64,000 nt of DNA from Actinomycetes bacterium. GTDB taxonomy: Bacteria; Actinomycetota; Thermoleophilia; Solirubrobacterales; 70-9. How positions within the stretch are numbered: the stretch's first letter is position 1; every line of letters begins with the position of its first letter. The position numbers and the translations under genes were made by a program. The stretch spans positions 871,529-935,528 of the forward strand of contig BOKP01000001.1 in the NCBI GenBank assembly GCA_016861045.1, given 5' to 3'. The notes beneath the pieces are model-generated. The model saw nothing but the letters and a program-made list of their open reading frames with translations, had not been told where the DNA came from and made no database searches. This document shows, piece by piece, positions 1 through 64,000 of this stretch.

Positions 1-1580
1 CCGGCGTCCGTCTCGCCCGCACCGTGACCAATCCGGTCAACGGCGAGGAGATCCCGATGTTCGTCGCCGACTACGTGCTGATGGAGTACGGGACCGGCGC
101 GATCATGGCGGTGCCCGCCCACGACCAGCGCGACTTCGAGTTCGCCCGCGCCTTCGACCTGCCGGTCCGCCGGGTGGTCGAGCCCGCCGACGGCACCGAG
201 CCCGCCGCCGGGGAGGCGTTCGTCACCCAGTCCGAGGACGTCGTCGTCGTCAACTCGGGATCGCTCGACGGGCTCGCGCCGGCGGCCGCGAAGCGCCGGA
301 TCATCGACGAGCTCGAGGCCGCCGGCCGCGGTCGGCTCGCCGTCAACTACCGGCTCCGCGACTGGCTGCTGTCGCGCCAGCGCTACTGGGGCTGCCCGAT
401 CCCGATCGTCCACTGCCCCGAATGCGGGCCCGTCGCCGTTCCCGACGACCAGCTCCCGGTCGAGCTGCCCGACGTCGAGGACTACCGCCCGAAGGGGCAG
501 AGCCCCTTGGCGACGGCGACCGACTGGGTCGAGACCGCCTGTCCCCGCTGCTCCGGCCTGGCCCGGCGGGAGACCGACACGATGGACACCTTCGTCGACT
601 CCTCCTGGTACTTCCTGCGCTACCTCGATCCCGGCAACGCCGCGCTGCCGTTCGATCGCGCGGTCGCCGACCACTGGATGCCGGTCGACCAGTACATCGG
701 CGGCGTCGAGCACGCGATCCTCCACCTGATGTACGCGCGCTTCTTCACGAAGGCGCTCGCCGACGAGGGCCTGGTCGGCGTTCAGGAGCCGTTCTCGAAC
801 CTGTTCACGCAGGGGATGATCACCCGCGACGGCGCGAAGATGAGCAAGTCGAAGGGGAACGTGGTCGATCCCGCCGACTACGTCGCCCGCTACGGAGCCG
901 ACACCGCCCGCACCTACGTCTGCTTCATGGGCCCGCCCGATCGCGGCGGCGACTGGGTCGACGAGGGCGTCGAGGGGGTTCACCGCTTTCTCGCCCGGCT
1001 CTGGCGGCTGGCGGACGAGCAGGCGGCGAAGGAGAGCGATCGGGCGATGTTCGATCCCGAATGGCAGCGGGGAACCGGGGGGCCGGCGCGGGCGCTGCTC
1101 GCGAAGGCGCACTGGGCGATCGACAAGGCGACCCGCGACTTTGAGCGCGGCTTCCAGTTCAACACGGTGATCGCGGCGGTGATGGAGCTGGTCAACGACG
1201 CCTACCGGCTGCGCGACGATCTCGCCGGAGACGACGGCGGGCGCGCCCTCCGCTTCGCGACCGCCACCGCGGCGTCGCTGATCTTCCCGTTCGCCCCGCA
1301 CCTCGGCTGCGAGGCCTGGGGGGCGGTCGTCGGCGGGCGCCTCTGGGAGGAGCCCTGGCCGGCCGCCGACGGGGAGCTCCTCGCGACCGACACCGTCACG
1401 CTCGTCGTCCAGGTCAACGGCAAGCTCCGCGACCGCGTCGAGGTGCCGGCCGGCGCCGGCGAGGATGAGGTCCTCGCGGCGGTCGGCGCCAGCGCTCGCA
1501 TCCAGGAGGTCCTCGACGGCCGCGAGCCGGTCAAGTCGATCGTCGTCCCCGACCGCCTCGTGAACCTCGTGGTCCGCTGA
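1..1580 (+). CDS. leuS: Leucyl-tRNA synthetase, 5'-truncated by the window edge
   Basis: Charges tRNA-Leu with leucine in the cytoplasm. The reading frame is open from the first complete codon (base 3), so the N-terminal Rossmann half lies upstream. What remains begins in the CP1 editing domain (YGTGAIMAVPAHDQRDFEFA region, about 70-130). A zinc-ribbon-like CPEC/CPRC pair follows, then the second half of the catalytic domain with KMSKS at 837-851, the helical anticodon-binding domain and the small C-terminal LeuRS domain ending at TGA 1578-1580. About 525 residues are visible and the family is usually 800-870, so roughly a third is missing. The identification is secure. No internal frameshift was seen. 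Confidence 0.97.
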   Translation, partial: GVRLARTVTNPVNGEEIPMFVADYVLMEYGTGAIMAVPAHDQRDFEFARAFDLPVRRVVEPADGTEPAAGEAFVTQSEDVVVVNSGSLDGLAPAAAKRRIIDELEAAGRGRLAVNYRLRDWLLSRQRYWGCPIPIVHCPECGPVAVPDDQLPVELPDVEDYRPKGQSPLATATDWVETACPRCSGLARRETDTMDTFVDSSWYFLRYLDPGNAALPFDRAVADHWMPVDQYIGGVEHAILHLMYARFFTKALADEGLVGVQEPFSNLFTQGMITRDGAKMSKSKGNVVDPADYVARYGADTARTYVCFMGPPDRGGDWVDEGVEGVHRFLARLWRLADEQAAKESDRAMFDPEWQRGTGGPARALLAKAHWAIDKATRDFERGFQFNTVIAAVMELVNDAYRLRDDLAGDDGGRALRFATATAASLIFPFAPHLGCEAWGAVVGGRLWEEPWPAADGELLATDTVTLVVQVNGKLRDRVEVPAGAGEDEVLAAVGASARIQEVLDGREPVKSIVVPDRLVNLVVR

Positions 1581-1673
1581 GGGCCGCGCGGCACGTGCGC
1601 GGCTGCGACGCGCTCCCGCCGCCGTCCAGCTGCTCGGCGCCGGGATCCCGCCGCGAAACCGGGCACCGTCTGC

Positions 1674-1679
1674 TAGAAA
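1674..1679 (+). promoter_or_regulatory. Candidate -10 (TAGAAA) for the cupin gene
   Basis: The hexamer ends 9 nt before the ATG at 1689 and no Shine-Dalgarno lies between. The geometry fits a leaderless transcript, but the last base deviates from TAnnnT. Confidence 0.4.
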
Positions 1680-1688
1680 GCGCCTGCG

Positions 1689-2090
1689 ATGCTCGTCAGG
1701 CGCCTGTCCGACGCGGCGGTTCGGGACTTCCACCGGCTCAGCTCCCACATCCTCATGGATGCCGGCGAGCTCGGCTCGCGCCACATGACCGTGACCTGGA
1801 TCGAGGTGCCGCCGGGAGCCGAGCAGGAGCTCCACTCCCACGAGGAGGCCGAGCAGGTCTACGTCGTCGTCAGCGGCGCCGCCCGGCTCTCCGCCGCCGG
1901 CGACGGCGAGGACCTCGGTCCCGGCGATCTCGCCCTGATCCCCCCGGCCAGCGACCACCTGGTCGCCAACCGCGGCGATGAGCTGCTCGCGCTCGTCTCG
2001 GTTCAGTCGCCTGCGGTCTCGGTCGAGGAGACGATCGGGCGCCAATCGGCGGCGACGGTCGGCTACGACGAGGACGCCGACCAGTACTGA
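1689..2090 (+). CDS. Small single-domain cupin protein
   Basis: 133-residue one-domain cupin. Motif 1 is visible as G-x5-H-x-H-x3-E-x6-G around residues 38-58 (HSHEEAE core), supplying two His and one Glu metal ligands. Motif 2 (about residues 80-95) has PPASDH followed by N, supplying the third His. Such small cupins are sugar isomerases, dioxygenases or ligand-binding proteins, and nothing here fixes the substrate. It is a lone gene between leuS and comEA with its own candidate promoter. The fold and metal site are well supported; the function is unknown. Confidence 0.85.
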   Translation: MLVRRLSDAAVRDFHRLSSHILMDAGELGSRHMTVTWIEVPPGAEQELHSHEEAEQVYVVVSGAARLSAAGDGEDLGPGDLALIPPASDHLVANRGDELLALVSVQSPAVSVEETIGRQSAATVGYDEDADQY

Positions 2091-2181
2091 GACCGAGGCC
2101 GAGGCACGAGGCGTGCGGGATCGGGCACACCCGCGCGCGCGTCCTTGACACGGCGCGCGCCACCCGCGCGCGAGCGGGACC

Positions 2182-2187
2182 GATCAT
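2182..2187 (+). promoter_or_regulatory. Candidate -10 (GATCAT) for comEA
   Basis: Ends 6 nt before the GTG at 2194, which is leaderless spacing. The first base departs from TAnnnT. A TTGACA at 2145-2150 is too far upstream to pair with it. Confidence 0.3.
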
Positions 2188-2193
2188 CGTCGG

Positions 2194-2775
2194 GTGGGAA
2201 CGAACCGGCTCCAGACCGCCGTCTTCGCGGCGATCGGCATCGTCATCCTGCTGCTCGGGATCCGCGCCGTCCGCGACGCCGGAACGCCGGCGGCGGTCGG
2301 CGGCGGGTCCGGATCGCCGCTCGCCTCGACGCCGGTCGGAAGCGGGGCCGGCGCCGGGCCGGCGAGCGGCGACGTAGTCGTTCACGTAGCCGGCGCCGTC
2401 TCCGACCCCGGGGTCTACCGGCTCCCCGCCGGATCGCGTGTCGCCGACGCGCTCGAGCGGGCCGGCGGGCCCGCCGGCCGCGGCCGGCCGGACGCGATCA
2501 ACCTCGCGGCCCGCCTCGCCGACGGCCAGCAGGTGGTCGTGCCCGCGCGCGGCGAGTCCGCGGGCGCCGCGACCGGCGAGGACGGTCCGATCAGCCTCGG
2601 CGCGGCCGACCAGGCGGACCTCGAGACGATCGAGGGGATCGGCCCGGTCACCGCCGCCGACATCATCGAGTTCCGGGACGAGCGTGGCGGGATCGCCTCG
2701 ATCGAGGAGCTCGACGAGATCCCCGGCATCGGCCCGGCGACGATCGAGTCGCTGCGCGACCGCCTCCAGCCGTAG
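2194..2775 (+). CDS. comEA: ComEA-type DNA receptor (SLBB + helix-hairpin-helix)
   Basis: 193 residues. An N-terminal membrane anchor (about residues 8-25) is followed by a Gly/Ala/Ser linker, an SLBB domain (about 60-125, with HVAGAV near its start and INLAARLADG near its end) and a C-terminal tandem helix-hairpin-helix (about 130-190, motifs EGIGPVTA and PGIGPATI) that binds double-stranded DNA outside the membrane. ComEA hands DNA to the ComEC channel, whose gene starts 13 nt downstream, so the two almost certainly form an operon. The GTG start gives a positively charged N-terminus directly before the anchor. No other competence gene is in the window, so natural transformation is only inferred. 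Confidence 0.93.
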   Translation: MGTNRLQTAVFAAIGIVILLLGIRAVRDAGTPAAVGGGSGSPLASTPVGSGAGAGPASGDVVVHVAGAVSDPGVYRLPAGSRVADALERAGGPAGRGRPDAINLAARLADGQQVVVPARGESAGAATGEDGPISLGAADQADLETIEGIGPVTAADIIEFRDERGGIASIEELDEIPGIGPATIESLRDRLQP

Positions 2776-2788
2776 GGCGGGCCGGGGG

Positions 2789-5170
2789 ATGCGGCCGCCG
2801 TCGCGCGAGCCGCTCGCCTGGCGTCGCCACGCCGCTCTCGCCGGGCTCGTCGCGGGCCTGCTCCTGGCGAACGCGGTCGCGGCGCCGGCCGGCTGGGCGG
2901 CCTGCGGGGTCGCCGTCGCGGCCGGGATCGCGCTCGCCGTCGGCGCCGAGCGGAGGGGGCGGGAGCGCCCCGGCTGGGTCGCCGCGGCCGTCCTGGTCGC
3001 CCTCCTCGCCGTCGCGATGCTGTTCGGCCTCGGCGTCGGGTCGATGCGGCTGGCGGCGATCGACGGCGGCGCCCTGCGCGGCGCGCCCGGCCAGCGGGTC
3101 GCCGTCGCCGGCCATGTCGCGGCCCCGCCCCGGCGCGGATACGGTGACGTTCGGGTGCTCGTCGACACGCCCCGGGGGCGCGCGGTCGCCGTCGCCTCCG
3201 AGCCCGTCCCCGATCTGGCGGTGGGCGACGGCGTCGCCGTGCGGGGACGCCTGCGGCCTCCCGACGGGTTCCGCGCCGGCGAGCTCGCCCGCCTCGGGGC
3301 CGCGTTCGAGATCGCCGCGGAGAGGATCGAGCCGACCGGCGCCGAGCGGGGCGGCGTCGCCGGCGCTCTCGACCGGGTCCGTGGGCGCGCCGAGGCGGCG
3401 CTCGGCCGCGGTCTCGACGCGGAGGGGTCGGCCCTCGCCCGCGGCTTCGTCCTCGGCCAGGACGACCGCATCGCGCCCGCCGTCCGCGAGCAGTTCCGCC
3501 GCGCCGGGCTCAGCCACCTGCTCGCGGTCTCCGGGCAGAACGTCGCGCTGCTCGCCGTCCTCGCCGGCGTCGCCCTCGCCGCGCTCGGGATCGGGCTGCG
3601 GGCACGCCTGCTGGCGATCGTCGCGCTGATCGCCCTCTACGTCCCGATCGCCGGCGCCGGCCCCTCGATCCAGCGGGCCGGAGTCATGGGCGCCGCGGCG
3701 ATCGTCGCGACGCTCGCCGGCCGCCCGGGCGGGCGTGCCTATCCGGTCCTCCTCGCCGCCGCGGCGACCCTGCTCGTCAACCCGCGCAGCGCCGGCGACC
3801 CCGGCTGGCAGCTCAGCTTCGCGGCCGTCATCGGGATCGCCCTCTGGGCGTCCCCCGCGCGCGAGCTCGTCGCCGGGCGGCTGCCGCGGCGGCTGCCGCG
3901 GCGGATCGCGCGCGCCCTCGCCGAGGGCGCGGCGATGACGCTGGCCGCCACGGTCGCGACGGCGCCGCTGATCGCCCACGACTTCGAGCGGCTCTCGCTG
4001 GCCTCGGTCGCCGCCAACATGCTCGCCCTGCCGGCGGTCGCGCCGGTGATGTGGATCGGGATGCTGATCGGCCTCCTCGGCCAGGTCCCCGGCGTCCCGA
4101 CCGCGCCGCTCGGAGCGGTCCTCGGCCTCCCGATCGACTACATCGCGCTCGTCGGGCGCCTGCTCGGCTCACCCGCCTGGGCCGAGGTCAGGGTCGCCCT
4201 GCCGGGCGCCGGCGCCCTCGCCGCGACCTACCTGCTCTGCTCGGCGGCCGTCGCCGTCGCGATCGCCGGCGTGGGGAGGAGGCGGCACCTCGGACCGTCT
4301 CCCTTCGCCCGGTCGCTCGCCGCGCTCGGGCTGCTGGCGGCGCTCGTCGCGGCCACGGCCGCCGCCGGCGGCGAGCGCGAGCCGCCCCGCGGCGCGGTGC
4401 TGGTGACGGCGCTGGACGTCGGCCAGGGCGACGCGACCCTGCTCGAGCCGCCGGGCGGGGCGCCGATCCTCGTCGACGGCGGCCCACCCGGCGATGCGGC
4501 CGCGTCCGCGCTCGACCGCCTCGGGGTCGAGCGCCTCGCTGCCGCCTTTCTCACCCATGACCAGCTCGACCACGCCGGCGGTCTGTTCGAGGTGCTGGCG
4601 ACGCGCCCGGTGGACGCGCTCGTGCTGGCGGCGCCGGCGCCCCGCCTCGAAGCCGCCGCCCGCGCCGCCGGGGCCCGCGTCGTCACCGTAGCCGAGGGCA
4701 GCGGCCTGCGCTTCGGCCCGCTGCGGATCGACGTCCTCTGGCCGCCGCGCGAGGCCGCCGCGGCCCGGGCCCCGGTCGCCGATCCGAACGCCGCCTCGCT
4801 CGTGCTCGCCGCTCGCTACCGATCCTGGGACGTGCTGCTCACCGGCGACGCCGAGGCCGAGGCGACCGATCTCGAGCCCGGCCCGGTCGACGTCCTCAAG
4901 GTCGCCCACCACGGCAGCGACGACGCCGGCCTCGAGGCGCTCCTCGACCGCTCGGCGCCGCGGGTGGCGCTGATCGAGGTCGGGGCCGGCAACCCCTACG
5001 GCCATCCCGCCGCCGCGACTCTGGCGGAGCTCGCCGAGCGCTCGATCTGCGTCCTCAGGACCGATCTCGACGGCGATTCGACGGTCGCGATCGGGTCCGG
5101 GGGGATCGTGGCGGAAACGGCCGGCGGGCCCGGCATCGGCACCCGTCCGGGGTGCGCTCCGGCGCCGTGA
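2789..5170 (+). CDS. comEC: ComEC/Rec2 DNA-uptake channel with metallo-beta-lactamase domain
   Basis: 793 residues from the ATG at 2789; the frame is open further upstream but that part overlaps comEA and has shadow codon use. The N-terminus has hydrophobic segments and an OB-like extracytoplasmic domain. The central Competence domain is polytopic (about 210-480, including LLAVSGQNVALLAVL, typical of the family). The C-terminal metallo-beta-lactamase-like domain (about 530-780) has LDVGQGDATLL, THDQLDH and KVAHHGSD. In the family this protein carries single-stranded DNA across the membrane and the C-terminal domain is thought to degrade the other strand. The THDQLDH box keeps both His and the Asp before the last His, so metal binding looks intact. 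Confidence 0.94.
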   Translation: MRPPSREPLAWRRHAALAGLVAGLLLANAVAAPAGWAACGVAVAAGIALAVGAERRGRERPGWVAAAVLVALLAVAMLFGLGVGSMRLAAIDGGALRGAPGQRVAVAGHVAAPPRRGYGDVRVLVDTPRGRAVAVASEPVPDLAVGDGVAVRGRLRPPDGFRAGELARLGAAFEIAAERIEPTGAERGGVAGALDRVRGRAEAALGRGLDAEGSALARGFVLGQDDRIAPAVREQFRRAGLSHLLAVSGQNVALLAVLAGVALAALGIGLRARLLAIVALIALYVPIAGAGPSIQRAGVMGAAAIVATLAGRPGGRAYPVLLAAAATLLVNPRSAGDPGWQLSFAAVIGIALWASPARELVAGRLPRRLPRRIARALAEGAAMTLAATVATAPLIAHDFERLSLASVAANMLALPAVAPVMWIGMLIGLLGQVPGVPTAPLGAVLGLPIDYIALVGRLLGSPAWAEVRVALPGAGALAATYLLCSAAVAVAIAGVGRRRHLGPSPFARSLAALGLLAALVAATAAAGGEREPPRGAVLVTALDVGQGDATLLEPPGGAPILVDGGPPGDAAASALDRLGVERLAAAFLTHDQLDHAGGLFEVLATRPVDALVLAAPAPRLEAAARAAGARVVTVAEGSGLRFGPLRIDVLWPPREAAAARAPVADPNAASLVLAARYRSWDVLLTGDAEAEATDLEPGPVDVLKVAHHGSDDAGLEALLDRSAPRVALIEVGAGNPYGHPAAATLAELAERSICVLRTDLDGDSTVAIGSGGIVAETAGGPGIGTRPGCAPAP

Positions 5171-5188
5171 TCGGACCGCGGCCCGACG

Positions 5189-5194
5189 TAGACT
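5189..5194 (+). promoter_or_regulatory. Candidate -10 (TAGACT) for holA
   Basis: Followed by a 7-nt spacer and the GTG at 5202; no Shine-Dalgarno. Leaderless geometry. Confidence 0.55.
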
Positions 5195-5201
5195 CGACCC
5201 G

Positions 5202-6185
5202 GTGGCAGCCGAGATGCGACCCGCCTACCTGTTCGCCGGCGACGACGCGGCGAAGCTCGCGGCGACGTTGAGCCGGCTGCGGGCACGCGCCGCGGGCGAG
5301 GGCGGCCCGGGAGCGCTCGAGGACTTCAGCGGCACGGGCGGCGCCGCGCCGGACGCCGACGGCCTGATCGGCGCCATCCCGGCGCTGTCGCTGACCGCCG
5401 AGCGCCGCTACCTGCTCGCCGATGGCATCGAGGGCTGGAAGAAGGCCGACGTCGAGGCCGTCGCCGCCGCGCTCGGGGCGGTCCCGGCGGACGTGACCGT
5501 CGTCCTCGTCGCCCGCGGCAAGGCGCCGAAGCCGCTCGCGGACGCCGTCGGGCGCGCGGGGGGCGAGGTCCGTACCTTCGCCGCCCCGGGCAAGCGCGAC
5601 CTCCCCGGCTGGCTCGTCGCCGGCGCCCGCGAGCGCGGCATCGCGCTGGCGCCGCAGGCCGCGCGGGCGCTGATCGCCCGTCTCGGATCCTCGACCGCCC
5701 GGCTCGCGGTCGAGCTCGACCGGCTCGCGACGTGGGCCGGCGCGGACGGGGAGGTCGGGGTCGCCGATGTCGAGCGGATGACCGCCGACACCTCGGAGGT
5801 TCGCGCCTGGACGCTCGCGGACGCGATCGTCGCCCGCGACCGCGAGCGCACCGTCGCCGTCGCCGAGGAGCTGATCGCCCAGGGGGAGCCGATCCCCGCC
5901 CTGGTCGGCGGCATGGCGAAGCGCCTCCGCGGCGCCTACGAGGCGGCGTCCGCGATCGCGGCCGGCGTGCCCGCGGCCGAGGTCGAGAAGAAGCTGGCGA
6001 TGCATCCCTACGCGGCGAAGATGCTCGTCCGCTCCGTCCAGGGCGTCGACGCCGCCGAGCTCTCGGCGGCGATCGGCGCGGTCGCCGACCTCGAGTGGTG
6101 GACGCGGGGAGGCTCCGACTACGACGACGAAGTCGCCCTCACGCTCGCGGTCTCGCGCGCCGCCGGCGGGGCGGCGGCCGGATGA
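5202..6185 (+). CDS. holA: DNA polymerase III delta subunit
   Basis: 327 residues, the usual length for HolA, the clamp-loader subunit that opens the beta sliding clamp. The N-terminal AAA+-like domain starts with YLFAGDD (the degenerate P-loop region of delta), followed by a middle lid and the C-terminal helical collar (MAKRLRGAYEAA, then MHPYAAKMLVRS, the conserved 'hPy..kkl' stretch). The GTG at 5202 is preferred because of the TAGACT hexamer 7 nt upstream; an ATG four codons in (5214) is the alternative. holA next to rpsT and after comEC is a widespread Gram-positive gene order. Confidence 0.93.
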   Translation: MAAEMRPAYLFAGDDAAKLAATLSRLRARAAGEGGPGALEDFSGTGGAAPDADGLIGAIPALSLTAERRYLLADGIEGWKKADVEAVAAALGAVPADVTVVLVARGKAPKPLADAVGRAGGEVRTFAAPGKRDLPGWLVAGARERGIALAPQAARALIARLGSSTARLAVELDRLATWAGADGEVGVADVERMTADTSEVRAWTLADAIVARDRERTVAVAEELIAQGEPIPALVGGMAKRLRGAYEAASAIAAGVPAAEVEKKLAMHPYAAKMLVRSVQGVDAAELSAAIGAVADLEWWTRGGSDYDDEVALTLAVSRAAGGAAAG

Positions 6186-6202
6186 TCGCGATCGCCCCCG
6201 GG

Positions 6203-6472
6203 CTAGGAGCCGCCGGCCCCGGCGAGGATCCGCGCCGCGCGTGCCTTCTTGCGGGCGCCGGCCTTCGCGTGCAGGGCGCCCTTCTGGACGGCCTTGTCGA
6301 TTCGCGAGACGAGCGCGCGATGCTCGGCGCCGGCGACCTCGGCGTCGGCGGCCGCGACCGCGTCCTCGAGGCGGCGGAAGTGGGTCTTGACGGCGCCGGT
6401 GAGGCGGCGGTTCTCGCCGCGCTCCCGCTCCGAGCGGAGGTTCCGCTTCTTCTGTGAGGCGATGTTGGCCAT
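6203..6472 (-). CDS. rpsT: 30S ribosomal protein S20
   Basis: 89 residues, highly basic and helical, with the classic start MANIASQKKRN and a C-terminal KGALHAKAGARKKARAA stretch (S20 binds 16S rRNA early in 30S assembly). An in-frame GTG at 6484 would add four residues (MRPP). The ATG is chosen because nearly all S20 proteins start MANI. It is convergent with holA, whose stop is 17 nt away, and divergent from murJ with only 25 nt between the start codons. Confidence 0.97.
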   Translation of the reverse strand: MANIASQKKRNLRSERERGENRRLTGAVKTHFRRLEDAVAAADAEVAGAEHRALVSRIDKAVQKGALHAKAGARKKARAARILAGAGGS

Positions 6473-6497
6473 CGGCGGCCGCACACTGTAGCGACTG
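6473..6497. promoter_or_regulatory. 25-bp divergent promoter between rpsT and murJ
   Basis: The only non-coding DNA between two divergent start codons. On the minus strand TACAGT (plus-strand ACTGTA, 6485-6490) lies 12 nt before the rpsT ATG. On the plus strand a TAGCGA-like hexamer (6489-6494) lies 3 nt before the murJ ATG, closer than expected. The two elements overlap on opposite strands, so the two polymerases could not bind at once unless one gene's real start or promoter lies inside the other gene. Confidence 0.45.
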
Positions 6498-8213
6498 ATG
6501 GGCGACCCCAGCGAGACCCCGGAGCTGCCGCCGCTGCCGGAGCGGGCGCGGCGCTTTCGGCCCGCCTACGCGGCCGATCCGATCGACGAGGAGTTCGCGG
6601 GCTCGGCGCTCGGGGCCGAGCCGGCGGCGCCGCAGGCGCGGCGGATCGGCCGCTCGACCGCGTTCTTCAGCATCGCCACCGGCGCCTCGCGCATCGCCGG
6701 CCTCGTCCGGGAGATCATCGCCGCCGGATACTTCGGCGTCGGCCCGGCGATGACGGCGTTCACGATCGCCTTCCAGATCCCCAACCTGGTCCGGAGCCTG
6801 TTCGCCGACGCCGCCCTCCAGGGCGCGTTCGTGCCGGTCTTCACCGAGCAGCTCGAGGCCGGCAACAGGCGCGAGGCGTTCCGGCTCGCCTCGACCCTGA
6901 TCTTCCTGACCACCGCGGTGCTCGGCGTGATCACGGCGCTGTTCGTCCTCGTCGCCCCGCTGCTGGTCCCGGCCCTGGTGCCCGACCTCGACGAGGCGAC
7001 CCAGGACCTCACGGTCGCCCTCTCCCAGCTCCTCTTCCCGATCCTGGTCATGCTCGGCGTGTCCGGCGTCGTCGTCGGCGTCCTCAACAGCTACAACCGC
7101 TTCGCGGTCTTCGCGATCGCCCCGCTGTTCTGGAACCTCGCGATCATCGCCGTCCTCGTCGCGATCTCGCCGCTGTTCTCCGGCGACGACCGGATCTACG
7201 CCTACGCGATCGGCGTCCTCGCCGGCACCGCCCTGCAGCTGGGGATGGTCTCTTGGGACCTGCGCAACACGCCGTTCCGGCTGCTCCGCGTCTTCGAGTG
7301 GCGCGGCGAGCTCGTCAAGAAGGTGCTGCTGCTGATGCTGCCGGTGACGATCAGCCTCGGGCTGATCAACGTCAACCTCGTCATCAACAGCCTCGTCGGG
7401 GCGCTCGTGCCGGGCACCCTCGCCGGCACCGGCGAGCCACTCGCCGAGTACGCGCCGGCGGCGATCGACAAGGCGTTCCGGATCTACATGCTCCCGCAGG
7501 GGATGTTCTCGGTCGCGGTGGCTACGGTGATCTTCCCGACGCTGGCGCGCTACGCGGCCCGCCGCGACTACGGCGACCTGCGGCGGACGATGGCGAACGG
7601 GATGCGGATGATCCTGCTCGTGCTCGTCCCCGCGGCGGCGGCGATCCTCGTCCTCTCGGAGCCGATGATCAGGCTCGTCTACGAGCGCGGCGAGTTCTCG
7701 CCCCAGCAGACGCCCCTGGTCGCGACGGCGCTCTACTGGTTCGCGTTCTCGCTCCCCTTCAACGGGCTGTTCCTGATCCTCACCCGGACCTTCTTCAGCC
7801 TCCAGCGACCCTGGACCCCGACCTGGATCGCGGCCCTCAACCTGGCGATCACCGCCGGCGCCGCGCTCGCCTTCTACGAGCCCTTCGGCGTCGCCGGGAT
7901 CGTCGCCGCGACCGCGATCGCCACCGCGGCCAGCGTCGCCGCCCAGGTCGCGGTCCTCCGCCGTCCGCTCGGCGGGATCGAGTTCCCGAAGCTGCTCGAC
8001 GCGGCCGTCCGGATCACGCTCGCCTCGGCGGCGCTCGCCGGCGTCTCGTGGCTGGTCTGGGACGCTCTCGACGCGGCCCTCGGCCGCGGCACCGGCACCC
8101 AGATCATCGCGCTCGGGACGGCGCTGGCAGCGGGCGGGCTCGCCTACCTCGGCGCCGTCCTCGCCCTCCGGGTGCCCGAGGCCCGCCAGCTCCTCGGCGT
8201 CGCGCGGCGCTGA
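6498..8213 (+). CDS. murJ: Lipid II flippase MurJ (MviN family)
   Basis: 571 residues. A roughly 55-residue cytoplasmic N-terminus is followed by about 14 membrane segments of the MOP superfamily. Family signatures: the first segment region ([19 protein letters not shown]), the loop [20 protein letters not shown], and the charged ELVYERG-like loop seen here as [12 protein letters not shown]. MurJ moves the peptidoglycan precursor lipid II to the outer leaflet. Actinobacterial homologues may carry a cytoplasmic pseudokinase; none is present here. It lies between rpsT and lepA, interrupting an otherwise common rpsT-lepA order. Confidence 0.94.
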
Positions 8214-8242
8214 CCGCGCCGGTCGGCCGCGGGCCCTGGCTC

Positions 8243-8248
8243 TACCCT
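8243..8248 (+). promoter_or_regulatory. Candidate -10 (TACCCT) for lepA
   Basis: Ends 14 nt before the ATG at 8263, implying a very short leader of about 7 nt rather than a fully leaderless mRNA. Confidence 0.35.
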
Positions 8249-8262
8249 TCCCGCTCGCGCCG

Positions 8263-10062
8263 ATGGACACGATCCGCAACTTCTCGATCATCGCCCACAT
8301 CGACCACGGGAAATCGACCCTGGCCGATCGCATCCTCGAGCTCACGGGCGCCGTCGACCCGCGCGAGATGCGCTCGCAGCTGCTCGACTCGATGGACCTG
8401 GAGCGCGAGCGCGGCATCACGATCAAGGCGCAGGCCGTCCGCGTCGAGTACGCCGCGGGCGACGGCCGCACCTACCACCTGCACCTGATCGACACGCCCG
8501 GGCACGTCGACTTCTCCTACGAGGTCTCGCGCAGCCTCGCCGCCTGCGAGGGCGCGCTGCTCGTCGTCGACGCCGCCCAGGGGGTCGAGGCGCAGACGGT
8601 CGCCAACACCTACGCGGCCGTCGAGGCGGGCCTCGAGCTGATCCCCGTGCTCAACAAGGTCGACCTGCCGGGCGCCGATCCGGATCGGGTCGCCGCCGAG
8701 GTCGCCGACCTGCTCGGCACCGACCCCGACGACGCGATCCGGATCTCGGCGAAGACCGGGGCCGGGGTTCCGGACGTGCTCGAGGCGATCGTCGCCCGGG
8801 TCCCGGCGCCGGGCGGCGACCCCGCCGCGCCGGCGCGGGCGCTGATCTTCGACTCCGAGTTCGACCAGTACCGGGGCGTCGTCGCCTACGTGCGGATGAT
8901 CGACGGCCGCTTCCGCAGGGGCGGGCCGATCCTCGCGATGCAGAACCGGACCGAGGCCGACCTCGACGAGATCGGCTTCTTCCGCCCCGCGATGACCCCG
9001 GTCGAGGCGATGGAGGCGGGCGAGGTCGGCTACGTCATCACCGGCGTCAAGGACGTCGCCCGGCTGCGGGTCGGCGACACGCTGACCGAGCGCGACCGTC
9101 CCGCCGCCGAGCCGCTGGCCGGCTACCGCGAGGTCCAGCCGGTCGTCTTCTGCGGCCTCTTCCCGATCGACACCGACCGCTACGAGGACCTCCGCGACGC
9201 GCTCGAGAAGCTCGCGCTCAACGACGCCGCGCTCTCCTGGGAGCCGGAGACCTCCGAGGCGCTCGGGTTCGGCTTCCGCTGCGGCTTCCTCGGCCTGCTC
9301 CACATGGACATCGTCCGCGAGCGGCTGGAGCGCGAGTACGACCTCGACCTGCTCGCGACGACGCCGAACGTGAGCTACGCGGTGACGACGACGAGCGGCG
9401 AGGAGCTCGCCGTCCACAGCCCCACCGACCTCCCCGGCCCGGGCTCGATCGAGTCGGTGTCGGAGCCCTACATCCGCGCCTCGCTGATCTGCCCGACCGA
9501 GTACGTCGGCGCGGTGATGGAGCTCTGCCAGTCGCGCCGAGGCACCCACGTCGACATGCACTACCTGAGCCCCGAGCGGGTCCAGATCCGCTACGACCTC
9601 CCGCTCGGCGAGATCGTCCTCGACTTCTACGACGCGCTCAAGTCCTCGACCCGCGGCTACGCGTCGTTCGACTACGAGCCGCTGGAGGACCGGCCCGGCG
9701 ACCTCGTCAAGCTCGACGTCCTGCTCGCCGGCGAGCCGGTCGACGCGCTGTCGATCATCTGCCACCGCGACAAGGCCTACGAGCAGGGCAAGGTGCTGGT
9801 CGCGCGGCTGCGAAAGACGATCCCCCGCCAGCAGTTCGACGTACCGGTCCAGGCGGCGATCGGGTCGCGGGTGCTGGCGCGGGAGACGGTGAAGGCGGTC
9901 CGCAAGGACGTGACGGCGAAGCTCTACGGCGGCGACGTGACGCGCAAGCGGAAGCTGCTGGAGAAGCAGAAGAAGGGCAAGAAGCGGATGAAGCAGGTGG
10001 GCTCGGTGGAGGTGCCGCAGGAGGCGTTCCTCGCCGTGCTGACGCTCGGCGACGAGGACTGA
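8263..10062 (+). CDS. lepA: Elongation factor 4 (LepA), ribosome-associated GTPase
   Basis: 599 residues, the standard length. The G domain has [10 protein letters not shown] (P-loop), DTPGHVDF (G3), NKVDLP (G4) and SAKTG (G5), followed by EF-G-like domains II, III and V and the LepA-specific C-terminal domain ending in the Lys-rich [18 protein letters not shown] stretch. EF4 acts on stalled or initiating 70S ribosomes. Nothing unusual in sequence or length. It is monocistronic, with its own short upstream region and a candidate hairpin after the stop. Confidence 0.97.
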
Positions 10063-10081
10063 CGCGAGGCGGGCCCGCGGC

Positions 10082-10099
10082 GGGCGCAACCCCGCGCCC
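10082..10099 (+). terminator. Possible hairpin terminator after lepA
   Basis: GGGCGC, a 6-nt loop, then GCGCCC: a perfect 6-bp GC stem 20 nt after the lepA stop, without a T-run. In GC-rich actinobacteria such U-less hairpins may terminate, but one this short is weak evidence. Confidence 0.3.
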
Positions 10100-10137
10100 A
10101 CGCAACGGAACTTGCGACGCCGGCGGCGGGACGGGCC

Positions 10138-10143
10138 TAGCCT
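10138..10143 (+). promoter_or_regulatory. Candidate -10 (TAGCCT) for the 10151 gene
   Basis: Followed by a 7-nt spacer and the GTG at 10151. Leaderless geometry; it also supports that start over an in-frame TTG at 10112, which lies upstream of this hexamer. Confidence 0.5.
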
Positions 10144-10150
10144 GGATCGC

Positions 10151-10477
10151 GTGGCGAGGCTTCTGCCACTGCTCCTGGTCGGGCTCGCGGTCGCCGCGGC
10201 GGTCGCGATGTTCGTGCGCCCGGGGACGGTGATCAGCATCGGCGACCGGGCGCTGGCGACGTCGATCGCCCGCGACGCCGGCAGCGCGACCGGGGGCTGC
10301 CACCACCGGCGCGAGGCCTGGTTCTGCACCGACGGCGAGTCCCGCATGTACCGGGCCGTCGTCGGCGACTTCGGGTGCTGGGAGGCGGTTGAGGTCGACG
10401 CCGGCGGCAGGGTCGTCTCGCTCGATCCGGCCTCCGGATGCGTGAACCTCCCCGACCTGCTCGCGATCGGCCGCTGA
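10151..10477 (+). CDS. Small exported or membrane-anchored protein with four Cys
   Basis: 108 residues, no family recognised. It starts with a hydrophobic helix (about residues 3-22) right after the start, a signal anchor or uncleaved signal peptide with no lipobox. The rest would be outside the membrane, with four Cys (GGCHH, WFCTD, FGCWE, SGCVN), an even number that could form two disulfides. Third codon positions are almost all G/C, as in neighbouring real genes, so the ORF is credible. The GTG start is chosen from the TAGCCT hexamer 7 nt upstream. It stands alone between lepA and the PAP2-type gene. Confidence 0.7.
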   Translation: MARLLPLLLVGLAVAAAVAMFVRPGTVISIGDRALATSIARDAGSATGGCHHRREAWFCTDGESRMYRAVVGDFGCWEAVEVDAGGRVVSLDPASGCVNLPDLLAIGR

Positions 10478-10514
10478 GCGACCGCGCGCCCGCTGCGGCG
10501 CCCGCGCTCGGGCC

Positions 10515-10520
10515 TATGAT
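10515..10520 (+). promoter_or_regulatory. Candidate -10 (TATGAT) upstream of the 10529 micro-ORF
   Basis: A near-perfect -10 with an 8-nt spacer to the ATG of the 15-codon micro-ORF, so the transcript would begin at or next to that ATG. Confidence 0.6.
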
Positions 10521-10528
10521 CGGTGCCG

Positions 10529-10576
10529 ATGCGACGGAGATTCCCCGGGGCAGTGGCGCCGCACACGGGGCGGTGA
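10529..10576 (+). CDS. Putative leaderless 15-residue leader peptide (micro-ORF)
   Basis: ATG to TGA encoding MRRRFPGAVAPHTGR, too short for ordinary gene finders. It is proposed because the best -10 in this intergenic region (TATGAT, 10515-10520) places transcription start at its ATG, and because its stop is 4 nt before the TTG start of the PAP2-type gene, which has no Shine-Dalgarno. A ribosome loading on the 5' end and terminating here could reinitiate on the TTG. The alternative is that this ATG is untranslated and the downstream gene simply has a 60-nt leader. The peptide is basic and resembles nothing known. Confidence 0.4.
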   Translation: MRRRFPGAVAPHTGR

Positions 10577-10580
10577 CGCC

Positions 10581-11603
10581 TTGGAATCGGGCTCGATAGC
10601 GGAGCCGCGGGCGGAGCCGCGCGGCGAGCGGGCCGCCGCGCCGGCGGGTCGCATGCCGCGCCGCCGCACGGCCCTCATCGGCCTCGGCGCCTACCTCGTC
10701 GCCACCGTCCTGCTGTTCGCCTTCACCGGCGTGCTCGTCGCCCGCGAGTCGATCTTCCTCTGGCTCCTCGTCGGGCTGTTGGCGGTGTCGCTGGCCGACG
10801 TCCGCGGCTTCGCCCGCGGCGTGATCTTCGACTGGCTGCCCTTCTACCTGATCCTCGTCGCCTACGACCTCCTGCGCGGCTACGTCGGCGCCAACCCGCT
10901 GTTCCCTCCCTACTTCCTGCCCCAGATCGACGCCGACCGGCTCCTGTTCGGCGGCACGGTTCCGACCGTGTGGCTGCAGGAGCGGCTCTACCGGGTCGGG
11001 GAGCTGCCCTGGTACGACGTCGCCTCCTGGGCGGTCTACATGACCCACTACTTCGCGGTCTTCGCCGTCGCCGCGTGCCTGTGGCGGGTCAGCCGCCTGC
11101 GCTTCCTCGAGTTCCGGGCGATGGTCATCACCCTCAGCGTCGCCGCCTTCGCCACCTACGCGCTGGTCCCGGCGGCGCCGCCGTGGATGGCAAACGACCA
11201 CCACCTGATCGGCGAGGTCGCGCGGATCCCCGGGAGCGTCTGGACGGAGCTCGGGATCGCCCCGGCCGCCTCGATCTGGGACAAGGGCACCTCGCTCTAC
11301 AACCCGGTCGCGGCGCTGCCGTCGCTGCACGCCGCGTTCCCGATGCTGCTCCTCTGCTTCTTCTGGCGTGGAGGGGCCGTCGTCCGCGGGCTCGCCGCCG
11401 CCTACGTGCTGGCGATGGCGTGGACGCTCGTCTACGGCGGCGAGCACTACGCCTTCGACGTCCTGCTCGGCTGGGCCTACGCGATCGCCGTCTTCCTCTC
11501 CGTGCGCTGGATCCGGAGACGGCTCGGCGAGCGCCGGGCGCGGGCGCGGGCCGCCGCCGGCGCCGGGCTCGCGGACGCCCCGGGCTCGACGGCCGCGACC
11601 TGA
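10581..11603 (+). CDS. PAP2-superfamily membrane protein (inositol-phosphotransferase-like)
   Basis: 340 residues with about six to seven membrane helices after a 30-residue polar N-terminus. Catalytic signatures of the PAP2_3/Aur1-like branch are visible: PSLHAA (about residues 237-242) and GGEHYAFDVLLGW (about 282-294, H-x3-D), which supply the two His of the phosphotransfer chemistry. Members hydrolyse or transfer lipid phosphates, such as phosphatidylglycerol phosphate, polyprenyl pyrophosphate or inositol phosphoceramide head groups; the substrate here is not determined. The TTG start lies 4 nt after a micro-ORF; an ATG at 10653 that still precedes the first helix is the alternative. Confidence 0.82.
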   Translation: MESGSIAEPRAEPRGERAAAPAGRMPRRRTALIGLGAYLVATVLLFAFTGVLVARESIFLWLLVGLLAVSLADVRGFARGVIFDWLPFYLILVAYDLLRGYVGANPLFPPYFLPQIDADRLLFGGTVPTVWLQERLYRVGELPWYDVASWAVYMTHYFAVFAVAACLWRVSRLRFLEFRAMVITLSVAAFATYALVPAAPPWMANDHHLIGEVARIPGSVWTELGIAPAASIWDKGTSLYNPVAALPSLHAAFPMLLLCFFWRGGAVVRGLAAAYVLAMAWTLVYGGEHYAFDVLLGWAYAIAVFLSVRWIRRRLGERRARARAAAGAGLADAPGSTAAT

Positions 11604-11653
11604 CGGCCGCCGGGGCGCCGGGCGCGGGGTTCCCGCTCGCGCCGCGCGGGCAA

Positions 11654-11659
11654 TAGGAT
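11654..11659 (+). promoter_or_regulatory. Candidate -10 (TAGGAT) for the alcohol dehydrogenase gene
   Basis: Ends 39 nt before the ATG at 11699. This transcript would have a leader with a strong purine-rich Shine-Dalgarno (GAGGAGGAG, 11682-11690) spaced 8 nt from the start, one of the few conventional starts in the window. Confidence 0.5.
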
Positions 11660-11698
11660 CGCCGGGTTCCGGCGTGCGCACGAGGAGGAGGTCCGGCG

Positions 11699-12805
11699 AT
11701 GAGGATGAAGGCAGCGGTGCTCGAGGAGTTCGGCGAGCCCCTCGTCGTGCAGGAGCTGGAGCTTGCCGACCCGCGCCCCGGCGAGGTCCTCGTCCGCCTC
11801 GTCGCCTGCGGCGTCTGCCACACCGACCTCTACACGGCCTCCGGGGTGGATCCGTCCGGTTACGCGCCCGCGGTGCTCGGGCACGAGGGCGCCGGCGTGG
11901 TCGAGCGGGTCGGGGACGGCGTCGCATCGGTCGCGGAGGGCGACCACGTCGTCACCCTGTTCTCGCCGCAGTGCGGCGAGTGCGTCCACTGCCGCGATCC
12001 GCGGACGAACCTCTGCCTGGCGATCCGCGAGGAGCAGAACCGGGGCCACCTCCCGGACGGGACCGTCCGCCTGAGCCGGCCCGACGGCGAGGAGATCCGC
12101 CACTTCATGGGTACATCGACCTTCGCCGAGTACACGGTCATGCCCGAGATCGCGCTCGCGAAGATCGATCCCGAGGCGCCGCTCGACGCCGCCTGCCTGT
12201 TCGCCTGCGGGCTCTCGACCGGGATCGGCGCCGCGATGAACACCGCCGGGGTCGAGCCGGGCACGACCTGCGTGGTCTTCGGCGCCGGCATGGTCGGCCT
12301 CGGCGCGGTCGCCGGGTGCCGCCTTCAGGGCGCCGAGCGAATCGTCTGCATCGACCTCTCCGAGGACCGGCTCGAGCTCGCCCGCGGCCAGGGCGCGACC
12401 GACGTGATGACCGCCGACGGCGGGACGGTCGAGCGGATCCTCGAGATGACCGACGGGTTCGGAGCCGACTACACGTTCGAGGCAACAGGCAACGTCGAGG
12501 TGATGCGGCAGGCGGTCGAGGCGGCGCGAATGGCGTGGGGCCTGTGCACGGTTGCCGGCGTCGCCGGCAAGGGGGAGACGCTCGACGTGATCCCGCGCTG
12601 GCTGATCACCGGCCGGCGCATCGCCGGATCGTCGTTCGGCGGGGTCAAGGGCCGCGAGGGCGTGCCCAGGCTCGTCGACCTCTACATGCAGGGGCGGATC
12701 GACGTCGAGCCGTTCATCTCGCACCGCATCACCCTCGACGAGGTCAACCGCGGCTTCGAGCTGATGGAGGCCCAGGACGGAATCCGCAGCGTGATCGAGC
12801 TCTGA
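11699..12805 (+). CDS. Zinc-dependent alcohol dehydrogenase, class III-like (MDR family)
   Basis: 368 residues. N-terminal GroES-like catalytic domain: ACGVCHTD (catalytic zinc Cys), GHEGAG (His/Glu), and the structural zinc lobe with four Cys in QCGECVHCRDPRTNLC. A Rossmann NAD(P) domain follows (VVFGAGMVGLGAVAG, about residues 197-212). Layout and insertions resemble class III enzymes and mycobacterial S-hydroxymethyl-mycothiol dehydrogenase, so thiol-linked formaldehyde oxidation is a reasonable guess. The adjacent glyoxalase-II-like hydrolase gene fits a thioester product, as beside mscR in mycobacteria. A plain alcohol dehydrogenase cannot be excluded. The start has an excellent Shine-Dalgarno. 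Confidence 0.88.
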   Translation: MRMKAAVLEEFGEPLVVQELELADPRPGEVLVRLVACGVCHTDLYTASGVDPSGYAPAVLGHEGAGVVERVGDGVASVAEGDHVVTLFSPQCGECVHCRDPRTNLCLAIREEQNRGHLPDGTVRLSRPDGEEIRHFMGTSTFAEYTVMPEIALAKIDPEAPLDAACLFACGLSTGIGAAMNTAGVEPGTTCVVFGAGMVGLGAVAGCRLQGAERIVCIDLSEDRLELARGQGATDVMTADGGTVERILEMTDGFGADYTFEATGNVEVMRQAVEAARMAWGLCTVAGVAGKGETLDVIPRWLITGRRIAGSSFGGVKGREGVPRLVDLYMQGRIDVEPFISHRITLDEVNRGFELMEAQDGIRSVIEL

Positions 12806-12962
12806 TCGACAGCTCCGGCCGGATCCTCCGCCGCGCGTCCGGTCCGGTCGGCCTCGGCGGCGCACGCGCCGCGGCGTTGAGATCACGGCAGTCCTGACCG
12901 GCTGCCGGAAGCGCCGCGCCGCCTGGCGGCCGGCGAGCGGCCGCCGCGTCGCGTCGGGCAGG

Positions 12963-12968
12963 TAACTT
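12963..12968 (+). promoter_or_regulatory. Candidate -10 (TAACTT) for the MBL hydrolase gene
   Basis: Followed by a 7-nt spacer and the GTG at 12976. Leaderless geometry. Confidence 0.55.
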
Positions 12969-12975
12969 CCCGGCG

Positions 12976-13737
12976 GTGATCCTGCAGCGAGTCGAGCAGT
13001 CGGAGTGGTTGTCGAACGCCTACCTCGCGGTCGACGAGATCGGCGGCACCGGCGTGCTGATCGACTCCAACCTGGCCACCGACCCGCTCTGCGAGCGGGT
13101 CGAGCGGGAGGGGACGACGATCACCCACATCCTGCTCACCCATCACCACCACGACCACGTCGTCGGCGTCGCCGAGCTCGCCGAGCGGTTCGGCGGCGTC
13201 CCGGTCCTGGCGCATCCGCTCTGCCGGGAGCTGGTCGGCGCGGCTGTCACCGGGACGATCGACCACGGCGACGTGCTCGAGACCGGCGGCCTCGAGATCG
13301 AGGCGATCCACACGCCGGGCCACTGCGGCGACCACTTGGCGCTGCGGATCAACGGCGCCGATTGCCTCACCGCCGACGCCATCTTCAAGGGAACGGTCGG
13401 GGGCACCGGAGCGCCGGGGGCGACCGGGCTCGCGGACCTCCGGGCGTCGATCATGGACCGGCTGATGGAGCTGCCCAACGACTGCCGCCTGCACCCCGGC
13501 CATCGCGAGCCGACGACCGTGATCGACGAATGGGAGAGCAATCCCTTCATCCGCCTCTGGAGGGGCCTCGACGAGCCCGGTGAGGAGCCGTGCACGGTCG
13601 GGCCCGGCGACGATGACCGGCGCGAGGCGACGCTGCTCCTCTGGGCGCCCGACTACGACGGCGGCAACAAGGCGCTCGTCCGCTTCGCGGACGGGACCGA
13701 GACGATCACCGGCGGCTCGCAGGTGCGGCGGGGGTGA
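12976..13737 (+). CDS. Metallo-beta-lactamase-fold hydrolase, glyoxalase II-like
   Basis: 253 residues. The dinuclear metal site is complete: THHHHDH (about 55-61), HTPGHCGDHL (about 115), the bridging Asp in TADAIF, and HPGH near residue 176. In glyoxalase II and relatives these hydrolyse thioesters or lactones. Placement directly after a class III-like alcohol dehydrogenase suggests an S-formyl-thiol hydrolase in formaldehyde clearance, by analogy only. It has its own leaderless promoter candidate and is followed after 7 nt by a MaoC-like gene, so it may head a three-gene transcript with the two hotdog genes. Confidence 0.88.
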   Translation: MILQRVEQSEWLSNAYLAVDEIGGTGVLIDSNLATDPLCERVEREGTTITHILLTHHHHDHVVGVAELAERFGGVPVLAHPLCRELVGAAVTGTIDHGDVLETGGLEIEAIHTPGHCGDHLALRINGADCLTADAIFKGTVGGTGAPGATGLADLRASIMDRLMELPNDCRLHPGHREPTTVIDEWESNPFIRLWRGLDEPGEEPCTVGPGDDDRREATLLLWAPDYDGGNKALVRFADGTETITGGSQVRRG

Positions 13738-13744
13738 GCCGCGG

Positions 13745-14185
13745 ATGGGAGTGAGCACGGCGGTCGTCGGCAAGGAGTATCCGGCCACGAGCTACGAGGT
13801 CGGGCTGGAGAAGATCCGCGAGTACGCGAACGCGGTCGGGCAGGCCGAGCCCGTCCACCACGATCGTGGCGCGGCGCGGGCGGCCGGCTTCCGCGACGTC
13901 GTCGCCCCGCCGATGTTCGCCGTCGTCTACAGCGCGCCCGCCCTCGGCCCGGCGATCCTCGACCCCGAGGTCGGGATCGACTTCGCGGCGATGGTCCACG
14001 GCGGCCAGGAGTTCGTCTGGGGCGAGCCCGTCTGCGCGGGCGACGAGATAACCACGCGGGCCCGTGTGCGGGAGATCTACCAGCGCGACGACAAGGGCTT
14101 CTACGTGTTCGAGTCCGTCTCGACCAACCAGCACGGCGACGAGGTCGTTCGCGGGACCTGGACGAACATCGTCCGGGGCGTGTGA
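13745..14185 (+). CDS. MaoC-like/FAS1 dehydratase-like hotdog protein (HadA-type)
   Basis: 146 residues, single hotdog domain resembling the N-terminal half of two-domain MaoC dehydratases and mycobacterial HadA. The helix region has QAEPVHHDRGAARAAGF and the conserved APPMFA stretch, but the D-x4-H hydratase dyad is not obvious, as expected for the structural, substrate-binding subunit of a HadA/HadB heterodimer. Start: the ATG at 13745 seven bases after the previous stop; an in-frame GTG two codons on is the alternative. It pairs with the next gene 10 nt away. Confidence 0.8.
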   Translation: MGVSTAVVGKEYPATSYEVGLEKIREYANAVGQAEPVHHDRGAARAAGFRDVVAPPMFAVVYSAPALGPAILDPEVGIDFAAMVHGGQEFVWGEPVCAGDEITTRARVREIYQRDDKGFYVFESVSTNQHGDEVVRGTWTNIVRGV

Positions 14186-14195
14186 GGGGCTCGGG

Positions 14196-14591
14196 TTGGC
14201 CGCCCTGAACCAGGGAGACCGGATCCCGGAGCTGCGGGTGACTCCGGACAAGTACCTGCCGCACCGCTACGCCGGGGCCTCGGGGGACTTCAACCCGATC
14301 CACATCGACGAGCAGTTCGCCAGGCAGGTCGGGCTGCCGCGCAACATCCTGCACGGGCTCTGGACGATGGCCCAGGTCGCGCGGGCGCAGACGGAGGCCG
14401 CCGGCGGCGACCCGCGAGCGCTGCGACGGCTCGCCGTCCAGTTCCGGGGCATGGGCGTCCCCGAGGAGGAGATCGTCGTCAGCGGCACCGTCCGCGAGCG
14501 CGACGGCGACCGCGTCGTGGTCGCGACCGAGGCCCACCAGGACGGCAGCGGCATCGTTCGCAACGCCGAAGCCGAGCTGGTCCTGGGCTGA
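14196..14591 (+). CDS. MaoC-like (R)-hydroxyacyl dehydratase (HadB-type, catalytic)
   Basis: 131 residues, hotdog fold with the full R-specific hydratase signature GASGDFNPIHID (about 29-40), containing the catalytic Asp and His. Mycobacterial HadB supplies the active site to a HadA partner to dehydrate 3-hydroxyacyl-ACP in FAS-II, and here the two genes are adjacent in the same order. Start: the TTG at 14196 with GAGGGG just upstream; no ATG or GTG lies in frame at a suitable place. Substrate (acyl-ACP or acyl-CoA) is not decided by sequence; no other FAS gene is nearby. Confidence 0.84.
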   Translation: MAALNQGDRIPELRVTPDKYLPHRYAGASGDFNPIHIDEQFARQVGLPRNILHGLWTMAQVARAQTEAAGGDPRALRRLAVQFRGMGVPEEEIVVSGTVRERDGDRVVVATEAHQDGSGIVRNAEAELVLG

Positions 14592-14629
14592 GCGGGTCGC
14601 TCGCGGGCCGGCGGGCCCTCGCGGCTACC

Positions 14630-14635
14630 TAGAAT
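14630..14635 (+). promoter_or_regulatory. Candidate -10 (TAGAAT) for hrcA
   Basis: Strong hexamer, 7-nt spacer to the GTG at 14643. No CIRCE operator is visible around it. Confidence 0.6.
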
Positions 14636-14642
14636 CAGCCGC

Positions 14643-15674
14643 GTGCTCAGCGAACGCCAACAGCGGGTCCTCGAGATCGCCGTCGACGCGTACCTCAAGA
14701 CCGGGACGCCGGTCGGGTCGAAGGCGATAGCCGAGAAGGCCGGGTTCGAATGGGGCCCCTCGACCGTTCGCGCCGAGCTCGCCGAGCTCGAGCGCGCCGG
14801 CTACCTCGTCCAGCCCCACACGTCGGCCGGCCGGGTTCCGACCGACGCCGGCTACCGCCGCTACGCAGACGGCCTGATCGAGGCGGCGCCGCACGCCCCC
14901 CGTTCCGCCGGGATCGCGGCCGGCGGCCTCGCCGAGGCGCGGCGCGGGGTCGAGGAGGCGCTGCGCGAGACCACGGCCGCCCTCGCCCAGGCCAACGACC
15001 TGCTCGCCCTCGCCACGGCGCCACCGGTCAGCAGCGCCTCGATCCACCGGGTCGAGGTCCTGCTGCTGCAGGCACGGGTGGTCGCGGTGGTCGCGATCGC
15101 CGACAACGGCGACGTCGCCAAGCGCGTGTTCACCTTCGCCGAGCCGGTCGACCCGGGCCTCGTCGAGTGGGCGTCCTCGTTCCTCAACGAGCGCCTCGCC
15201 GGCCTCGCGATCGGCTCGAGCATGGTCGCTTCGAGGCTGCTGGACCCCGAGCTCGGCGACCGCGAACGCGAGTTCCTCGGTGAGATCGGGACGGCGATAG
15301 CCGAGCTCGCGGAGGCGAGCCCGCAGCAGCTCTACATCGACGGCGCCGGGCGGTTGCTCTCGGAGAGCCACGCCGGTGACCTGCCGCACCCCGACGGCGT
15401 CGTCAGCGCCCTCGAGGGCCGGGTGAGCGTGCTCTCGGTGCTGCGCTCGGCGCTCCGCGAGCGCTCCGTCTTCCTCTGCATCGGCGAGGAGAACCCGGAG
15501 CCGGCACTGCGCACGGTCAGCGTCGTCGGCGCCGGCTACGGGCTCGGATACCGCAACCTCGGCGCCGTCGGCGTCGTCGGGCCCCTGCGGATGGACTACG
15601 CGAAGGCGATCGACTCGGTCCGCGACGCCGCCGGGGAGCTCTCGCGCCTGTTCGCGACGGTGTACGAGGGCTAG
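14643..15674 (+). CDS. hrcA: Heat-shock repressor HrcA
   Basis: 343 residues. An N-terminal winged helix-turn-helix ([18 protein letters not shown] through [13 protein letters not shown] and [16 protein letters not shown], the family signature), a GAF-like middle domain and an inserted dimerisation domain. HrcA represses groE and dnaK operons by binding CIRCE (TTAGCACTC-N9-GAGTGCTAA) and needs GroEL for stability. No CIRCE lies upstream of this hrcA-dnaJ operon, so it does not look autoregulated through that operator; its targets would be elsewhere. dnaJ follows after 8 nt. Confidence 0.95.
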
Positions 15675-15682
15675 AGCCGGCG

Positions 15683-16822
15683 ATGCGTCGCGACCCCTAC
15701 GAGATCCTCGGAGTCGATCGCGGCGCCGACGAGGCCGAGATCAAGAAGGCGTTCCGGCGCCTCGCTCGCGAGCTGCACCCGGACGTCAACAGCTCCGATC
15801 CGGGGGCCGAGGAGAAGTTCAAGGAGGCAGCCGAGGCCTACGAGATCCTCTCCGACCGCGAGCGGCGGCGCACCTACGACGCCTTCGGCCACGAGGGCCT
15901 CCGCTCCGGCGGCTTTCATTCGCGGGCGGAGAGCGCCGGCGGCTTCCAGGACATCTTCGAGGCGATCTTCGGCCGCTCCGACCCCATGTTCGGCGACCTG
16001 TTCGGGTTCGGCGGCGGTGGCGGCCCGGCGGCCGGTGACGACATCGGCGCGCGCGTGGAGATCGAGCTCGCCGACGTCGTCACCGGGGCCCGGCGCCAGG
16101 TCGAGTTCGACGCGGTGGAGCGCTGCGGGCACTGCCACGGCAACGGTGCCGAGCCGGGGACCCCGATCGAGACGTGCGAGGCCTGCGGCGGCGCCGGCCA
16201 GGTGCGCCAGGTGTCGCGCACCCCGTTCGGGCAGATGGTCCGCGCGGCGCCCTGCCCGAGCTGCGGCGGCGACGGCAAGGTCGCGGCGACGCCGTGCACG
16301 GCCTGTGACGGCGAGGGCGCGGTCAGGGAGCGCAAGACCTACGAGATCGACGTTCCGGCCGGGATCGAGAACGGGCAGCGGATCCGGATCAGCGGGGCCG
16401 GAGACGCCGGCGTCGGGGGCGGTCCGGCGGGGGACCTCTACGTCCGGGTCGAGATCGCGCCGGACGAGCGGTTCCACCGCGAGGGGACCGATCTCGTCAC
16501 CGTCCTCGAGGTGACCGCGACCACCGCGATGCTCGGCGCGTCGCTGCCGGTTCCGACCGTGGCCGGCGAGGTCGAGGTCGAGGTCGAGCCCGGCTCCCAG
16601 CACGGCGATTCGATCCGGATTCGCGGCGAGGGGCTGCCGGCGCTGGGCAACGCGCGGCGCCGCGGCGACCTCCACGTCGCCGTCAAGGTGATCACCCCGG
16701 TCGGCCTCGACGAGGAGCAGCGCGAGCTCGCCGAGCGGCTCGAAGCCAGCCTCGGGCCCGAGAACGCTCCGGGCAGCGCGCGCGAGGGGATCTTCGAGCG
16801 GGTGCGCCGCGCGTTCCGCTGA
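15683..16822 (+). CDS. dnaJ: Chaperone DnaJ (type I Hsp40)
   Basis: 379 residues. J domain (residues 1-70) with HPD in ELHPDVN, a Gly/Phe-rich linker, a zinc domain with four CxxCxGxG-type repeats ([32 protein letters not shown]; about 147-220), and C-terminal peptide-binding domains ([15 protein letters not shown]). It stimulates the DnaK ATPase and delivers unfolded clients. The fourth zinc repeat has Asp where Gly is usual (CDGEG), which leaves the Cys ligands intact. It is in an operon between hrcA and prmA. Confidence 0.96.
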
Positions 16823-16837
16823 GCGCCGCGGTCGTCG

Positions 16838-17671
16838 ATGATCAGGCTCGCCGTCCGCTGCCGTCCCGAGCAGGCCGAGCTCGTCCTCGCCGAGCTCGTG
16901 GCGCTCGTTCCCGGGGGGGTCGAGGAGGAGCGGGGCGAGGGGTACGTCGAGTACGCGATCTACGGGCCGCCGGGGGAGTTGCCGGCGCTCCCCGAGATTC
17001 GCGCCGCGGCCGGCAGGGGACTGGTCGAGGTCGTGACGACCGAGGTCCCCGACGACTGGGCCGATCGCTGGCGCGACTTCCACGAGCCCGTGACCGTCGG
17101 CTCCGGCAGGCTCGTCGTCCGCCCGTCCTGGGAGCGGGACGGCGGCGGCGATGCCGCCTTCGAGATCGTCATCGATCCCGGTCGCGCCTTCGGCACCGGC
17201 GCCCACGCGACCACTCGCCGCTGCCTCGAGCTGCTGCTCGACCTCGCCGACCGCGGCCTCGGGCGGGGCGCTCTCGCCGACTGGGGGACCGGGTCGGGTG
17301 TGCTCGCGATCGCGGCGGCGAAGCTCGGCTGGGCGCCGGTCGTCGCCTGCGATCACGAGCAGGCCGCGATCGAGGCGGCGACGGCCAACGCGCGCGCCAA
17401 CGACGTCGAGGTGGCGGTCCGACGCGTCAACCTCCGAGAGCAGGCGCCGCCCCCGGCGGCGGCGGTGACCGCGAACCTGACCGCCCCCCTGCTGCTGTCG
17501 CTGGCGGCGCGGATGGCGGCGGGAGCGGTCGCGATCCCCGACCGGCTCGCCGTCAGCGGGGTGCTCGCGCACGAGCTCGACGGCGTCACCGCCGCCTTCG
17601 GCGCGGCCGGGCTCGCGCCGGAGACGGAGCTCGCCGGCGGGGACTGGGCGGCCCTGCTGCTCACCCGTTGA
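16838..17671 (+). CDS. prmA: Ribosomal protein L11 methyltransferase-like SAM enzyme
   Basis: 277 residues. A short N-terminal L11-binding-like region is followed by a class I methyltransferase domain: GRAFGTGAHATTRRCLELL (the PrmA signature), motif I DWGTGSGVLAIAAAKLGW, and a VTANLTAPLLL stretch matching the family's catalytic 'aNi...l' region. The family trimethylates L11 at several positions. hrcA-dnaJ-prmA is a conserved order in Gram-positive bacteria, which supports the assignment. It lies 15 nt after dnaJ. Confidence 0.9.
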   Translation: MIRLAVRCRPEQAELVLAELVALVPGGVEEERGEGYVEYAIYGPPGELPALPEIRAAAGRGLVEVVTTEVPDDWADRWRDFHEPVTVGSGRLVVRPSWERDGGGDAAFEIVIDPGRAFGTGAHATTRRCLELLLDLADRGLGRGALADWGTGSGVLAIAAAKLGWAPVVACDHEQAAIEAATANARANDVEVAVRRVNLREQAPPPAAAVTANLTAPLLLSLAARMAAGAVAIPDRLAVSGVLAHELDGVTAAFGAAGLAPETELAGGDWAALLLTR

Positions 17672-17696
17672 GCGGGCTTCGCTCCGGCCGCGGCGC

Positions 17697-17702
17697 TAGC
17701 TT
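17697..17702 (+). promoter_or_regulatory. Candidate -10 (TAGCTT) for the 17711 gene
   Basis: 8-nt spacer to the ATG at 17711; leaderless geometry. Confidence 0.5.
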
Positions 17703-17710
17703 TCGCGGCC

Positions 17711-18211
17711 ATGATCTCGACAGCAACCGTGCAGTTCTACGACGTCGTCGTCTTCTTCCACATCCTCGGGGTGGTGATCGGGTTCGGCCCGACCTTCGCC
17801 TACGCCCTGTTCGCGGGGATGGCGGCGCGCGAGGGCGTGCACGCGTCGCTCGCGGTCGAGCGGGCGATCCTGCGCTGGAACGAGACCGGCAACACCGCGG
17901 GGATGATCGTGATCCTCCTCAGCGGCATCTACCTGGCGGCGGACCGCTGGCAGTTCGGCGACGTCTTCGTGAGTTGGGGGTTCGTCGTGATCATCGCCCT
18001 CTTCGGCCTCGTCCACGGCTACTTCCTGCCGCGCGAGCGGAAGCTGATCGCCGGGCTCGAGGCGGAGGCGGACGCCGCCGGCCCCGGTGGCTCCCGCGAG
18101 CGCCCGCCGGAGCTCGCCGCGATCGATCGCGAGGTCGCGCGGGTCGGCATGGTGGCCGGGATCGTGATCGTCGTGACGATCTACCTGATGACCGCCAAGC
18201 CGTTCCTGTGA
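17711..18211 (+). CDS. DUF2269-like integral membrane protein
   Basis: 166 residues with four predicted membrane helices (about 10-32, 60-80, 88-108 and 140-162). The first has FFHILGVVIGFGPTFAYALF and the C-terminal part ends in DREVARVGMVAGIVIVVTIYLMTAKP. A charged cytoplasmic loop (about 110-138) separates helices 3 and 4. The pattern, with a conserved His in the first helix, resembles DUF2269 proteins of unknown function. Monocistronic, with a leaderless promoter candidate. I know of no demonstrated role. Confidence 0.75.
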   Translation: MISTATVQFYDVVVFFHILGVVIGFGPTFAYALFAGMAAREGVHASLAVERAILRWNETGNTAGMIVILLSGIYLAADRWQFGDVFVSWGFVVIIALFGLVHGYFLPRERKLIAGLEAEADAAGPGGSRERPPELAAIDREVARVGMVAGIVIVVTIYLMTAKPFL

Positions 18212-18364
18212 GGGCGGCTTCGACGCTGCGCCTACCGGCGTCCTCGTCGGCTCACGGGCCCTGACGGACCGGGGCCTCCCGGCTCGGCGCCATCGGCCGG
18301 CTCACGTGCGAAGCACGCTTCGCTGGCCTCCTCGTTGATCCGGGCCCCCCGCCTCGTCAGCCGC

Positions 18365-18370
18365 TACCGT
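18365..18370 (+). promoter_or_regulatory. Candidate -10 (TACCGT) for murI
   Basis: 8-nt spacer to the ATG at 18379. The preceding 167-nt gap shows no ORF; it holds a small palindrome (GCGAAG-CACG-CTTCGC, near 18309-18324) of unclear role. Confidence 0.45.
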
Positions 18371-18378
18371 CGCGCCCA

Positions 18379-19188
18379 ATGACTCCCGACCGCTCACTCC
18401 CGATCGCGATGTTCGACTCCGGGGTCGGTGGGCTCACGGTCCTGCACGAGTGCCTCGTGTCGCTGCCGACGGAGGACTTCCTCTACCTCGGCGACAGCGC
18501 CAACTTCCCGTACGGGACGAAGTCGCCGGAGGAGCTGCGCGAGCTGGTGGTGGCGAACACCGAGCTGCTGCTCGACCGGGGGGCGAAGCTGCTGGTCGTC
18601 GCCTGCAACTCGGCGACCTCGGCCGGGGCCGAGGAGGCGCGCCGAATCGCCGGAGCGCACGGCGTCGAGGTCGTCACGGTGATCGGCCCCGAGGCCGAGA
18701 TCGCGGCGGCGATCACGGAGACCGGCAGGGTGGGGGTGCTGGCGACCCCGGCCACGGTCGAGGGCGGCGCCTACCACCGGGCGCTCGAGGCCCAGGGTCG
18801 CGGCCTCGAGGTGACGGAGGTCGCCGCTCCCGACCTCGCGCCGATCATCCAGAACGGCTTCCCATTCGACCAGGCGGTCGTCGACAAGGTCCGCTCCTAC
18901 TGCGAGCCGCTGCGAGCCGCTTCGATCGACACCCTGATCCTCGGCTGCACCCACTACCCGCTCGTCGCGCCGATGCTGCAGCGGATCCTCGGTCGCGACG
19001 TGCGACTCGTGACCGCCGGCCACGCGATCGCCGCGAGCGCGCAGCGGATCCTCGAGGCGGGCTCGCTCGAGGCCGGCTCCGGCGAGGAGGGCGAGTACCG
19101 GTTCCTCTGCACCGGTGACGTCGAGAGCTTCCGCGAGCTCGGGACCCGCTTCCTGCAGATGCCGCTCGGCCCCGTCGAGCGGCTCTGA
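18379..19188 (+). CDS. murI: Glutamate racemase
   Basis: 269 residues. Makes D-glutamate for peptidoglycan with two catalytic Cys, both present in their signatures: VACNSATSAG (about residue 74) and LGCTHYPL (about 187). The start MFDSGVGGLTVL is also diagnostic. It has its own leaderless promoter candidate; yqeY follows after 26 nt with another, so they need not be co-transcribed. Nothing unusual. Confidence 0.96.
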   Translation: MTPDRSLPIAMFDSGVGGLTVLHECLVSLPTEDFLYLGDSANFPYGTKSPEELRELVVANTELLLDRGAKLLVVACNSATSAGAEEARRIAGAHGVEVVTVIGPEAEIAAAITETGRVGVLATPATVEGGAYHRALEAQGRGLEVTEVAAPDLAPIIQNGFPFDQAVVDKVRSYCEPLRAASIDTLILGCTHYPLVAPMLQRILGRDVRLVTAGHAIAASAQRILEAGSLEAGSGEEGEYRFLCTGDVESFRELGTRFLQMPLGPVERL

Positions 19189-19201
19189 GCCGGCTCCGCA
19201 C

Positions 19202-19207
19202 TAACCT
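19202..19207 (+). promoter_or_regulatory. Candidate -10 (TAACCT) for yqeY-phoH-ybeY-era
   Basis: 7-nt spacer to the ATG at 19215; the following genes overlap or nearly so, so this may drive the whole unit. Confidence 0.55.
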
Positions 19208-19214
19208 TCAGCCG

Positions 19215-19641
19215 ATGAGCGATTCGATCCTCGAGCGCGTCCGCGAGGACACGAAGGCGGCGATGAAGGCCGGCGAGCGCGAGCGCGTCGGCACGTTGCG
19301 GATGCTCGCGAACGCCCTCCAGCAGGACGAGAAGGAGGGCGACGGCGACGCGATCGCCGTCCTTCAGCGCGAGCGCAAGAAGCGGATCGAGGCGGCCGAC
19401 GCGTTCGAGTCGGGCGACCGCTCCGACCGGGCGGCGGCCGAGCGCTCCGAGGCGGAGCTGATCGAGGCCTACCTGCCCGAGCAGGTCTCCGACGCCGAGC
19501 TCGCCGAGCTGGTCGACGCGGCGGTCGAGTCGACCGGCGCGGGCTCGGCGCGGGAGATGGGGCGCGTCATCGGCCTGGTGATGGCGGAGGTGAAGGGCCG
19601 GGCCGACGGCAAGCGCGTGTCGACGATGGTCCGGGAGCGGC

Positions 19642-19652
<11 letters not shown>
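19215..19652 (+). CDS. yqeY: GatB/YqeY-domain protein
   Basis: 145 residues, helical, resembling the C-terminal tRNA-binding tail of GatB as a free-standing protein (LRMLANALQQDEKEG, SEAELIEAYLPEQVSDAELAELV). YqeY proteins are assumed to bind tRNA, but no enzymatic role is established. Its stop (19650-19652) overlaps the TTG start of phoH by 11 nt. Next to phoH-ybeY-era it fits a conserved RNA-metabolism neighbourhood. Confidence 0.92.
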
Positions 19653-21674
<2,022 letters not shown>

Positions 21675-21678
<4 letters not shown>

Positions 21679-22076
21679 GCGCCGACCTCGGCGACGTGCC
21701 GGCGGCGCTCGCTCCCGTGGTCGCGGCGGCGCTTCGCGGCGCCGGCGTCGATGACGGCCATCTCTCCGTCGAGCTCGTCGGCTCCGGCCGGATCCGCGAG
21801 CTGAACCGCGACCATCGCGGCCGCGACCGCCCGACCGACGTCCTCGCGTTCCCGGTCGACGGCGCCGGCCCCAGCGCCGGCCCGCGCGAGCTCGGGGACG
21901 TCGTCATCTGCCCGGAGCATGCATCGGACGTCGACGAGGCGGCCGTCCACGGCGTCCTTCACCTCTGCGGCTACGACCACGAGGCCGACGGCGGTGAGAT
22001 GCTGGCGCTGCAGCGGCGCATCCTCGCCGGGCTGCGCGGGGATGCGGCCGAAGGAGGCGATGAGGCCGGTGCCTGA
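21675..22076 (+). CDS. ybeY: Endoribonuclease YbeY (rRNA maturation/quality control)
   Basis: 133 residues with the zinc signature [18 protein letters not shown] (about 93-110), i.e. H-x3-H-x5-H. Also typical are [16 protein letters not shown] and TDVLAFPV. YbeY takes part in 16S rRNA 3'-end maturation and 70S quality control. The TTG start overlaps the phoH stop by 3 nt; the stop lies inside the start region of era. This is tight coupling in the phoH-ybeY-era order seen widely in bacteria. Confidence 0.95.
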
Positions 22077-22998
22077 GCCGTCGCCCGATGTCCGGTCCGC
22101 GCCGCCCACCCGCTCCGGCTTCATCGGCCTCGCCGGGCGGCCGAACGTCGGCAAGTCGACCCTGGCGAACGCGCTCGTCGGCTCGAAGGTGGCGATCGTC
22201 TCCGACCGCCCGCAGACGACCCGGCGCGCGGTCCGCGGCGTCGCCACCGCGCCCGACGGCTCCTGGCAGCTCGTCCTCACCGACCTGCCGGGCGTGCAGA
22301 AGCCCCGCGACGTCCTCACCGAGCGGATGCAGCGCCGCGTCGAGCGCGAGCTCGCCGGCTCCGACGCGGTCCTGTTCGTGCTCGACGGCGAGCAGGGCAT
22401 CGGCCCCGGCGACCGCTTCATCGCGTCGATGATCGCGGCCGGCCGGCCCGAGGCGCCGGTCGTCTGCGCCGTCAACAAGATCGACCGCCTCGGCCGGCCC
22501 GGGACCGTCGCGGCGCTTGCGGCGGCGGCCGAGCTCGAGGTCGTCGACGAGGTCTTCCCCCTCAGCGCCCGGCGCGGCACCGGGGTGGCGGAGCTGCGCG
22601 CCCGGCTGGCCGAGCTGATGCCGGCCGGCCCGCTGCTGTACCCGCCGGGCGAGCGCACCGATCTCCCCAGCGAGGTCCACCTCGGCGAGCTGATCCGCGA
22701 GCAGATCCTGCGCCGGACCCGGGAGGAGATCCCGCACGCGGTCGAGGTCGCGGTCGACTCGGTGACCGGGCGCGCCGACGGGATCGTCGAGGTCCGGGCC
22801 GACGTCTGGGCCGAGTCGCAGTCGCAGAAGGCGATCCTGATCGGCAAGGGGGGGAGGATGATCCGTGACGTCGGCACCGCCGCCCGCCGCGAGCTCGAGC
22901 GCGAGCTCGGCGCGCGGGTCTACCTCGACCTCCGGGTCCGGGTCCGGGAGGGCTGGCGCCGCGACGACTCGCTGCTGGACCGCCTCGGGATCGACTGA
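22060..22998 (+). CDS. era: GTPase Era
   Basis: 312 residues from the ATG at 22060. G domain: [10 protein letters not shown] (G1), PQTTR (G2), DLPGVQ (G3), NKIDRL (G4), SARRG (G5). C-terminal KH domain with [20 protein letters not shown] binds the 3' end of 16S rRNA during 30S assembly. Start choice is uncertain: AAGGAGG at 22050-22056 is only 3 nt before this ATG but 12 nt before the in-frame GTG at 22069, and an ATG at 22042 also exists. All overlap the end of ybeY. Confidence 0.95.
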
Positions 22999-23009
22999 GC
23001 GAATCGGGC

Positions 23010-23039
23010 TTGACGGCCGTCCGGGCCGCCGCATAGGGT
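23010..23039 (+). promoter_or_regulatory. Full sigma-70-type promoter for the permease operon
   Basis: TTGACG (23010-23015), an 18-nt spacer and TAGGGT (23034-23039). This is one of few promoters here with both elements. The start codon used (GTG 23076) is about 30 nt downstream of the expected start of transcription and has a Shine-Dalgarno (AAGGGGAG). Confidence 0.6.
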
Positions 23040-23075
23040 CCCGCTGTCCAAGGGGTGCCATCGGAAGGGGAGTCA

Positions 23076-24689
23076 GTGGCGGCAATCGACGAGACCCAGC
23101 ACGACGACGAGGCGACGCTCGCGAAGCTCGGGTACAGGCAGTCGCTCGATCGCGCGTGGAGCGGCTTCTCCAACTTCGCGATCTCGTTCACGATCATCTC
23201 GGTCCTCGCCGGGTGCTTCACGACCTACGCGTTCGCGTGGAACGGCGGCGGCCCGATCGCGATCTCCTGGGGCTGGCCGATCATCTGCGGCCTGATCCTG
23301 TTCGTCGCCGTGTCGATGTCGGAGCTCGTCTCGAAGTACCCGACCGCCGGCGGCATCTACTACTGGGCGTCGGATCTCGGCGGCAAGACCTGGGGCTGGT
23401 TCACGGGCTGGTTCAACCTGATCGGCCTCGTCGGCGTCACCGCATCGGTCGTCTACGCCTCGGCCCAGTTCGCCTACTACCTGCTCAGCCTCTACGGGCT
23501 CGACCTCGGGTTCGTCAACTTCGGCGACGACGCGCACGTCCTCAGCGAGACCTTCTGGCTGTTCGCGCTGTTCCTCGCCATCCACTCGCTGGTCAACATC
23601 TACTCCTCGCCGCTGGTCGCGATGTTCAACAACATCTCGGTCTGGTGGCACGTTCTCGGCGTCGCGATCATCATCGCGATCCTGATCATCGTCCCCGACC
23701 AGCACCAGAGCCTCGACTTCGTCTTCACCGACACGATCAACAACACCGGGCTGTTCGACGGCGAGACGAGCGGGCTCGGCTTCTGGTTCTACGTGCTGCC
23801 GCTCGGCTTCCTGCTGACGATGTACACGCAGACCGGCTACGACGCCTCCGCCCACATCAGCGAGGAGACGAGGGGCGCGGCGCTCGGCGCCGCCAAGGGC
23901 GTCTGGCGCTCGGTCTTCTGGGCCGGCGCGATCGGCTGGATCGTGCTGCTGGCGATCACGTTCGCCGCGACCAAGGTCGGGATCGTCACCAACCAGGGCC
24001 TCGGCTCGTCGCTCGCGATCTTCGACACCTCGCTCGACCCGTGGGCGGCGAAGATGGTGATCCTGATCGCCACTATCGGCCAGCTCTTCTGCGGGATGGC
24101 GTGTCTGACCAGCTCCTCGCGCATGTGCTACGCGTTCTCGCGCGACCGGGCCGTGCCGGGCCACGGGCTCTGGACCCGGCTCAACCATCACCGGGTTCCC
24201 CACTTCTCGGTGATCTTCATGGCCCTGCTCGCGCTGATCGTGACGCTGCCGGCCCTGATCGGCGACGAGAACAACTACACCTACGCGTTCTACGCGGTCG
24301 TCTCGATCGCGGTGATCGGCCTCTACCTCGCCTACGTGATCCCGACCTACCTGCGCTGGCGGATGGGCGACGCCTTCGAGCCGGGGCCGTGGACCCTGGG
24401 CCGGAAGTACAAGTGGATCAACCCGATCGCGTTCGTCTGGGTGATCATCTGCGTGATCGTCTTCAGCCTCCCGCAGAGCGCCGCGGGCGCGCCGTGGATG
24501 GACGAGTTCGACTGGAAGTACGTCAACTACGCGCCGATCGCGGTCGGCGTCGTCATCATCGCCGTCGGCCTCTGGTGGCTGATCAGCGCCCGGCACACGT
24601 TCGAGGGCCCGATCCGCCAGGTCGCGACCGACGACACCGGACGGGTGCTCGAGGACCGGGGGAGCGAGCCGGAGCCGCCGACGGCGTAG
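23076..24689 (+). CDS. APC-superfamily amino acid/polyamine permease
   Basis: 537 residues with about 12 membrane helices and short polar tails. The N-terminal part (FSNFAISFTIISVLAGCFTT) and helix region (SKYPTAGGIYYW) are typical of the APC family branch that includes GABA and choline permeases. The GTG at 23076 is chosen because AAGGGGAG sits just upstream; an in-frame GTG at 23055 would add seven residues. It is the first gene of a run with a gamma-glutamylpolyamine-synthetase-like enzyme 13 nt downstream, so putrescine, GABA or a related amine is the likely substrate. Confidence 0.88.
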   Translation: MAAIDETQHDDEATLAKLGYRQSLDRAWSGFSNFAISFTIISVLAGCFTTYAFAWNGGGPIAISWGWPIICGLILFVAVSMSELVSKYPTAGGIYYWASDLGGKTWGWFTGWFNLIGLVGVTASVVYASAQFAYYLLSLYGLDLGFVNFGDDAHVLSETFWLFALFLAIHSLVNIYSSPLVAMFNNISVWWHVLGVAIIIAILIIVPDQHQSLDFVFTDTINNTGLFDGETSGLGFWFYVLPLGFLLTMYTQTGYDASAHISEETRGAALGAAKGVWRSVFWAGAIGWIVLLAITFAATKVGIVTNQGLGSSLAIFDTSLDPWAAKMVILIATIGQLFCGMACLTSSSRMCYAFSRDRAVPGHGLWTRLNHHRVPHFSVIFMALLALIVTLPALIGDENNYTYAFYAVVSIAVIGLYLAYVIPTYLRWRMGDAFEPGPWTLGRKYKWINPIAFVWVIICVIVFSLPQSAAGAPWMDEFDWKYVNYAPIAVGVVIIAVGLWWLISARHTFEGPIRQVATDDTGRVLEDRGSEPEPPTA

Positions 24690-24702
24690 GCGGCAGCCGC
24701 TG

Positions 24703-26034
24703 GTGAAGCTGGAGGAGCTCAAGCGGGCGGTCGCGGACGGCACGGTCGACACCGTGCTGCTCGCGATCGCCGACATGGAGGGGCGCCTCCAGGGCAAGCG
24801 GCTGACCGCGACCCACTTCCTCGACCACGTCGCCGAGGGCGGCGCCGAGGGCTGCTACTACCTGCTCGCGGTCGACGTCGACATGAACACCGTCGACGGC
24901 TACGAGATGGCCTCCTGGGAGACCGGCTACGGCGACTTCGAGATGAAGCCCGACCTCGCCACCCTGCGCCCGGTCCCCTGGCACGAGGGGACGGTGATGC
25001 TGATGGGCGATCTGGAGTGGCCCGACGGCCGGCCGGTGGTCGCCTCGCCGCGGCAGATCCTCCGGCGCCAGCTCGAGCGCCTCGCCGAGCGCGACCTGAT
25101 CGCCAACGCCGGCACCGAGCTCGAGTTCATCGTCTTCGAGACCGGCTACGAGGAGGCCTGGCGGCGGGGCTATCGCGACCTCGAGCCGGCCAACCTCTAC
25201 AACGTCGACTACTCGCTGCTCGGCACCGCCCGGATCGAGCCGCTGATCAGGCGGATCCGCAACGGCATGGCGGGGGCGGGGCTCGTGGTCGAGAGCTCGA
25301 AGGGCGAGTGCAACCTCGGCCAGCACGAGATCAACTTCCGCTACGCGGACGCGCTGCGTACCGCCGACGAGCACGCGATCTTCAAGAACGGCGCCAAGGA
25401 GATCGCCTCCCAGGAGGGCTCGTCGATCACGTTCATCGCGAAGTTCAACGACCGCGAGGGCTCGAGCTGCCACATCCACTGCTCGCTCGCCGACGCCGCC
25501 ACGGGGGCGAACCGGTTCGCCGCCGACCGGCAGACGTTCGAGCGCTTCGTGGCCGGCCAGCTCGCCTGCCTGCGCGAGATGACCCTGATGTTCGCCCCCT
25601 ACGTGAACTCCTACAAGCGCTTCGTCGAGGGCTCGTTCGCGCCGACGGCGGTCGCCTGGGGCAACGACAACCGGACCTGCGCGATGCGGGTCGTCGGCCA
25701 CGGCGAGGGACTGCGGGTCGAGAACCGCCTTCCCGGCGCCGACATCAACCCGTACCTGGCATTGGCCGCGACGATCGCCGCCGGCCTGCACGGGATCGAC
25801 GCCGAGCTGCCGCTCGAGCCGCCGCTCGACGGCAACGCCTACACCTCCGACGCCCCGCGGGTGCCGACCAACCTCTACGAGGCCCGCGACCTGTTCGGCG
25901 CCAGCGCGGTCGCCCGCGAGGCCTTCGGCGACGAGGTCGTCGACCACTACCTGAACCGCGCCCGGATCGAGATCGAGGCGGCCGAGGCCACGGTCACGGA
26001 CTTCGACCTCACCCGCGGCTTCGAGCGTTTGTGA
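24703..26034 (+). CDS. Glutamine synthetase family, gamma-glutamylpolyamine synthetase-like
   Basis: 443 residues. Catalytic GS motifs are present: glutamate/metal-binding Glu in ESSKGECNLGQHEINF, the ATP/ammonium region HIHCSL, NSYKRFVEGSFAPTAVAWG and the Arg in ENRLPGADINPYLALAA. The sequence lacks the adenylylation loop of classical GlnA and resembles the PuuA/GlnA3 branch that ligates glutamate to putrescine, ethanolamine or similar amines. Context supports this: a permease upstream, then a C26 gamma-glutamyl hydrolase starting inside its stop codon and an aldehyde dehydrogenase. The amine substrate is not readable from sequence. Confidence 0.88.
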   Translation: MKLEELKRAVADGTVDTVLLAIADMEGRLQGKRLTATHFLDHVAEGGAEGCYYLLAVDVDMNTVDGYEMASWETGYGDFEMKPDLATLRPVPWHEGTVMLMGDLEWPDGRPVVASPRQILRRQLERLAERDLIANAGTELEFIVFETGYEEAWRRGYRDLEPANLYNVDYSLLGTARIEPLIRRIRNGMAGAGLVVESSKGECNLGQHEINFRYADALRTADEHAIFKNGAKEIASQEGSSITFIAKFNDREGSSCHIHCSLADAATGANRFAADRQTFERFVAGQLACLREMTLMFAPYVNSYKRFVEGSFAPTAVAWGNDNRTCAMRVVGHGEGLRVENRLPGADINPYLALAATIAAGLHGIDAELPLEPPLDGNAYTSDAPRVPTNLYEARDLFGASAVAREAFGDEVVDHYLNRARIEIEAAEATVTDFDLTRGFERL

Positions 26035-26753
26035 GCCGCCCCCTGATCGGCATCTCCGCCGCCGTCGAGCGGGCGCGCTGGGCGTCCTGGGACGTCGTCG
26101 TCGCGCTGGCGCCGCTGACCTACGCGAGCGCGGTGCAGCGCGCCGGCGCCCTCGCCGTGATCCTGCCGCCCGATCCCGCGGCGACCGCGGACCCGGACCT
26201 GGTCCTCGACCGGATCGACGGGCTCCTGCTCGCCGGCGGCGCCGACATCGACCCCGCGACCTACGGCGCCGAGCCCGACCCGGAGACGACCGGATCCCGG
26301 CCGGAGCGGGACCGCTTCGAGGTCGCGCTGCTGCGGCGGGCGATCGAGCGCGGCCAGCCCGCGCTCGGGGTCTGCCGCGGCATGCAGATCCTCAACGTCG
26401 CCCGTGGCGGCACCGTCGAGCAGCACCTGCCCGACCGGCTCGGCGGCAGCGGCCGCCATCGCGAGGTCCCGGGCACGTTCAGCGATCACGAGGTCAGGAT
26501 CGCCCCCGGGTCACTCGCGGCGCGGGCGACCGGCGCCGAGCGGGCGACGGTCAAGTCGCACCACCACCAGGGCATCGCCGAGCTCGGCGACGGCCTCGTG
26601 GTCAGCGGCCGCTCCAGCGACGACGATCTGGTCGAGGCGATCGAGCTGCCCGGTCGCGGGTACGCGCTCGGCGTCCTCTGGCACCCTGAGGAGGACATGG
26701 AATCGAGGGTGATCGGATCGCTCGTCGCGGCCGCGGAGGAGGCCGTCGCATGA
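26031..26753 (+). CDS. Class I glutamine-amidotransferase-like peptidase C26 (PuuD-like)
   Basis: 240 residues. The catalytic Cys lies in LGVCRGMQILNV (nucleophile elbow) and the His/Glu in LGVLWHPEED; the N-terminus SRPLIGIS and the GLLLAGGADIDP stretch are typical of gamma-glutamyl-gamma-aminobutyrate hydrolase. It would release GABA or a related acid from the gamma-glutamyl intermediate. The GTG start overlaps the stop of the preceding gene (GTGA) and its own stop overlaps the next start (ATGA), so the three are translationally coupled. Confidence 0.9.
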   Translation: MSRPLIGISAAVERARWASWDVVVALAPLTYASAVQRAGALAVILPPDPAATADPDLVLDRIDGLLLAGGADIDPATYGAEPDPETTGSRPERDRFEVALLRRAIERGQPALGVCRGMQILNVARGGTVEQHLPDRLGGSGRHREVPGTFSDHEVRIAPGSLAARATGAERATVKSHHHQGIAELGDGLVVSGRSSDDDLVEAIELPGRGYALGVLWHPEEDMESRVIGSLVAAAEEAVA

Positions 26754-28105
26754 TCGAGGTCGTCGAGCCGGCGAGCGCCGAGGTGATGGCCGAGGTACCG
26801 CGGGCCGGGGCCGAGGACGTCGACGACGCCGTCGCCCGCGCGAAGGAGGCGTTCCCGGGCTGGCGCGCGATCGCCCCCGGGGAGCGGGCGAAGCTGCTGC
26901 ACGGGCTGGCGGACGCCCTCGGGGAGAGGGCGTCAGACCTCGCCGTGCTCGAGGCGCGGAACGCCGGCAAGCCGATCGCCGACGCCCGCGGCGAGATCGC
27001 GATGGTCGTCGACTGCTTCCGCTACTACGCGGCCGCCCCCGAGCGCCTGCTCGGGCAGACGATCCCGGTCGGCGGGGGCATCGACATGACCTTCCGCGAG
27101 CCGCTCGGGGTCGTCGGGCTGATCGTCCCCTGGAACTTCCCGCTCGTCATCACCTCGTGGAAGACGGCGCCCGCCCTCGCGGCCGGCAACACGGTCGTCC
27201 TCAAGCCGGCCGAGCTGACGCCGCTGAGCGCGATCGAGCTCGAGCGGATCGCGCTCGACGCGGGCATCCCGGAGGGGGTCCTGAACGTCGTTCCCGGGCC
27301 GGGGTCGGTCTGCGGACGGCGGCTGGTCGAGCACCCCGACGTCGCCAAGATCGCGTTCACCGGCTCGACCGAGGTCGGGCGCGGGATCGCCGCCGGGGCC
27401 GCCGGGACGATCAAGCGGGTGACGCTCGAGCTCGGCGGCAAGTCCGCGAACGTCGTCTTCGCCGATGCCGACACCGAGGCCGCCGCTGCCGCCGCCCCGC
27501 TCGCGGTCTTCGGCAACGCCGGCCAGGACTGCTGCGCGCGCTCGCGGATCCTCGTCGAGCGCGAGGCGGTCGACGACTTCATGGCGGCGCTCGAGCGCAC
27601 GGTCAAGTCGATGGTCGTCGGCGACCCGCTCGACGAGGCGACGCAGATGGGTCCGCTGATCTCGTCCTCGCACCGCGAGACGGTCGCCTCGTTCCTCGAC
27701 GCCGAGACCCGGGTCGCCTTTCGCGGCGACGTTCCCGAGGGCCCCGGCTTCTGGTTCCCGCCGACCGTGCTCGAGCCGACCACCAACGACGTCCGCGCCG
27801 CCCGCGAGGAGATCTTCGGACCCGTGGCCGCCGTGATCCCGTTCTCGGGCGAGGCCGAGGCGATCGAGCTCGCCAACGACACGATCTACGGCCTCTCGGG
27901 CTCGATCTGGTGTGGCGACGGCGCCCGTGCCCTCCGCGTCGCCCGCGCGATCGACGCCGGAGTCCTGTCGATCAACTCGAACTCCTCGGTCCGCGTCTCG
28001 ACCCCGTTCGGCGGCTTCAAGCAGTCGGGGGTCGGCCGCGAGCTCGGCCCCGACGCGCTCGACCACTACACCGACGTCAAGAACGTCTTCTACGCGACCG
28101 GGTAG
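26750..28105 (+). CDS. NAD(P)-dependent aldehyde dehydrogenase
   Basis: 451 residues, somewhat short for the usual 480-500 because the N-terminal arm is trimmed. Catalytic residues: Asn in VPWNFPLV, Glu in LELGGKSANVV, and a Cys in GNAGQDCCARSRI; the C-terminal FGGFKQSGVGRELG motif is also present. In this operon it would oxidise gamma-glutamyl-aminobutyraldehyde or aminobutyraldehyde (PuuC/PatD role). No PuuB-type amine oxidase gene is adjacent, so the aldehyde-forming step must be supplied by a gene elsewhere or by a different enzyme. Confidence 0.92.
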   Translation: MIEVVEPASAEVMAEVPRAGAEDVDDAVARAKEAFPGWRAIAPGERAKLLHGLADALGERASDLAVLEARNAGKPIADARGEIAMVVDCFRYYAAAPERLLGQTIPVGGGIDMTFREPLGVVGLIVPWNFPLVITSWKTAPALAAGNTVVLKPAELTPLSAIELERIALDAGIPEGVLNVVPGPGSVCGRRLVEHPDVAKIAFTGSTEVGRGIAAGAAGTIKRVTLELGGKSANVVFADADTEAAAAAAPLAVFGNAGQDCCARSRILVEREAVDDFMAALERTVKSMVVGDPLDEATQMGPLISSSHRETVASFLDAETRVAFRGDVPEGPGFWFPPTVLEPTTNDVRAAREEIFGPVAAVIPFSGEAEAIELANDTIYGLSGSIWCGDGARALRVARAIDAGVLSINSNSSVRVSTPFGGFKQSGVGRELGPDALDHYTDVKNVFYATG

Positions 28106-28170
28106 CGCGGAGCGCCGCCGCGGAGCGGAGGGCCGCCGCGATCGGCACGCGCCCTGGCTGGTCGGCCAGC

Positions 28171-28176
28171 TAAGAT
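28171..28176 (+). promoter_or_regulatory. Candidate -10 (TAAGAT) for the diiron protein gene
   Basis: About 61 nt before the ATG at 28238. The leader carries AAAGGGAG (28223-28230), a good Shine-Dalgarno spaced 7 nt from the start. Confidence 0.5.
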
Positions 28177-28237
28177 CGGGGGGACCACCGGGATCGCCTC
28201 GGCCCCCGGCCGGGCGCACGGGAAAGGGAGTCGCGCC

Positions 28238-29440
28238 ATGAACGACCGCCAGGACTCAGCCTCCGCCTCCGACCGCATGGCCCGGCGACAGCGCCTCGGG
28301 CTGCGTGTGTTCCGACCCGCGGCGCCGCTCGTCGCGCGCGCCTACAGGGCGCTCGAGCCGGGCTGGGCGCGCCGGCTGCAGCGCAAGTCGGTGACCGGCT
28401 ACGAGGTCGGGTCGTACTCGTTCCACGGGGGCGAGCTCGAGACGCTGATCGGGCGGAACTACGAGAAGTCGCTTCGGAACCTCTGGAAGGCCGAGATCCA
28501 GGCTCCCTATCTCGGCATCCGCGACGCATCGAAGCTGGAGAAGGCCGGCTCGTCCGCCGAGGCCGAGGTGGCCGAGGTCGACCGGCTCATGGAGATCGCG
28601 ACCTCCGAGGACGTCCGCCGCGACTTCGAGGCCGCGTTCACCCCGGCCGAGCGGGAGGCGATCGGCTGGCTCATGTCGCTGATCGGGCACGGCGAGGCCT
28701 ACGCCCTCTACACGAGCTCCACCCTCGTTCCGGTCGTCCAGGGGACCGGGGCGAAGCTGGGGATGGCGATGCAGGCGATGGAGGAGGCCAAGCACTTCAT
28801 CGTCCTCCGTACCCTGCTGAAGACGCTCGGGATCGACAAGCCGATCACCGACTCCGCCTACATCCTGTTCGAGAAGGTCGCCTCCGCCTCTCCCTACCGG
28901 CGGCTGTTCGCGATGAACGTGGTCATCGAGAGCTTCGCGACCACGATCTTCGCCCAGTTCGCCGACTACGCGGCGCTCGAGCACGTCGTCGGCGTCTTCC
29001 ACCAGGACGAGGCCCGCCACGTCGGCTTCCCCCGCAACTACGCCCAGGCCGGCCTGATCCCCGAGAAGGTGACGACGAGCCGCCGGGAGCGGGCCGCGCG
29101 GACCGCCCTGCTGTTGCCGGTGTTCCCGCTGATCTTCGACTACAAGCCCCATTTCGAGGCGCTCGGCCTCGACTGCTTCGGCTTCTTCGGTCGAACCATC
29201 TACAAGGTCGCCCATCACGCGGACCGGGTGGGCCTGCCCGGCACGCTGCCCGCCGATGAGCTGATCTCGACGATGAACCTCTTCTTCAACGCCTGGACGC
29301 AGGCCTTCGAGCCCGAGCGCTTCCAGGGATACCGGGACTACACCGCGCTCCGGGAGGGTGACGTGCGCCGGGACCTGCTCGAGCGCGAGACCGAGGTGTT
29401 CGGCGACATCTTCGAGGCGGCCGGGACGGCGACCGGCTGA
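28238..29440 (+). CDS. Ferritin-like diiron protein, probable oxygenase
   Basis: 400 residues, helical. Four carboxylate/His elements expected of a ferritin-like diiron site occur in order: GHGEAYALY (about 148), EEAKHF (ExxH, about 184), VIESFATTIF (about 229) and DEARHVGF (ExxH, about 262). This E, ExxH, E, ExxH pattern is that of R2-like and AurF-like oxygenases and oxidases. I do not recognise the specific family. It stands after the polyamine-type operon with its own promoter and a good ribosome binding site, so functional linkage is only suggestive. Confidence 0.75.
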   Translation: MNDRQDSASASDRMARRQRLGLRVFRPAAPLVARAYRALEPGWARRLQRKSVTGYEVGSYSFHGGELETLIGRNYEKSLRNLWKAEIQAPYLGIRDASKLEKAGSSAEAEVAEVDRLMEIATSEDVRRDFEAAFTPAEREAIGWLMSLIGHGEAYALYTSSTLVPVVQGTGAKLGMAMQAMEEAKHFIVLRTLLKTLGIDKPITDSAYILFEKVASASPYRRLFAMNVVIESFATTIFAQFADYAALEHVVGVFHQDEARHVGFPRNYAQAGLIPEKVTTSRRERAARTALLLPVFPLIFDYKPHFEALGLDCFGFFGRTIYKVAHHADRVGLPGTLPADELISTMNLFFNAWTQAFEPERFQGYRDYTALREGDVRRDLLERETEVFGDIFEAAGTATG

Positions 29441-29804
29441 CCGACGGCCGCTCGGGCCGGCCCGCGGCGCAGGGATCGCGGCGGCGGGCGGCGTTGCGGA
29501 TGCGCGGCATCGGCCTCGGCCGTCGAGGGCGTGAGGCCGTCAGGCCGCCGGCTCGATCCGCGACCTCCGTGGCGGTGGACGCGATCCGGATCCGCGAGGT
29601 CGAAGCAGGCGATTGCCCGCACCGCGGGGGAAACCTGAGCCAGTCGGAGCGGGGCGTCGCGATCGAGTAGCGCTCCTTGCCGTCGATCGCGACAGGTCGC
29701 TGGCCGACCGGCTGCTCGCGCGGCCGGTGGCCCGGGTGCGGCAGCTCGACGGCGCCTGCTGACGGGAGCGTCAGCAGGCGGCCCTCGGCGACGACCTGAT
29801 CGGC
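29441..29804. other. 364-bp gap without a convincing gene
   Basis: No ORF here exceeds about 35 codons with the window's normal codon bias. Two short stretches (about 29569-29671 and 29667-29763, plus strand) show biased third positions but lack a start or family resemblance; they may be remnants of a decayed gene. A strong hairpin occupies the right end. Confidence 0.5.
29753..29780. terminator. Perfect 12-bp hairpin with GGAG tetraloop
   Basis: CGCCTGCTGACG, GGAG, CGTCAGCAGGCG: twelve paired bases without mismatch, by far the best inverted repeat I found in the window. There is no T-run, so it may be a U-less terminator or a dyad operator for the gene starting 25 nt downstream. Confidence 0.6.
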
Positions 29805-30260
29805 ATGAGGCTCGAGCCGGGCCGGATCAGCGAGAGCGAGGGCGCCGCCTGTCCGCGCTGCGGGCGAGGCGCCGGCGCCGGGGAGCACGGGATCCCGATC
29901 GGGGCGGTCGTCGCGGCGGTCGCGGCCGACCGGCGGCTGCGGGAGGCGATGGAGGCGGGGACCGCCGGGGGCCCGTGCTCGGCCTGCGGAGGCCCGTCCG
30001 GCTGGGAGGTCATCGCGATCCGCGACGGCGGGGTCGGGGAGGCGGGCCGGCGGGCGACGCTGGCCTCGATCCGCGGCCAGCTCGCGCTCGGCCGCCGGCC
30101 GGACGCGATCGCGAGCTGGATCCGCTCCGAGCTCGGCGTCGTCGGGATCCTCGTCGAGGACGGCTCCGAGGTCGGCCGCCGGCTCGGGTGCGGGTGGGCG
30201 GAGCAGCGGCCCGGCGGTCCTGCCGCCGGCCGCGGGCGGTCCGCCTCGACAGGGCGCTGA
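29805..30260 (+). CDS. Uncharacterised small protein with two Cys pairs
   Basis: 151 residues, no family recognised. CPRC (about residues 16-19) and CSAC (about 58-61) could form a four-Cys zinc site around a helical insert (AVVAAVAADRRLREAMEAG). The middle (about 80-120) contains LASIRGQLALGRRPDAIASWIRSELGVVGI, which looks like a helical domain; the C-terminal tail is Gly/Arg-rich. Almost all third positions are G/C, which marks it as a real gene. It starts 25 nt after the 12-bp hairpin and the SDR start follows 14 nt after its stop. Confidence 0.6.
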   Translation: MRLEPGRISESEGAACPRCGRGAGAGEHGIPIGAVVAAVAADRRLREAMEAGTAGGPCSACGGPSGWEVIAIRDGGVGEAGRRATLASIRGQLALGRRPDAIASWIRSELGVVGILVEDGSEVGRRLGCGWAEQRPGGPAAGRGRSASTGR

Positions 30261-30266
30261 TAGCTT
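30261..30266 (+). promoter_or_regulatory. Candidate -10 (TAGCTT) for the SDR gene
   Basis: Directly abuts the previous gene's stop codon; 8-nt spacer to the ATG at 30275. Confidence 0.5.
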
Positions 30267-30274
30267 GCCCGCCG

Positions 30275-31051
30275 ATGGAACGCCCGGGGCGCCTCGAGGG
30301 GAAGGTCTGCGTGATCACCGGCGCCGCGAGCGGCATCGGCGCCGAGGCGGCGCGGCTGTTCGCGGACGAGGGGGCGCGGGTCGTCGGGGTCGACCTCGAG
30401 GAGGGTGCCGAGGGCGAGCTGGCGATCGTCGCCGACGTCACCGACCCCGACCAGGTCGAGGCCATGTACGCGCGGGCCCGCGAGCGGTTCGGCAGGATCG
30501 ACGTCCTCTTCAACAACGCCGGCATCAACCCGCCCGAGGATGCCTCGATCCTGGAGACCTCGCTCGACGTCTTCCAGAAGGTCCAGGACGTGAACCTGCG
30601 CAGCGTCTTCCTCTGCTGCAAGCACGGGATACCGCACCTGCTCGACAACGGGTCGGGCGGATCGGTGATCAACACGGCGTCGTTCGTCGCGGTCATGGGG
30701 GCTGCCGTCTCGCAGATCTCCTACACGGCCTCGAAGGGGGCCGTCCTGGCGATGTCGCGCGAGCTCGGCGTCGAGTTCGCCCACCGCGGCGTCCGCGTCA
30801 ACGCGCTCTGCCCGGGGCCCGTCGACACCCCGCTCCTGCGGGAGCTGTTCGCGAGCGACCCGAAGCAGGCCCAGCGCCGTCTCGTCCATCTGCCGTTCGG
30901 ACGGTTCGCGCTGGCGCGCGAGGTCGCCAACGGCGCGCTGTTCCTCGCCAGCGACGAGAGCTCCTACGTGACCTCCTCGACGTTCCTCGTCGACGGCGGG
31001 CTCACGCAGGCGTACCTGACGCCCGGCGCCAGCGACGACCCCCGGTACTGA
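30275..31051 (+). CDS. Short-chain dehydrogenase/reductase
   Basis: 258 residues, classical SDR. TGAASGIG (cofactor glycine motif), NNAG at about residue 82, catalytic Ser/Tyr/Lys in NTASF and YTASK, and NALCPGPVDTPL after it. The Asp at the end of strand 2 (VVGVDLEEG) points to NAD rather than NADP. Substrate unknown: many family members are 3-oxoacyl-ACP or sugar/alcohol dehydrogenases. It has its own leaderless promoter candidate, and hisIE follows 77 nt later with another, so it is probably a single-gene unit. Confidence 0.9.
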   Translation: MERPGRLEGKVCVITGAASGIGAEAARLFADEGARVVGVDLEEGAEGELAIVADVTDPDQVEAMYARARERFGRIDVLFNNAGINPPEDASILETSLDVFQKVQDVNLRSVFLCCKHGIPHLLDNGSGGSVINTASFVAVMGAAVSQISYTASKGAVLAMSRELGVEFAHRGVRVNALCPGPVDTPLLRELFASDPKQAQRRLVHLPFGRFALAREVANGALFLASDESSYVTSSTFLVDGGLTQAYLTPGASDDPRY

Positions 31052-31115
31052 GCCGGCCGCGATCGCGCGGCGGCGGCGGGACCAAGGCGGCGTCGGAGCG
31101 GGAGGGCGTCGCGCC

Positions 31116-31121
31116 TAGACT
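31116..31121 (+). promoter_or_regulatory. Candidate -10 (TAGACT) for the hisIE-trp operon
   Basis: 7-nt spacer to the ATG at 31129. With a leaderless start there is no room for a leader-peptide attenuator ahead of the trp genes. Confidence 0.6.
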
Positions 31122-31128
31122 GACGCCC

Positions 31129-31755
31129 ATGATCGACGAGATCGCATTCGACGAGCGCGGCCTCGCGCCGTGCGTGATCCAGGACGCATCGAGCGGCGAG
31201 GTCCTCACCCTCGCCTGGGTCAACGCCGAGGCCCTCGAGCGGACGATCGCGACCGGCGAGCTCCACCTCTGGAGCCGCTCCCGCGACGAGCTCTGGCGCA
31301 AGGGGGAGACCTCGGGCAACGTCCAGCGGGTGCGCGAGCTCCGCTACGACTGCGACGCCGACGCCGTCCTCGCGCTCGTCGACCCCGCCGGCCCCGCCTG
31401 CCACACCGGCGAGCGCACCTGCTTCTTCCGGGCCCGGGACGGCTCGCCCGAGCCGGTCGCGCACGAGGCCCTGCCGGCGCTCGCGCGGACGATCGCCGCC
31501 CGGGCGGCGGAGCGTCCCCCGGGCTCCTACACGACGCGGCTCCTCGACGACGGGGAGCTGGTCGGAGCGAAGCTGCGCGAGGAGGCGGACGAGGTCGCGC
31601 GCGCCGTCGCCGCCGAGAGCGACGAGCGGATCGCCGAGGAGGCCGCCGACCTCCTCTACCACCTCGAGGTCGCGCTGCGCTCGCGCGACGTCGCGATCGC
31701 CAGCGCCTACGAAGCCCTCAACCGGCGCCGCGCCGATCGCGCTGACGACCGTTGA
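31129..31755 (+). CDS. hisIE: Bifunctional phosphoribosyl-AMP cyclohydrolase / phosphoribosyl-ATP pyrophosphatase
   Basis: 208 residues. The N-terminal HisI domain (about 1-110) has LTLAWVNAEAL, WSRSRDELWRKGETSGN and the zinc/catalytic region YDCDADAVL with CHTGERTCFF. The C-terminal HisE domain (about 115-200) has GSYTTRLLDDG, EEADEVARA and EEAADLLYHLEV. It performs the second and third steps of histidine synthesis. Fused HisIE is common in proteobacteria and some other phyla, while many actinobacteria have separate genes. Its stop overlaps the TTG start of trpE (TTGA), coupling one his gene to the trp genes. Confidence 0.95.
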   Translation: MIDEIAFDERGLAPCVIQDASSGEVLTLAWVNAEALERTIATGELHLWSRSRDELWRKGETSGNVQRVRELRYDCDADAVLALVDPAGPACHTGERTCFFRARDGSPEPVAHEALPALARTIAARAAERPPGSYTTRLLDDGELVGAKLREEADEVARAVAAESDERIAEEAADLLYHLEVALRSRDVAIASAYEALNRRRADRADDR

Positions 31756-33269
31756 GCGCCGCCGTCACCACGCTCGAGCGGGCCCGCGAGCTCAGCGACG
31801 CCGGCAACGTGGTCCCGGTCGTCGAGACGTCCGTCGAAGACACCGAGACCCCCGTCTCCGCCTTTCTGAAGCTGCGCGACGAGGGCCCCTGCTTCCTGCT
31901 CGAGTCGGCCGAGCAGGGCGGGCGGCTCGGCCGTTATTCGTTCCTCGGCTTCAGCCCGCACCTGCTTCTGCGCTGGGCCGACGGCGAGCTGCTCGAGTGG
32001 GACCGCGACGCCGCCGCGCCGAGCCGGCGCTCGGCGGCGCCGGACCCGTACGCGGCGGTCGCGGCCGCGCTCGGGCGCTTCGAGCTCGCCGACGCCGAGG
32101 AGGCGCCGTTCGCGGGCGGCGCCGTGGGCCTGTTCGGCTACGACCTCGTCCGCACCGTCGAGCCGCTCGCCGAGCCGAACCCCGACCCGCTCGGTCTGCC
32201 CGACCTGGCGTTGATGGTCTGCGAGCTGCTCGTCGCCTTCGACCACCATCGCCACGAGGTCTCGATCATCGCTCTCGCGTTCACCGGCGACGACGGCGTC
32301 GAGCCCGCCTACGAGCGCGCCCGCGGGCTGATCGCGGCGGCGCGGGAGCGGCTGCGCGGGGCGATCCCGGGCGCGCGCGGCGCGAAGCGCCGCCACGACG
32401 AGGGCGACGAACGGGGCGGCGGCGAGGTCGCATGGACGTCGAACATGAGCCGTGAGCGGTTCGAGGCCAACGTCGAGCGGATCGTCGAGTACGTGCGTGC
32501 CGGCGATGCCTTCCAGGTCGTCCCCTCGCAGCGGTTCAGCGCCGACTGCCCGGTCTCCGCCTTCTCGATCTACCGCGGGTTGCGGGCGGTCAACCCCTCG
32601 CCCTACATGTACTTCCTCGACTTCGGGGAATTCGAGATCGCCGGCGCCTCGCCGGAGCCGCTCGTCAAGGTGACCGGCGATCGGGTCGAGACGCGGCCGA
32701 TCGCCGGCACCTACCCGCGCGGCGGCGATGAGGAGGAGGACCGCGCCAACGCCGAGCGCCTGCTCGCGGACCCGAAGGAGCGGGCCGAGCACGTGATGCT
32801 CGTCGACCTCGGCCGCAACGACCTCGGCCGCGTCTGCGAGTACGGGACGGTGACCGTCGACGAGCTGATGACGGTCGAGACCTACAGCCACGTCCTCCAC
32901 ATCGTCAGCCGGATCTCGGGCCGCCTGCGGGACGGCTTGGGGGCGATGGACGTCCTCCGCTCGGCGCTGCCGGCGGGAACGCTGTCGGGGGCGCCGAAGG
33001 TCCGGGCGATGCAGATCATCGACGAGCTCGAGCCCCACAAGCGCTGCTCCTACGGCGGCGCGATCGGCTACCTCGACTTCCGCGGCGAGCTCGACGTCGC
33101 CATCCACATCCGCACCGTCGTCGTCAAGGACGGCACGGCCCATGTCCAGGCCGGCGGCGGCACCGTCGCCGACGCCAGGCCCGACTACGAGTACCGGGAG
33201 TCGCTGCAGAAGGCGAAGGCGATCTTCGGCGCGGTCGAGCTCGCCCGTGCCCACCCGGAGTGGGGGTGA
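31752..33269 (+). CDS. trpE: Anthranilate synthase component I
   Basis: 505 residues. The N-terminal domain has the tryptophan-feedback motif LLESAEQGG (about 47-55), so the enzyme is probably feedback-inhibited. The C-terminal chorismate-binding domain has FQVVPSQRF, TRPIAGTYPRGGDEEED, HVMLVDLGRNDLGRV and ALPAGTLSGAPKVRAMQII. It converts chorismate plus glutamine-derived ammonia to anthranilate with TrpG, whose gene starts 6 nt downstream. The TTG start overlaps the hisIE stop. Confidence 0.96.
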   Translation: MSAAVTTLERARELSDAGNVVPVVETSVEDTETPVSAFLKLRDEGPCFLLESAEQGGRLGRYSFLGFSPHLLLRWADGELLEWDRDAAAPSRRSAAPDPYAAVAAALGRFELADAEEAPFAGGAVGLFGYDLVRTVEPLAEPNPDPLGLPDLALMVCELLVAFDHHRHEVSIIALAFTGDDGVEPAYERARGLIAAARERLRGAIPGARGAKRRHDEGDERGGGEVAWTSNMSRERFEANVERIVEYVRAGDAFQVVPSQRFSADCPVSAFSIYRGLRAVNPSPYMYFLDFGEFEIAGASPEPLVKVTGDRVETRPIAGTYPRGGDEEEDRANAERLLADPKERAEHVMLVDLGRNDLGRVCEYGTVTVDELMTVETYSHVLHIVSRISGRLRDGLGAMDVLRSALPAGTLSGAPKVRAMQIIDELEPHKRCSYGGAIGYLDFRGELDVAIHIRTVVVKDGTAHVQAGGGTVADARPDYEYRESLQKAKAIFGAVELARAHPEWG

Positions 33270-33275
33270 AGGGGG

Positions 33276-33845
33276 ATGAACGTCCTCGTCATCGACAACT
33301 ACGACTCCTTCACCTACAACCTCGTCCAGCACCTGGGCGAGCTCGGCGCCGCGGTCGAGGTCGTCCGCAACGATCGCGCGACCGTCGACGAGCTGCTCGC
33401 CCGCGGCGCCGACCGGCTCGTGATCTCGCCCGGCCCGTGCACCCCGGCCGAGGCCGGGATCTCGGTCGAGGCCGCGCGCCGCTTCCCCGAGGCCGGGGTG
33501 CCGACGCTCGGCGTCTGCCTCGGCCACCAGTCGATGGTCGCCGCGTTCGGCGGCGAGATCCGGCGCGGGGATCCGATCCACGGCAAGGACGCGATGATCG
33601 ATCACGACGGGCGGACGCTGTTCGCGGGCCTTCCCAAGCCGCTGGTGGTGGGCCGCTACCACTCGCTCGTGGCCGCGCCGGAGCTGCCCGGGGAGCTCGA
33701 GCTCTCGGCCTCGTTCGAGGGGATCGTGATGGCGGTGCGCCACCGCCGGCTGCCCGCCGAGGGGGTGCAGTTCCATCCCGAATCGGTCCTCACGCCCGAC
33801 GGCAAGGAGATGCTGGGCAACTTCCTCGATGCCGTGGCAGACTGA
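33276..33845 (+). CDS. trpG: Anthranilate synthase component II (glutamine amidotransferase)
   Basis: 189 residues, class I glutamine amidotransferase. VIDNYDSFTYNLVQ start, SPGPCTPAEAG (oxyanion region), nucleophile Cys in LGVCLGHQ, and His/Glu in QFHPESVLTPDG. It supplies ammonia to TrpE. In some bacteria the same subunit serves aminodeoxychorismate synthase (PabA); its position inside the trp operon favours tryptophan, though a dual role is possible as no other copy is in view. Confidence 0.95.
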   Translation: MNVLVIDNYDSFTYNLVQHLGELGAAVEVVRNDRATVDELLARGADRLVISPGPCTPAEAGISVEAARRFPEAGVPTLGVCLGHQSMVAAFGGEIRRGDPIHGKDAMIDHDGRTLFAGLPKPLVVGRYHSLVAAPELPGELELSASFEGIVMAVRHRRLPAEGVQFHPESVLTPDGKEMLGNFLDAVAD

Positions 33846-33862
33846 CGCGCCCGGTCCCGACG

Positions 33863-34924
33863 ATGCCGAACGAGATCCTCACCCGCGCGATCGACGCCGT
33901 CTGCTCCGGCGAGCACCTGACCGCCGACCACGCGTCGGCGGTCCTGGCCGAGATCATGGAGGGGCGCGCCGAGCCGGTCCAGACCGGGGCCTTCCTGGTC
34001 GCGCTGCGGGCGAAGGGGGAGACGGTCCCGGAGCTGATCGGGCTGGCGCGGACGATGCGGGAGCTCGCCACCCACGTCGAGACCGGCCGCGACGACCTCG
34101 TCGACACCGCCGGCACCGGTGGCGGGCCGTCGACCTTCAACGTCTCGACGACCGCGGCGCTGATCGCCGCCGGCGCCGGCTGCGCGGTCGCCAAGCACGG
34201 CAACCGGTCGAGCACCTCGCGCTCGGGCTCCGCCGACGTGCTCGAGGCGCTCGGGGTCGAGATCGAGCTCACGCCCGAGCAGGTGGGCGAGGCGATCCGG
34301 CGGACCGGCTTCGGGTTCATGTTCGCGCCCTCCCACCACGCCGCGATGAGGCACGTGGTGCCCGTCCGCAGGGAGCTCGCCGTGCGGACGATCTTCAACT
34401 TCCTCGGCCCGCTGACCAACCCCGCGGGCGCCAGCCGCCAGCTCCTCGGCGTCTCCGACCGCCGCTACCAGGAGACGATCGCGGAGGCCTTGGCGGGGCT
34501 CGGCTGCGAGCACGCGGTGGTCGTCACCGCCGACGACGGGCTCGACGAGATCTCGATCGCGGGACCCACGAGGGTGATCGAGGTCCGCGACGGCGGCACG
34601 AGCGAGTGGTTCGTCGACCCGGCGGAGCTCGGGATCGAGGCGGCCGGCATCGAGGCGATCGCCGGCGGCGATCCCGCCGACAACGCCGCGACCGCGCGGG
34701 CGATCCTCGCCGGCGAGCAGGGACCGGCGGCCGACGTCGCCGTGGTCAACGCCGGCGCCGCGATCTACGTCGGCGGCGGCGCCGGCGATCTCGGCGCCGG
34801 GATCGAGGCGGCCCGGGCCGCGATCGACACGGGCGCGGCGGCCCGGGTGCTGCGCGAGCTGACCGCGATGGGAGCGACCGGCCGCGGCGGCCGACGGGCG
34901 GGCACGGCGGATCGGGATCGGTAG
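33863..34924 (+). CDS. trpD: Anthranilate phosphoribosyltransferase
   Basis: 353 residues. The glycine-rich PRPP site GTGGGPSTFNVST (about 84-96) is followed by VAKHGNRSSTSRSGSADVLEALG and, later, RTIFNFLGPLTNPA; all are diagnostic. It couples PRPP to anthranilate. The ATG at 33863 is chosen; the frame is open further upstream but overlaps trpG there. The TAG stop at 34922-34924 is also the first half of a TAGCCT hexamer placed 9 nt before trpC. Confidence 0.96.
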   Translation: MPNEILTRAIDAVCSGEHLTADHASAVLAEIMEGRAEPVQTGAFLVALRAKGETVPELIGLARTMRELATHVETGRDDLVDTAGTGGGPSTFNVSTTAALIAAGAGCAVAKHGNRSSTSRSGSADVLEALGVEIELTPEQVGEAIRRTGFGFMFAPSHHAAMRHVVPVRRELAVRTIFNFLGPLTNPAGASRQLLGVSDRRYQETIAEALAGLGCEHAVVVTADDGLDEISIAGPTRVIEVRDGGTSEWFVDPAELGIEAAGIEAIAGGDPADNAATARAILAGEQGPAADVAVVNAGAAIYVGGGAGDLGAGIEAARAAIDTGAAARVLRELTAMGATGRGGRRAGTADRDR

Positions 34925-34927
34925 CCT
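34922..34927 (+). promoter_or_regulatory. Candidate internal -10 (TAGCCT) for trpC, made from the trpD stop
   Basis: TAG of trpD plus CCT; 9-nt spacer to the ATG at 34937. It may give a leaderless internal transcript, or be chance. Confidence 0.35.
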
Positions 34928-34936
34928 CCCGGACGG

Positions 34937-35752
34937 ATGAGCAGGTTGGATCAGCTCGTCGACGCGGCGCGCGACGGCGTCCGCAGGCGCAGCGGGGAGG
35001 TGCCCGGCGAGCGGCTCCGCGCGCAGCTCGGGACCCGCAGCGGCCACCGACCCTTCAAGGAGGCGTTGATCCGCCCCGGCCTCTCGCTGATCGCCGAGTT
35101 CAAGCGCGGCTCGCCGTCGGCCGGGCCGATCGACTCCGGGGCCGACGTCGCGACGGTCGTCCAGGCCTATGAGCGCGGCGGGGCCGCCGCGCTTTCGGTC
35201 CTCACCGACGAGCCCAACTTCCACGGCTCGCTCGCCGACCTCGAGGCGGCGCGCGCGGCGTCGGAGCTGCCGATCCTCCGCAAGGACTTCATCGTCGATC
35301 CCTACCAGCTCTGGGAGGCGGCGCTCGCCGGGGCCGACGCCGTGCTGCTGATCGTCGCCGCCCTCGCCGACGAGGACCTGAGGCTGCTCTGGGACGAGGC
35401 CGCCGAGCTCGACCTCGACTGCGTCGTCGAGGTCCACGACGGGACCGACCTCGAGCGTGCGCTCGAGCTCGACCCGGACGTGATCGGGATCAACAACCGG
35501 GACCTCGCCGACCTCACGGTCGACACGACCACGACGCCGGAGCTGATCACCGACGTGCCGGCCGGGATGACCGTGGTCGCGGAGTCCGGCTACAGCGACC
35601 ACGGCCAGATCGAGGAGCTCGAGCGGATCGGCGTCGATGCCGTGCTGATCGGCGAGTCGCTGATGCGGGCCGCCGATCCCGAGGAAGCCGTGCGCGCGCT
35701 CGTCTCCGACGAGGAGCGGACCCGCGAGCATCTCTTCTCGGACGAGCGCTGA
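34937..35752 (+). CDS. trpC: Indole-3-glycerol-phosphate synthase
   Basis: 271 residues, TIM barrel. Catalytic Lys and Glu appear in SLIAEFKRGSPSAGPI, LRKDFIVDPYQLWEA, GINNRDLADLTVD and VAESGYSDHGQIEEL, all family signatures. It closes the indole ring. 12 nt after trpD. It is followed not by trpF but by a 103-nt gap and htrA. Confidence 0.96.
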   Translation: MSRLDQLVDAARDGVRRRSGEVPGERLRAQLGTRSGHRPFKEALIRPGLSLIAEFKRGSPSAGPIDSGADVATVVQAYERGGAAALSVLTDEPNFHGSLADLEAARAASELPILRKDFIVDPYQLWEAALAGADAVLLIVAALADEDLRLLWDEAAELDLDCVVEVHDGTDLERALELDPDVIGINNRDLADLTVDTTTTPELITDVPAGMTVVAESGYSDHGQIEELERIGVDAVLIGESLMRAADPEEAVRALVSDEERTREHLFSDER

Positions 35753-35777
35753 GGCGGTCGCGCCCGGCCGCTTAGCC

Positions 35778-35802
35778 GGAATTGGGGAGATCCTTAGCCG
35801 TC
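35778..35802 (+). promoter_or_regulatory. Possible ECF-sigma promoter for htrA
   Basis: GGAATT (35778-35783), 15-nt spacer and CGTC (35799-35802) resemble the GGAAC-N16-CGTC pattern recognised by SigE-type ECF factors. An 8-bp repeat CTTAGCCG occurs at 35771 and 35793. The match is by eye and short. Confidence 0.35.
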
Positions 35803-35855
35803 GCTCAGGCGGCGTTGCGGCGGCCCTCAGGGTCGACCCCGATCATCGCCGCCTC

Positions 35856-37037
35856 ATGAACCGGATCGCAAAGCTCCTCCGCGGCTCCTTCGGATCGGCC
35901 CTGCTCGGCGGCATCGTCGCCGTCGCGCTCGGCATCGTCGCGATCTCGACCGGGATCGTCGAGGCCGGCGACCCCTCCGACCCGGCTCCGGCGGCGATCG
36001 TCCCGTCGGCGCCGGCCGCCGCCTCCCGCTCGATCGGGGACGTCTACGACGACGACGCGCAGGGCGTCGCCTTCATCGAGGCCGAGCAGGAATCGAGCGC
36101 GGCCGCGACCCCGCTCGGTGCGCCGCCGGGGGGAGGCGGCGCCGCGACCGGCTCCGGGATCCTGATCGACGGTGACGGCCACGTGCTCACCAACGCCCAC
36201 GTCGTCGCCGGGGCGGGCGATGTCACCGTCAAGTTCGGCGACGGCGACCCGCTTCCGGCGAAGGTCCTCGGGGCCGACGAGTCGACCGACATCGCGGTGC
36301 TCTCCGTCGATCCCGGAAGCGTCGAGGCCGACCCGCTGCCGCTCGGCGACTCCGACGAGGTCGAGGTGGGCGACGGCGCGATCGCGATCGGCAACCCCTA
36401 CGGGCTCGACCGCACCATCACCTCGGGCATCATCTCGGCGCTGCAGCGCCAGATCAGCGCCCCCGACGGCTTCACGATCTCGGACGTCATCCAGACCGAC
36501 GCCGCGATCAACCCGGGCAACTCCGGCGGGCCGCTGATCGATGCCGCCGGGCGGGTGATCGGCGTCAACTCGCAGATCGCCACCGGCTCGGGCGGCGGCG
36601 GCTCGGTCGGGATCGGGTTCGCCGTCCCGATCAACACCGCGAAGGACGTCGCCGGGCAGATCATCGACAACGGGTCCGTCGAGCACGCCTACCTCGGGAT
36701 CGAAGGGGCCGACCTGACGGATGAGCTCGCCGGGGTGCTCAACCTCGACGCCGACGAGGGCGTCCTGGTCCAGGGCGTGACCCCCGGCGGCCCCGCGGAC
36801 GATGCGGGCATCGAGGCCGGCGACGCGACGGTCGCGATCGCCGGCGCCGAGGTCAAGGCGGGCGGGGACGTGATCACGGAGGTCGACGGCAAGCAGGTCG
36901 ACGGCATGGGCGACCTGATCGCCGCCGTCAACGCGAAGGATCCCGGCGACGAGGTCGTCCTGACCATCCTCCGCGACGGCGCCAGCCGGGACGTCACGGT
37001 CGAGCTCGGCGATCGTCCCGACAGCGTTCGCGGCTGA
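35856..37037 (+). CDS. HtrA/DegP-type membrane-anchored serine protease
   Basis: 393 residues. N-terminal anchor (about 13-33), Pro/Ala-rich linker, trypsin-like domain with His in TNAHVV (about 112), Asp in STDIAVL (about 142) and Ser in GNSGGPL (about 224), then one PDZ domain (about 290-385; VLVQGVTPGGPADDAG, VVLTILRDG). It works outside the membrane in protein quality control. It sits between trpC and trpF, so it either rides on the trp transcript or uses the ECF-like promoter in the 103-nt gap before it. All catalytic residues are present. Confidence 0.93.
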   Translation: MNRIAKLLRGSFGSALLGGIVAVALGIVAISTGIVEAGDPSDPAPAAIVPSAPAAASRSIGDVYDDDAQGVAFIEAEQESSAAATPLGAPPGGGGAATGSGILIDGDGHVLTNAHVVAGAGDVTVKFGDGDPLPAKVLGADESTDIAVLSVDPGSVEADPLPLGDSDEVEVGDGAIAIGNPYGLDRTITSGIISALQRQISAPDGFTISDVIQTDAAINPGNSGGPLIDAAGRVIGVNSQIATGSGGGGSVGIGFAVPINTAKDVAGQIIDNGSVEHAYLGIEGADLTDELAGVLNLDADEGVLVQGVTPGGPADDAGIEAGDATVAIAGAEVKAGGDVITEVDGKQVDGMGDLIAAVNAKDPGDEVVLTILRDGASRDVTVELGDRPDSVRG

Positions 37038-37102
37038 TCGCCGCCGGCCGCGGGGCCGGCGTGGGCGCGGCGCGGGGTCGGCGGTGTGCGATCTTTGACC
37101 GC

Positions 37103-37807
37103 GTGAAGGTCAAGATCTGCGGCATCACGACGCTCGGGGACGCCGAGGCGGCCGTCTCCGCGGGCGCCTGGGCGGTCGGCCTCAACCACAGCCCCGAGAG
37201 CCCCCGCCTCGTCGCCCCCGAGGTCGCCGCCGGGATCGGGGCGGCGCTGAAGCGGCGCTGCGAGGTCGCGGGCGTGTTCGTCAACGCGCATCTCGACGAG
37301 GTCGTCGCGGCCGCCGAGGGCGCGGAGCTGACGCTCGTCCAGCTCCACGGCGAGGAGGGGCCGAGCTACTGCGCCGAGGTGCACCGCCGCACCGGCTGCC
37401 GCGTGATCAAGGCGTTCCGGGTCCGCTCGCCGGCCGAGGTGACGGCGGCACGCGCCTACCGGACCGACTTCCACCTCTTCGACGCCTACCGGCGCGGCGT
37501 CCACGGCGGCAGCGGGGCCAGCTTCGACTGGGAGCTCGTGGCCGGCCGGCGCGGAGGCGTGCCGGCGATCCTCGCCGGGGGTCTCGACTCCGACAACGTC
37601 GGCGAAGCGATCGCCGCTGCGAACCCGTGGGCCGTCGACGTCTGCAGCGGAGTCGAGAGCTCGCCCGGCGTCAAGGACCACGGCAGGATCGTCTCGTTCA
37701 TCGCGGCCGCCGACCGTGCCGGCGCGCGGCAGCGGGCCGAGCGCGAGCGCCGGCGGGCGGTCGGCCGGGCGCGGCGCGCGGTCGCGCGCGAACGGCGGGG
37801 TGGGTGA
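37103..37807 (+). CDS. trpF: Phosphoribosylanthranilate isomerase
   Basis: 234 residues. KVKICGITT at the N-terminus carries the catalytic Cys, LVQLHGEE and the [18 protein letters not shown] end are family signatures, and the Asp general acid lies in LFDAY. The last 25 residues are an Arg-rich tail beyond the usual end. The GTG at 37103 is chosen because the conserved KVKICG follows at once. The stop is followed by the trpB start within 10-20 nt. Confidence 0.94.
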
Positions 37808-37817
37808 GAGCGGGACC

Positions 37818-38997
<1,180 letters not shown>

Positions 38998-39005
<8 letters not shown>

Positions 39006-39798
39006 GCCGGGAGTCGAGCGGATCGCCGCGGCCTTCGCCGCCGCGCGCTCGCAGGGGCGGGCGGCGCTGATGCCGTATCTGATGGGCGGCTTTCCGGACA
39101 TGGCGACGTCGGCGGCGGTGATCGATGCCTACGCCGACGCCGGCGCCGACCTGATCGAGCTCGGGGCGCCCTACTCCGACCCGTTGGCCGACGGTCCGGT
39201 GATCCAAGCGGCGGCCACCCGGGCGCTCGCCGCCGGCACCCGCCTCGAGGGCGTCCTCGAGCTCTGCGAGCGCGTCGCCTCGCGGGTCCCGGTGCTGCCG
39301 ATGGTCTATGCGAACGTCGTCCTCACGCTCGGCGCCGAGCGCTTCGCGGCGATGCTGGCCGGGGCCGGGGCGGCGGGGGCGATCATCCCCGACCTGCCGC
39401 GCGAGGAGGATCCGTCGGTCGCCGGCGCCCTGCTCGAACGTGGCCTCGCGCCGATCGGCTTCGTGACGCCGACGACGTCGCCCGGGCGGCTGGCCGCGGT
39501 CGCCGCCGCCGCGGTCGGCTTCACCTACGTCGTCTCGCTCGCCGGGGTCACCGGCGAGCGCGACGAGCTGCCGCCGGAGCTGGCGGGGATCGTCGCCGCG
39601 GTCCGCGCCGCCTCCGAGGCGCCGGCGGCGGTCGGGTTCGGGATCGGGACGCCGGAGCAGGCGGCCAGGGTGGGGGCGGTCGCCGACGGCGTCATCGTCG
39701 GCTCGCGGCTCGTCCGCGCGGTCGCCGACGCCGGCGATCCCGAGGCCGCGGCTGACGCCGTCGCCGCCTTCCTGGCGGATGCCCGGGCCGGCCTGTAG
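38998..39798 (+). CDS. trpA: Tryptophan synthase alpha chain
   Basis: 266 residues, TIM barrel. Catalytic Glu in [19 protein letters not shown], Asp in GAIIPDLP, and the [10 protein letters not shown] phosphate loop. It cleaves indole-glycerol phosphate and channels indole to TrpB. The ATG at 38998 overlaps trpB. The TAG stop doubles as the start of a TAGATT hexamer before the next small gene. Confidence 0.96.
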
Positions 39799-39801
39799 AT
39801 T
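39796..39801 (+). promoter_or_regulatory. Candidate -10 (TAGATT) formed from the trpA stop codon
   Basis: 9-nt spacer to the ATG at 39811; leaderless geometry. Second case of a trp stop codon forming a -10. Confidence 0.4.
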
Positions 39802-39810
39802 TCCGCCCCG

Positions 39811-39987
39811 ATGCAGTTGCTCGGGTTCCTCGCGGTCGCGCTGTTCGCGTTCATGGTCGGGTTCGCGCTCGATCTCGGCGGCGCCGTCTGCGCGATGATC
39901 TTCCTGCTGATCCTGTTCATCGGCGCCGTGCTTCACGCCTGGCATCCGCTGATCGAGTGGATGCGCGGCCCGGCCGCGAAGCTCTAG
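39811..39987 (+). CDS. 58-residue membrane protein
   Basis: Small gene with two hydrophobic helices (about residues 3-21 and 27-46) separated by DLGGAVC, and a short C-terminal tail WMRGPAAKL. Starts MQLLGFLAVALF. Third codon positions are strongly G/C-biased and a TAGATT hexamer lies 9 nt upstream, both supporting a real gene. No family recognised. It ends 12 nt from the convergent pfkA stop, so there is little room for a terminator. It may be the last gene of the trp unit or its own transcript. Confidence 0.65.
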   Translation: MQLLGFLAVALFAFMVGFALDLGGAVCAMIFLLILFIGAVLHAWHPLIEWMRGPAAKL

Positions 39988-39999
39988 CTCCGGCCCGGC

Positions 40000-41034
40000 T
40001 CAGGCGAAGAACCGCTTCGCGATCCCGAGCAGGTCGAGGTCGACGGTCTTGATGCCGCGGACCTCGCTCAGCGGGACCGAGTCGATCTCGCTGCCGCGGA
40101 GCGAGACCATGCGGCCGAAGCGTCCCGCGGCGGCGAGCTCGTAGGCGGCCGCGCCGTAGCGGGTCGCGAGGATCCGGTCGTGAGCGGTCGGGGTGCCGCC
40201 GCGCTGGACGTGGCCGAGGACCACGGTGCGGGCCTCGTACCCGGTCATCGCCTCGAGCTCGGTGGCGAGCGCGGCCCCGATCCCGCCGAGCCGCTCGTAG
40301 CCGTACTCGTCCGTCTCCTCGCTGACCCGGACCTGCCTCACCTCACCGCTCGCGAACGCGAGGTTCGCGCCCTCGGCGACGACGATGATCGAGAAGCTCT
40401 TGCCGCGGTCGTGGCGCCGGGTGACGGCGGCGGCGAGCTCCTCGCAGGTCGTGTCGACCTCGGGGATGACGATCCCGTCGGCGCCGCCGGCGAGCCCGCC
40501 GTAGAGCGCGATCCAGCCGGCGTTCCGGCCCATCACCTCGACGACCATCAGCCGGTCGTGGGACTGCGCGGTCGTGTGTAGCCGGTCGATCGCCTCCATC
40601 ACCACGTGCACGGCGGTGTCGAAGCCGAACGTGAAGTCGGTGCCGACGATGTCGTTGTCGATCGTCTTCGGGACGCCGATCAGCGGCAGCCCCTCGTCCT
40701 CGTGCAGCATCCGGGTGATCTCCATCGTGTGCTCGCCGCCGATCGCGATGACGGCGTCGAGGCGATCCTCGGCGAACGCCGCCGCGACCCGGTCGACGGC
40801 CCCCTCCGCCACGGGCTCGAAGCTCGAGGTGCGGAGGATCGTCCCACCGAGCGGCAGGATCCCGCTGACGCTGCGGGCGTCGAGGTCCACGTAGTCGCGC
40901 TCGGCGAGCCCGCGGTACCCGCGCATGATCCCGACCGCCTCGTCGCCGCGCGCGGCCGCGGAGCGGGTGATCGCCCGGATCACCGCGTTCAGCCCCGGGC
41001 AGTCGCCGCCGGCGGTCAGCATCCCGATCCGCAT
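40000..41034 (-). CDS. pfkA: 6-phosphofructokinase, group III, unusual phosphoryl-donor site
   Basis: 344 residues. IGMLTAGGDCPGLNAVIRA begins the donor site; GGEHT occupies the position of E. coli GGDGS (103-105); KTIDNDIVGTDFTFGFDTA and MGRNAGWIALYGG carry the catalytic Asp and fructose-6-phosphate contacts. PKTIDND (Lys for Gly) is typical of group III enzymes. ATP-dependent enzymes keep Gly at the residue equivalent to 104 and PPi-dependent ones Asp; here it is His, so donor preference cannot be assigned. Promoter candidate: TAGGGT on the minus strand 10 nt before the ATG. Convergent with the trp unit, divergent from the lipoprotein gene. Confidence 0.93.
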   Translation of the reverse strand: MRIGMLTAGGDCPGLNAVIRAITRSAAARGDEAVGIMRGYRGLAERDYVDLDARSVSGILPLGGTILRTSSFEPVAEGAVDRVAAAFAEDRLDAVIAIGGEHTMEITRMLHEDEGLPLIGVPKTIDNDIVGTDFTFGFDTAVHVVMEAIDRLHTTAQSHDRLMVVEVMGRNAGWIALYGGLAGGADGIVIPEVDTTCEELAAAVTRRHDRGKSFSIIVVAEGANLAFASGEVRQVRVSEETDEYGYERLGGIGAALATELEAMTGYEARTVVLGHVQRGGTPTAHDRILATRYGAAAYELAAAGRFGRMVSLRGSEIDSVPLSEVRGIKTVDLDLLGIAKRFFA

Positions 41035-41044
41035 CGCAGCCGCG

Positions 41045-41050
41045 ACCCTA
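41045..41050 (-). promoter_or_regulatory. Candidate -10 (TAGGGT) for pfkA
   Basis: Minus strand, 10-nt spacer to the ATG at 41034. Confidence 0.45.
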
Positions 41051-41076
41051 CAGCGCCGCGCCGGCCCGCCCGCGCC

Positions 41077-41082
41077 GATAAT
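41077..41082 (+). promoter_or_regulatory. Candidate -10 (GATAAT) for the 41090 micro-ORF and lipoprotein gene
   Basis: 7-nt spacer to the micro-ORF ATG at 41090; divergent from the pfkA promoter 27 nt away. Confidence 0.55.
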
Positions 41083-41089
41083 GCGCCGA

Positions 41090-41146
41090 ATGGAATCGCG
41101 CCGGGATCACGCGCCGCCCGACGATCGCGGGTGTCGCCGGCGGTGA
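41090..41146 (+). CDS. Putative leaderless 18-residue leader peptide coupled to the lipoprotein gene
   Basis: ATG to TGA encoding MESRRDHAPPDDRGCRRR. Its stop overlaps a GTG start of the substrate-binding lipoprotein (GTGA at 41143-41146), the same coupling used between true genes in this window. A GATAAT hexamer 7 nt upstream of the ATG would start the mRNA at this codon. The peptide is very basic and contains one Cys. The alternative is that the lipoprotein starts at the GTG at 41131 within a leader and this ORF is chance. Confidence 0.45.
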   Translation: MESRRDHAPPDDRGCRRR

Positions 41147-42267
41147 GCGGCGAGGAGCGCCTCCTCGGGCGCCGGGGATCGTCGCTCGCGGTCCGGGCGG
41201 CGGCGGCGATGGGCGCCACCGTCCTCGCGGCCCTGGCCCTCGCGGGCTGCGGGCCCTCGACGGGCGAGCCCGCGCTCACGGTCTACCTGAGCGCGCCGCT
41301 GAGCGGCCCGGCCGGCGGCGACGGCCGCGACGTCGCCGCGGCGGCCCGGGCGGCGCTCGCCGACGCCGGCGGCGAGGCGGGCGGGGTCGCGGTTCGGCTC
41401 AGGGTCCTCGACGACGCCGGCGGCGGCGGGGCGACCGATGTCCTGGCCGCGGCCAACGCGCGATCGGCGACGCAGGACTCGACCGCGATCGCCTACATCG
41501 GCGAGCTCGACTCGGGCACGACCCGGACGTCGCTTCCGATCACCAACGAGGCGGGCCTGCTGCAGGTCTCGCCGGCCGCCTCCGCGGTCGATCTCACCCG
41601 CGTCGCGCCGGGAAGCGACGAGATCCCCGACGCGACCCAGCCGAGCGGCGTCCGCACCTTCGGCCGCGTGGTCCCCTCCGACTCGGCGCAGGGGGCGGCG
41701 GCGGCCGGGCTGATCGCGGATCGCGGGCTCGAGCGCGTCCGGGTCGTCGGGGGCGGAGGAGCGTACGGTGAGGCGCTCCGGCACGGCTTCGAGTCGGTCG
41801 CGGGGGCACCGACGCTTGCCGCCGCCGGGCCGGCCGGCGCCGTCTACGTCGCCGCGGCACAGCCCGCCTACGTCGACGGAAGGGGGTTCGTGTTCGGGGC
41901 CGACGCCCAGATCGGCGGCTCTCCGCCGGCCACGACGCTGCCGCCCGGAGCGCTGGTTCTCTCCGGCACGCAGGCTCCCTCGCAGCTTCCCGGCGGGGAG
42001 ACGGACGGGCTCGGACGCGACCCGGGGCGGCTCGCCGCCTACGGCTACGAGGCGATGGCGGTCGTGCTCGACTCGATCGGGCGGGCCGACGATCCGCTCG
42101 ACCGCGGGTCGGTCGTCGATGCGTTCTTCGCCACATCCGACCGCGAGTCGATCCTGGGCACCTACTCGATCGACGAGGTCGGCGACACGACCCTCGACCG
42201 GGTCGGGGCCTACGAGGCGACCCGCGACGGCCTGCGGCCGCTGCCCGAGCCGGTCGCGGCCCCCTGA
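41143..42267 (+). CDS. Lipoprotein, type 1 periplasmic-binding-protein fold
   Basis: 374 residues from the GTG at 41143 (GTG 41131 adds four). Signal peptide with lipobox LAGC near residue 35, so an exported lipoprotein. The mature part begins LTVYLSAPLSGPAGGDGRDVA and continues with alternating strands and helices, including VLAAANARSATQDSTAIAYIGE and TNEAGLLQVSP. This pattern is that of branched-chain amino acid (LivJ/Peripla_BP_6-like) binding proteins. No ABC permease or ATPase genes are adjacent, so it may serve a distant transporter or act as a sensor. Its stop is 3 nt from the convergent epimerase stop. Confidence 0.8.
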   Translation: MSGEERLLGRRGSSLAVRAAAAMGATVLAALALAGCGPSTGEPALTVYLSAPLSGPAGGDGRDVAAAARAALADAGGEAGGVAVRLRVLDDAGGGGATDVLAAANARSATQDSTAIAYIGELDSGTTRTSLPITNEAGLLQVSPAASAVDLTRVAPGSDEIPDATQPSGVRTFGRVVPSDSAQGAAAAGLIADRGLERVRVVGGGGAYGEALRHGFESVAGAPTLAAAGPAGAVYVAAAQPAYVDGRGFVFGADAQIGGSPPATTLPPGALVLSGTQAPSQLPGGETDGLGRDPGRLAAYGYEAMAVVLDSIGRADDPLDRGSVVDAFFATSDRESILGTYSIDEVGDTTLDRVGAYEATRDGLRPLPEPVAAP

Positions 42268-42270
42268 GCG

Positions 42271-43176
42271 CTAGGCGAGCGCCTCGCTCAACGCTGCGTC
42301 GAGGTCCGGGGTGCGGAAGGCGTAGCCCTCGTCCCGTGCCCGCCGCGGCAGGACCCGCTGGCTCGCGGTCGCGGCGTCGGCGAGCTCGCCGCCGAATCGA
42401 GCCCGGATCGCCAGCTTCGGGATCGGGACGACGGCCGGCCGGTGCACCGCCCGTCCGAGCGCCTTCGAGAACTCGCGGTTGGTCACCGGCTCCGGGGAGG
42501 TCGCGTTGTAGGCGCCGCCGGTCGCGGGGGTGTCGAGCGCCCAGAGCATCATTCCGACCTCGTCGGCGAGGCCGATCCACGGCATGTAGCTGCCGCCGCC
42601 CGCGATCGGGCCACCGAGCCCGAGCCGGAACGGCAGAAGCAGACCCGCGAGCAGGCCGCCGGCCGCCGTCAGGACCGGGGCGCTGCGGATGACCACGAGG
42701 CGGGCCTCGTCGCCGACCTCCGCCGCGGCCGCCTCCCAGTCGACGCAGACCCGCGCGTCGAAGCTCTCTCCGGCGGGCGTGGACTCGTCGATGATCTGCT
42801 CGCCGCGGTCGCCGTAGTACCCGACCGCCGACTGCGAGACGAGCACCCCGGGCGTTCGCGGCGCCGCCAGCATCGCGGCGACGAGGTTGCGGGTGGCGGT
42901 GATCCGGCTGGCGCGGATCACCGCCTTCGCGGCCTCGGTCCAGCGCTGGTCGAGCGGCTCGCCGACGAGGTTGACGACGGCGTCGACCCCGTCGAAGGCC
43001 TCCTCCGGAGGCCGCTCCCGGGCCGGCTGCCAGGCGTGCCAGGCGATCCGACCCGCGCCCCGCTTGGCGCGCTCGGGATCGCGGGAGAGGCCGACCACCT
43101 GATCGCCGCGGGCGAGCAGCGCCTCGCCCAGCGCCGAGCCGATCACCCCGCCGGCGCCGGTGATCAGGACCCTCAT
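42271..43176 (-). CDS. TIGR01777-family NAD-dependent epimerase (YfcH/SulA-like)
   Basis: 301 residues, extended SDR. VLITGAGGVIGSALGEALLARG is the cofactor-binding start; DAVVNLVGEPLDQRWTEAAK, SQSAVGYYGDRGEQIIDE and GPIAGGGSYMPWIGLADEVGMM are signatures of the TIGR01777 group. The YYGDRG region replaces the usual YxxxK layout. Cellular role is not established in the family. It lies 16 nt after the malic enzyme gene on the same strand and is probably co-transcribed with it. Confidence 0.88.
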   Translation of the reverse strand: MRVLITGAGGVIGSALGEALLARGDQVVGLSRDPERAKRGAGRIAWHAWQPARERPPEEAFDGVDAVVNLVGEPLDQRWTEAAKAVIRASRITATRNLVAAMLAAPRTPGVLVSQSAVGYYGDRGEQIIDESTPAGESFDARVCVDWEAAAAEVGDEARLVVIRSAPVLTAAGGLLAGLLLPFRLGLGGPIAGGGSYMPWIGLADEVGMMLWALDTPATGGAYNATSPEPVTNREFSKALGRAVHRPAVVPIPKLAIRARFGGELADAATASQRVLPRRARDEGYAFRTPDLDAALSEALA

Positions 43177-43192
43177 CGACGCCGGGCGGCGC

Positions 43193-44647
43193 TCACCCGA
43201 TCGCCGCGAAGGTGCCGGTCTGCTCCGCCACCCGGGCGATCCCGGCAGCCTTCGCCTCGGCGACGACCGCCGCGGCGACGGCCGGAGCGACGTCGCGGTC
43301 GAAGACGCTGGGGATGATGTAGTCCTCGTTCAGGTCGTCGTCGGTGACTACCGCGGCGATGCCCTTCGCGGCGGCGAGCTTCATCTCCTCGGTGATCGCC
43401 GGCGCGCCGGCGTCGAGGGCGCCGCGGAAGATCCCCGGGAAGCAGAGGACGTTGTTGATCTGGTTCGGGTAGTCGGATCGGCCGGTGGCCATGATTCGCA
43501 CGTGCGGCTCGGCCTGCTCGGGCATCACCTCCGGCGTCGGGTTGGCCATCGCGAAGACGATCGCGTCGCGGCTCATCGCGGCGAGCGAGGACGCGTCGAC
43601 GAGGCCGGGCCCGGACAGCCCGATGAAGAGGTCGGCGCCCTCGAGGACGTCGTTGGGCCCGCCCTCGATCCGGTCCGGGTTGGTGGTCTCCGCGAACCAG
43701 CGCTTGACCGGGTGCATCCCGTCGGAGGCGTAGTCGTCGCGGGCGGTCGAGATCGCGCCGCGACGGTCGCAGCCGATGATGTCGGTGACGCCGGCGTTGA
43801 TCATCATCCGCGTGCAGGCGATGCCGGCGGCGCCGAGGCCGAGCATCACCACCCGCAGCGACTCGATCGGCTTGCCGACGATCTTCAGCGCGTTGAAGAG
43901 GGCGGCCATGACGACGACCGCGGTCCCGTGCTGGTCGTCGTGGAAGACCGGGATGTCGATCTCCTCGCGGAGGCGGTCCTCGATCTCGAAGCAGCGGGGG
44001 GCGGAGATGTCCTCGAGGTTGATGCCGCCGAAGGCGGGAGCGATCAGCCGCACCGTCTCGACGATCCGGTCCGGGTCCTTGGTGTCGAGCGCGATCGGGA
44101 AGGCGTCGACCCCGGCGAACTCCTTGAACAGCATCGCCTTGCCCTCCATCACCGGCATCGAGGCCTCGGGGCCGATGTCGCCGAGCCCGAGCACGGCGCT
44201 GCCGTCGGTGACGACCGCGACGGTGTTCTTCTTGATCGTGTAGGCGAAGGCCTTCGAGCGGTCGTCGGCGATCTCGGTGCAGACGCGGGCGACGCCGGGG
44301 GTGTACGCCATCGAGAGGTCGTCGCGGGTCTTCAGCGGGTACTTGTTGTGCTGCTCGATCTTGCCGCCGCGATGCATCTCGAACGTGCGGTCGGTGTAGT
44401 CGACCACCCGGGAGCCGCGGATCGAGCCGATCGAGCGCAGGATCTGCTCCCAGTGCTCGGGGCCGTGGGCGTCGATCGTGAACTCGCGCACCCGCCTCCC
44501 CTCGGCGCCCGCGCCGGGCACGAGGTCGACGCTCTGCAGGGCGCCTCCCGATTCCGCGATCGCTGCGGTGATCCTGCCGAGCGGCTCGTTGCGCGCGTCG
44601 AGCTCGACGCGGACGGTGACGGAGAACTGGGCGCTGACCGATGCCAT
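43193..44647 (-). CDS. NAD(P)-dependent malic enzyme with N-terminal ACT domain
   Basis: 484 residues. N-terminal ACT-like domain (residues 1-85; SAQFSVTVRVELDARNEPLG), then the malic enzyme: KYPLKTRDDLSMAYTPGVARVC, the metal/malate region INLEDISAPRCFEIED, HDDQHGTAVV, and a Rossmann domain with VVMLGLGAAGIAC. It decarboxylates malate to pyruvate with NAD(P)H. The ACT domain suggests amino acid regulation. A perfect TATGAT lies on the minus strand 12 nt before the ATG, implying a leader of about 5 nt. First gene of a two-gene unit with the epimerase. Confidence 0.93.
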   Translation of the reverse strand: MASVSAQFSVTVRVELDARNEPLGRITAAIAESGGALQSVDLVPGAGAEGRRVREFTIDAHGPEHWEQILRSIGSIRGSRVVDYTDRTFEMHRGGKIEQHNKYPLKTRDDLSMAYTPGVARVCTEIADDRSKAFAYTIKKNTVAVVTDGSAVLGLGDIGPEASMPVMEGKAMLFKEFAGVDAFPIALDTKDPDRIVETVRLIAPAFGGINLEDISAPRCFEIEDRLREEIDIPVFHDDQHGTAVVVMAALFNALKIVGKPIESLRVVMLGLGAAGIACTRMMINAGVTDIIGCDRRGAISTARDDYASDGMHPVKRWFAETTNPDRIEGGPNDVLEGADLFIGLSGPGLVDASSLAAMSRDAIVFAMANPTPEVMPEQAEPHVRIMATGRSDYPNQINNVLCFPGIFRGALDAGAPAITEEMKLAAAKGIAAVVTDDDLNEDYIIPSVFDRDVAPAVAAAVVAEAKAAGIARVAEQTGTFAAIG

Positions 44648-44659
44648 GTCTCGCGCTGG

Positions 44660-44665
44660 ATCATA
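44660..44665 (-). promoter_or_regulatory. Candidate -10 (TATGAT) for the malic enzyme gene
   Basis: Minus strand, 12-nt spacer to the ATG at 44647; excellent hexamer. Confidence 0.55.
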
Positions 44666-44707
44666 GGAGCAGCCGGTTTCGGGCACCGGTCTTGGCAGAC
44701 TGGCGCC

Positions 44708-45619
44708 GTGGCCCCGCTGCCCCGACGCCTGCGCCGCGCCGCGCTCGTCCCCGCCGGCGCCCTGCTCCGGATCGCGAGCAGGCCGGTCGGCGGCGGCACC
44801 GGCATGACGCGGGCGGCGCTCGGCCCCCTCGTCGGCCGCCCCGATGCCGGTGGATCGGTCGTCATGGTCACCGGCGCCTCGTCCGGCATCGGCGAGGCGG
44901 CGGCCCGGCGCCTCGCGGCCGAGGGGGCGACGGTGCTGCTGGTGGCTCGCGGCGCCGAGGCCCTCGACCGGATCGCGTCCGAGATCGGCGCCTCCGGCGC
45001 CGGCGAGGCCCGCCCCCACCCGTGCGACCTCACCGATCTCGAGGCCATCGACGACCTCTGCGAGCGCGCCCTCGCCGAGCACGGCGCCGTCGACGTTCTC
45101 GTCAACAACGCCGGCCGCTCGATCCGCCGCTCGGTCGACCGGTCCGGCGACCGCTTCCACGACTTCCAGCGGACGATGCAGCTGAACTACTTCGGGGCGA
45201 TCCGGCTGATCCTCGGCCTGCTGCCGGCGATGCGCGAGCGGGGTCAGGGCCAGGTCGTCAACGTCTCCTCCGCCGGGGTCCAGATCCGGACCCCGCGCTT
45301 CTCCGGCTACATCGCCTCGAAGGCTGCGCTCGAGGCCTTCTCGGACGCCGTCCAGGCGGAGACGCGCGAGGACGGGATTCGCTTCACGACGATCTCGATG
45401 CCGCTCGTCCGCACGCCGATGATCTCGCCGACCCGCCAGTACGAGCGGATCCCGGCGTTGACCCCGGAGGAGGCGGGCCGCCTCGTCGTCGATGCCGTCT
45501 CCGGCCGGCCGCGCCGGGTCGCGCCGCCGTTCGCCCACGTCCTCGCGGCCGTCGACCGCGTCAGCCCCGAGGCGATGGACGTGGTCCGGAGCCGGGTCTA
45601 CAGGATGTTCGGGGAGTAG
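44708..45619 (+). CDS. Short-chain dehydrogenase/reductase with N-terminal extension
   Basis: 303 residues. A 50-residue Arg/Ala-rich, partly hydrophobic N-terminal extension precedes the SDR core: VTGASSGIGEAAARRL (cofactor site, about 57), NNAGRSIRRSVD, catalytic Ser in NVSSAG and Tyr/Lys in YIASK. Resembles acyl/steroid SDRs that act near membranes, but the substrate is unknown. The GTG at 44708 is divergent from the malic enzyme gene across 60 nt; the upstream hexamer CAGACT 6 nt before the start is a weak -10. Confidence 0.86.
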   Translation: MAPLPRRLRRAALVPAGALLRIASRPVGGGTGMTRAALGPLVGRPDAGGSVVMVTGASSGIGEAAARRLAAEGATVLLVARGAEALDRIASEIGASGAGEARPHPCDLTDLEAIDDLCERALAEHGAVDVLVNNAGRSIRRSVDRSGDRFHDFQRTMQLNYFGAIRLILGLLPAMRERGQGQVVNVSSAGVQIRTPRFSGYIASKAALEAFSDAVQAETREDGIRFTTISMPLVRTPMISPTRQYERIPALTPEEAGRLVVDAVSGRPRRVAPPFAHVLAAVDRVSPEAMDVVRSRVYRMFGE

Positions 45620-45719
45620 CAGGCCGCACGCTCGCCGCGCCTGCTCGCTCGCGGCGAGCGGCAACCCGGCTCGAGGCCGCTCGCCGACTTGCCGCAGGGC
45701 GGGTGAAGCCCGGCCGCGC

Positions 45720-46112
45720 TCAGAGCTCCGCCGCGGCGAACGTGTTGCAGTCGCCGGGGTCGCCGGACCGGAGCCCGGCCTCGAACCAGCGGCGGCGCTG
45801 CTCGGAGGTGCCGTGGGTGAAGCTGTCGGGGTCGACCCGCCCGCCCGCCTGTCGCTGGAGGCGGTCGTCGCCGACCGCCTCGGCGGCGGTGAAGGCTTCG
45901 TCGAGGTCGCCCGGCTCGAGGTCGCCGGCGGCGTAGACGGTGCTCCCCCAGACGCCCGGGTAGTCGGCCTGGGGCTCCTGGCGGACCGAGAGCTCGCTCG
46001 CCTCGTCCGGATCCTCGCCGCCGAGCCGGGACGATGATCAGCCGGACGAGCCGGGTGACGCCCCGCGGATGTCGATCACGTCGCGGCTCTTCGCCCCGCG
46101 CCTCCACTTCAT
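45720..46112 (-). pseudogene. Decayed YpfJ-like neutral zinc metallopeptidase
   Basis: A single reading frame on the minus strand keeps both ends of a YpfJ-type protein but not the middle. The start reads MKWRRGAKSRDVIDIRG, as in the family; an in-frame TGA (46040-46038) follows after 24 codons; then a C-terminal part with [30 protein letters not shown] and [10 protein letters not shown]. Intact family members are about 280-300 residues; here only 130 codons separate start and stop, so about half the gene, including the HExxH catalytic domain, is deleted. The normally conserved ELQADC reads EPQADY. A GATGAT hexamer 6 nt before the old ATG may be its promoter relic. Confidence 0.8.
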
Positions 46113-46143
46113 GAAGCGATCATCGCAGCAGGTCGGCCGCACC

Positions 46144-46149
46144 TATGAT
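46144..46149 (+). promoter_or_regulatory. Candidate -10 (TATGAT) for polA
   Basis: 6-nt spacer to the GTG at 46156; decides the start against upstream in-frame codons from 46069. Confidence 0.6.
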
Positions 46150-46155
46150 CAGCCC

Positions 46156-48771
46156 GTGGCCACGGGCAACGCCGACAACGGGTCCGGCGACCTCTTCCTG
46201 ATCGACGGCAACAGCCTCGCCTACAGGGCGTTCTTCGCGCTGCCGGAGTCGATCGCGACCTCCGACGGCCGACCGACGAACGCGATCTACGGGTTCGCCT
46301 CGATGATGGTCAAGATCCTCACCGATTTCCGGCCCCGCGCCGTGGCGGTCGCCTGGGACGCCGGGATGTCGGGCCGCGATCGGATCTACGAGCCCTACAA
46401 GGCGCAGCGCCGCTCCCGCCCCGACCTGCTGAAGGAGCAGTGGCCGCACCTCGAGCCGCTCTCGGACGCGTTCGGGTTCGCGAACGTCCGCGCCGAGGGG
46501 TGGGAGGCCGACGACGTGATCGCGACGATCGTGCGGCAGGCGCGCGCCGACGGGATCCCGGTGATGGTCGTGACCGGCGACCGTGACGCCTACCAGCTCG
46601 TCGGCGACGGGGTCCGCGTGATGTCGACGTCGCGCGGCGTCACCGAGACCCGCGTCTACGACCGCGAGGGGGTGATCGAGCGCTACGGCGTCGCTCCCGA
46701 GCTCGTCCCCGACCTGATCGGGCTCAAAGGCGACACCTCCGACAACATCCCGGGCGTGCCCGGGATCGGGGAGAAGACCGCGGCGCAGTTGCTGGGCGAG
46801 TTCGGATCGCTCGAGGCGGTGCTCGAGAACGTCGAGTCGATCTCGGGTCCGAAGCGGAAGCGGAACCTGACCGAGCACGCCGACGACGCCCGGATCTCGA
46901 AGCGGCTGGCGACGATGAGCACCGACATCGACATCGAGCTCGATCTGCCGGCGCTGATGGAGCGCGGCCCCGACCTCTCCCGGCTCCGCGAGGCCGCAGC
47001 CGAGTTCGAGCTCCGCCAGGTGATCCAGCGGCTCGAGGAGGCGTGGGAGGGGGAGGTGCCGGAGCGGCCGGCCGAGGCGACGCTGGCGACCGAGGCGGCC
47101 GCCGGGACGATCGCGGATCTCGCCGGGGGCGAGATCTCATTCGCGATCGCGGGCGGGCGCTGGGGCGGCTACGACGGGGAGGCGCTGATCGGGGGCGAGC
47201 TGCCGGGGCGCGACGAGCTGGTCGCCGCCCTCGCCCCCCATCCGCTCGTCGGCCACGACTTCAAGTCGATGGCCGCGGGCTCGCCCCCGGGCCTGCTCGC
47301 CGCCCTCGCCGCCGGCTCGCTCGATCTCGCCCACGACACGATGATCGCCGCCTACCTGATCGATCCGGCGCGGCGCACCTACGAGCTCGATGAGCTCGGC
47401 GCCGACGAGGGCTTCGCGGTCGCCGGCACGCCGGCCGGCGACGGCCAGCTCTCGCTCGCCGACGGCGAGGACGCCGGCGATCCGGCCGGCTCGGCGCGGC
47501 TCGCCTGGGAGCTCGCCGGCCGGCAGCGGGGCAAGCTCGCCGACCTCGGCCTCGAGCGGCTGATGAGCGAGGTCGAGATGCCGCTGATCGAAGTCCTCGC
47601 CGGGATCGAGGGGGTCGGGGTCAAGCTCGACACGGCCAAGCTCGCGGCGATCTCCGAGGAGCTCGCCGGCCAGGCCGACTCGCTGCAGGCCGAGATCTGG
47701 GAGCTCGCCGGGCGCGAGTTCACGATCGGCTCCCCCCAGCAGCTCGGCGAGGTCCTGTTCGACGAGCTCGGCCTGAGCCGCAAGCGCCGCGGCAAGACCG
47801 GCTACTCGACCGACGCGCGGGTGCTCTCCCAGATCCGCGACGAGCACGAGATCGTCGCCAAGGTGGAGCGCTGGCGCGAGGTCACGAAGCTGACCAACAC
47901 CTACCTCGACGCGCTGCCGGGGCTGATCGATCCCGTGGACGGCCGCATCCACACGACCTTCAGCCAGGTCCGCGCGGCCACCGGGCGGCTCTCGAGCACC
48001 AGCCCGAACCTGCAGAACATCCCGATCCGATCCGACATCGGGCGCCCGATCCGGGCCTGCTTCGTCGCCGCCGACGGGAACGAGCTCGTCTCTTGCGACT
48101 ACAACCAGGTCGAGCTGCGCGTGCTCGCCCACGTCTCCGGCGACGAGTCCCTGCGCGAGATCTTCGCCTCCGGCGAGGACGTGCACGCGGCGACCGCGGC
48201 CGGGATCGTCGGCGCCGACCCCGACGCGATCAGCCCCGGCGAGCGGTCGAAGGCGAAGATGGTCAACTACGGGATCGCCTACGGGCTCTCGGCCTACGGC
48301 CTCGCCGAGCGACTCTCGATCCCGCGCGAGGAAGCCGCCTCCTACATCGAGCGCTACTTCGAGCGCTTCGACGGCGTCAAGCGGTTCATCGACGCCACGA
48401 TCGCGTCCGCCCGGGAGGAGGGATGCGTGCGGACGTTGATGGGCAGGCGGCGGCTGATCCCGGAGCTGCGCTCGCGCAACCCGCAGACCCGGATGCTCGG
48501 CGAGCGTCTGGCCGTCAACACCGTGATCCAGGGCACCGCCGCCGACATCATCAAGCTGGCGATGATCGCCTCCGTTCGCGCGCTCGCCGCCGGGTGCCTC
48601 GAGTCGCGCCTGATCCTGCAGATCCACGACGAGCTGCTGTTCGAGGGGCCGGCGGCGGAGACGGGCGCCGTGACCGACCTCGCGCGGCGCGAGATGGTGG
48701 GTGCCTTCCCGCTCGACCCTCCGCTCGCGGTCGAGATCGGCGCCGGCACCGACTGGCTCGCCGCCAAGTAG
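46156..48771 (+). CDS. polA: DNA polymerase I
   Basis: 871 residues. The 5'-3' exonuclease domain (1-290) begins LFLIDGNSLAYRAFF and has the H3TH region IPGVPGIGEKTA. The 3'-5' exonuclease-like domain (about 310-480) lacks the catalytic DxE, so proofreading is probably absent, as in Taq and mycobacterial enzymes. The polymerase domain has motif A DYNQVELRVLAH, motif B RSKAKMVNYGIAYG and motif C QIHDELLFE. Tyr replaces E. coli Phe762 in motif B, a residue linked to tolerance of dideoxynucleotides. The GTG start is supported by TATGAT 6 nt upstream; the frame is open further up but overlaps the pseudogene. Confidence 0.97.
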   Translation: MATGNADNGSGDLFLIDGNSLAYRAFFALPESIATSDGRPTNAIYGFASMMVKILTDFRPRAVAVAWDAGMSGRDRIYEPYKAQRRSRPDLLKEQWPHLEPLSDAFGFANVRAEGWEADDVIATIVRQARADGIPVMVVTGDRDAYQLVGDGVRVMSTSRGVTETRVYDREGVIERYGVAPELVPDLIGLKGDTSDNIPGVPGIGEKTAAQLLGEFGSLEAVLENVESISGPKRKRNLTEHADDARISKRLATMSTDIDIELDLPALMERGPDLSRLREAAAEFELRQVIQRLEEAWEGEVPERPAEATLATEAAAGTIADLAGGEISFAIAGGRWGGYDGEALIGGELPGRDELVAALAPHPLVGHDFKSMAAGSPPGLLAALAAGSLDLAHDTMIAAYLIDPARRTYELDELGADEGFAVAGTPAGDGQLSLADGEDAGDPAGSARLAWELAGRQRGKLADLGLERLMSEVEMPLIEVLAGIEGVGVKLDTAKLAAISEELAGQADSLQAEIWELAGREFTIGSPQQLGEVLFDELGLSRKRRGKTGYSTDARVLSQIRDEHEIVAKVERWREVTKLTNTYLDALPGLIDPVDGRIHTTFSQVRAATGRLSSTSPNLQNIPIRSDIGRPIRACFVAADGNELVSCDYNQVELRVLAHVSGDESLREIFASGEDVHAATAAGIVGADPDAISPGERSKAKMVNYGIAYGLSAYGLAERLSIPREEAASYIERYFERFDGVKRFIDATIASAREEGCVRTLMGRRRLIPELRSRNPQTRMLGERLAVNTVIQGTAADIIKLAMIASVRALAAGCLESRLILQIHDELLFEGPAAETGAVTDLARREMVGAFPLDPPLAVEIGAGTDWLAAK

Positions 48772-48857
48772 GCTCGCGCCGCGTGATCTTCGCGCCCCGC
48801 CCGGGTTCAGGTCGGTGTGAGGGCAACCGATCCCCGATTGGAGAAGGAGCTACCAAC

Positions 48858-49265
48858 ATGACCGACCACGAGTTCCCCGAGGAGGAGCGCCGCCTCTACG
48901 ATCGCCTCGCGATCGTCGGCGTGGTGCTCCTGCTGGCGGCCTTCCTGCTCGGCGTCGCGAGCGTCACCTCCGGCTTCGCGCAGGCGTCCGGCGACGACGT
49001 CGTCGCCAAGCGCGATGACGGCGGCGGCGATGACGGCCACGAATCCGGCGACGACGACGATGACGACGACGACACCGGAACGAGGGCGACCGCCACCGGC
49101 ACCACCCAGGGCACGGGTCCGTCCAACACGGCCACCAACGACACGGCGACCGGGACCAAGACCGGCTCCGGCGGCGACACCGCCACCGGCACCACCCAGG
49201 GCACGGGTCCGTCCAACACGGCCACCAACGACACGGCGACCGGGACCCGGACGAAGGGCCGCTGA
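48858..49265 (+). CDS. Single-pass membrane protein with Asp-rich and Thr-repeat outer segment
   Basis: 135 residues. A short charged N-terminus (TDHEFPEEERRLYDRL) precedes one membrane helix (about 17-38). The outside part is low complexity: Gly/Asp-rich with a run of eight Asp (about 66-73), then Thr/Gly/Ser/Asn-rich, built partly from a tandem duplication of 23 codons (ATGTTQGTGPSNTATNDTAT). Good Shine-Dalgarno (GAGAAGGAG) 8 nt before the ATG. No known family. The Thr-rich tail could be glycosylated; the acidic run resembles the tail of the nearby sigma factor. It lies between polA and the kinase gene. Confidence 0.75.
   Translation: MTDHEFPEEERRLYDRLAIVGVVLLLAAFLLGVASVTSGFAQASGDDVVAKRDDGGGDDGHESGDDDDDDDDTGTRATATGTTQGTGPSNTATNDTATGTKTGSGGDTATGTTQGTGPSNTATNDTATGTRTKGR
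49089..49157 (+). repeat. 69-bp direct repeat, copy 1
   Basis: Identical base for base to 49179-49247; 90-bp period, in frame within the acidic/Thr-rich membrane protein gene. Confidence 0.9.
49179..49247 (+). repeat. 69-bp direct repeat, copy 2
   Basis: Exact copy of 49089-49157, separated from it by 21 bp. The absence of any silent difference suggests recent duplication or ongoing gene conversion. Confidence 0.9.
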
Positions 49266-49396
49266 TCCCCCGTCCGGAGGGATCCGGGGCCGACGGGGCG
49301 GCTCGCTCGGGCCGCCCCGTCGCCGCGTCCGCGCCCGAGGCGGGGGGCGATGGCTGGGGGTTCGAGGAGGGGGACGAGATCCTGCCCGGACGCAGC

Positions 49397-50227
49397 GTGC
49401 TCACGAAGCTCGGCGGCGGCCATCGCTACGAGGCCTACCTGGCCTGGGACGGCCATCTGCGGGCCACGGTCGTCGCGAAGCTGGTCCGGCCCGGACGGGT
49501 CGCCGAGGCGGACACCCTGCGCGGGCTGGCCGAGGAGGCGGAGGCGCTGGCCGCCCTCAACCACCCGGTGATCGTCCGCGGCTTCGGGGCCGAGCTCGCA
49601 GGGGCACGCCCCCAGCTCCTGCTCGAGCACCTCGAGGGCCCGCGCCTGTCGAGCCTGATCCGCCGCTACGGGCCGCTCGGCCGCGAGCAGCTCGCCCCGC
49701 TCGCGATCCAGCTCGCGGCCGCGGTCCACTACATGCACGCCGAAGGCTGGGTGCACCTCGACATCAAGCCGGCGAACGTGATCATGGGCGCGCCGCCGCG
49801 ACTGATCGACCTCAGCGTCGCCTGCCGCGCCGAGGTTGCCGCGACGATCGATCAGCCGATCGGCACGGATTCCTACATGGCGCCCGAGCAGTGCCTGCCG
49901 ACCGAGCTCGGCCCGGTCGGGCCGGCCGCCGACGTCTTCGGGCTCGGGGTCACGCTCTATCGCGCGGCCACCGGAGAGCGGCCGTTCGAGCGCGGCAGCG
50001 CCGAGGCCGGCCACGACCGGCCCGAGGAGCGCTGGCCGCAGCTCTCGCTGCCGGCGCTTCCGCTCGCGGCGGAGCTGCCCGCTCCGGTGGCGGCCGCGAT
50101 CGAGTCCTGCCTGGCGTACGAGCCGGCGGCGCGACCGGCGCCGGCGGAGGTCGGTGAGGCCTTCGAGGCGATGCTCGAAGCCCTGCCGAAGCCGCGCCTG
50201 AGCCGGATCAAGCCGCGCTGGAGCTGA
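49397..50227 (+). CDS. Divergent serine/threonine protein kinase
   Basis: At least 276 residues, kinase domain only, no membrane helix. Conserved: VVAKLV (ATP Lys), HLDIKPANV (catalytic Asp, Lys, Asn, with HLD for HRD), MAPEQC (APE) and DVFGLGVTLY. Altered: the glycine loop reads GGGHRYEAY, losing the third Gly, and DFG is DLS (IDLSVAC). The metal-binding Asp is kept, so activity is plausible. The GTG at 49397 is the only standard start, yet in-frame codons upstream back to 49262 read like coding sequence (GFEEGDEILPGRS), and a CTG at 49262 overlaps the previous stop (CTGA). A non-standard start is therefore possible. Confidence 0.8.
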   Translation: MLTKLGGGHRYEAYLAWDGHLRATVVAKLVRPGRVAEADTLRGLAEEAEALAALNHPVIVRGFGAELAGARPQLLLEHLEGPRLSSLIRRYGPLGREQLAPLAIQLAAAVHYMHAEGWVHLDIKPANVIMGAPPRLIDLSVACRAEVAATIDQPIGTDSYMAPEQCLPTELGPVGPAADVFGLGVTLYRAATGERPFERGSAEAGHDRPEERWPQLSLPALPLAAELPAPVAAAIESCLAYEPAARPAPAEVGEAFEAMLEALPKPRLSRIKPRWS

Positions 50228-50337
50228 GCGGTGAGCGGGCGCCCCGCTCCGCAGAGGTGGGGGCCGGGTGGTCGATCCCGTGATCGTCGCGGGGCGGTGA
50301 AGCGGGAGCGCTCCGGCGCGTCGCCGGGAGGGCTCCG

Positions 50338-51570
50338 CTAGTCCTCGTCGTCCTCGTCGTCGGAACCGGAGCCGGAGCCCGAGTGGTCGTCGTCGTCCGG
50401 CTCCTCCGGCTCCTCCGGCTCCTCGGGCTCCTCGGGCTCCTCCGGCTCGTCCGGCTCCTCCGGCTCCTCGAGCTCGACCCGATCGTCGTCGTCGAAGTCG
50501 TCGTGGCCGCCGCCGGAAGACCCGGAATGCCCGCCGCCTCCCCCGCTTCCGCCCCCGCCTGACGATTCCGAGGATCCGCCACCGGAGCCCGAGCGCCCTT
50601 CGTTGCGACCGCCCTCGCTTCCGTCGCGTCGCTCCTCCCCGGTTTCGTCGCGCCGATCGTCGCCGTCCTCGCCGGCCGCCTCGCGACGTCGCTCTCCCGC
50701 CGACCCGGCGACCGGCTCGGAGCCGTCGCCGCCGCGCCCGCTCCTCGACCCGGGGCCGGTGGCGGCGCTGGCGGTCTCGGGGCCGGCCGCGGGACGCTCG
50801 TCGCCGGAGCGGCGATCCTGGATCGCCTTGCCGGCGCCCACGGCCACGACCGCGGCCGTCAACCCGACCGCGGCCTTGCCCAGGGCGCCGCCCATCAGCG
50901 CACCGCCTCCCGCCCCCGCGACCCCCGCACCGGCGCCGCCGGCGCCCGCCGCCCCGGCGGCCGCGGCCGTGGCCGCGTCCTCGAGCAGCCAGCGCAGCAC
51001 CGGCAGCGGCACCAGGGCCCCGAGCGCATCTCGCAGCGTCGTCCGCGCCCGGAAGATGAGGCCGCGGACCGCGGTCGGGCTCGTCTCCAGCTTCGCCGCG
51101 ATCTCGGCGTGCCCGACGCCCTCCATCTCGCGCATGACGAGCGCCCGCCGCTGTGATTCCGGCAGCGCGCAGATCGCGTCGACGAGGCGCTCGAGCTCCT
51201 CCCGCTGCTCGGCGGTGGCGGGTACCCGCCGGCCCCCGTGCTGCTCGGGGTCGAGCTCGCTCCACGCCGGCTCGTCGCGAACGGTGTTCAGGGCCCGGTT
51301 GCGGACGATCGCGAACAGCCATGGCCGCAGCCGGATCTCGCGCTCGTCGGCCGCGAGCGCGTCATGGGCCCGCATCAGGGCGGCCTGCACGACGTCCTCG
51401 GCCCGGGCGGCGCCGGCGATCGCGCCGGCGAACGCCACCAGCGGCCCGCGGTAGCGGCGCACGATCTCGTCGAACGCGGGCCCGTGCCCCTCGCGCACCA
51501 GACGCACGAGCCGATCGTCGGACTGGGCGGCGAGCGCGCGCCGCGCGATCGGTCTCAGCGGGGTCGCCAT
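50338..51570 (-). CDS. ECF sigma factor fused to a membrane anchor and acidic tail
   Basis: 410 residues. Sigma region 2 (about 18-90; FDEIVRRYRGPLVAFA, RPWLFAIVRNRALN) and region 4 (about 120-180; ALPESQRRALVMREMEG, SPTAVRGLIFRARTTLRD) form a complete ECF factor. A Gly/Ala-rich stretch with a membrane helix (about 230-250) follows, then some 160 residues of Arg/Asp/Gly/Ser-rich sequence, eight EEP/DEP units and a DDEDDED end, presumably outside. No separate anti-sigma gene is adjacent. The ATG at 51570 is preferred over 51630 because GATAAT lies 9 nt before it. Convergent with the kinase, divergent from pspC. Confidence 0.88.
   Translation of the reverse strand: MATPLRPIARRALAAQSDDRLVRLVREGHGPAFDEIVRRYRGPLVAFAGAIAGAARAEDVVQAALMRAHDALAADEREIRLRPWLFAIVRNRALNTVRDEPAWSELDPEQHGGRRVPATAEQREELERLVDAICALPESQRRALVMREMEGVGHAEIAAKLETSPTAVRGLIFRARTTLRDALGALVPLPVLRWLLEDAATAAAAGAAGAGGAGAGVAGAGGGALMGGALGKAAVGLTAAVVAVGAGKAIQDRRSGDERPAAGPETASAATGPGSRSGRGGDGSEPVAGSAGERRREAAGEDGDDRRDETGEERRDGSEGGRNEGRSGSGGGSSESSGGGGSGGGGGHSGSSGGGHDDFDDDDRVELEEPEEPDEPEEPEEPEEPEEPEEPDDDDHSGSGSGSDDEDDED
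50398..50469 (-). repeat. Eight 9-nt units encoding EEP/DEP
   Basis: Tandem GAG-GAG-CCG-type repeat in the sigma factor tail, with only silent changes and one Glu-to-Asp change. Prone to slippage. Confidence 0.8.
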
Positions 51571-51579
51571 CTCAGCTTC

Positions 51580-51585
51580 ATTATC
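51580..51585 (-). promoter_or_regulatory. Candidate -10 (GATAAT) for the sigma factor gene
   Basis: Minus strand, 9-nt spacer to the ATG at 51570. The rest of the 201-nt divergent region holds a Shine-Dalgarno for pspC (CAGGAGG, 51757-51763) and no other feature I can name. Confidence 0.5.
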
Positions 51586-51771
51586 GTGGCCGTCGTCCTC
51601 GGGCCCGAGCCGTTGCAGCCATGCTCCCACAACCCCGGCCGCTCCCGAAGATCACGGTCGCGGGCCCCCGGGACCGACACGGGACCGATCGGGGTCATCC
51701 CGGATGGACGGGCGGAGCCGGCACCGGCAGCCTGGATGGGTCAGATCCCATCCGATCAGGAGGCCTACGAG

Positions 51772-52785
51772 ATGAACGAGAGATACGAGGATCGAGGCGC
51801 CGGGCCCGATGGCGGGCCCGCTCCGGACGAGGTGCCGACGACCCCGGCGCCGGAGGTGCGCGAGTCGCCGCGGCGCTTTCTGCGCAGCCGCGACGACCGG
51901 GTCGTCGCCGGCGTCTGCGGGGGGCTCGGCCGCTATTTCGACATCGATCCGGTGATCGTCCGCATCGCGTTCGCGGTGACGGTGCTGTTCGGGGGGATCG
52001 GGATCCTCGCCTACCTGGCGGTGGCGCTGTTCGCGCCCGCCGACGACGGCACCGGGGCGCCGGCCGAGGGCGGGCGCGGGCGCGAGATCGCCCAGATCCT
52101 CGGCGTCGTCGCGATCGCGCTCGTCGCGATCGCCGGCTTCGGGGTGCTCGCCGTCGGCGCGGCCGTCCTGACCGGCCTCGGGTTCGGCCTGCCGGTCGCC
52201 GCGGTCGTCGTGGTGATCGGGGTCGCGCTCGCGGCCCTGTCGTTCCGCGGCGGCGCCCGCTGGCTGCTGGTGCCGGCGCTGGCGCTCGCGCTCGGGGTGG
52301 GGGTGGCCGCCGCCTCCGACCTCGACCTCGACGGCGGCATCGGCAAGCGGGACCACCGGCCCGTGTCGGCGGCCGCGATCCCCGCCGGGGGCTACGAGCT
52401 CGGCGCCGGCCGCCTCGCGGTCGATCTCCGCGACATCGGCTGGGGAGCCGAGCGGACGCTCGAGCTCGACGCCCGCGTCGGCGTCGGCCAGCTCGTCGTC
52501 GCGGTCCCCGCAGATGTATGCGTCGAGGCCGATGTCCACGCCGGCGCCGGAGACATCCTCGTCGCCGGCCAGCGCGCGGACGGGTGGGACGTCGACCTGG
52601 CGACCGGCGAGGGGGCGCGGGCGGCGCCGCGGCTCGTGCTGGACGCCGGCGTCGACCTCGGGCAGGTCACGGTCGTCAACGACGATGACGCCGAGATCGG
52701 CGTTCGCGGCTGGGACCGGGACGGCGACGACTACGGCGACGCCGCGGCGATGAGAGCAGCGAACGCGAGGGCCTGCCGGGCGTGA
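51772..52785 (+). CDS. PspC-domain membrane protein with LiaF-like C-terminus
   Basis: 337 residues. A PspC domain (about 35-90; FLRSRDDRVVAGVCGGLGRYFDIDP, then a membrane helix) is followed by two to three more helices (about 105-190) and a soluble beta-rich C-terminal domain (about 205-330) resembling DUF4097/LiaF C-terminal domains. It starts a three-gene unit with overlapping histidine kinase and response regulator genes. In Bacillus and other actinobacteria such PspC/LiaF proteins modulate a LiaRS-type envelope-stress system. Good Shine-Dalgarno before the ATG. Confidence 0.86.
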   Translation: MNERYEDRGAGPDGGPAPDEVPTTPAPEVRESPRRFLRSRDDRVVAGVCGGLGRYFDIDPVIVRIAFAVTVLFGGIGILAYLAVALFAPADDGTGAPAEGGRGREIAQILGVVAIALVAIAGFGVLAVGAAVLTGLGFGLPVAAVVVVIGVALAALSFRGGARWLLVPALALALGVGVAAASDLDLDGGIGKRDHRPVSAAAIPAGGYELGAGRLAVDLRDIGWGAERTLELDARVGVGQLVVAVPADVCVEADVHAGAGDILVAGQRADGWDVDLATGEGARAAPRLVLDAGVDLGQVTVVNDDDAEIGVRGWDRDGDDYGDAAAMRAANARACRA

Positions 52786-53840
52786 GCCGGGAGCGCGTCG
52801 ATCGGGTCTCGCTGGTCGCCGGCGTGGCCGTCGTCCTGCTCGGCGCCGCGCTCTGTCTCGATCAGCTCGACCTGGTCGCGCTCGACCCCGACCTCTTCCG
52901 CGACCTCGGGCTCTGGTGGAGCGCCGCGATCGTCGCGCCGCTCGTCCTCGCCGCCGCCGGGGCCGCCCTGCTCTGGGCGCTCTCCGGCGGCGGGGACCCG
53001 GCGCCGCGGTCGCGGCCGGCCGCCGCGGTCGTCCCGCGCGACAGTCCGGCGTCTGCGCCCTCTCCCGCGGCCCGCCTCCGCGACCTCTACCGGGGCGGTT
53101 TCGGGGTCGCGCTCGTGGTCGGGGCCGGGCTGCTCTTCCTCGCCCGTGTCGATGCCCTCGGCGGTGCCCGTGACGCCGCCTTCACCGCGATCGTCGCCGT
53201 CCTCGCGCTGGCTCTGATCCTCGCTCCCTTCATCTGGCGGCTCGGTCGCAGCCTCGCCGCCGAGCGGGCCGAGCGGATCCGCTCCCAGGAGCGCGCCGAG
53301 ATGGCGGCGCACCTGCACGATTCCGTGCTGCAGACGCTGACGCTGATGCAGAAGCGAGCCGGCGATCCGCGTGAGGTCGCGGCGCTGGCGCGGCGGCAGG
53401 AGCGCGAGTTGCGCGGCTGGCTGAGCTCGGGCCGCACCGCCGCCGCGGGCGGCCTCGCGGCCGCGTTGCGGGCGGCGGCGGAGGAGGTCGAGGATGCCCA
53501 CCGGGTCGAGGTCGACGTGGTGACCGTCGGCGATTGCGCGCTCGACGAGGGCGCCGGGGCGCTCGTGGCCGCGACCCGCGAGGCCCTCGTCAACGCCGCC
53601 AAGTTCGCCGGTGACGCCGGCCCGGTCTCGGTCTACGCCGAGGTCTCCCCAGAGCTGATCGAGGCCTACGTGCGCGACCGCGGCGCCGGATTCGACGTCG
53701 AGCGGATCGGCGGCGACCGCCACGGGGTACGAGAGTCGATCGTCGGCAGGATGCGCCGCCACGGCGGCGATGCGACGATCGCCTCGATGCCCGGCTCCGG
53801 AACCGAGGTCGCGCTCTCGCTGCCACGGGAGGCGCGATGA
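52782..53840 (+). CDS. Sensor histidine kinase (HisKA_3 / NarL-partner type)
   Basis: 352 residues. Four membrane helices in two hairpins (about 10-30, 45-66, 105-122 and 128-150) with little outside sequence. Dimerisation/phospho-acceptor box AAHLHDSVLQTLTLMQKR (about 175-192). HATPase: EALVNAAKFA (N box), DRGAGFD (G1) and GSGTEVALSLP (G2). Short external loops suggest an intramembrane-sensing kinase like LiaS. The GTG start overlaps pspC (GTGA) and the stop overlaps the regulator gene (ATGA). Confidence 0.93.
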   Translation: MSRERVDRVSLVAGVAVVLLGAALCLDQLDLVALDPDLFRDLGLWWSAAIVAPLVLAAAGAALLWALSGGGDPAPRSRPAAAVVPRDSPASAPSPAARLRDLYRGGFGVALVVGAGLLFLARVDALGGARDAAFTAIVAVLALALILAPFIWRLGRSLAAERAERIRSQERAEMAAHLHDSVLQTLTLMQKRAGDPREVAALARRQERELRGWLSSGRTAAAGGLAAALRAAAEEVEDAHRVEVDVVTVGDCALDEGAGALVAATREALVNAAKFAGDAGPVSVYAEVSPELIEAYVRDRGAGFDVERIGGDRHGVRESIVGRMRRHGGDATIASMPGSGTEVALSLPREAR

Positions 53841-54484
53841 GCCCGCGGCCGACGATCGTGATCGTCGACGACCACGCGCTCTTTCGCAGCGGCGTGCGCT
53901 CCGAGGTCGAGGGCCTGGTCGAGGTCGTCGGCGAGGCGGGATCGGTGGAGGAGGCGGTGCGCGTGATCGCCGACCGCCGCCCCGATGTCGTCCTGCTCGA
54001 CGTCCACATGCCCGGCGGCGGCGGGGTGGAGGTGATCCGGCGCGTCGCCGCGACCGATCCCGGGCAGCGCTTCCTCGCCCTCTCGGTCTCCGACGCCGCC
54101 GAGGACGTGATCGCCGTGGTCCGCGCCGGCGCGCGCGGCTACGTCACGAAGTCGATCTCCGGCGAGGATCTCGCCGCGGCGGTCGGCCGGGTCCGCGACG
54201 GCGATGCGGTCTTCTCGCCGCGTCTCGCCGGGTTCGTGCTCGACGCCTTCGCCGGCACCGTCCCCGCCGCCGAGGTCGACCCGGAGCTCGATCAGCTGAC
54301 GATCCGCGAGCGGGAGGTCCTGCGGCTGATCGCCCGCGGCTACATGTACAAGGAGGTGGCGCTGCGGCTCGACATCTCGCCGCGCACGGTCGAGGCCCAC
54401 GTCAGCGCCGTCCTCCGCAAGCTGCAGCTCTCGAACCGGCACGAGCTCAGCCGCTGGGCGGTCGAGCGGCGCCTGCTCGACTGA
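53837..54484 (+). CDS. LuxR/NarL-family response regulator
   Basis: 215 residues. Receiver domain: acidic pair Asp11/Asp12, phospho-acceptor Asp55 in VLLDVHMPG, Lys in VTKSIS. C-terminal LuxR-type helix-turn-helix (about 150-212; LTIREREVLRLIARGYMYKEVA and SPRTVEAHVSAVLRKLQL). Coupled by ATGA overlap to the kinase gene. Expected target: its own operon and envelope genes, by family analogy. Confidence 0.95.
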   Translation: MSPRPTIVIVDDHALFRSGVRSEVEGLVEVVGEAGSVEEAVRVIADRRPDVVLLDVHMPGGGGVEVIRRVAATDPGQRFLALSVSDAAEDVIAVVRAGARGYVTKSISGEDLAAAVGRVRDGDAVFSPRLAGFVLDAFAGTVPAAEVDPELDQLTIREREVLRLIARGYMYKEVALRLDISPRTVEAHVSAVLRKLQLSNRHELSRWAVERRLLD

Positions 54485-54580
54485 TCGCGATCCGGGCCGG
54501 GCCGGCCCCGGCCGCCGCGGCCCGCCCGCCGGGCGGCATGCGTGGTGGACCCCGCCGCGAGGCGGCGGTTGAATAGGTGC

Positions 54581-55483
54581 GTGAGCGTCGCGCAGGCAGT
54601 CCTGATCATGCTCGCCGTCAGCGCCCAGTTCGCGCTCCAGGCCCCGTTGAACGCGAGGCTCGCGGTCGCCACCGGCCGGGTCGCCGCGGCGCTCGTCAGC
54701 TTCCTCGTCGGCCTCGCGGCGCTCGCGTTCGCGGCGCTCCTCAGCGGCGGCGCCGGCAACCTCGGGGCGCTCGGCGACGCGGCCGTCTGGGAGCTGAGCG
54801 GGGGACTGATCGGCGCGGCGTTCGTGCTGATGGCGCTCGCGGCGGTTCCGGTCGTCGGCGCCGGGGCCGTCGCCGCGGCGACGATCACCGGGCAGATGGC
54901 GGGGTCGATCCTGCTCGATGCCCGCGGCGCGCTCGGCCTCGACGTCGAGTCGCTCACCGCCGCGCGCGCCACCGGGGTCGCGCTGCTGCTCGTCGGCACG
55001 CTGCTGATCCTTCGCCCCGCGCCGAGCGCGCCCGCCCGCGACGGCGGCCGGGCGCTGGCGACGACCGGCCTGATCGTCCTCGCCGGCGTCGCGCTCGCGG
55101 CCCAGGCTCCGATCAACGCCGGCCTCGCCGAGGCGGTCGGCGACCTCGAGGCGGCGCTCCTGAACTTCGTCGTCGGCTCGTTCGTCCTCGCTCTCGCCGT
55201 CGTCGCCGTCCGCGGGACGGGCGGGGTGGGCGCGGCGCTCGGTCTGCCGCGCCGCTACCTGCTCGGCGGCGTCATCGGGGCGCTCTACGTGACCGCTTCG
55301 GTGCTGCTGGTGCGCGAGATCGGCGCCGGGGGCATCGCCGCGACCACGATCACCGGCCAGCTCGCCGCCTCGGTCGCGCTCGACCGCGCCGGGGCGCTTG
55401 GGCTCGAGCGGCGGCCGCTGACGGCGATCCGCCTCGCCGCCGTCGGCCTCCTGCTCGGCGGCACCGTCCTCGTCGTGGCGTGA
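54581..55483 (+). CDS. DMT-superfamily membrane protein (YdcZ/DUF606-type, duplicated)
   Basis: 300 residues, about ten membrane helices in two similar halves (about 1-145 and 155-300). Each half has a QAPLNA/QAPINA motif in its first helix and an ATITGQ motif later, showing internal duplication of the five-helix DUF606 unit. Many bacteria encode this as two separate genes. Transport substrate unknown. The GTG at 54581 puts the first helix at the N-terminus; the in-frame GTG at 54542 would add 13 Arg-rich residues. Confidence 0.85.
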   Translation: MSVAQAVLIMLAVSAQFALQAPLNARLAVATGRVAAALVSFLVGLAALAFAALLSGGAGNLGALGDAAVWELSGGLIGAAFVLMALAAVPVVGAGAVAAATITGQMAGSILLDARGALGLDVESLTAARATGVALLLVGTLLILRPAPSAPARDGGRALATTGLIVLAGVALAAQAPINAGLAEAVGDLEAALLNFVVGSFVLALAVVAVRGTGGVGAALGLPRRYLLGGVIGALYVTASVLLVREIGAGGIAATTITGQLAASVALDRAGALGLERRPLTAIRLAAVGLLLGGTVLVVA

Positions 55484-55498
55484 GGCGGCCGGCGGCTC

Positions 55499-56650
55499 TC
55501 AGGCGGGGGCCGGCTCGGCGATCGGCTCCGGGGCCGAGGCGGCGATCGCGGGCGCGCAGATTCCGAGGTAGTGGTTGAAGGACCAGCGGACGAAGCGCTC
55601 GGCGCTCATCGCCTTCAGCGCCGGCCCGAGGATCCGCGGCGGGACCCTCGGGACGAGCTTCTGCACGCGCAGCATCGATTCGTACTTCCACCGGTGCGAG
55701 TCGTTGAAGGCGCCGTAGCGGACGAGCGCGGCGTCGCGGCTCGAGCGACCCTCGACCACGGAGCGGATCTCGCGGCCGCAGGCGACGCCGAAGTAGAAGG
55801 CCGGGCGGATCCCCTCCGCGGTCGTCGGCAGGCAGTGTCCGGCCGAGTCGCCGCAGAAGAAGACGTCGCTCTCGACGGCGTCGCGGAGGCGGTGCGGGAT
55901 CCAGTTGCCCTGGTAGCCCTCCGCCGGCAGCTCGAGGCGGGCCGCGAGCTCGACGGTCGGCTCCCTGACGTGATGGCGGGGATCGAAGCTGCCGACCCCG
56001 ACCCGGAGCTCGTCCCCGGCCGGGAAGCTCCAGCCGTAGCCGGCGGGCACGACTGCCCGCTCGATCCAGAGCTCGAGATCGACGCCGGAGCCGCCCGGAT
56101 GGACCTCGAGGCCCCGCGACAGCGGCGCGTCGGGGGGCTGGTAGCCGTCGCCGAGGATGCGGCGCCAACCGAGCGCGTCGACGACGAGCGGCGCCGTGAC
56201 GACGCCGCGGTCGGTCACGATCGAGACCGGGGCGGCGCCGGCGCCGTTCGCCGCGGCGGCCTTCGCGCGTCCCTCGACCTTGGCGGTCTCGAACTCGGCG
56301 TCGGCCTGCGACCAGAGCAGGCCGCAGAGCTCCGGGTAGTCGAACGTCGAGAAGGTCCAGGGCAGGCGCATGCGCGTGTGCCCGTGCGGCGTGTGGAAGA
56401 CGAGGTCGCCGAAGGTCTGGCGGATCGACGCCGACAGGCCGAGCGCCTCGAGCCACACGGTCGGCGCCGCGCAGGCCGACGTCTGCCGCTCGCCGATCTC
56501 GTAGCGGTCGAGCACCAGCACCCGCGCCGGCGAGCCGCTCAGCTCGCGCGCCACCGTCAGCCCCGCGAAGCTGGCGCCGCAGACGATCACGTCCCACTCG
56601 CCCCCGAGCGGCGTCCGCTCCGCGCCTCGCTTGGTCTTCCGCACCGGCAT
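55499..56650 (-). CDS. FAD-dependent oxidoreductase, geranylgeranyl-reductase-like
   Basis: 383 residues. N-terminal FAD-binding Rossmann (WDVIVCGASFAGLTVAREL, about 18-36), middle substrate domain, and the second FAD motif VFFCGDSAGHCLPTTAEGIRPAF (about 265-287), typical of the geranylgeranyl reductase/PHBH-like family. Could reduce isoprenoid chains or hydroxylate an aromatic compound; C-terminal residues do not settle it. TACCCT lies 7 nt before the ATG on the minus strand. Convergent with the DMT gene, divergent from rpsA. Confidence 0.8.
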   Translation of the reverse strand: MPVRKTKRGAERTPLGGEWDVIVCGASFAGLTVARELSGSPARVLVLDRYEIGERQTSACAAPTVWLEALGLSASIRQTFGDLVFHTPHGHTRMRLPWTFSTFDYPELCGLLWSQADAEFETAKVEGRAKAAAANGAGAAPVSIVTDRGVVTAPLVVDALGWRRILGDGYQPPDAPLSRGLEVHPGGSGVDLELWIERAVVPAGYGWSFPAGDELRVGVGSFDPRHHVREPTVELAARLELPAEGYQGNWIPHRLRDAVESDVFFCGDSAGHCLPTTAEGIRPAFYFGVACGREIRSVVEGRSSRDAALVRYGAFNDSHRWKYESMLRVQKLVPRVPPRILGPALKAMSAERFVRWSFNHYLGICAPAIAASAPEPIAEPAPA

Positions 56651-56657
56651 CGCCCGC

Positions 56658-56663
56658 AGGGTA
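56658..56663 (-). promoter_or_regulatory. Candidate -10 (TACCCT) for the FAD oxidoreductase gene
   Basis: Minus strand, 7-nt spacer to the ATG at 56650. Confidence 0.45.
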
Positions 56664-56813
56664 GATCAGGACGTCGCGCTCGCGCGACATCGCGACGTCC
56701 GCCGCTCCGCGCCGGCACGCCCGAACCGCGGGCGAGGGGCGGCTACGGTCCCCCCGGAGCGGCGGCGCCGCACGGCTGCGCCGGCTCGGCGGCTCTGCAA
56801 TCATCCCGCGTCG

Positions 56814-58259
56814 ATGTCCGCGTCGCAGACAGCCGGCGGAGCCCTGCTCGAGCCCGAAGGGGCGACCCCCGTCGAGGGGTCGAACGGCCTCCTGCTCGAG
56901 CTCGACGGCAAGATCTTCCCCAACTACGACGCGACGATCAGCCACTTCGAGGAGGGCGAGGTCGTCAGCGGCGAGGTCGTCCGCATCGACAAGGACGAGG
57001 TCCTGCTCGACATCGGCTGGAAGTCGGAGGGCGTGATCCCGGCCCACGAGCTCTCGATCCGTCGCTCCGTCGATCCCGCCGACGAGGTCTCGCTCGGCGA
57101 TCGGGTCGATGCGCTCGTCCTCACCAAGGAGGACCAGGAGGGCCGCCTGATCCTCTCCAAGAAGCGCGCCCGCTTCGAGAAGGCATGGCGCCGGATCGAG
57201 GCCGCCGCCGAGTCCGGCGAGCCGGTCGAGGGCACGGTGATCGAGGTCGTCAAGGGCGGCCTCATCCTCGACCTCGGGGTCCGTGGCTTCCTGCCCGCCT
57301 CGCTGGTCGACATCCGCCGCGTGCACAACCTCGACGAGTTCACCGGCCAGACGATCGAGTGCAAGGTGATCGAGCTCAACCGGAGCCGCAACAACGTCGT
57401 GCTGTCCCGGCGCGCCGTCCTCGAGGACGAGCGCAAGGAGGTCCGTGAGCAGATCCTGACCCGTTTGCAGCCGGGCCAGATCGTCGAGGGCAAGGTCTCC
57501 AACATCGTCGACTTCGGCGCCTTCGTCGATCTCGAGGGGATCGACGGGCTGATCCACATCTCCGAGATCTCCTGGAGCCACGTCAACCACCCCTCCGAGG
57601 TGCTCGGGATCGGCGAGACGGTCCGGGTCAAGGTCCTCGACATCGACCGCGAGCGCCAGCGGATCTCGCTCGGGCTCAAGCAGACCCAGGAGGACCCGTG
57701 GCAGACGGTCCTCAACTCCTACGGCCCCGGCTCCTCGCTCTCCGGCAAGGTGACGAAGGTCGTCGCCTTCGGCGCCTTCGTCGAGATCGTCCCCGGGGTC
57801 GAGGGGCTCGTCCACATCTCCGAGCTCGCCGAGCACCACGTCGAGACGCCCGGCGAGGTCGTCCAGCCGGGCGAGGAGGTCCGCGTGAAGATCCTCGAGA
57901 TCGACGAGGAGCGGCGGCGGATCTCGCTTTCGATCAAGCGGGTCGGCGAGGGTGGGATGCCGCTCCGCGACGCCTTCCAGGCGGCCGCGACGCAGGCGGG
58001 CAACGGCCCCGAGGGCGATCCCGAGCTCGGCCTCTCCGAGGAGGTCTTCGCCGCCGAGCCGGCGCCGCAGCCGGGCGGGCTCGAGATCACCGACGAGGAC
58101 CTCGCCGCCGCCCATGCCGCGGTCGAGGCCGAAGCCGAGGCTGCCGCCGCCGAGCAGCCCGAGGGCTCCGGCGCCGGGGCGGAGGACGGCGACGAGCCGG
58201 CGCCCGGTGCCGACGAGAGCTCCGACGCCGAGGCCGAACCGGAGACCGACGACTCCTGA
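56814..58259 (+). CDS. rpsA: Ribosomal protein S1
   Basis: 481 residues. Four S1/OB RNA-binding repeats (about 48-120, 135-200, 220-290 and 305-375), with GAFVDLEG and GAFVEIVPG in repeats 3 and 4, then an acidic Glu/Ala/Asp tail of about 80 residues. Four repeats is the Gram-positive pattern (E. coli has six). The ATG at 56814 is chosen; the upstream open frame has shadow codon use. S1 helps mRNAs with structured leaders, a role that would matter less for leaderless messages. coaE starts 4 nt after the stop. Confidence 0.95.
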   Translation: MSASQTAGGALLEPEGATPVEGSNGLLLELDGKIFPNYDATISHFEEGEVVSGEVVRIDKDEVLLDIGWKSEGVIPAHELSIRRSVDPADEVSLGDRVDALVLTKEDQEGRLILSKKRARFEKAWRRIEAAAESGEPVEGTVIEVVKGGLILDLGVRGFLPASLVDIRRVHNLDEFTGQTIECKVIELNRSRNNVVLSRRAVLEDERKEVREQILTRLQPGQIVEGKVSNIVDFGAFVDLEGIDGLIHISEISWSHVNHPSEVLGIGETVRVKVLDIDRERQRISLGLKQTQEDPWQTVLNSYGPGSSLSGKVTKVVAFGAFVEIVPGVEGLVHISELAEHHVETPGEVVQPGEEVRVKILEIDEERRRISLSIKRVGEGGMPLRDAFQAAATQAGNGPEGDPELGLSEEVFAAEPAPQPGGLEITDEDLAAAHAAVEAEAEAAAAEQPEGSGAGAEDGDEPAPGADESSDAEAEPETDDS

Positions 58260-58263
58260 GCGC

Positions 58264-58854
58264 GTGCCCGGTCCCTCGCTGATCGGGTTGACTGGAGGCA
58301 TCGCCGCCGGCAAGTCCGAGGCGCTGCGCATCCTCGCCGGCCTCGGGGCCGAGACGGTCTCCACCGACGGGCTCGTCCACGAGCTGCTCGGGACGGCAGC
58401 GGTCCGCGACCGGCTCGTCGAGCGCTGGGGCGAGGCGGTGGCGCCGGGCGGAGAGGTCGACAGGGCGGCGGTCGCGGCGATCGTGTTCGAGCGTCCGGGC
58501 GAGCTGCGCTGGCTCGAGTCGCTGCTGCACCCGCTCGTACGCCGCCGGGTCGAGGAGTGGGCGCTGGGGCTTCCCGCGGGTACCGACGTCGCGGTCGTCG
58601 AGGTCCCGCTTCTGTTCGAAGGCGACATGGCGCCGGTGTTCGACGCGACGATCACCGTGGTCGCCGCCGACGAGCACCGGCTCGCGCGGGCGGCGGCGCG
58701 CGGCCACGGCGGGCTCGAGGGGCGATCGGGTCGGCAGCTCAGCCAGGAGGAGAAGGCGTCGAGGGCCACCCACGTGGTCGAGAACCACGGCTCGGTGGAG
58801 GACCTCGAGCGCGACCTCGAGCGCCTGTTTCCCCGGCTTGCCGCCGGGCGATGA
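58264..58854 (+). CDS. coaE: Dephospho-CoA kinase
   Basis: 196 residues. P-loop GLTGGIAAGKSEALR at the N-terminus, Asp-containing STDGLVHELL (dephospho-CoA site), VPLLFEG and a Gln-rich lid (RQLSQEEKASRA). It catalyses the last step of CoA synthesis. The GTG at 58264 lies 4 nt after the rpsA stop, and rpsA-coaE is a common actinobacterial neighbourhood. The stop overlaps the next gene by ATGA. Confidence 0.94.
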   Translation: MPGPSLIGLTGGIAAGKSEALRILAGLGAETVSTDGLVHELLGTAAVRDRLVERWGEAVAPGGEVDRAAVAAIVFERPGELRWLESLLHPLVRRRVEEWALGLPAGTDVAVVEVPLLFEGDMAPVFDATITVVAADEHRLARAAARGHGGLEGRSGRQLSQEEKASRATHVVENHGSVEDLERDLERLFPRLAAGR

Positions 58855-59447
58855 GCGCGCCGAGCCACCGCGAGGGAGCCGGAGTCGTCCGGCTGCGCCG
58901 CCTGTTCCTGCTCGTCGCGGTGCTGCTCGCGATCGCGATCGCGGTCGGCGTCACCCGCTTCGACGTCGGCGGCACGATCGACGAGCTCACGCTGCCGCTG
59001 CGCCACGACGACATCATCCGCCAGCAGGCGCGCGAGAAGGGGGTGCCGGCGGAGCTGATCGCCGCCGTCATCTTCGAGGAGTCCGAGTTCCAGGACCAGA
59101 CCTCCGCGGCCGGCGCGCGCGGGCTGATGCAGATCACGCCCGACACCGCCGACACGATCGAGACGCTCTCCGGCGGCGAGACGTTCGTCTACGAGGACCT
59201 CGCCGATCCCGACCTCAACATCCGCTACGGCACCTTCTACCTGCGGCACCTGCTCGACCGCTTCGGCGGCAACGAGGTCGCCGCCCTCGCCGCCTACAAC
59301 GCCGGGCCCGAGCAGGCCGAGGAGTGGGGTGGCGCGGCGATGACGATCGACGACATCGAGTTCCCGGAGACCTACGGCTACGTCCGCGACGTCCTCGATC
59401 GCCGGGAGGAGTACCGGGAGAAGTACGCCGACGAGCTCGGGCTCTGA
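58851..59447 (+). CDS. Soluble-lytic-transglycosylase-like murein hydrolase, membrane-anchored
   Basis: 198 residues. One N-terminal helix (about 17-34) anchors an SLT domain (about 55-190): catalytic Glu in IFEESEFQ, then AAGARGLMQITPDTA, and AALAAYNAGP. This family cleaves peptidoglycan to 1,6-anhydromuropeptides outside the membrane. It is translationally coupled to coaE (ATGA), so it is probably expressed with rpsA-coaE. Length and motifs are normal for the short anchored subgroup. Confidence 0.93.
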   Translation: MSAPSHREGAGVVRLRRLFLLVAVLLAIAIAVGVTRFDVGGTIDELTLPLRHDDIIRQQAREKGVPAELIAAVIFEESEFQDQTSAAGARGLMQITPDTADTIETLSGGETFVYEDLADPDLNIRYGTFYLRHLLDRFGGNEVAALAAYNAGPEQAEEWGGAAMTIDDIEFPETYGYVRDVLDRREEYREKYADELGL

Positions 59448-59484
59448 TCGACGTCGAGGGGGACCGGCGGGGTCCCGTCACGGC

Positions 59485-59490
59485 TAGATT
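59485..59490 (+). promoter_or_regulatory. Candidate -10 (TAGATT) for the cyclase gene
   Basis: 8-nt spacer to the GTG at 59499. Confidence 0.5.
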
Positions 59491-59498
59491 GCGGCGCG

Positions 59499-60683
59499 GT
59501 GGAGGAAGAGCGGCACCCGCACGCGCTGCCCGGGGATCCGGTCCTCGCCGAGGCCGCCCGGGCGCTCGAGGACGGCCGCCTCGCCGGCGAGGTCCTCGAC
59601 GCGGAGTGGCGCCTGCGCTACGTCAGCTCCGAGCTGCGCAACCTGGTCGGCTACCACGACGACACCGAGCTCGGGTACGGGGCGATCTCGACGATCCGAG
59701 TCGACGTCGCGCCCGAGGTCTGGAGGCTGAGCGAGGAGTCGGCGCGGGCCTGGTGGGTGCGCGAGGGTCCGTACATGCGCCACGACCTCGGCGACGTCGG
59801 GGAGCGGATCGCTCCCGACCTCGGATCGCTCCGGGGGGCGTTCGGGGAGCTCGAGCCGGCCGAGCCTCCGGTCGCCTGGGCGGGCAGCTTCGAGACGACC
59901 TTTCCCGACGCCTCCCCGGCGAACGTCGGACGCCTCGCCGTGCGGCTGACGCACCCCCAGGGCGGCCTCGCCGGGATCCTCGGCCTCTACGTCGGCGGTG
60001 ACCTCCGCGGCAGCGTCCAGGCGATGCTGTCCCGGGGCGACGACCGGATGTTCGAGCGGATGGCCGCCCTGACCGTCCCGGCGCGGCGGCCGGCGGCCGT
60101 GCTGTTCTGCGATCTCGAGGACTCAGGCGTCCACGGCCGCAAGCTCTCGTCGACCGCCTACTTCGCGATGATCCGCGACCTGACGACGGCGATCGACGGC
60201 GCCGTGATCGACGGCGGCGGGATCGTCGGCAGGCACGCCGGCGACGGCGTCTCGGCCTTCTTCCTCGCCGAGCAGTGCGGCGGCGAGGCCGGCGCGGCGG
60301 GCGGAGCCGTCCGGGCGTCCGGGCGGATCCGGCGCCTTGCCGCCGCGATGTCCGCGGAGAGCGGTGCGGTGCGGGTCAACGTCGGCATCCACTGGGGGGC
60401 GACCCTCGTCATCGGCCAGATCGTCACCGGAGGCCGGCTCGAGGTGACGGCGCTCGGCGACGAGGTCAACCAGGCGGCGCGGATCCAGGAGGCCTGCCGG
60501 GGCGGCGGGACGCTGGCCACCAAGGACGTCGTCGAGCGCCTCGACCCGGCGACCGCCGGAGCCCTCGGCGTCGATCCCGGCGAGGCGGCCTACGAGATCC
60601 TCGGCGAGATCCCCGGCGTGAGCGAGAAGGCGCGGCGCGACGCCGGCGGCCTCGCCGTCACCGCGCTCGACCCCCGCCCGTAG
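59499..60683 (+). CDS. Class III adenylate/guanylate cyclase-domain protein
   Basis: 394 residues, no membrane helix. The N-terminal half (about 20-180) resembles a PAS/sensor domain ([23 protein letters not shown]). The C-terminal cyclase domain (about 200-360) keeps both metal Asp (LFCDLED and AGDGVSAFF) and the transition-state Asn/Arg in [11 protein letters not shown]. The residues that normally select adenine differ: the Lys before GDG is Arg (GRHAGDG) and the Asp before the GD loop is Glu (LEVTALGD). Whether it makes cAMP, cGMP or nothing cannot be told. Single gene with its own promoter candidate. Confidence 0.86.
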
Positions 60684-60740
60684 CTCCGGCCGGGCGTTCG
60701 ACCCTACGTGGCGCCCCGCGAGCGCCGCGGCGGCGGCCGC

Positions 60741-60746
60741 TAACCT
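60741..60746 (+). promoter_or_regulatory. Candidate -10 (TAACCT) for uvrB
   Basis: 10-nt spacer to the GTG at 60757. No LexA-type operator recognised nearby. Confidence 0.45.
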
Positions 60747-60756
60747 CGCTCGGCCG

Positions 60757-62760
60757 GTGCCCGTCTTCCAGCTCAACTCCGCCTACACCGCGACCGCCGA
60801 CCAGCCGCGGGCGGTCGACGGGCTCGCCGAGGGCGTCGCGGCCGGCGAGCGCTTCCTGACCCTGCTCGGGGCGACCGGCACCGGCAAGACCTTCACGATG
60901 GCGGCGACGATCGAGCGGCTCGGCCGGCCGGCGCTGGTGATCGCCCACAACAAGACGCTGGCTGCCCAGCTCTGCAACGAGTTCCGCGAGTTCTTCCCGG
61001 AGGCGGCGGTCGAGTACTTCGTCTCCTACTACGACTACTACCAGCCCGAGGCCTACGTGCCGGCGCAGGACCTCTACATCGAGAAGGACGCGACGATCAA
61101 CGACGAGATCGACCGGCTCCGGCATGCCGCGACCGCGGCGCTGTTCGCCCGGCGCGACGTGATCATCGTCGCATCGGTCTCCTGCATCTACGGGATCGGC
61201 TCGCCGGAGCTCTACCGCGAGCAGATGGTCCTGTTCAAGGTCGGCGAGTGGATCGAGCGCGAGGCCCTGTTCCGCCAGCTCGTCGCGATGCAGTACCAGC
61301 GCAACGACACGATCCTCACCCGGGGCAGCTTCCGGGTGATGGGGGAGGTGCTCGAGGTCTTCCCCGCCTACGCCGAGTCGGCATACCGGATCAACCTGTT
61401 CGGCGACGAGGTCGAGGCGATCACCCACTTCGACCCGCTGACCGGCGAGGTGCTCGACGAGGTCGCCCACGTCTCGGTCTGGCCGGCGACCCACTACGTG
61501 ACCAAGGAGGAGACGATCGAGCGGGCCGTCGGGGAGATCCGCCTCGAGCTCGACGAGCGCACGGCCGAGTTCGAGCGCGAGGGCAAGGAGCTGGAGGCGC
61601 ACCGGCTGCGCCAGCGAACCCAGTACGACATCGAGATGCTGAAGGAGCTCGGGTTCTGCAACGGGATCGAGAACTACTCGCGGATCCTCGACGACCGCCC
61701 GGCCGGCAGCGCTCCGCACACCCTGATCGACTACTTCCCGGGCGACTTCGTCGTCTTCATCGACGAGTCGCACCAGACGGTGCCCCAGATCGGCGGCATG
61801 TACGAGGGCGACCGCTCGCGCAAGCTCACCCTCGTCGATCACGGCTTCCGGCTGCCGAGCGCGATCGACAACCGGCCGCTTAAGTTCGACGAGTTCCTCG
61901 ATCGGGTCGGACAGGTGGTGATGGTGTCGGCGACCCCGGGCGAGTTCGAGCGGGCGCGCTCGGAGCGCGTCGTCGAGCAGATCGTCCGCCCGACCGGCAT
62001 CGTCGATCCGGAGGTCGAGGTGCGCGAGACGAAGAACCAGATCGACGATCTGATGAACGAGGTTCGCGTGCGGACGGAGCGGCAGGAACGCTGCCTGGTC
62101 ACGACGCTGACCAAGAAGATGTCGGAGGACCTGACCGAGTACCTGCTCGAGCACGGCTTCCGCGTCCGCTACCTGCACTCCGAGGTCGACACGATCGAGC
62201 GGATCCAGATCATCCGCGACCTGCGGCTCGGCGAGTACGACGTGCTCGTCGGCGTCAACCTGCTGCGCGAGGGGCTCGACATCCCCGAGGTCGGGCTCGT
62301 CGCGATCCTCGACGCCGACAAGGAGGGGTTCCTGCGCGGCTCGACGAGCCTGATCCAGACGATCGGCCGCGCCGCCCGCAACGTCGACGGCAGGGTCCTC
62401 ATGTACGCCGACCGCGAGAGCGAGGCGATGCGGACGGCGATCGAGGAGACGGACCGGCGGCGGGCGATCCAGCTCGCCTACAACCGCGACCACGGGATCA
62501 CCCCCGAGACCGTCCGCAAGGGGATCAGCGACATCTCCGACTTCCTCGCGATGGAGTCCAACGCCCCGGCGCGGCGGCGGCGGACGGGCGCGACGTTCGA
62601 CGGCAGGCCGATCGAGGGCCCCGAGGACCTCGAAAAGGTGATCGTCGCGATCGAGGAGGAGATGCTCGCCGCCGCCGAGGACCTCCGCTTCGAGGAGGCG
62701 GCGCGGCTGCGGGACGAGCTCAAGGAGCTGCGCCGCGACCTCGAGGCGATGCGCGCCTGA
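60757..62760 (+). CDS. uvrB: Excinuclease ABC subunit B
   Basis: 667 residues. Helicase motif [13 protein letters not shown], beta-hairpin region [16 protein letters not shown], motif II DESHQT, motif [11 protein letters not shown], and the C-terminal UVR (UvrC-interacting) motif ([24 protein letters not shown]). It is the damage-verification helicase of nucleotide excision repair. The uvrA gene begins 0.9 kb downstream. GTG start; normal length. Confidence 0.97.
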
Positions 62761-62763
62761 CGG

Positions 62764-62779
62764 CCCGGGGGCGCCCGGG
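62764..62779 (+). terminator. Possible hairpin after uvrB
   Basis: CCCGGG-GGCG-CCCGGG, 3 nt after the uvrB stop, no T-run. In such GC-rich sequence a 6-bp stem is weak support. The rest of the 216-nt gap up to the next gene shows nothing further. Confidence 0.3.
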
Positions 62780-62964
62780 TCGTCGTCGTCGTCGGCCGGC
62801 CTGTGCCCGGGGCCGCGGCGCCGGTCCTTCCCGATTCGGCGTTCCCGGCCCCTTCGGGCCGCCCGGATCGGGCGAGCGGGACGAAACCGGGCGGATAGGG
62901 CGGTTTCAGCCCGCTCAGCGGCGGCGTCAGGGAACCCGGCGGCCGGGAGGCGCATGGACCGGGA

Positions 62965-62970
62965 TACTGT
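62965..62970 (+). promoter_or_regulatory. Candidate -10 (TACTGT) for the coiled-coil gene
   Basis: 6-nt spacer to the ATG at 62977. Confidence 0.45.
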
Positions 62971-62976
62971 CTGCCG

Positions 62977-63597
62977 ATGGATCGAGGGGACGCGAGCGCC
63001 GATCTTGCCGAGCGGGCCGCCGAGCGCGTCCGCGCGATCGTCGCGGCGGCCGAGGCGGCGGCGGCGGAGATCGTCGCCGACGCGAAGGCCGAGGCCGAGC
63101 GGGTTCGGGCGGATGCCGCGGCGGAGGCGGAGCGGATCCGGGCCGCGGCGCGGACCGAGTCGGAGCAGGAGGTCGAGGCGGCGAGCCGTGAGGCGAGCGG
63201 GCGGATCGAGCAGGCGCGCGGGGCCGTCGAGGGCCTCGTCGCCCAGGCCGACCGGCTCCGCGCCCAGGTCGGAGCGCTCGGCCGCGACCTCGCCGCGAAC
63301 GTCCCCGGGGCGCCCGCAAGGAGTGCCGGCGAGGCCGGGGCCGCCCCGGATCCGGCGGCCGGCGAACGACGCGACGAGCCCGCGGCCGAGCCGGAGGAGC
63401 CGGCCGAGCCGGCGGCGGCCGGCGGGTCCTCGCCCCGGCCGGCCGCCGATGAGAGCGGGGCCCGGCTGGTGGCGATGAACATGGCCCTCGAGGGCGCCTC
63501 CCGGGACGCGATCGCGAGGCGGCTCGAGGCCGACTTCGGCTCGCTGGCCGGCGTCGGGGAGATCGTCGACGACGTCCTCCGCCGCGCCGGACGCTGA
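62977..63597 (+). CDS. Ala/Glu-rich coiled-coil protein between uvrB and uvrA
   Basis: 206 residues. A long coiled coil (about 10-105) of Ala/Glu/Arg heptads ([32 protein letters not shown]) resembles DivIVA- or ATP-synthase-b-like helices. An acidic Pro/Ala linker (about 105-155) follows, then a compact C-terminal domain (about 158-204; [20 protein letters not shown] and [12 protein letters not shown]) that looks like a small helical protein-interaction domain. No family name recognised. Its own -10 candidate gives a leaderless mRNA; uvrA follows 57 nt later with another. Confidence 0.75.
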
Positions 63598-63641
63598 CCG
63601 TCGGGGCCGCGATCCCGCGGCCGAACGTCCGTTCGTGCACG

Positions 63642-63647
63642 TAGAAT
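63642..63647 (+). promoter_or_regulatory. Candidate -10 (TAGAAT) for uvrA
   Basis: 7-nt spacer to the GTG at 63655. Same hexamer and spacing as hrcA. Confidence 0.6.
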
Positions 63648-63654
63648 CCCGCTG

Positions 63655-64000
63655 GTGGGATCGAGTCCGAGCAGCGGTCGCATCGTCGTCTCCGGTGCGC
63701 GCGAGCACAACCTGAAGAACATCGACGTCGAGCTGCCCCGCGACGCGCTCGTCGTGATGACCGGGCTCTCCGGCTCCGGCAAGTCGAGCCTCGCCTTCGA
63801 CACGATCTACGCCGAGGGCCAGCGCCGTTACGTCGAGTCGCTGTCGGCGTACGCGCGCCAGTTCCTCGGCCAGATGGACAAGCCCGACGTCGACTCGATC
63901 GAGGGCCTGAGCCCGGCGATCTCGATCGACCAGAAGACGACTTCGCGCAACCCGCGCTCGACCGTCGGCACGGTGACCGAGATCTACGACTACATGCGGC
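63655..64000 (+). CDS. uvrA: Excinuclease ABC subunit A, 3'-truncated by the window edge
   Basis: The first 115 residues are visible. [17 protein letters not shown] is the classic UvrA beginning, followed by Walker [16 protein letters not shown] and the stretch [19 protein letters not shown] that leads into the signature and zinc region. UvrA dimers find DNA damage and load UvrB. The frame is open to the last base. The GTG start is supported by the hexamer TAGAAT 7 nt upstream. Confidence 0.97.

What the first reader, a model, noticed from the sequence alone, without database searches (positions are those of the whole stretch)
49262..50227. Kinase with altered HRD/DFG/glycine loop and no standard start for its conserved N-terminus
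HLD replaces HRD, DLS replaces DFG and the glycine loop lacks its third Gly, yet ATP Lys, catalytic Asp and Asn remain. Coding-like sequence (GFEEGDEILPGRS) precedes the only GTG, and the in-frame CTG at 49262 overlaps the previous stop as CTGA, the geometry of this genome's coupled starts.
Basis: partly seen in the sequence, partly recalled or inferred. Interest (0 to 1): 0.5.

Follow-up and report, generated by a model that had tools for sequence, protein, structure and literature searches.

The report
Bacterial kinase with a misplaced start
This is an intact-looking member of an uncharacterised family of bacterial protein kinases that sits beside a membrane protein with a repetitive tail; its missing start codon is most likely a one-base slip just after the real start rather than an exotic start codon.

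Summary
The kinase frame (49397-50227) has no in-frame ATG/GTG/TTG before GTG 49397, yet the 14 codons before it (WGFEEGDEILPGRS) match a family signature, and all 48 homologue loci read (40 distinct) have a canonical start ahead of it. HLD for HRD, D-L/F-S for DFG and Tyr/Phe at the third glycine are family traits (25, 25 and 24 of 25 aligned); ATP Lys, catalytic Asp, Asn and metal Asp are invariant, so it is probably an active non-RD kinase. The CTG reading is not favoured. The 84 nt before ATG 49350 hold a perfect 12-bp hairpin, and spacers of homologous gene pairs are of similar length and mostly fold likewise. ATG 49350 has the strongest ribosome-binding site of four candidates but is one base out of frame. 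I favour a one-base loss between 49350 and 49355 (assembly error or recent mutation; 0.57). CTG 49262/ATC 49265 remains possible (0.25): the spacer looks more coding than any of 31 upstream controls, and another gene of this genome has a conserved AUC start candidate. The kinase belongs to an unnamed cassette with an exported low-complexity-tail protein (24 of 39 loci; 1 of 136 controls).

The parts
48858..49265 (+). Upstream partner gene, 135 aa: short N-terminus, one hydrophobic segment, AKRDD motif, Asp run, then Thr/Gly/Asn/Asp repeats (TGTTQGTGPSNTATNDTATGT twice)
   Evidence: similar genes beside homologous kinases; no NCBIfam family, only a sub-threshold Pfam Mucin match
49262..49264 (+).
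   Evidence: predicted Shine-Dalgarno energy -4.0, 53% of called starts are as strong or stronger
49265..49267 (+). ATC, alternative near-cognate start (TGATC); the homologue L068 has TGATG at the stop of its upstream gene
   Evidence: energy -3.8
49291..49322 (+). Perfect 12-bp inverted repeat with 8-nt loop in the spacer; probable intergenic attenuator hairpin
49337..49340 (+). GAGG, Shine-Dalgarno-like, 9 nt before ATG 49350
   Evidence: sequence; energy of the site -8.0, 16% of called starts as strong or stronger
49350..49352 (+). ATG, favoured start codon, one base out of the kinase frame
   Evidence: spacing from upstream stop 84 nt, eight homologous pairs 71-98 nt
49355..49396 (+). Family-conserved N-terminal signature W-x-F-E-E-G-D-E-I-x-P-G-R-S, predicted ordered
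49397..50227 (+). Rest of the kinase domain from GTG; Pfam Pkinase 113 bits

Best explanation
A soluble Hanks-type Ser/Thr kinase of an unnamed, patchily distributed actinobacterial family, probably active and of the non-RD type. The missing Arg of HRD (Leu here) suggests that it does not depend on activation-loop phosphorylation (inference from the general rule for RD kinases, recalled). It is the second gene of a two-gene cassette whose first gene makes an exported or membrane protein with a low-complexity polar tail. A strong hairpin between the two genes probably lowers the kinase's expression relative to its partner (inferred). The true start codon is most likely ATG 49350. As the sequence stands it is one base out of frame with the conserved Trp codon 49355, so a net one-base loss lies between them: either an error in the assembly or a recent frameshift in this lineage. 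The 84 nt before it are a non-coding spacer. Shown: family, motifs, missing in-frame start, hairpin, spacing, SD strength. Inferred: the base loss, kinase activity, and a role in envelope signalling with the partner.
For: All 48 homologue loci read (34, 14; 40 distinct after removing eight seen twice) have a canonical in-frame start ahead of the signature. Of 12 gene pairs tested (window included; a 13th, L060, gave no partner gene), 9 have a predicted hairpin as the main feature of the spacer (judged by eye on the fold). The eight homologous ones have spacers of 71-98 nt; the window's is 84 nt if ATG 49350 is the start. A 12-bp perfect stem occurs in 0 of 394 first-84-nt coding stretches and 1 of 46 intergenic gaps of this genome's sample; the window spacer folds at z = -3.3. 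ATG 49350 has the best SD of the four candidates and is the only canonical start in any frame between 49262 and 49396. The first 29 codons from CTG score +2.0, below the 5th percentile (3.65) of gene starts called in the window. The conserved N-terminus is predicted ordered, mean pLDDT 94 over residues 1-10, so starting at GTG would cut the fold. Two members of the family look broken: L051 and L069. Catalytic residues 25 of 25; closest fold PknB, Z 30.8.
Against: It needs a base that is not in the sequence. With it, the start would lie only 2 codons before the Trp; the nearest canonical starts of the homologues lie 3-27 codons before the matching place. Coding-frame analysis of 464 kb found few mid-gene frameshifts: 4 candidates, at a sensitivity of 20 of 30 planted deletions, so errors are not common here. 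The first 29 codons from CTG score above all 31 other stop-free upstream stretches of called genes (the 32nd control was the kinase itself), and the spacer is the most coding-like of nine cassette spacers. The hairpin evidence is uneven: z is -2 or lower in 6 of 9 and weaker in L010, L043 and L069; by the perfect-stem measure 5 of 9 stand out and L010, L014, L041 and L043 do not. The same genome contains a conserved AUC-start candidate.
Confidence: 0.57

Rival explanations
1. Near-cognate start in the stop overlap: CTG 49262 (4-base overlap) or ATC 49265 (TGATC), translated through the hairpin by termination-reinitiation.
For: No base change needed. The frame is open, scores more coding-like than 31 of 31 other upstream stretches, and the coding model switches frame at 49261 (one of 18 such changes without a canonical start within 45 nt, of 146). 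L068 has TGATG at its upstream stop. NTGA overlaps are usual here. A BagA/ArsA-like gene of this genome has a conserved AUC/AUA/AUU codon at the start position of its relatives.
Against: The leader holds a 12-bp perfect stem, seen in 0 of 394 coding starts. Most homologous spacers carry hairpins and lie before a canonical start. The leader is not conserved: similarity to L010's leader is reached by 27% of shuffles, although an 11-base DNA match in phase is reached by only 9 of 1000. SD weaker than at ATG 49350.
Confidence: 0.25
2. Translation starts at GTG 49397, giving a kinase domain without the family's N-terminal segment.
For: It is the only in-frame canonical start near the domain's beginning; Pfam Pkinase matches from residue 46 of the CTG-started frame, so the catalytic core remains.
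Against: The homologues include the segment; it is fully conserved in the window although unneeded under this reading; GTG falls at residue 16, two residues into predicted strand beta1 (14-22), and removes strand 9-11; SD is the weakest of the four.
Confidence: 0.1
3. The gene is a recent pseudogene, inactivated by a real frameshift after ATG 49350.
For: Same geometry as the favoured reading; two other loci of the family look broken (L051, L069).
Against: The remaining 290 codons are intact, coding-like and carry the catalytic residues; no relative of the same species is held to date the event (the two other genomes of the genus lack the gene at E 1e-50).
Confidence: 0.08

Closest known systems
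PknB/PknA catalytic domains (Hanks-type Ser/Thr kinases)
   Same: Fold (Z 30.8, rmsd 1.8 A over 252 residues to 5u94, 28% identity), ATP Lys, catalytic Asp/Lys/Asn, metal Asp, GTxxYMxPEQ activation segment
   Different: HLD not HRD, D-L/F-S not DFG, no third glycine, conserved W-x-F-x-E-G-D-E-I-x-P-G ahead of beta1, no membrane or PASTA part seen in the 291 aa; NCBIfam PknB model scores 106 against a cut-off of 450
Bacterial pseudokinase families (ActPs1-3, DLHK etc.; PMC12599244, passages seen)
   Same: Degenerate motifs around the active site
   Different: That paper's criterion is loss of beta3 Lys, HRD Asp or DFG Asp; here all three are kept in 25 of 25
AUU-start genes such as infC (recalled)
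   Same: Would resemble the CTG/ATC reading
   Different: In the kinase the near-cognate start is neither conserved among homologues nor the best-supported one

Membership tests
Hanks-type Ser/Thr protein kinase (Pfam PF00069) | Profile match above the curated cut-off | tested here: met
   113.4 bits against 31.7
Hanks-type Ser/Thr protein kinase (Pfam PF00069) | beta3 Lys, alphaC Glu, catalytic Asp, Asn, metal Asp | tested here: met
   K43, E62, D137, N142, D153, each 25 of 25
Hanks-type Ser/Thr protein kinase (Pfam PF00069) | Bilobal kinase fold | tested here: met
   AlphaFold2 mean pLDDT 93.7; PknB Z 30.8
Hanks-type Ser/Thr protein kinase (Pfam PF00069) | Phosphotransfer activity | not testable with these tools
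   needs a biochemical assay
RD kinases | Arg before the catalytic Asp | tested here: not met
   Leu in 25 of 25
Stk1/PknB PASTA kinase (NF033483) | Score over the equivalog cut-off | tested here: not met
   106.3 against 450
Pseudokinase | Loss of beta3 Lys, HRD Asp or DFG Asp | tested here: not met
   all present; criterion from PMC12599244

The most novel reading that the evidence does not exclude
The kinase really is translated from ATC 49265 or CTG 49262 in the stop/start overlap, through a hairpin that also acts as attenuator, as one case of a wider use of AUH-type start codons in this family of Solirubrobacterales-like bacteria; the BagA-like gene (ATC in this genome and its congener, AUC/AUA/AUU in most relatives read) would be the conserved case.
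Probability: 0.22. Interest if true: 0.6.

Novelty: new variant of a known kind. Interest (0 to 1): 0.4.

Why it matters
The kinase family has its own signature (N-terminal W-x-F-x-E-G-D-E-I-x-P-G, GGGxxY loop, HLD, D-L/F-S) and a strong, unnamed genomic link to exported low-complexity-tail proteins and, in part of the family, to two-component genes. That makes a testable envelope-signalling module of unknown function. The start-codon question shows how a one-base slip can pass for an exotic start, and where to look for real ones: the BagA-like gene.

Tried and rejected
Leader homology to the relatives' leaders: not significant at protein level. Coding score alone as judge of the leader: between non-coding and coding, not decisive. 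A programmed -1 ribosomal shift after ATG 49350: considered; I saw no clear slippery heptamer, not tested by any search. Random frame: rejected, the signature is in frame and complete. Frame-change scan: the first setting gave zero changes because of my penalties; one search replaced it. ECF sigma factor downstream (50338-51630, minus) as kinase partner in the manner of EcfK/PknS (PMC13147305, start of the abstract seen in search listings): I noticed none beside the homologues shown, read by eye and partly cut from view, so it is not claimed. Literature: no description of this family or cassette noticed in the listings, nor of the AUH start; the library is open-access only and I opened one paper. 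A structural relative outside the rows is neither shown nor excluded. L097 3680-4732, another gene without a canonical start, had no relatives among the 25 other genomes searched and stays unresolved. One search read only 6 of 14 further homologue loci; one search read all 14. In one search the start of L061 was taken one codon too far upstream: its spacer is 94 nt, not 91; the range 71-98 stands. For pairs with several in-frame starts (L010, L046, L061) I chose one by eye.

Full report
Observation. The frame 49397-50227 encodes a protein kinase domain (Pfam Pkinase, 113.4 bits), one of 8 matches of this family in the 2.7-Mb genome. The only canonical start codons of any frame in 49262-49399 are ATG 49350 (out of frame) and GTG 49397.

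Family. Searches found close homologues (E below 1e-50; counts include the window's own genome) in 5 of 50 genomes of the family, 18 of 232 of the order and 14 of 396 drawn from the phylum, plus 14 loci in the named genome collection, by title mostly Solirubrobacterales, Thermoleophilia and other actinobacterial MAGs (two of the 14, L051 and L052, are partial or remote). In an alignment of 25 (window plus 24 homologues chosen from these, 45-60% identity to the window) the Arg of HRD is Leu in 25 of 25, the DFG place is D-L-S in 22 and D-F-S in 3, and the third glycine is Tyr 20, Phe 4, His 1. Lys43, Glu62, His135, Asp137, Lys139, Asn142 and Asp153 are invariant. L121, read later, has D-M-S. 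So the altered motifs mark a subfamily. By the criterion used in PMC12599244 (passages seen) it is not a pseudokinase. The AlphaFold2 model is confident (mean pLDDT 93.7) and nearest to M. tuberculosis PknB (Z 30.8).

N-terminus. The segment W-x-[FL]-x-E-G-D-E-I-x-P-G is conserved (Trp 24 of 25; absent also in L116 and L125), lies before GTG 49397, and is predicted ordered with an extra strand at residues 9-11 ahead of beta1 at 14-22. In 48 homologue loci read (34, 14; 40 distinct) a canonical in-frame start precedes it, the nearest one 3-27 codons before the Trp place. The window is the exception. Upstream of the Trp I found no significant conservation (eight comparisons with leaders of seven loci).

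Where is the start? Of 12 gene pairs with the same kind of upstream gene (window included; L060 dropped for want of a partner), 9 have a spacer whose fold is dominated by a hairpin. The eight homologous spacers are 71-98 nt long. L045 (38 nt), L068 (overlap TGATG) and L071 (21 nt) lack it. The support is uneven: z ranges from -1.0 to -6.6, with -2 or lower in 6 of 9; the longest perfect stem stands out against shuffles in 5 of 9. In the window the hairpin is a perfect 12-bp stem at 49291-49322. Among 394 coding starts of this genome's sample none holds such a stem; among 46 same-strand gaps of 60-110 nt one does. Counting to ATG 49350 the spacer is 84 nt, inside the homologues' range, and ATG 49350 has the best predicted Shine-Dalgarno pairing (-8.0, against -4.0 for CTG, -3.8 for ATC and -3.2 for GTG; 16%, 53%, 54% and 60% of called starts are as strong or stronger). 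It is one base out of frame with the Trp codon five bases later. I conclude that a base is missing there, by assembly error or recent mutation (0.57). Against this stand the very short distance to the Trp, the low number of frameshifts elsewhere (4 candidates in 464 kb), and the coding score: the 29 codons from CTG beat all 31 other stop-free upstream stretches, though they fall below the 5th percentile of called gene starts.

Near-cognate starts may exist here. The same ranking turned up two other genes with long coding-like stretches before the first canonical start. One (C1:574777-575703, minus; Pfam ArsA_ATPase, NCBIfam BagA below its cut-off) has ATC where several relatives have GTG, TTG or ATG, 13 codons before the P-loop. 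In 25 family loci read of 32 given (own genome included), that codon is ATC 8, ATA 6, GTG 5, ATT 4, TTG 1, ACG 1 and never ATG; one search adds ATG 1, ATA 1, ATT 1 and GTA 1 (at a contig edge). Inside the same genes Ile codons are ATC 339, ATT 8, ATA 8, so the mix at that place is not ordinary isoleucine usage. Caution: six loci of one genus also have an in-frame TTG four codons earlier, and most others without GTG or TTG at that place have some in-frame GTG or TTG 2-5 or 35-44 codons before the P-loop; only the window's own genome has none within 45 codons. Outside the family the place rarely aligns: 2 of 10 order-level loci read have a canonical start exactly there (L155 gave no P-loop, L161 belongs to the family). 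This raises the prior for ATC 49265 and keeps that rival at about 0.25.

Cassette. A gene for a protein with a hydrophobic segment near its N-terminus and a low-complexity polar tail lies within a few genes of the kinase in 24 of 39 loci (window included), by a fixed rule, against 1 of 136 control genes. The controls come from this one genome only. One of the 24 (L129) is doubtful, and the rule missed at least L073 and L083, where searches show such a gene. The order varies: upstream in the window's near relatives, downstream in others. Histidine-kinase or response-regulator motifs were tagged near 11 of 39 (one pair, in L050, checked by Pfam as HAMP-HisKA kinase and OmpR-type regulator). In the window an ECF sigma factor, a PspC protein and another two-component pair follow. 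The loci are not all independent.

Mechanism. Most likely a soluble kinase that acts with the membrane or exported partner in envelope signalling; as a non-RD kinase it need not await activation-loop phosphorylation (general rule, recalled). Substrate, partner contact and the attenuating effect of the hairpin are inferred, not shown.

Noticed in passing
L107 14777-15703 minus (own genome C1:574777-575703); relatives L140, L164-L192: BagA/ArsA-like ATPase gene with AUC/AUA/AUU at the conserved start position in 18 of 25 family loci read, ATG in none of the 25 (one ATG, L145); own genome ATC with no in-frame canonical start before the P-loop. A conserved near-cognate start candidate; a -10-like AAT sits shortly upstream in many loci, which hints at leaderless mRNA (by eye).
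   Followed up: partly
L097 3680-4732 (own genome C1:163482-164732): Gene with 66 coding-like codons before its first canonical start; no relatives in 25 other genomes at E 1e-20, no Pfam match at 0.001.
   Followed up: partly
48858-49265 and homologues: Exported low-complexity-tail proteins with a KR[DE][DE]-like motif in many, an Asp run and Thr/Arg/Asp/Ser/Asn repeats (TQGTG, RDRSRD) next to this kinase across several actinobacterial lineages; no named family for the ones scanned.
   Followed up: partly
50338-51630 minus: ECF sigma factor with a C-terminal hydrophobic segment and a long acidic, Ser/Gly-rich tail, convergent with the kinase gene.
   Followed up: no
52782-54484: Histidine kinase and response-regulator gene pair after a PspC-domain gene, coupled by ATGA/GTGA overlaps (the two were named by eye).
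   Followed up: no
L051, L069: Two kinase homologues with broken reading frames (open frame of only 77 codons, and frame lost in the C-terminal lobe).
   Followed up: no

What the first reader, a model, noticed from the sequence alone, without database searches (positions are those of the whole stretch)
50338..51570. ECF sigma factor tethered to the membrane with a long acidic outer tail
Regions 2 and 4 are complete, then a membrane helix and about 160 residues of disordered, finally very acidic sequence with eight EEP/DEP units. No anti-sigma gene is adjacent. The factor could be held inactive at the membrane and released by proteolysis, with the tail sensing cations, wall polymer charge or stretch. 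ECF factors with C-terminal membrane extensions are known in some groups, but this tail is unusual.
Basis: partly seen in the sequence, partly recalled or inferred. Interest (0 to 1): 0.65.

Follow-up and report, generated by a model that had tools for sequence, protein, structure and literature searches.

The report
Tailed ECF sigma with exported partner
A soil-type actinobacterium encodes a gene-switching sigma factor that carries its own probable membrane anchor and a long floppy acidic tail; the same build is normal across its order, and the factor appears to switch on only itself and one exported acidic protein.

Summary
The gene is real: 410 aa at 51570-50338 (-), with sigma regions 2 and 4, no cysteine, a hydrophobic stretch at 232-251 and a 159-aa tail with 8 EEP/DEP units. 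The membrane helix is marginal by hydrophobicity, although its leading lysine is kept in 51 of 52 sequences. The tail is not unusual: full-length relatives across Solirubrobacterales have long low-complexity tails; only the EEP run is local, a 9-bp repeat expansion. They lack the zinc finger that paralogs keep, so this is not ECF52/53 as described. New here: the factor travels with a gene for an exported acidic, often Ca- or His-type protein. Both genes carry the same ECF-like promoter, CGTGA-N16-GKGTY: 34 of 36 upstream regions, spacer always 16. A strict version occurs exactly twice in the window's 2.7-Mb genome: before the sigma gene and before an exported Asp/Thr-rich protein gene, 48858-49265. 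Best reading: an anti-sigma-less module in which a probably membrane-tethered sigma, once freed, drives itself and one exported protein. Anchoring and release are untested.

The parts
50338..51570 (-). ECF sigma factor gene, 410 aa (P0001)
   Evidence: found in 20 genomes of the same family, own included
51271..51465 (-). sigma region 2 (residues 36-100)
   Evidence: Pfam PF04542, 40.2 bits, cut-off 24
51034..51192 (-). sigma region 4 (residues 127-179)
   Evidence: Pfam PF08281, 52.1 bits, cut-off 25.7
50950..51009 (-). Conserved Pro-headed helix after region 4 (residues 188-207, PLPVLRWLL...); P188 invariant in 52 sequences
50818..50877 (-). Lys-headed hydrophobic segment, probable but marginal membrane helix (residues 232-251)
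   Evidence: predicted helix 233-252 with pLDDT about 50
50341..50817 (-). Low-complexity, acidic, probably disordered tail (residues 252-410)
   Evidence: composition conserved in relatives, sequence not
50396..50469 (-). 9-bp tandem repeat encoding the EEP/DEP run, 8.2 copies
51630..51656 (-). ECF-like promoter of the sigma gene, CGTGATCTTCGGGAGCGGCCGGGGTTG, 59 nt before the ATG
48782..48808 (+). Same promoter before the exported acidic protein gene, CGTGATCTTCGCGCCCCGCCCGGGTTC
   Evidence: conserved before the homologs in G005 and G015
48858..49265 (+). Exported or membrane-anchored Asp-rich / Thr-rich repeat protein (135 aa), predicted second target of the sigma factor
   Evidence: (N-terminal hydrophobic helix -2.9 kcal/mol)
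49397..50227 (+). Ser/Thr protein kinase, downstream of the above on the same strand and possibly co-transcribed; not conserved next to the sigma gene in relatives

Best explanation
This is a member of an order-wide group of Solirubrobacterales ECF sigma factors in which the sigma domain is followed by a Pro-headed helix, a Gly/Ala-rich linker, a Lys-headed hydrophobic segment and a long disordered tail, with no zinc-finger anti-sigma domain. The sigma domain most likely sits on the inner face of the membrane, held by the hydrophobic segment, with the tail in or across the wall. When it becomes free or active (cleavage in or near the segment is the likeliest route; inferred), it directs RNA polymerase to CGTGA-N16-GKGTY promoters. 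There are very few of these: its own gene, giving positive feedback, and one gene for an exported acidic protein. In most relatives of the same family that protein is a secreted Ca-loop or His-rich protein encoded next to the sigma gene; in this genome it is the Asp/Thr-rich protein at 48858-49265. Shown by sequence: domain make-up, conservation, partner linkage, shared promoter, about two strict sites per genome. Inferred: that this sigma reads that promoter, membrane anchoring, tail outside, release, envelope or cation signal.
For: Orthologs, mostly at the polA locus, across the family with the same architecture. K at the head of the segment in 51 of 52; P188 invariant. Tails in all full-length members. 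Exported partner next to the sigma gene, same strand, in 15 of 19 scorable loci of the family and in at least 14 loci of two other families, in either gene order. Promoter pair with a 16-nt spacer in 34 of 36 upstream regions, other spacers 0-1, reverse strand 1. Exactly 2 strict sites in the 2.7-Mb genome, reversed control 0. In 50 family genomes 61 hits against 3 in the reversed control; by my count from that table 42 hits in 20 genomes with the sigma factor and 8 in 23 without it. The motif precedes the partner in several loci of the other families, where the partner is the first gene. Homologs of the window's exported protein occur in relatives G005 and G015, each with the promoter.
Against: The hydrophobic segment is weak for a single membrane span, and the flank after it carries more K/R than the flank before (2.0 against 1.0), which does not support tail-out topology. 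AlphaFold gives that helix only pLDDT about 50 and no firm place against the sigma domain. The EF-hand-type partner of relatives is missing from this genome, so the function may have drifted here. One family locus (L194) has neither promoter copy. Motif ends CGTGA and GKGTY were fixed in the search, so only the spacer and the inner bases are independent evidence.
Confidence: 0.55

Rival explanations
1. The hydrophobic segment is not inserted. The protein is cytoplasmic and the acidic tail acts in cis, for example by competing with DNA for the basic face of the sigma domain or by marking it for turnover.
For: Segment scores between soluble and membrane controls; no positive-inside signal; low helix confidence; tail strongly acidic in this species.
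Against: A Lys-headed run of about 19 mostly uncharged residues is kept in 51 of 52 sequences. 10 of 51 tails are not net acidic and one more distant relative has a strongly basic one (L052), so an acidic DNA mimic cannot be the common function.
Confidence: 0.25
2. The factor is membrane-bound, but the tail is a passive wall-space filler without sensing function; the EEP run is slippage drift.
For: EEP run coincides with a 9-bp tandem repeat; tail sequence unconserved while composition is kept.
Against: Tails of 159-372 aa are retained in every full-length member, which passive filler does not explain well.
Confidence: 0.3
3. The adjacent Ser/Thr kinase controls the sigma factor by phosphorylation, as proposed for kinase-linked ECF groups.
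For: Kinase gene about 110 bp from the sigma gene's 3' end.
Against: No homolog of this kinase near the sigma gene in the other loci of the family that were examined; the only weak match, 29% identity, lies near another ECF gene (L053).
Confidence: 0.06
4. The shared promoter is read by another sigma factor, and the tailed ECF only happens to be one of its targets.
For: No binding or transcription data; other ECF genes are present in the genome.
Against: The motif is enriched only in family genomes that hold this sigma factor, and only two strict sites exist in this genome.
Confidence: 0.15

Closest known systems
ECF52 / ECF53 / ECF48 sigma factors (e.g. SCO4117 of Streptomyces coelicolor; PMC5826349, PMC8999054)
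   Same: Actinobacterial ECF with a C-terminal extension holding a membrane helix and a low-complexity outer part; no separate anti-sigma; release by proteolysis proposed; positive autoregulation suggested for SCO4117.
   Different: No zinc finger (no Cys at all), no Pro-rich plus carbohydrate-binding module, Gly/Ala-rich weak membrane segment, linked exported partner gene.
Zinc-finger-bearing ECF paralogs of Solirubrobacterales (L002, L029-L033, L201)
   Same: Sigma 2 and 4, Pro-containing hydrophobic helix, Gly/Ala-rich linker, Lys-headed hydrophobic segment, long low-complexity tail.
   Different: They keep HxxxCxxC and have Pro/Thr-rich tails; they form a separate clade. One member of that clade (L203) has itself lost the zinc finger.
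SigI-RsgI of Bacillus subtilis (PMC10128001, citing Brunet et al. 2022)
   Same: A disordered region of a membrane protein postulated to sense wall integrity, with intramembrane cleavage freeing a sigma factor.
   Different: RsgI is a separate anti-sigma protein; here everything is on one chain.
IutY (ECF243) of Pseudomonas putida (PMC8999054)
   Same: Sigma factor and membrane regulator fused in one chain and freed by proteolysis (shown for IutY).
   Different: IutY is part of an iron-siderophore surface signalling system; no such parts here.

Membership tests
ECF sigma factors (sigma-70 group 4) | Regions 2 and 4 present, no region 3 | tested here: met
   Pfam r2 and r4_2 above cut-off, nothing between; best solved relatives are sigma-E and other ECFs
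ECF52/ECF53/ECF48 | Zinc-finger anti-sigma domain after region 4 | tested here: not met
   No HxxxCxxC, no Cys in the protein; the same test finds it in paralogs
ECF52/ECF53/ECF48 | One or two membrane helices | tested here: inconclusive
   Conserved but weakly hydrophobic segment
ECF52 | Pro-rich linker and carbohydrate-binding module | tested here: not met
   No Pfam domain after region 4
Kinase-linked ECF groups (ECF43, ECF59-62 type) | Conserved adjacent Ser/Thr kinase | tested here: not met
   Kinase next to this sigma gene only in the window genome among the loci examined
ECF41/ECF42/ECF56 (soluble C-terminal regulatory domain) | SnoaL-like or TPR-type domain | tested here: not met
   No such Pfam match
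Any numbered ECF group of the 2021 reclassification | Score above the group HMM | not testable with these tools
   Group HMMs and the paper are not held
RsgI-type disordered wall sensor | Separate membrane anti-sigma with outer disordered region | tested here: not met
   Single fused chain; no anti-sigma neighbour

The most novel reading that the evidence does not exclude
An anti-sigma-free one-chain transmembrane transcription switch: a sigma factor whose own exported disordered tail is the sensor and whose whole regulon is itself plus one exported acidic, metal-loop-type protein, forming a closed feedback module spread through an entire bacterial order.
Probability: 0.35. Interest if true: 0.75.

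Novelty: new variant of a known kind. Interest (0 to 1): 0.55.

Why it matters
If right, it shows that a sigma factor can be wired to the envelope with no anti-sigma domain at all, which strips one-component ECF signalling to its minimum. It also gives a ready test: a defined promoter, a defined target gene and a tail that can be cut or swapped. Signalling in Thermoleophilia is little studied, and the two-gene regulon makes the output directly readable.

Tried and rejected
Kinase as conserved regulator: not next to this sigma gene in relatives. EEP units as a conserved sensor: species-specific repeat. EF-hand-type partner in the window genome: absent. First genome-wide promoter pattern, ending GTGT, found nothing because the -10 reads GGGTT here; corrected. 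Claim that the zinc finger was lost once in the ancestor: the tree leaves the deep branching open, so direction is not shown except for L203. AlphaFold as a test of anchoring or of docking of the Pro-headed helix: too low confidence after residue 188. Pfam for the partner: only TSP3_bac in some members, the rest unmatched. Plasmid collection: only generic ECF matches.

Full report
What is there. The ORF 51570-50338 (-) encodes 410 aa. Regions 2 and 4 are complete. After region 4 come a conserved Pro-headed helix (188-207), a Gly/Ala-rich linker, a Lys-headed hydrophobic segment (232-251) and a 159-residue tail rich in Gly, Ser, Asp and Glu that ends in eight EEP/DEP units and a D/E-rich end. 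The genome is a 2.7-Mb, 97% complete assembly. Contigs of the two same-genus relatives match by length records named Conexibacter sp. and Solirubrobacterales bacterium, so the window is from Solirubrobacterales, class Thermoleophilia.

The membrane helix. The same is true of nearly all relatives, while zinc-finger ECF fusions of Micromonospora and Nocardioides have stronger helices. But the Lys head is kept in 51 of 52 sequences and the next 19 residues hold on average 0.5 charges. I take it as a probable, unusually weak membrane helix. Gly/Ala-rich weak helices are typical of intramembrane protease substrates (general knowledge, not tested), and the genome has two site-2-protease and three rhomboid matches, but so do all 14 control genomes, so this is permissive only.

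The tail. Full-length relatives in three families of the order have tails of 159-372 aa; 41 of 51 are net acidic and 8 have at least 20% D+E. Sequence is not conserved, composition is. The EEP run is a 9-bp tandem repeat; same-genus relatives have only short EEP or PEVEEPE stretches instead. So a long low-complexity tail is the family trait and the EEP run a local elaboration.

Relation to zinc-finger fusions. Two paralogs in the same genome (L002, L003), and most members of a separate clade across the order, carry HxxxCxxC between region 4 and the same kind of linker, Lys-headed segment and tail. Pfam does not call the zinc finger in L002, so this rests on the motif and its conservation. In a tree of the sigma domains the zinc-finger-less proteins fall into one clade for the window's family and one for two other families, both well supported, with the deep order unresolved. 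L203 sits in the zinc-finger clade without the finger, so loss has happened at least once. The window protein does not meet the ECF52/53 description given in PMC8999054 and PMC5826349; whether the finger-bearing paralogs do was not tested further.

The partner. Next to the sigma gene in 15 of 19 scorable loci of the window's family (L194 found by profile), and in at least 14 loci of two further families, lies a gene on the same strand for an exported protein: signal peptide, Asp-rich Ca-type loops (TSP3_bac in some members) or a His-rich stretch, then a small conserved domain with an acidic low-complexity insert. The gene lies after the sigma gene in the window's family and often before it in the others. 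It is absent from the window genome. In its place, between polA and the sigma gene, is a different exported Asp/Thr-rich protein (48858-49265), with homologs in three other genomes.

The promoter. Upstream of the sigma genes I saw CGTGAYYTTC...GKGTT. Allowing spacers of 8-30, 34 of 36 upstream regions of sigma and exported-protein genes in this family hold CGTGA-N16-GKGTY, with spacer 16 every time; the reverse strand gives one chance pair. The window genome has exactly two strict sites, before the sigma gene and before the Asp/Thr-rich protein gene, both with identical spacing. In G005 and G015 the homologous exported gene also has it. Over 50 family genomes the pattern occurs 61 times against 3 for its reversal, and the locus check puts most of those examined at sigma or partner genes. 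In several loci of the other families the motif precedes the partner, which is then the first gene. A promoter that follows the operon head, and appears where the sigma factor is present, is the usual signature of an autoregulated ECF.

Mechanism. Most likely: sigma held at the membrane by its own segment, tail outside, release on an envelope signal, positive feedback, and production of one exported acidic protein that may buffer, bind or report the same condition. Steps shown: architecture, linkage, promoter. Steps inferred: everything about location, signal and release. The main rival is a cytoplasmic protein with an inhibitory tail.

Novelty. Membrane-fused ECFs with proteolytic release are a known kind. 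The lack of an anti-sigma domain, the order-wide spread, the exported partner and the two-site regulon were not found in the papers I could read, but the 2021 ECF classification is not held, so a numbered group may already exist.

Noticed in passing
L036:8801-9448 and equivalents in 28 further loci: Uncharacterised exported protein family (Ca-type Asp loops or His-rich stretch plus small conserved domain) linked to tailed ECF genes; mostly unmatched in Pfam.
   Followed up: partly
48858-49265: Exported Asp-rich / Thr-rich repeat protein with the sigma-type promoter; homologs in G005, G015 and G014.
   Followed up: partly
49397-50227: Ser/Thr kinase with divergent catalytic motifs, near this sigma gene only in the window genome; its best PADLOC matches are generic kinase models (mad6, PD-T4-6).
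   Followed up: partly
51772-54484: PspC-domain protein, histidine kinase and LuxR-type regulator, divergent from the sigma gene; also near it in the two same-genus relatives but in another order, so the locus has been rearranged.
   Followed up: partly
L203 (G013:C12:137500-141000): Member of the zinc-finger ECF clade that has lost the zinc finger while keeping linker, hydrophobic segment and tail.
   Followed up: partly
L092: More distant actinobacterial ECF with a similar weak Gly-rich segment and an Asp/Arg-rich tail.
   Followed up: no
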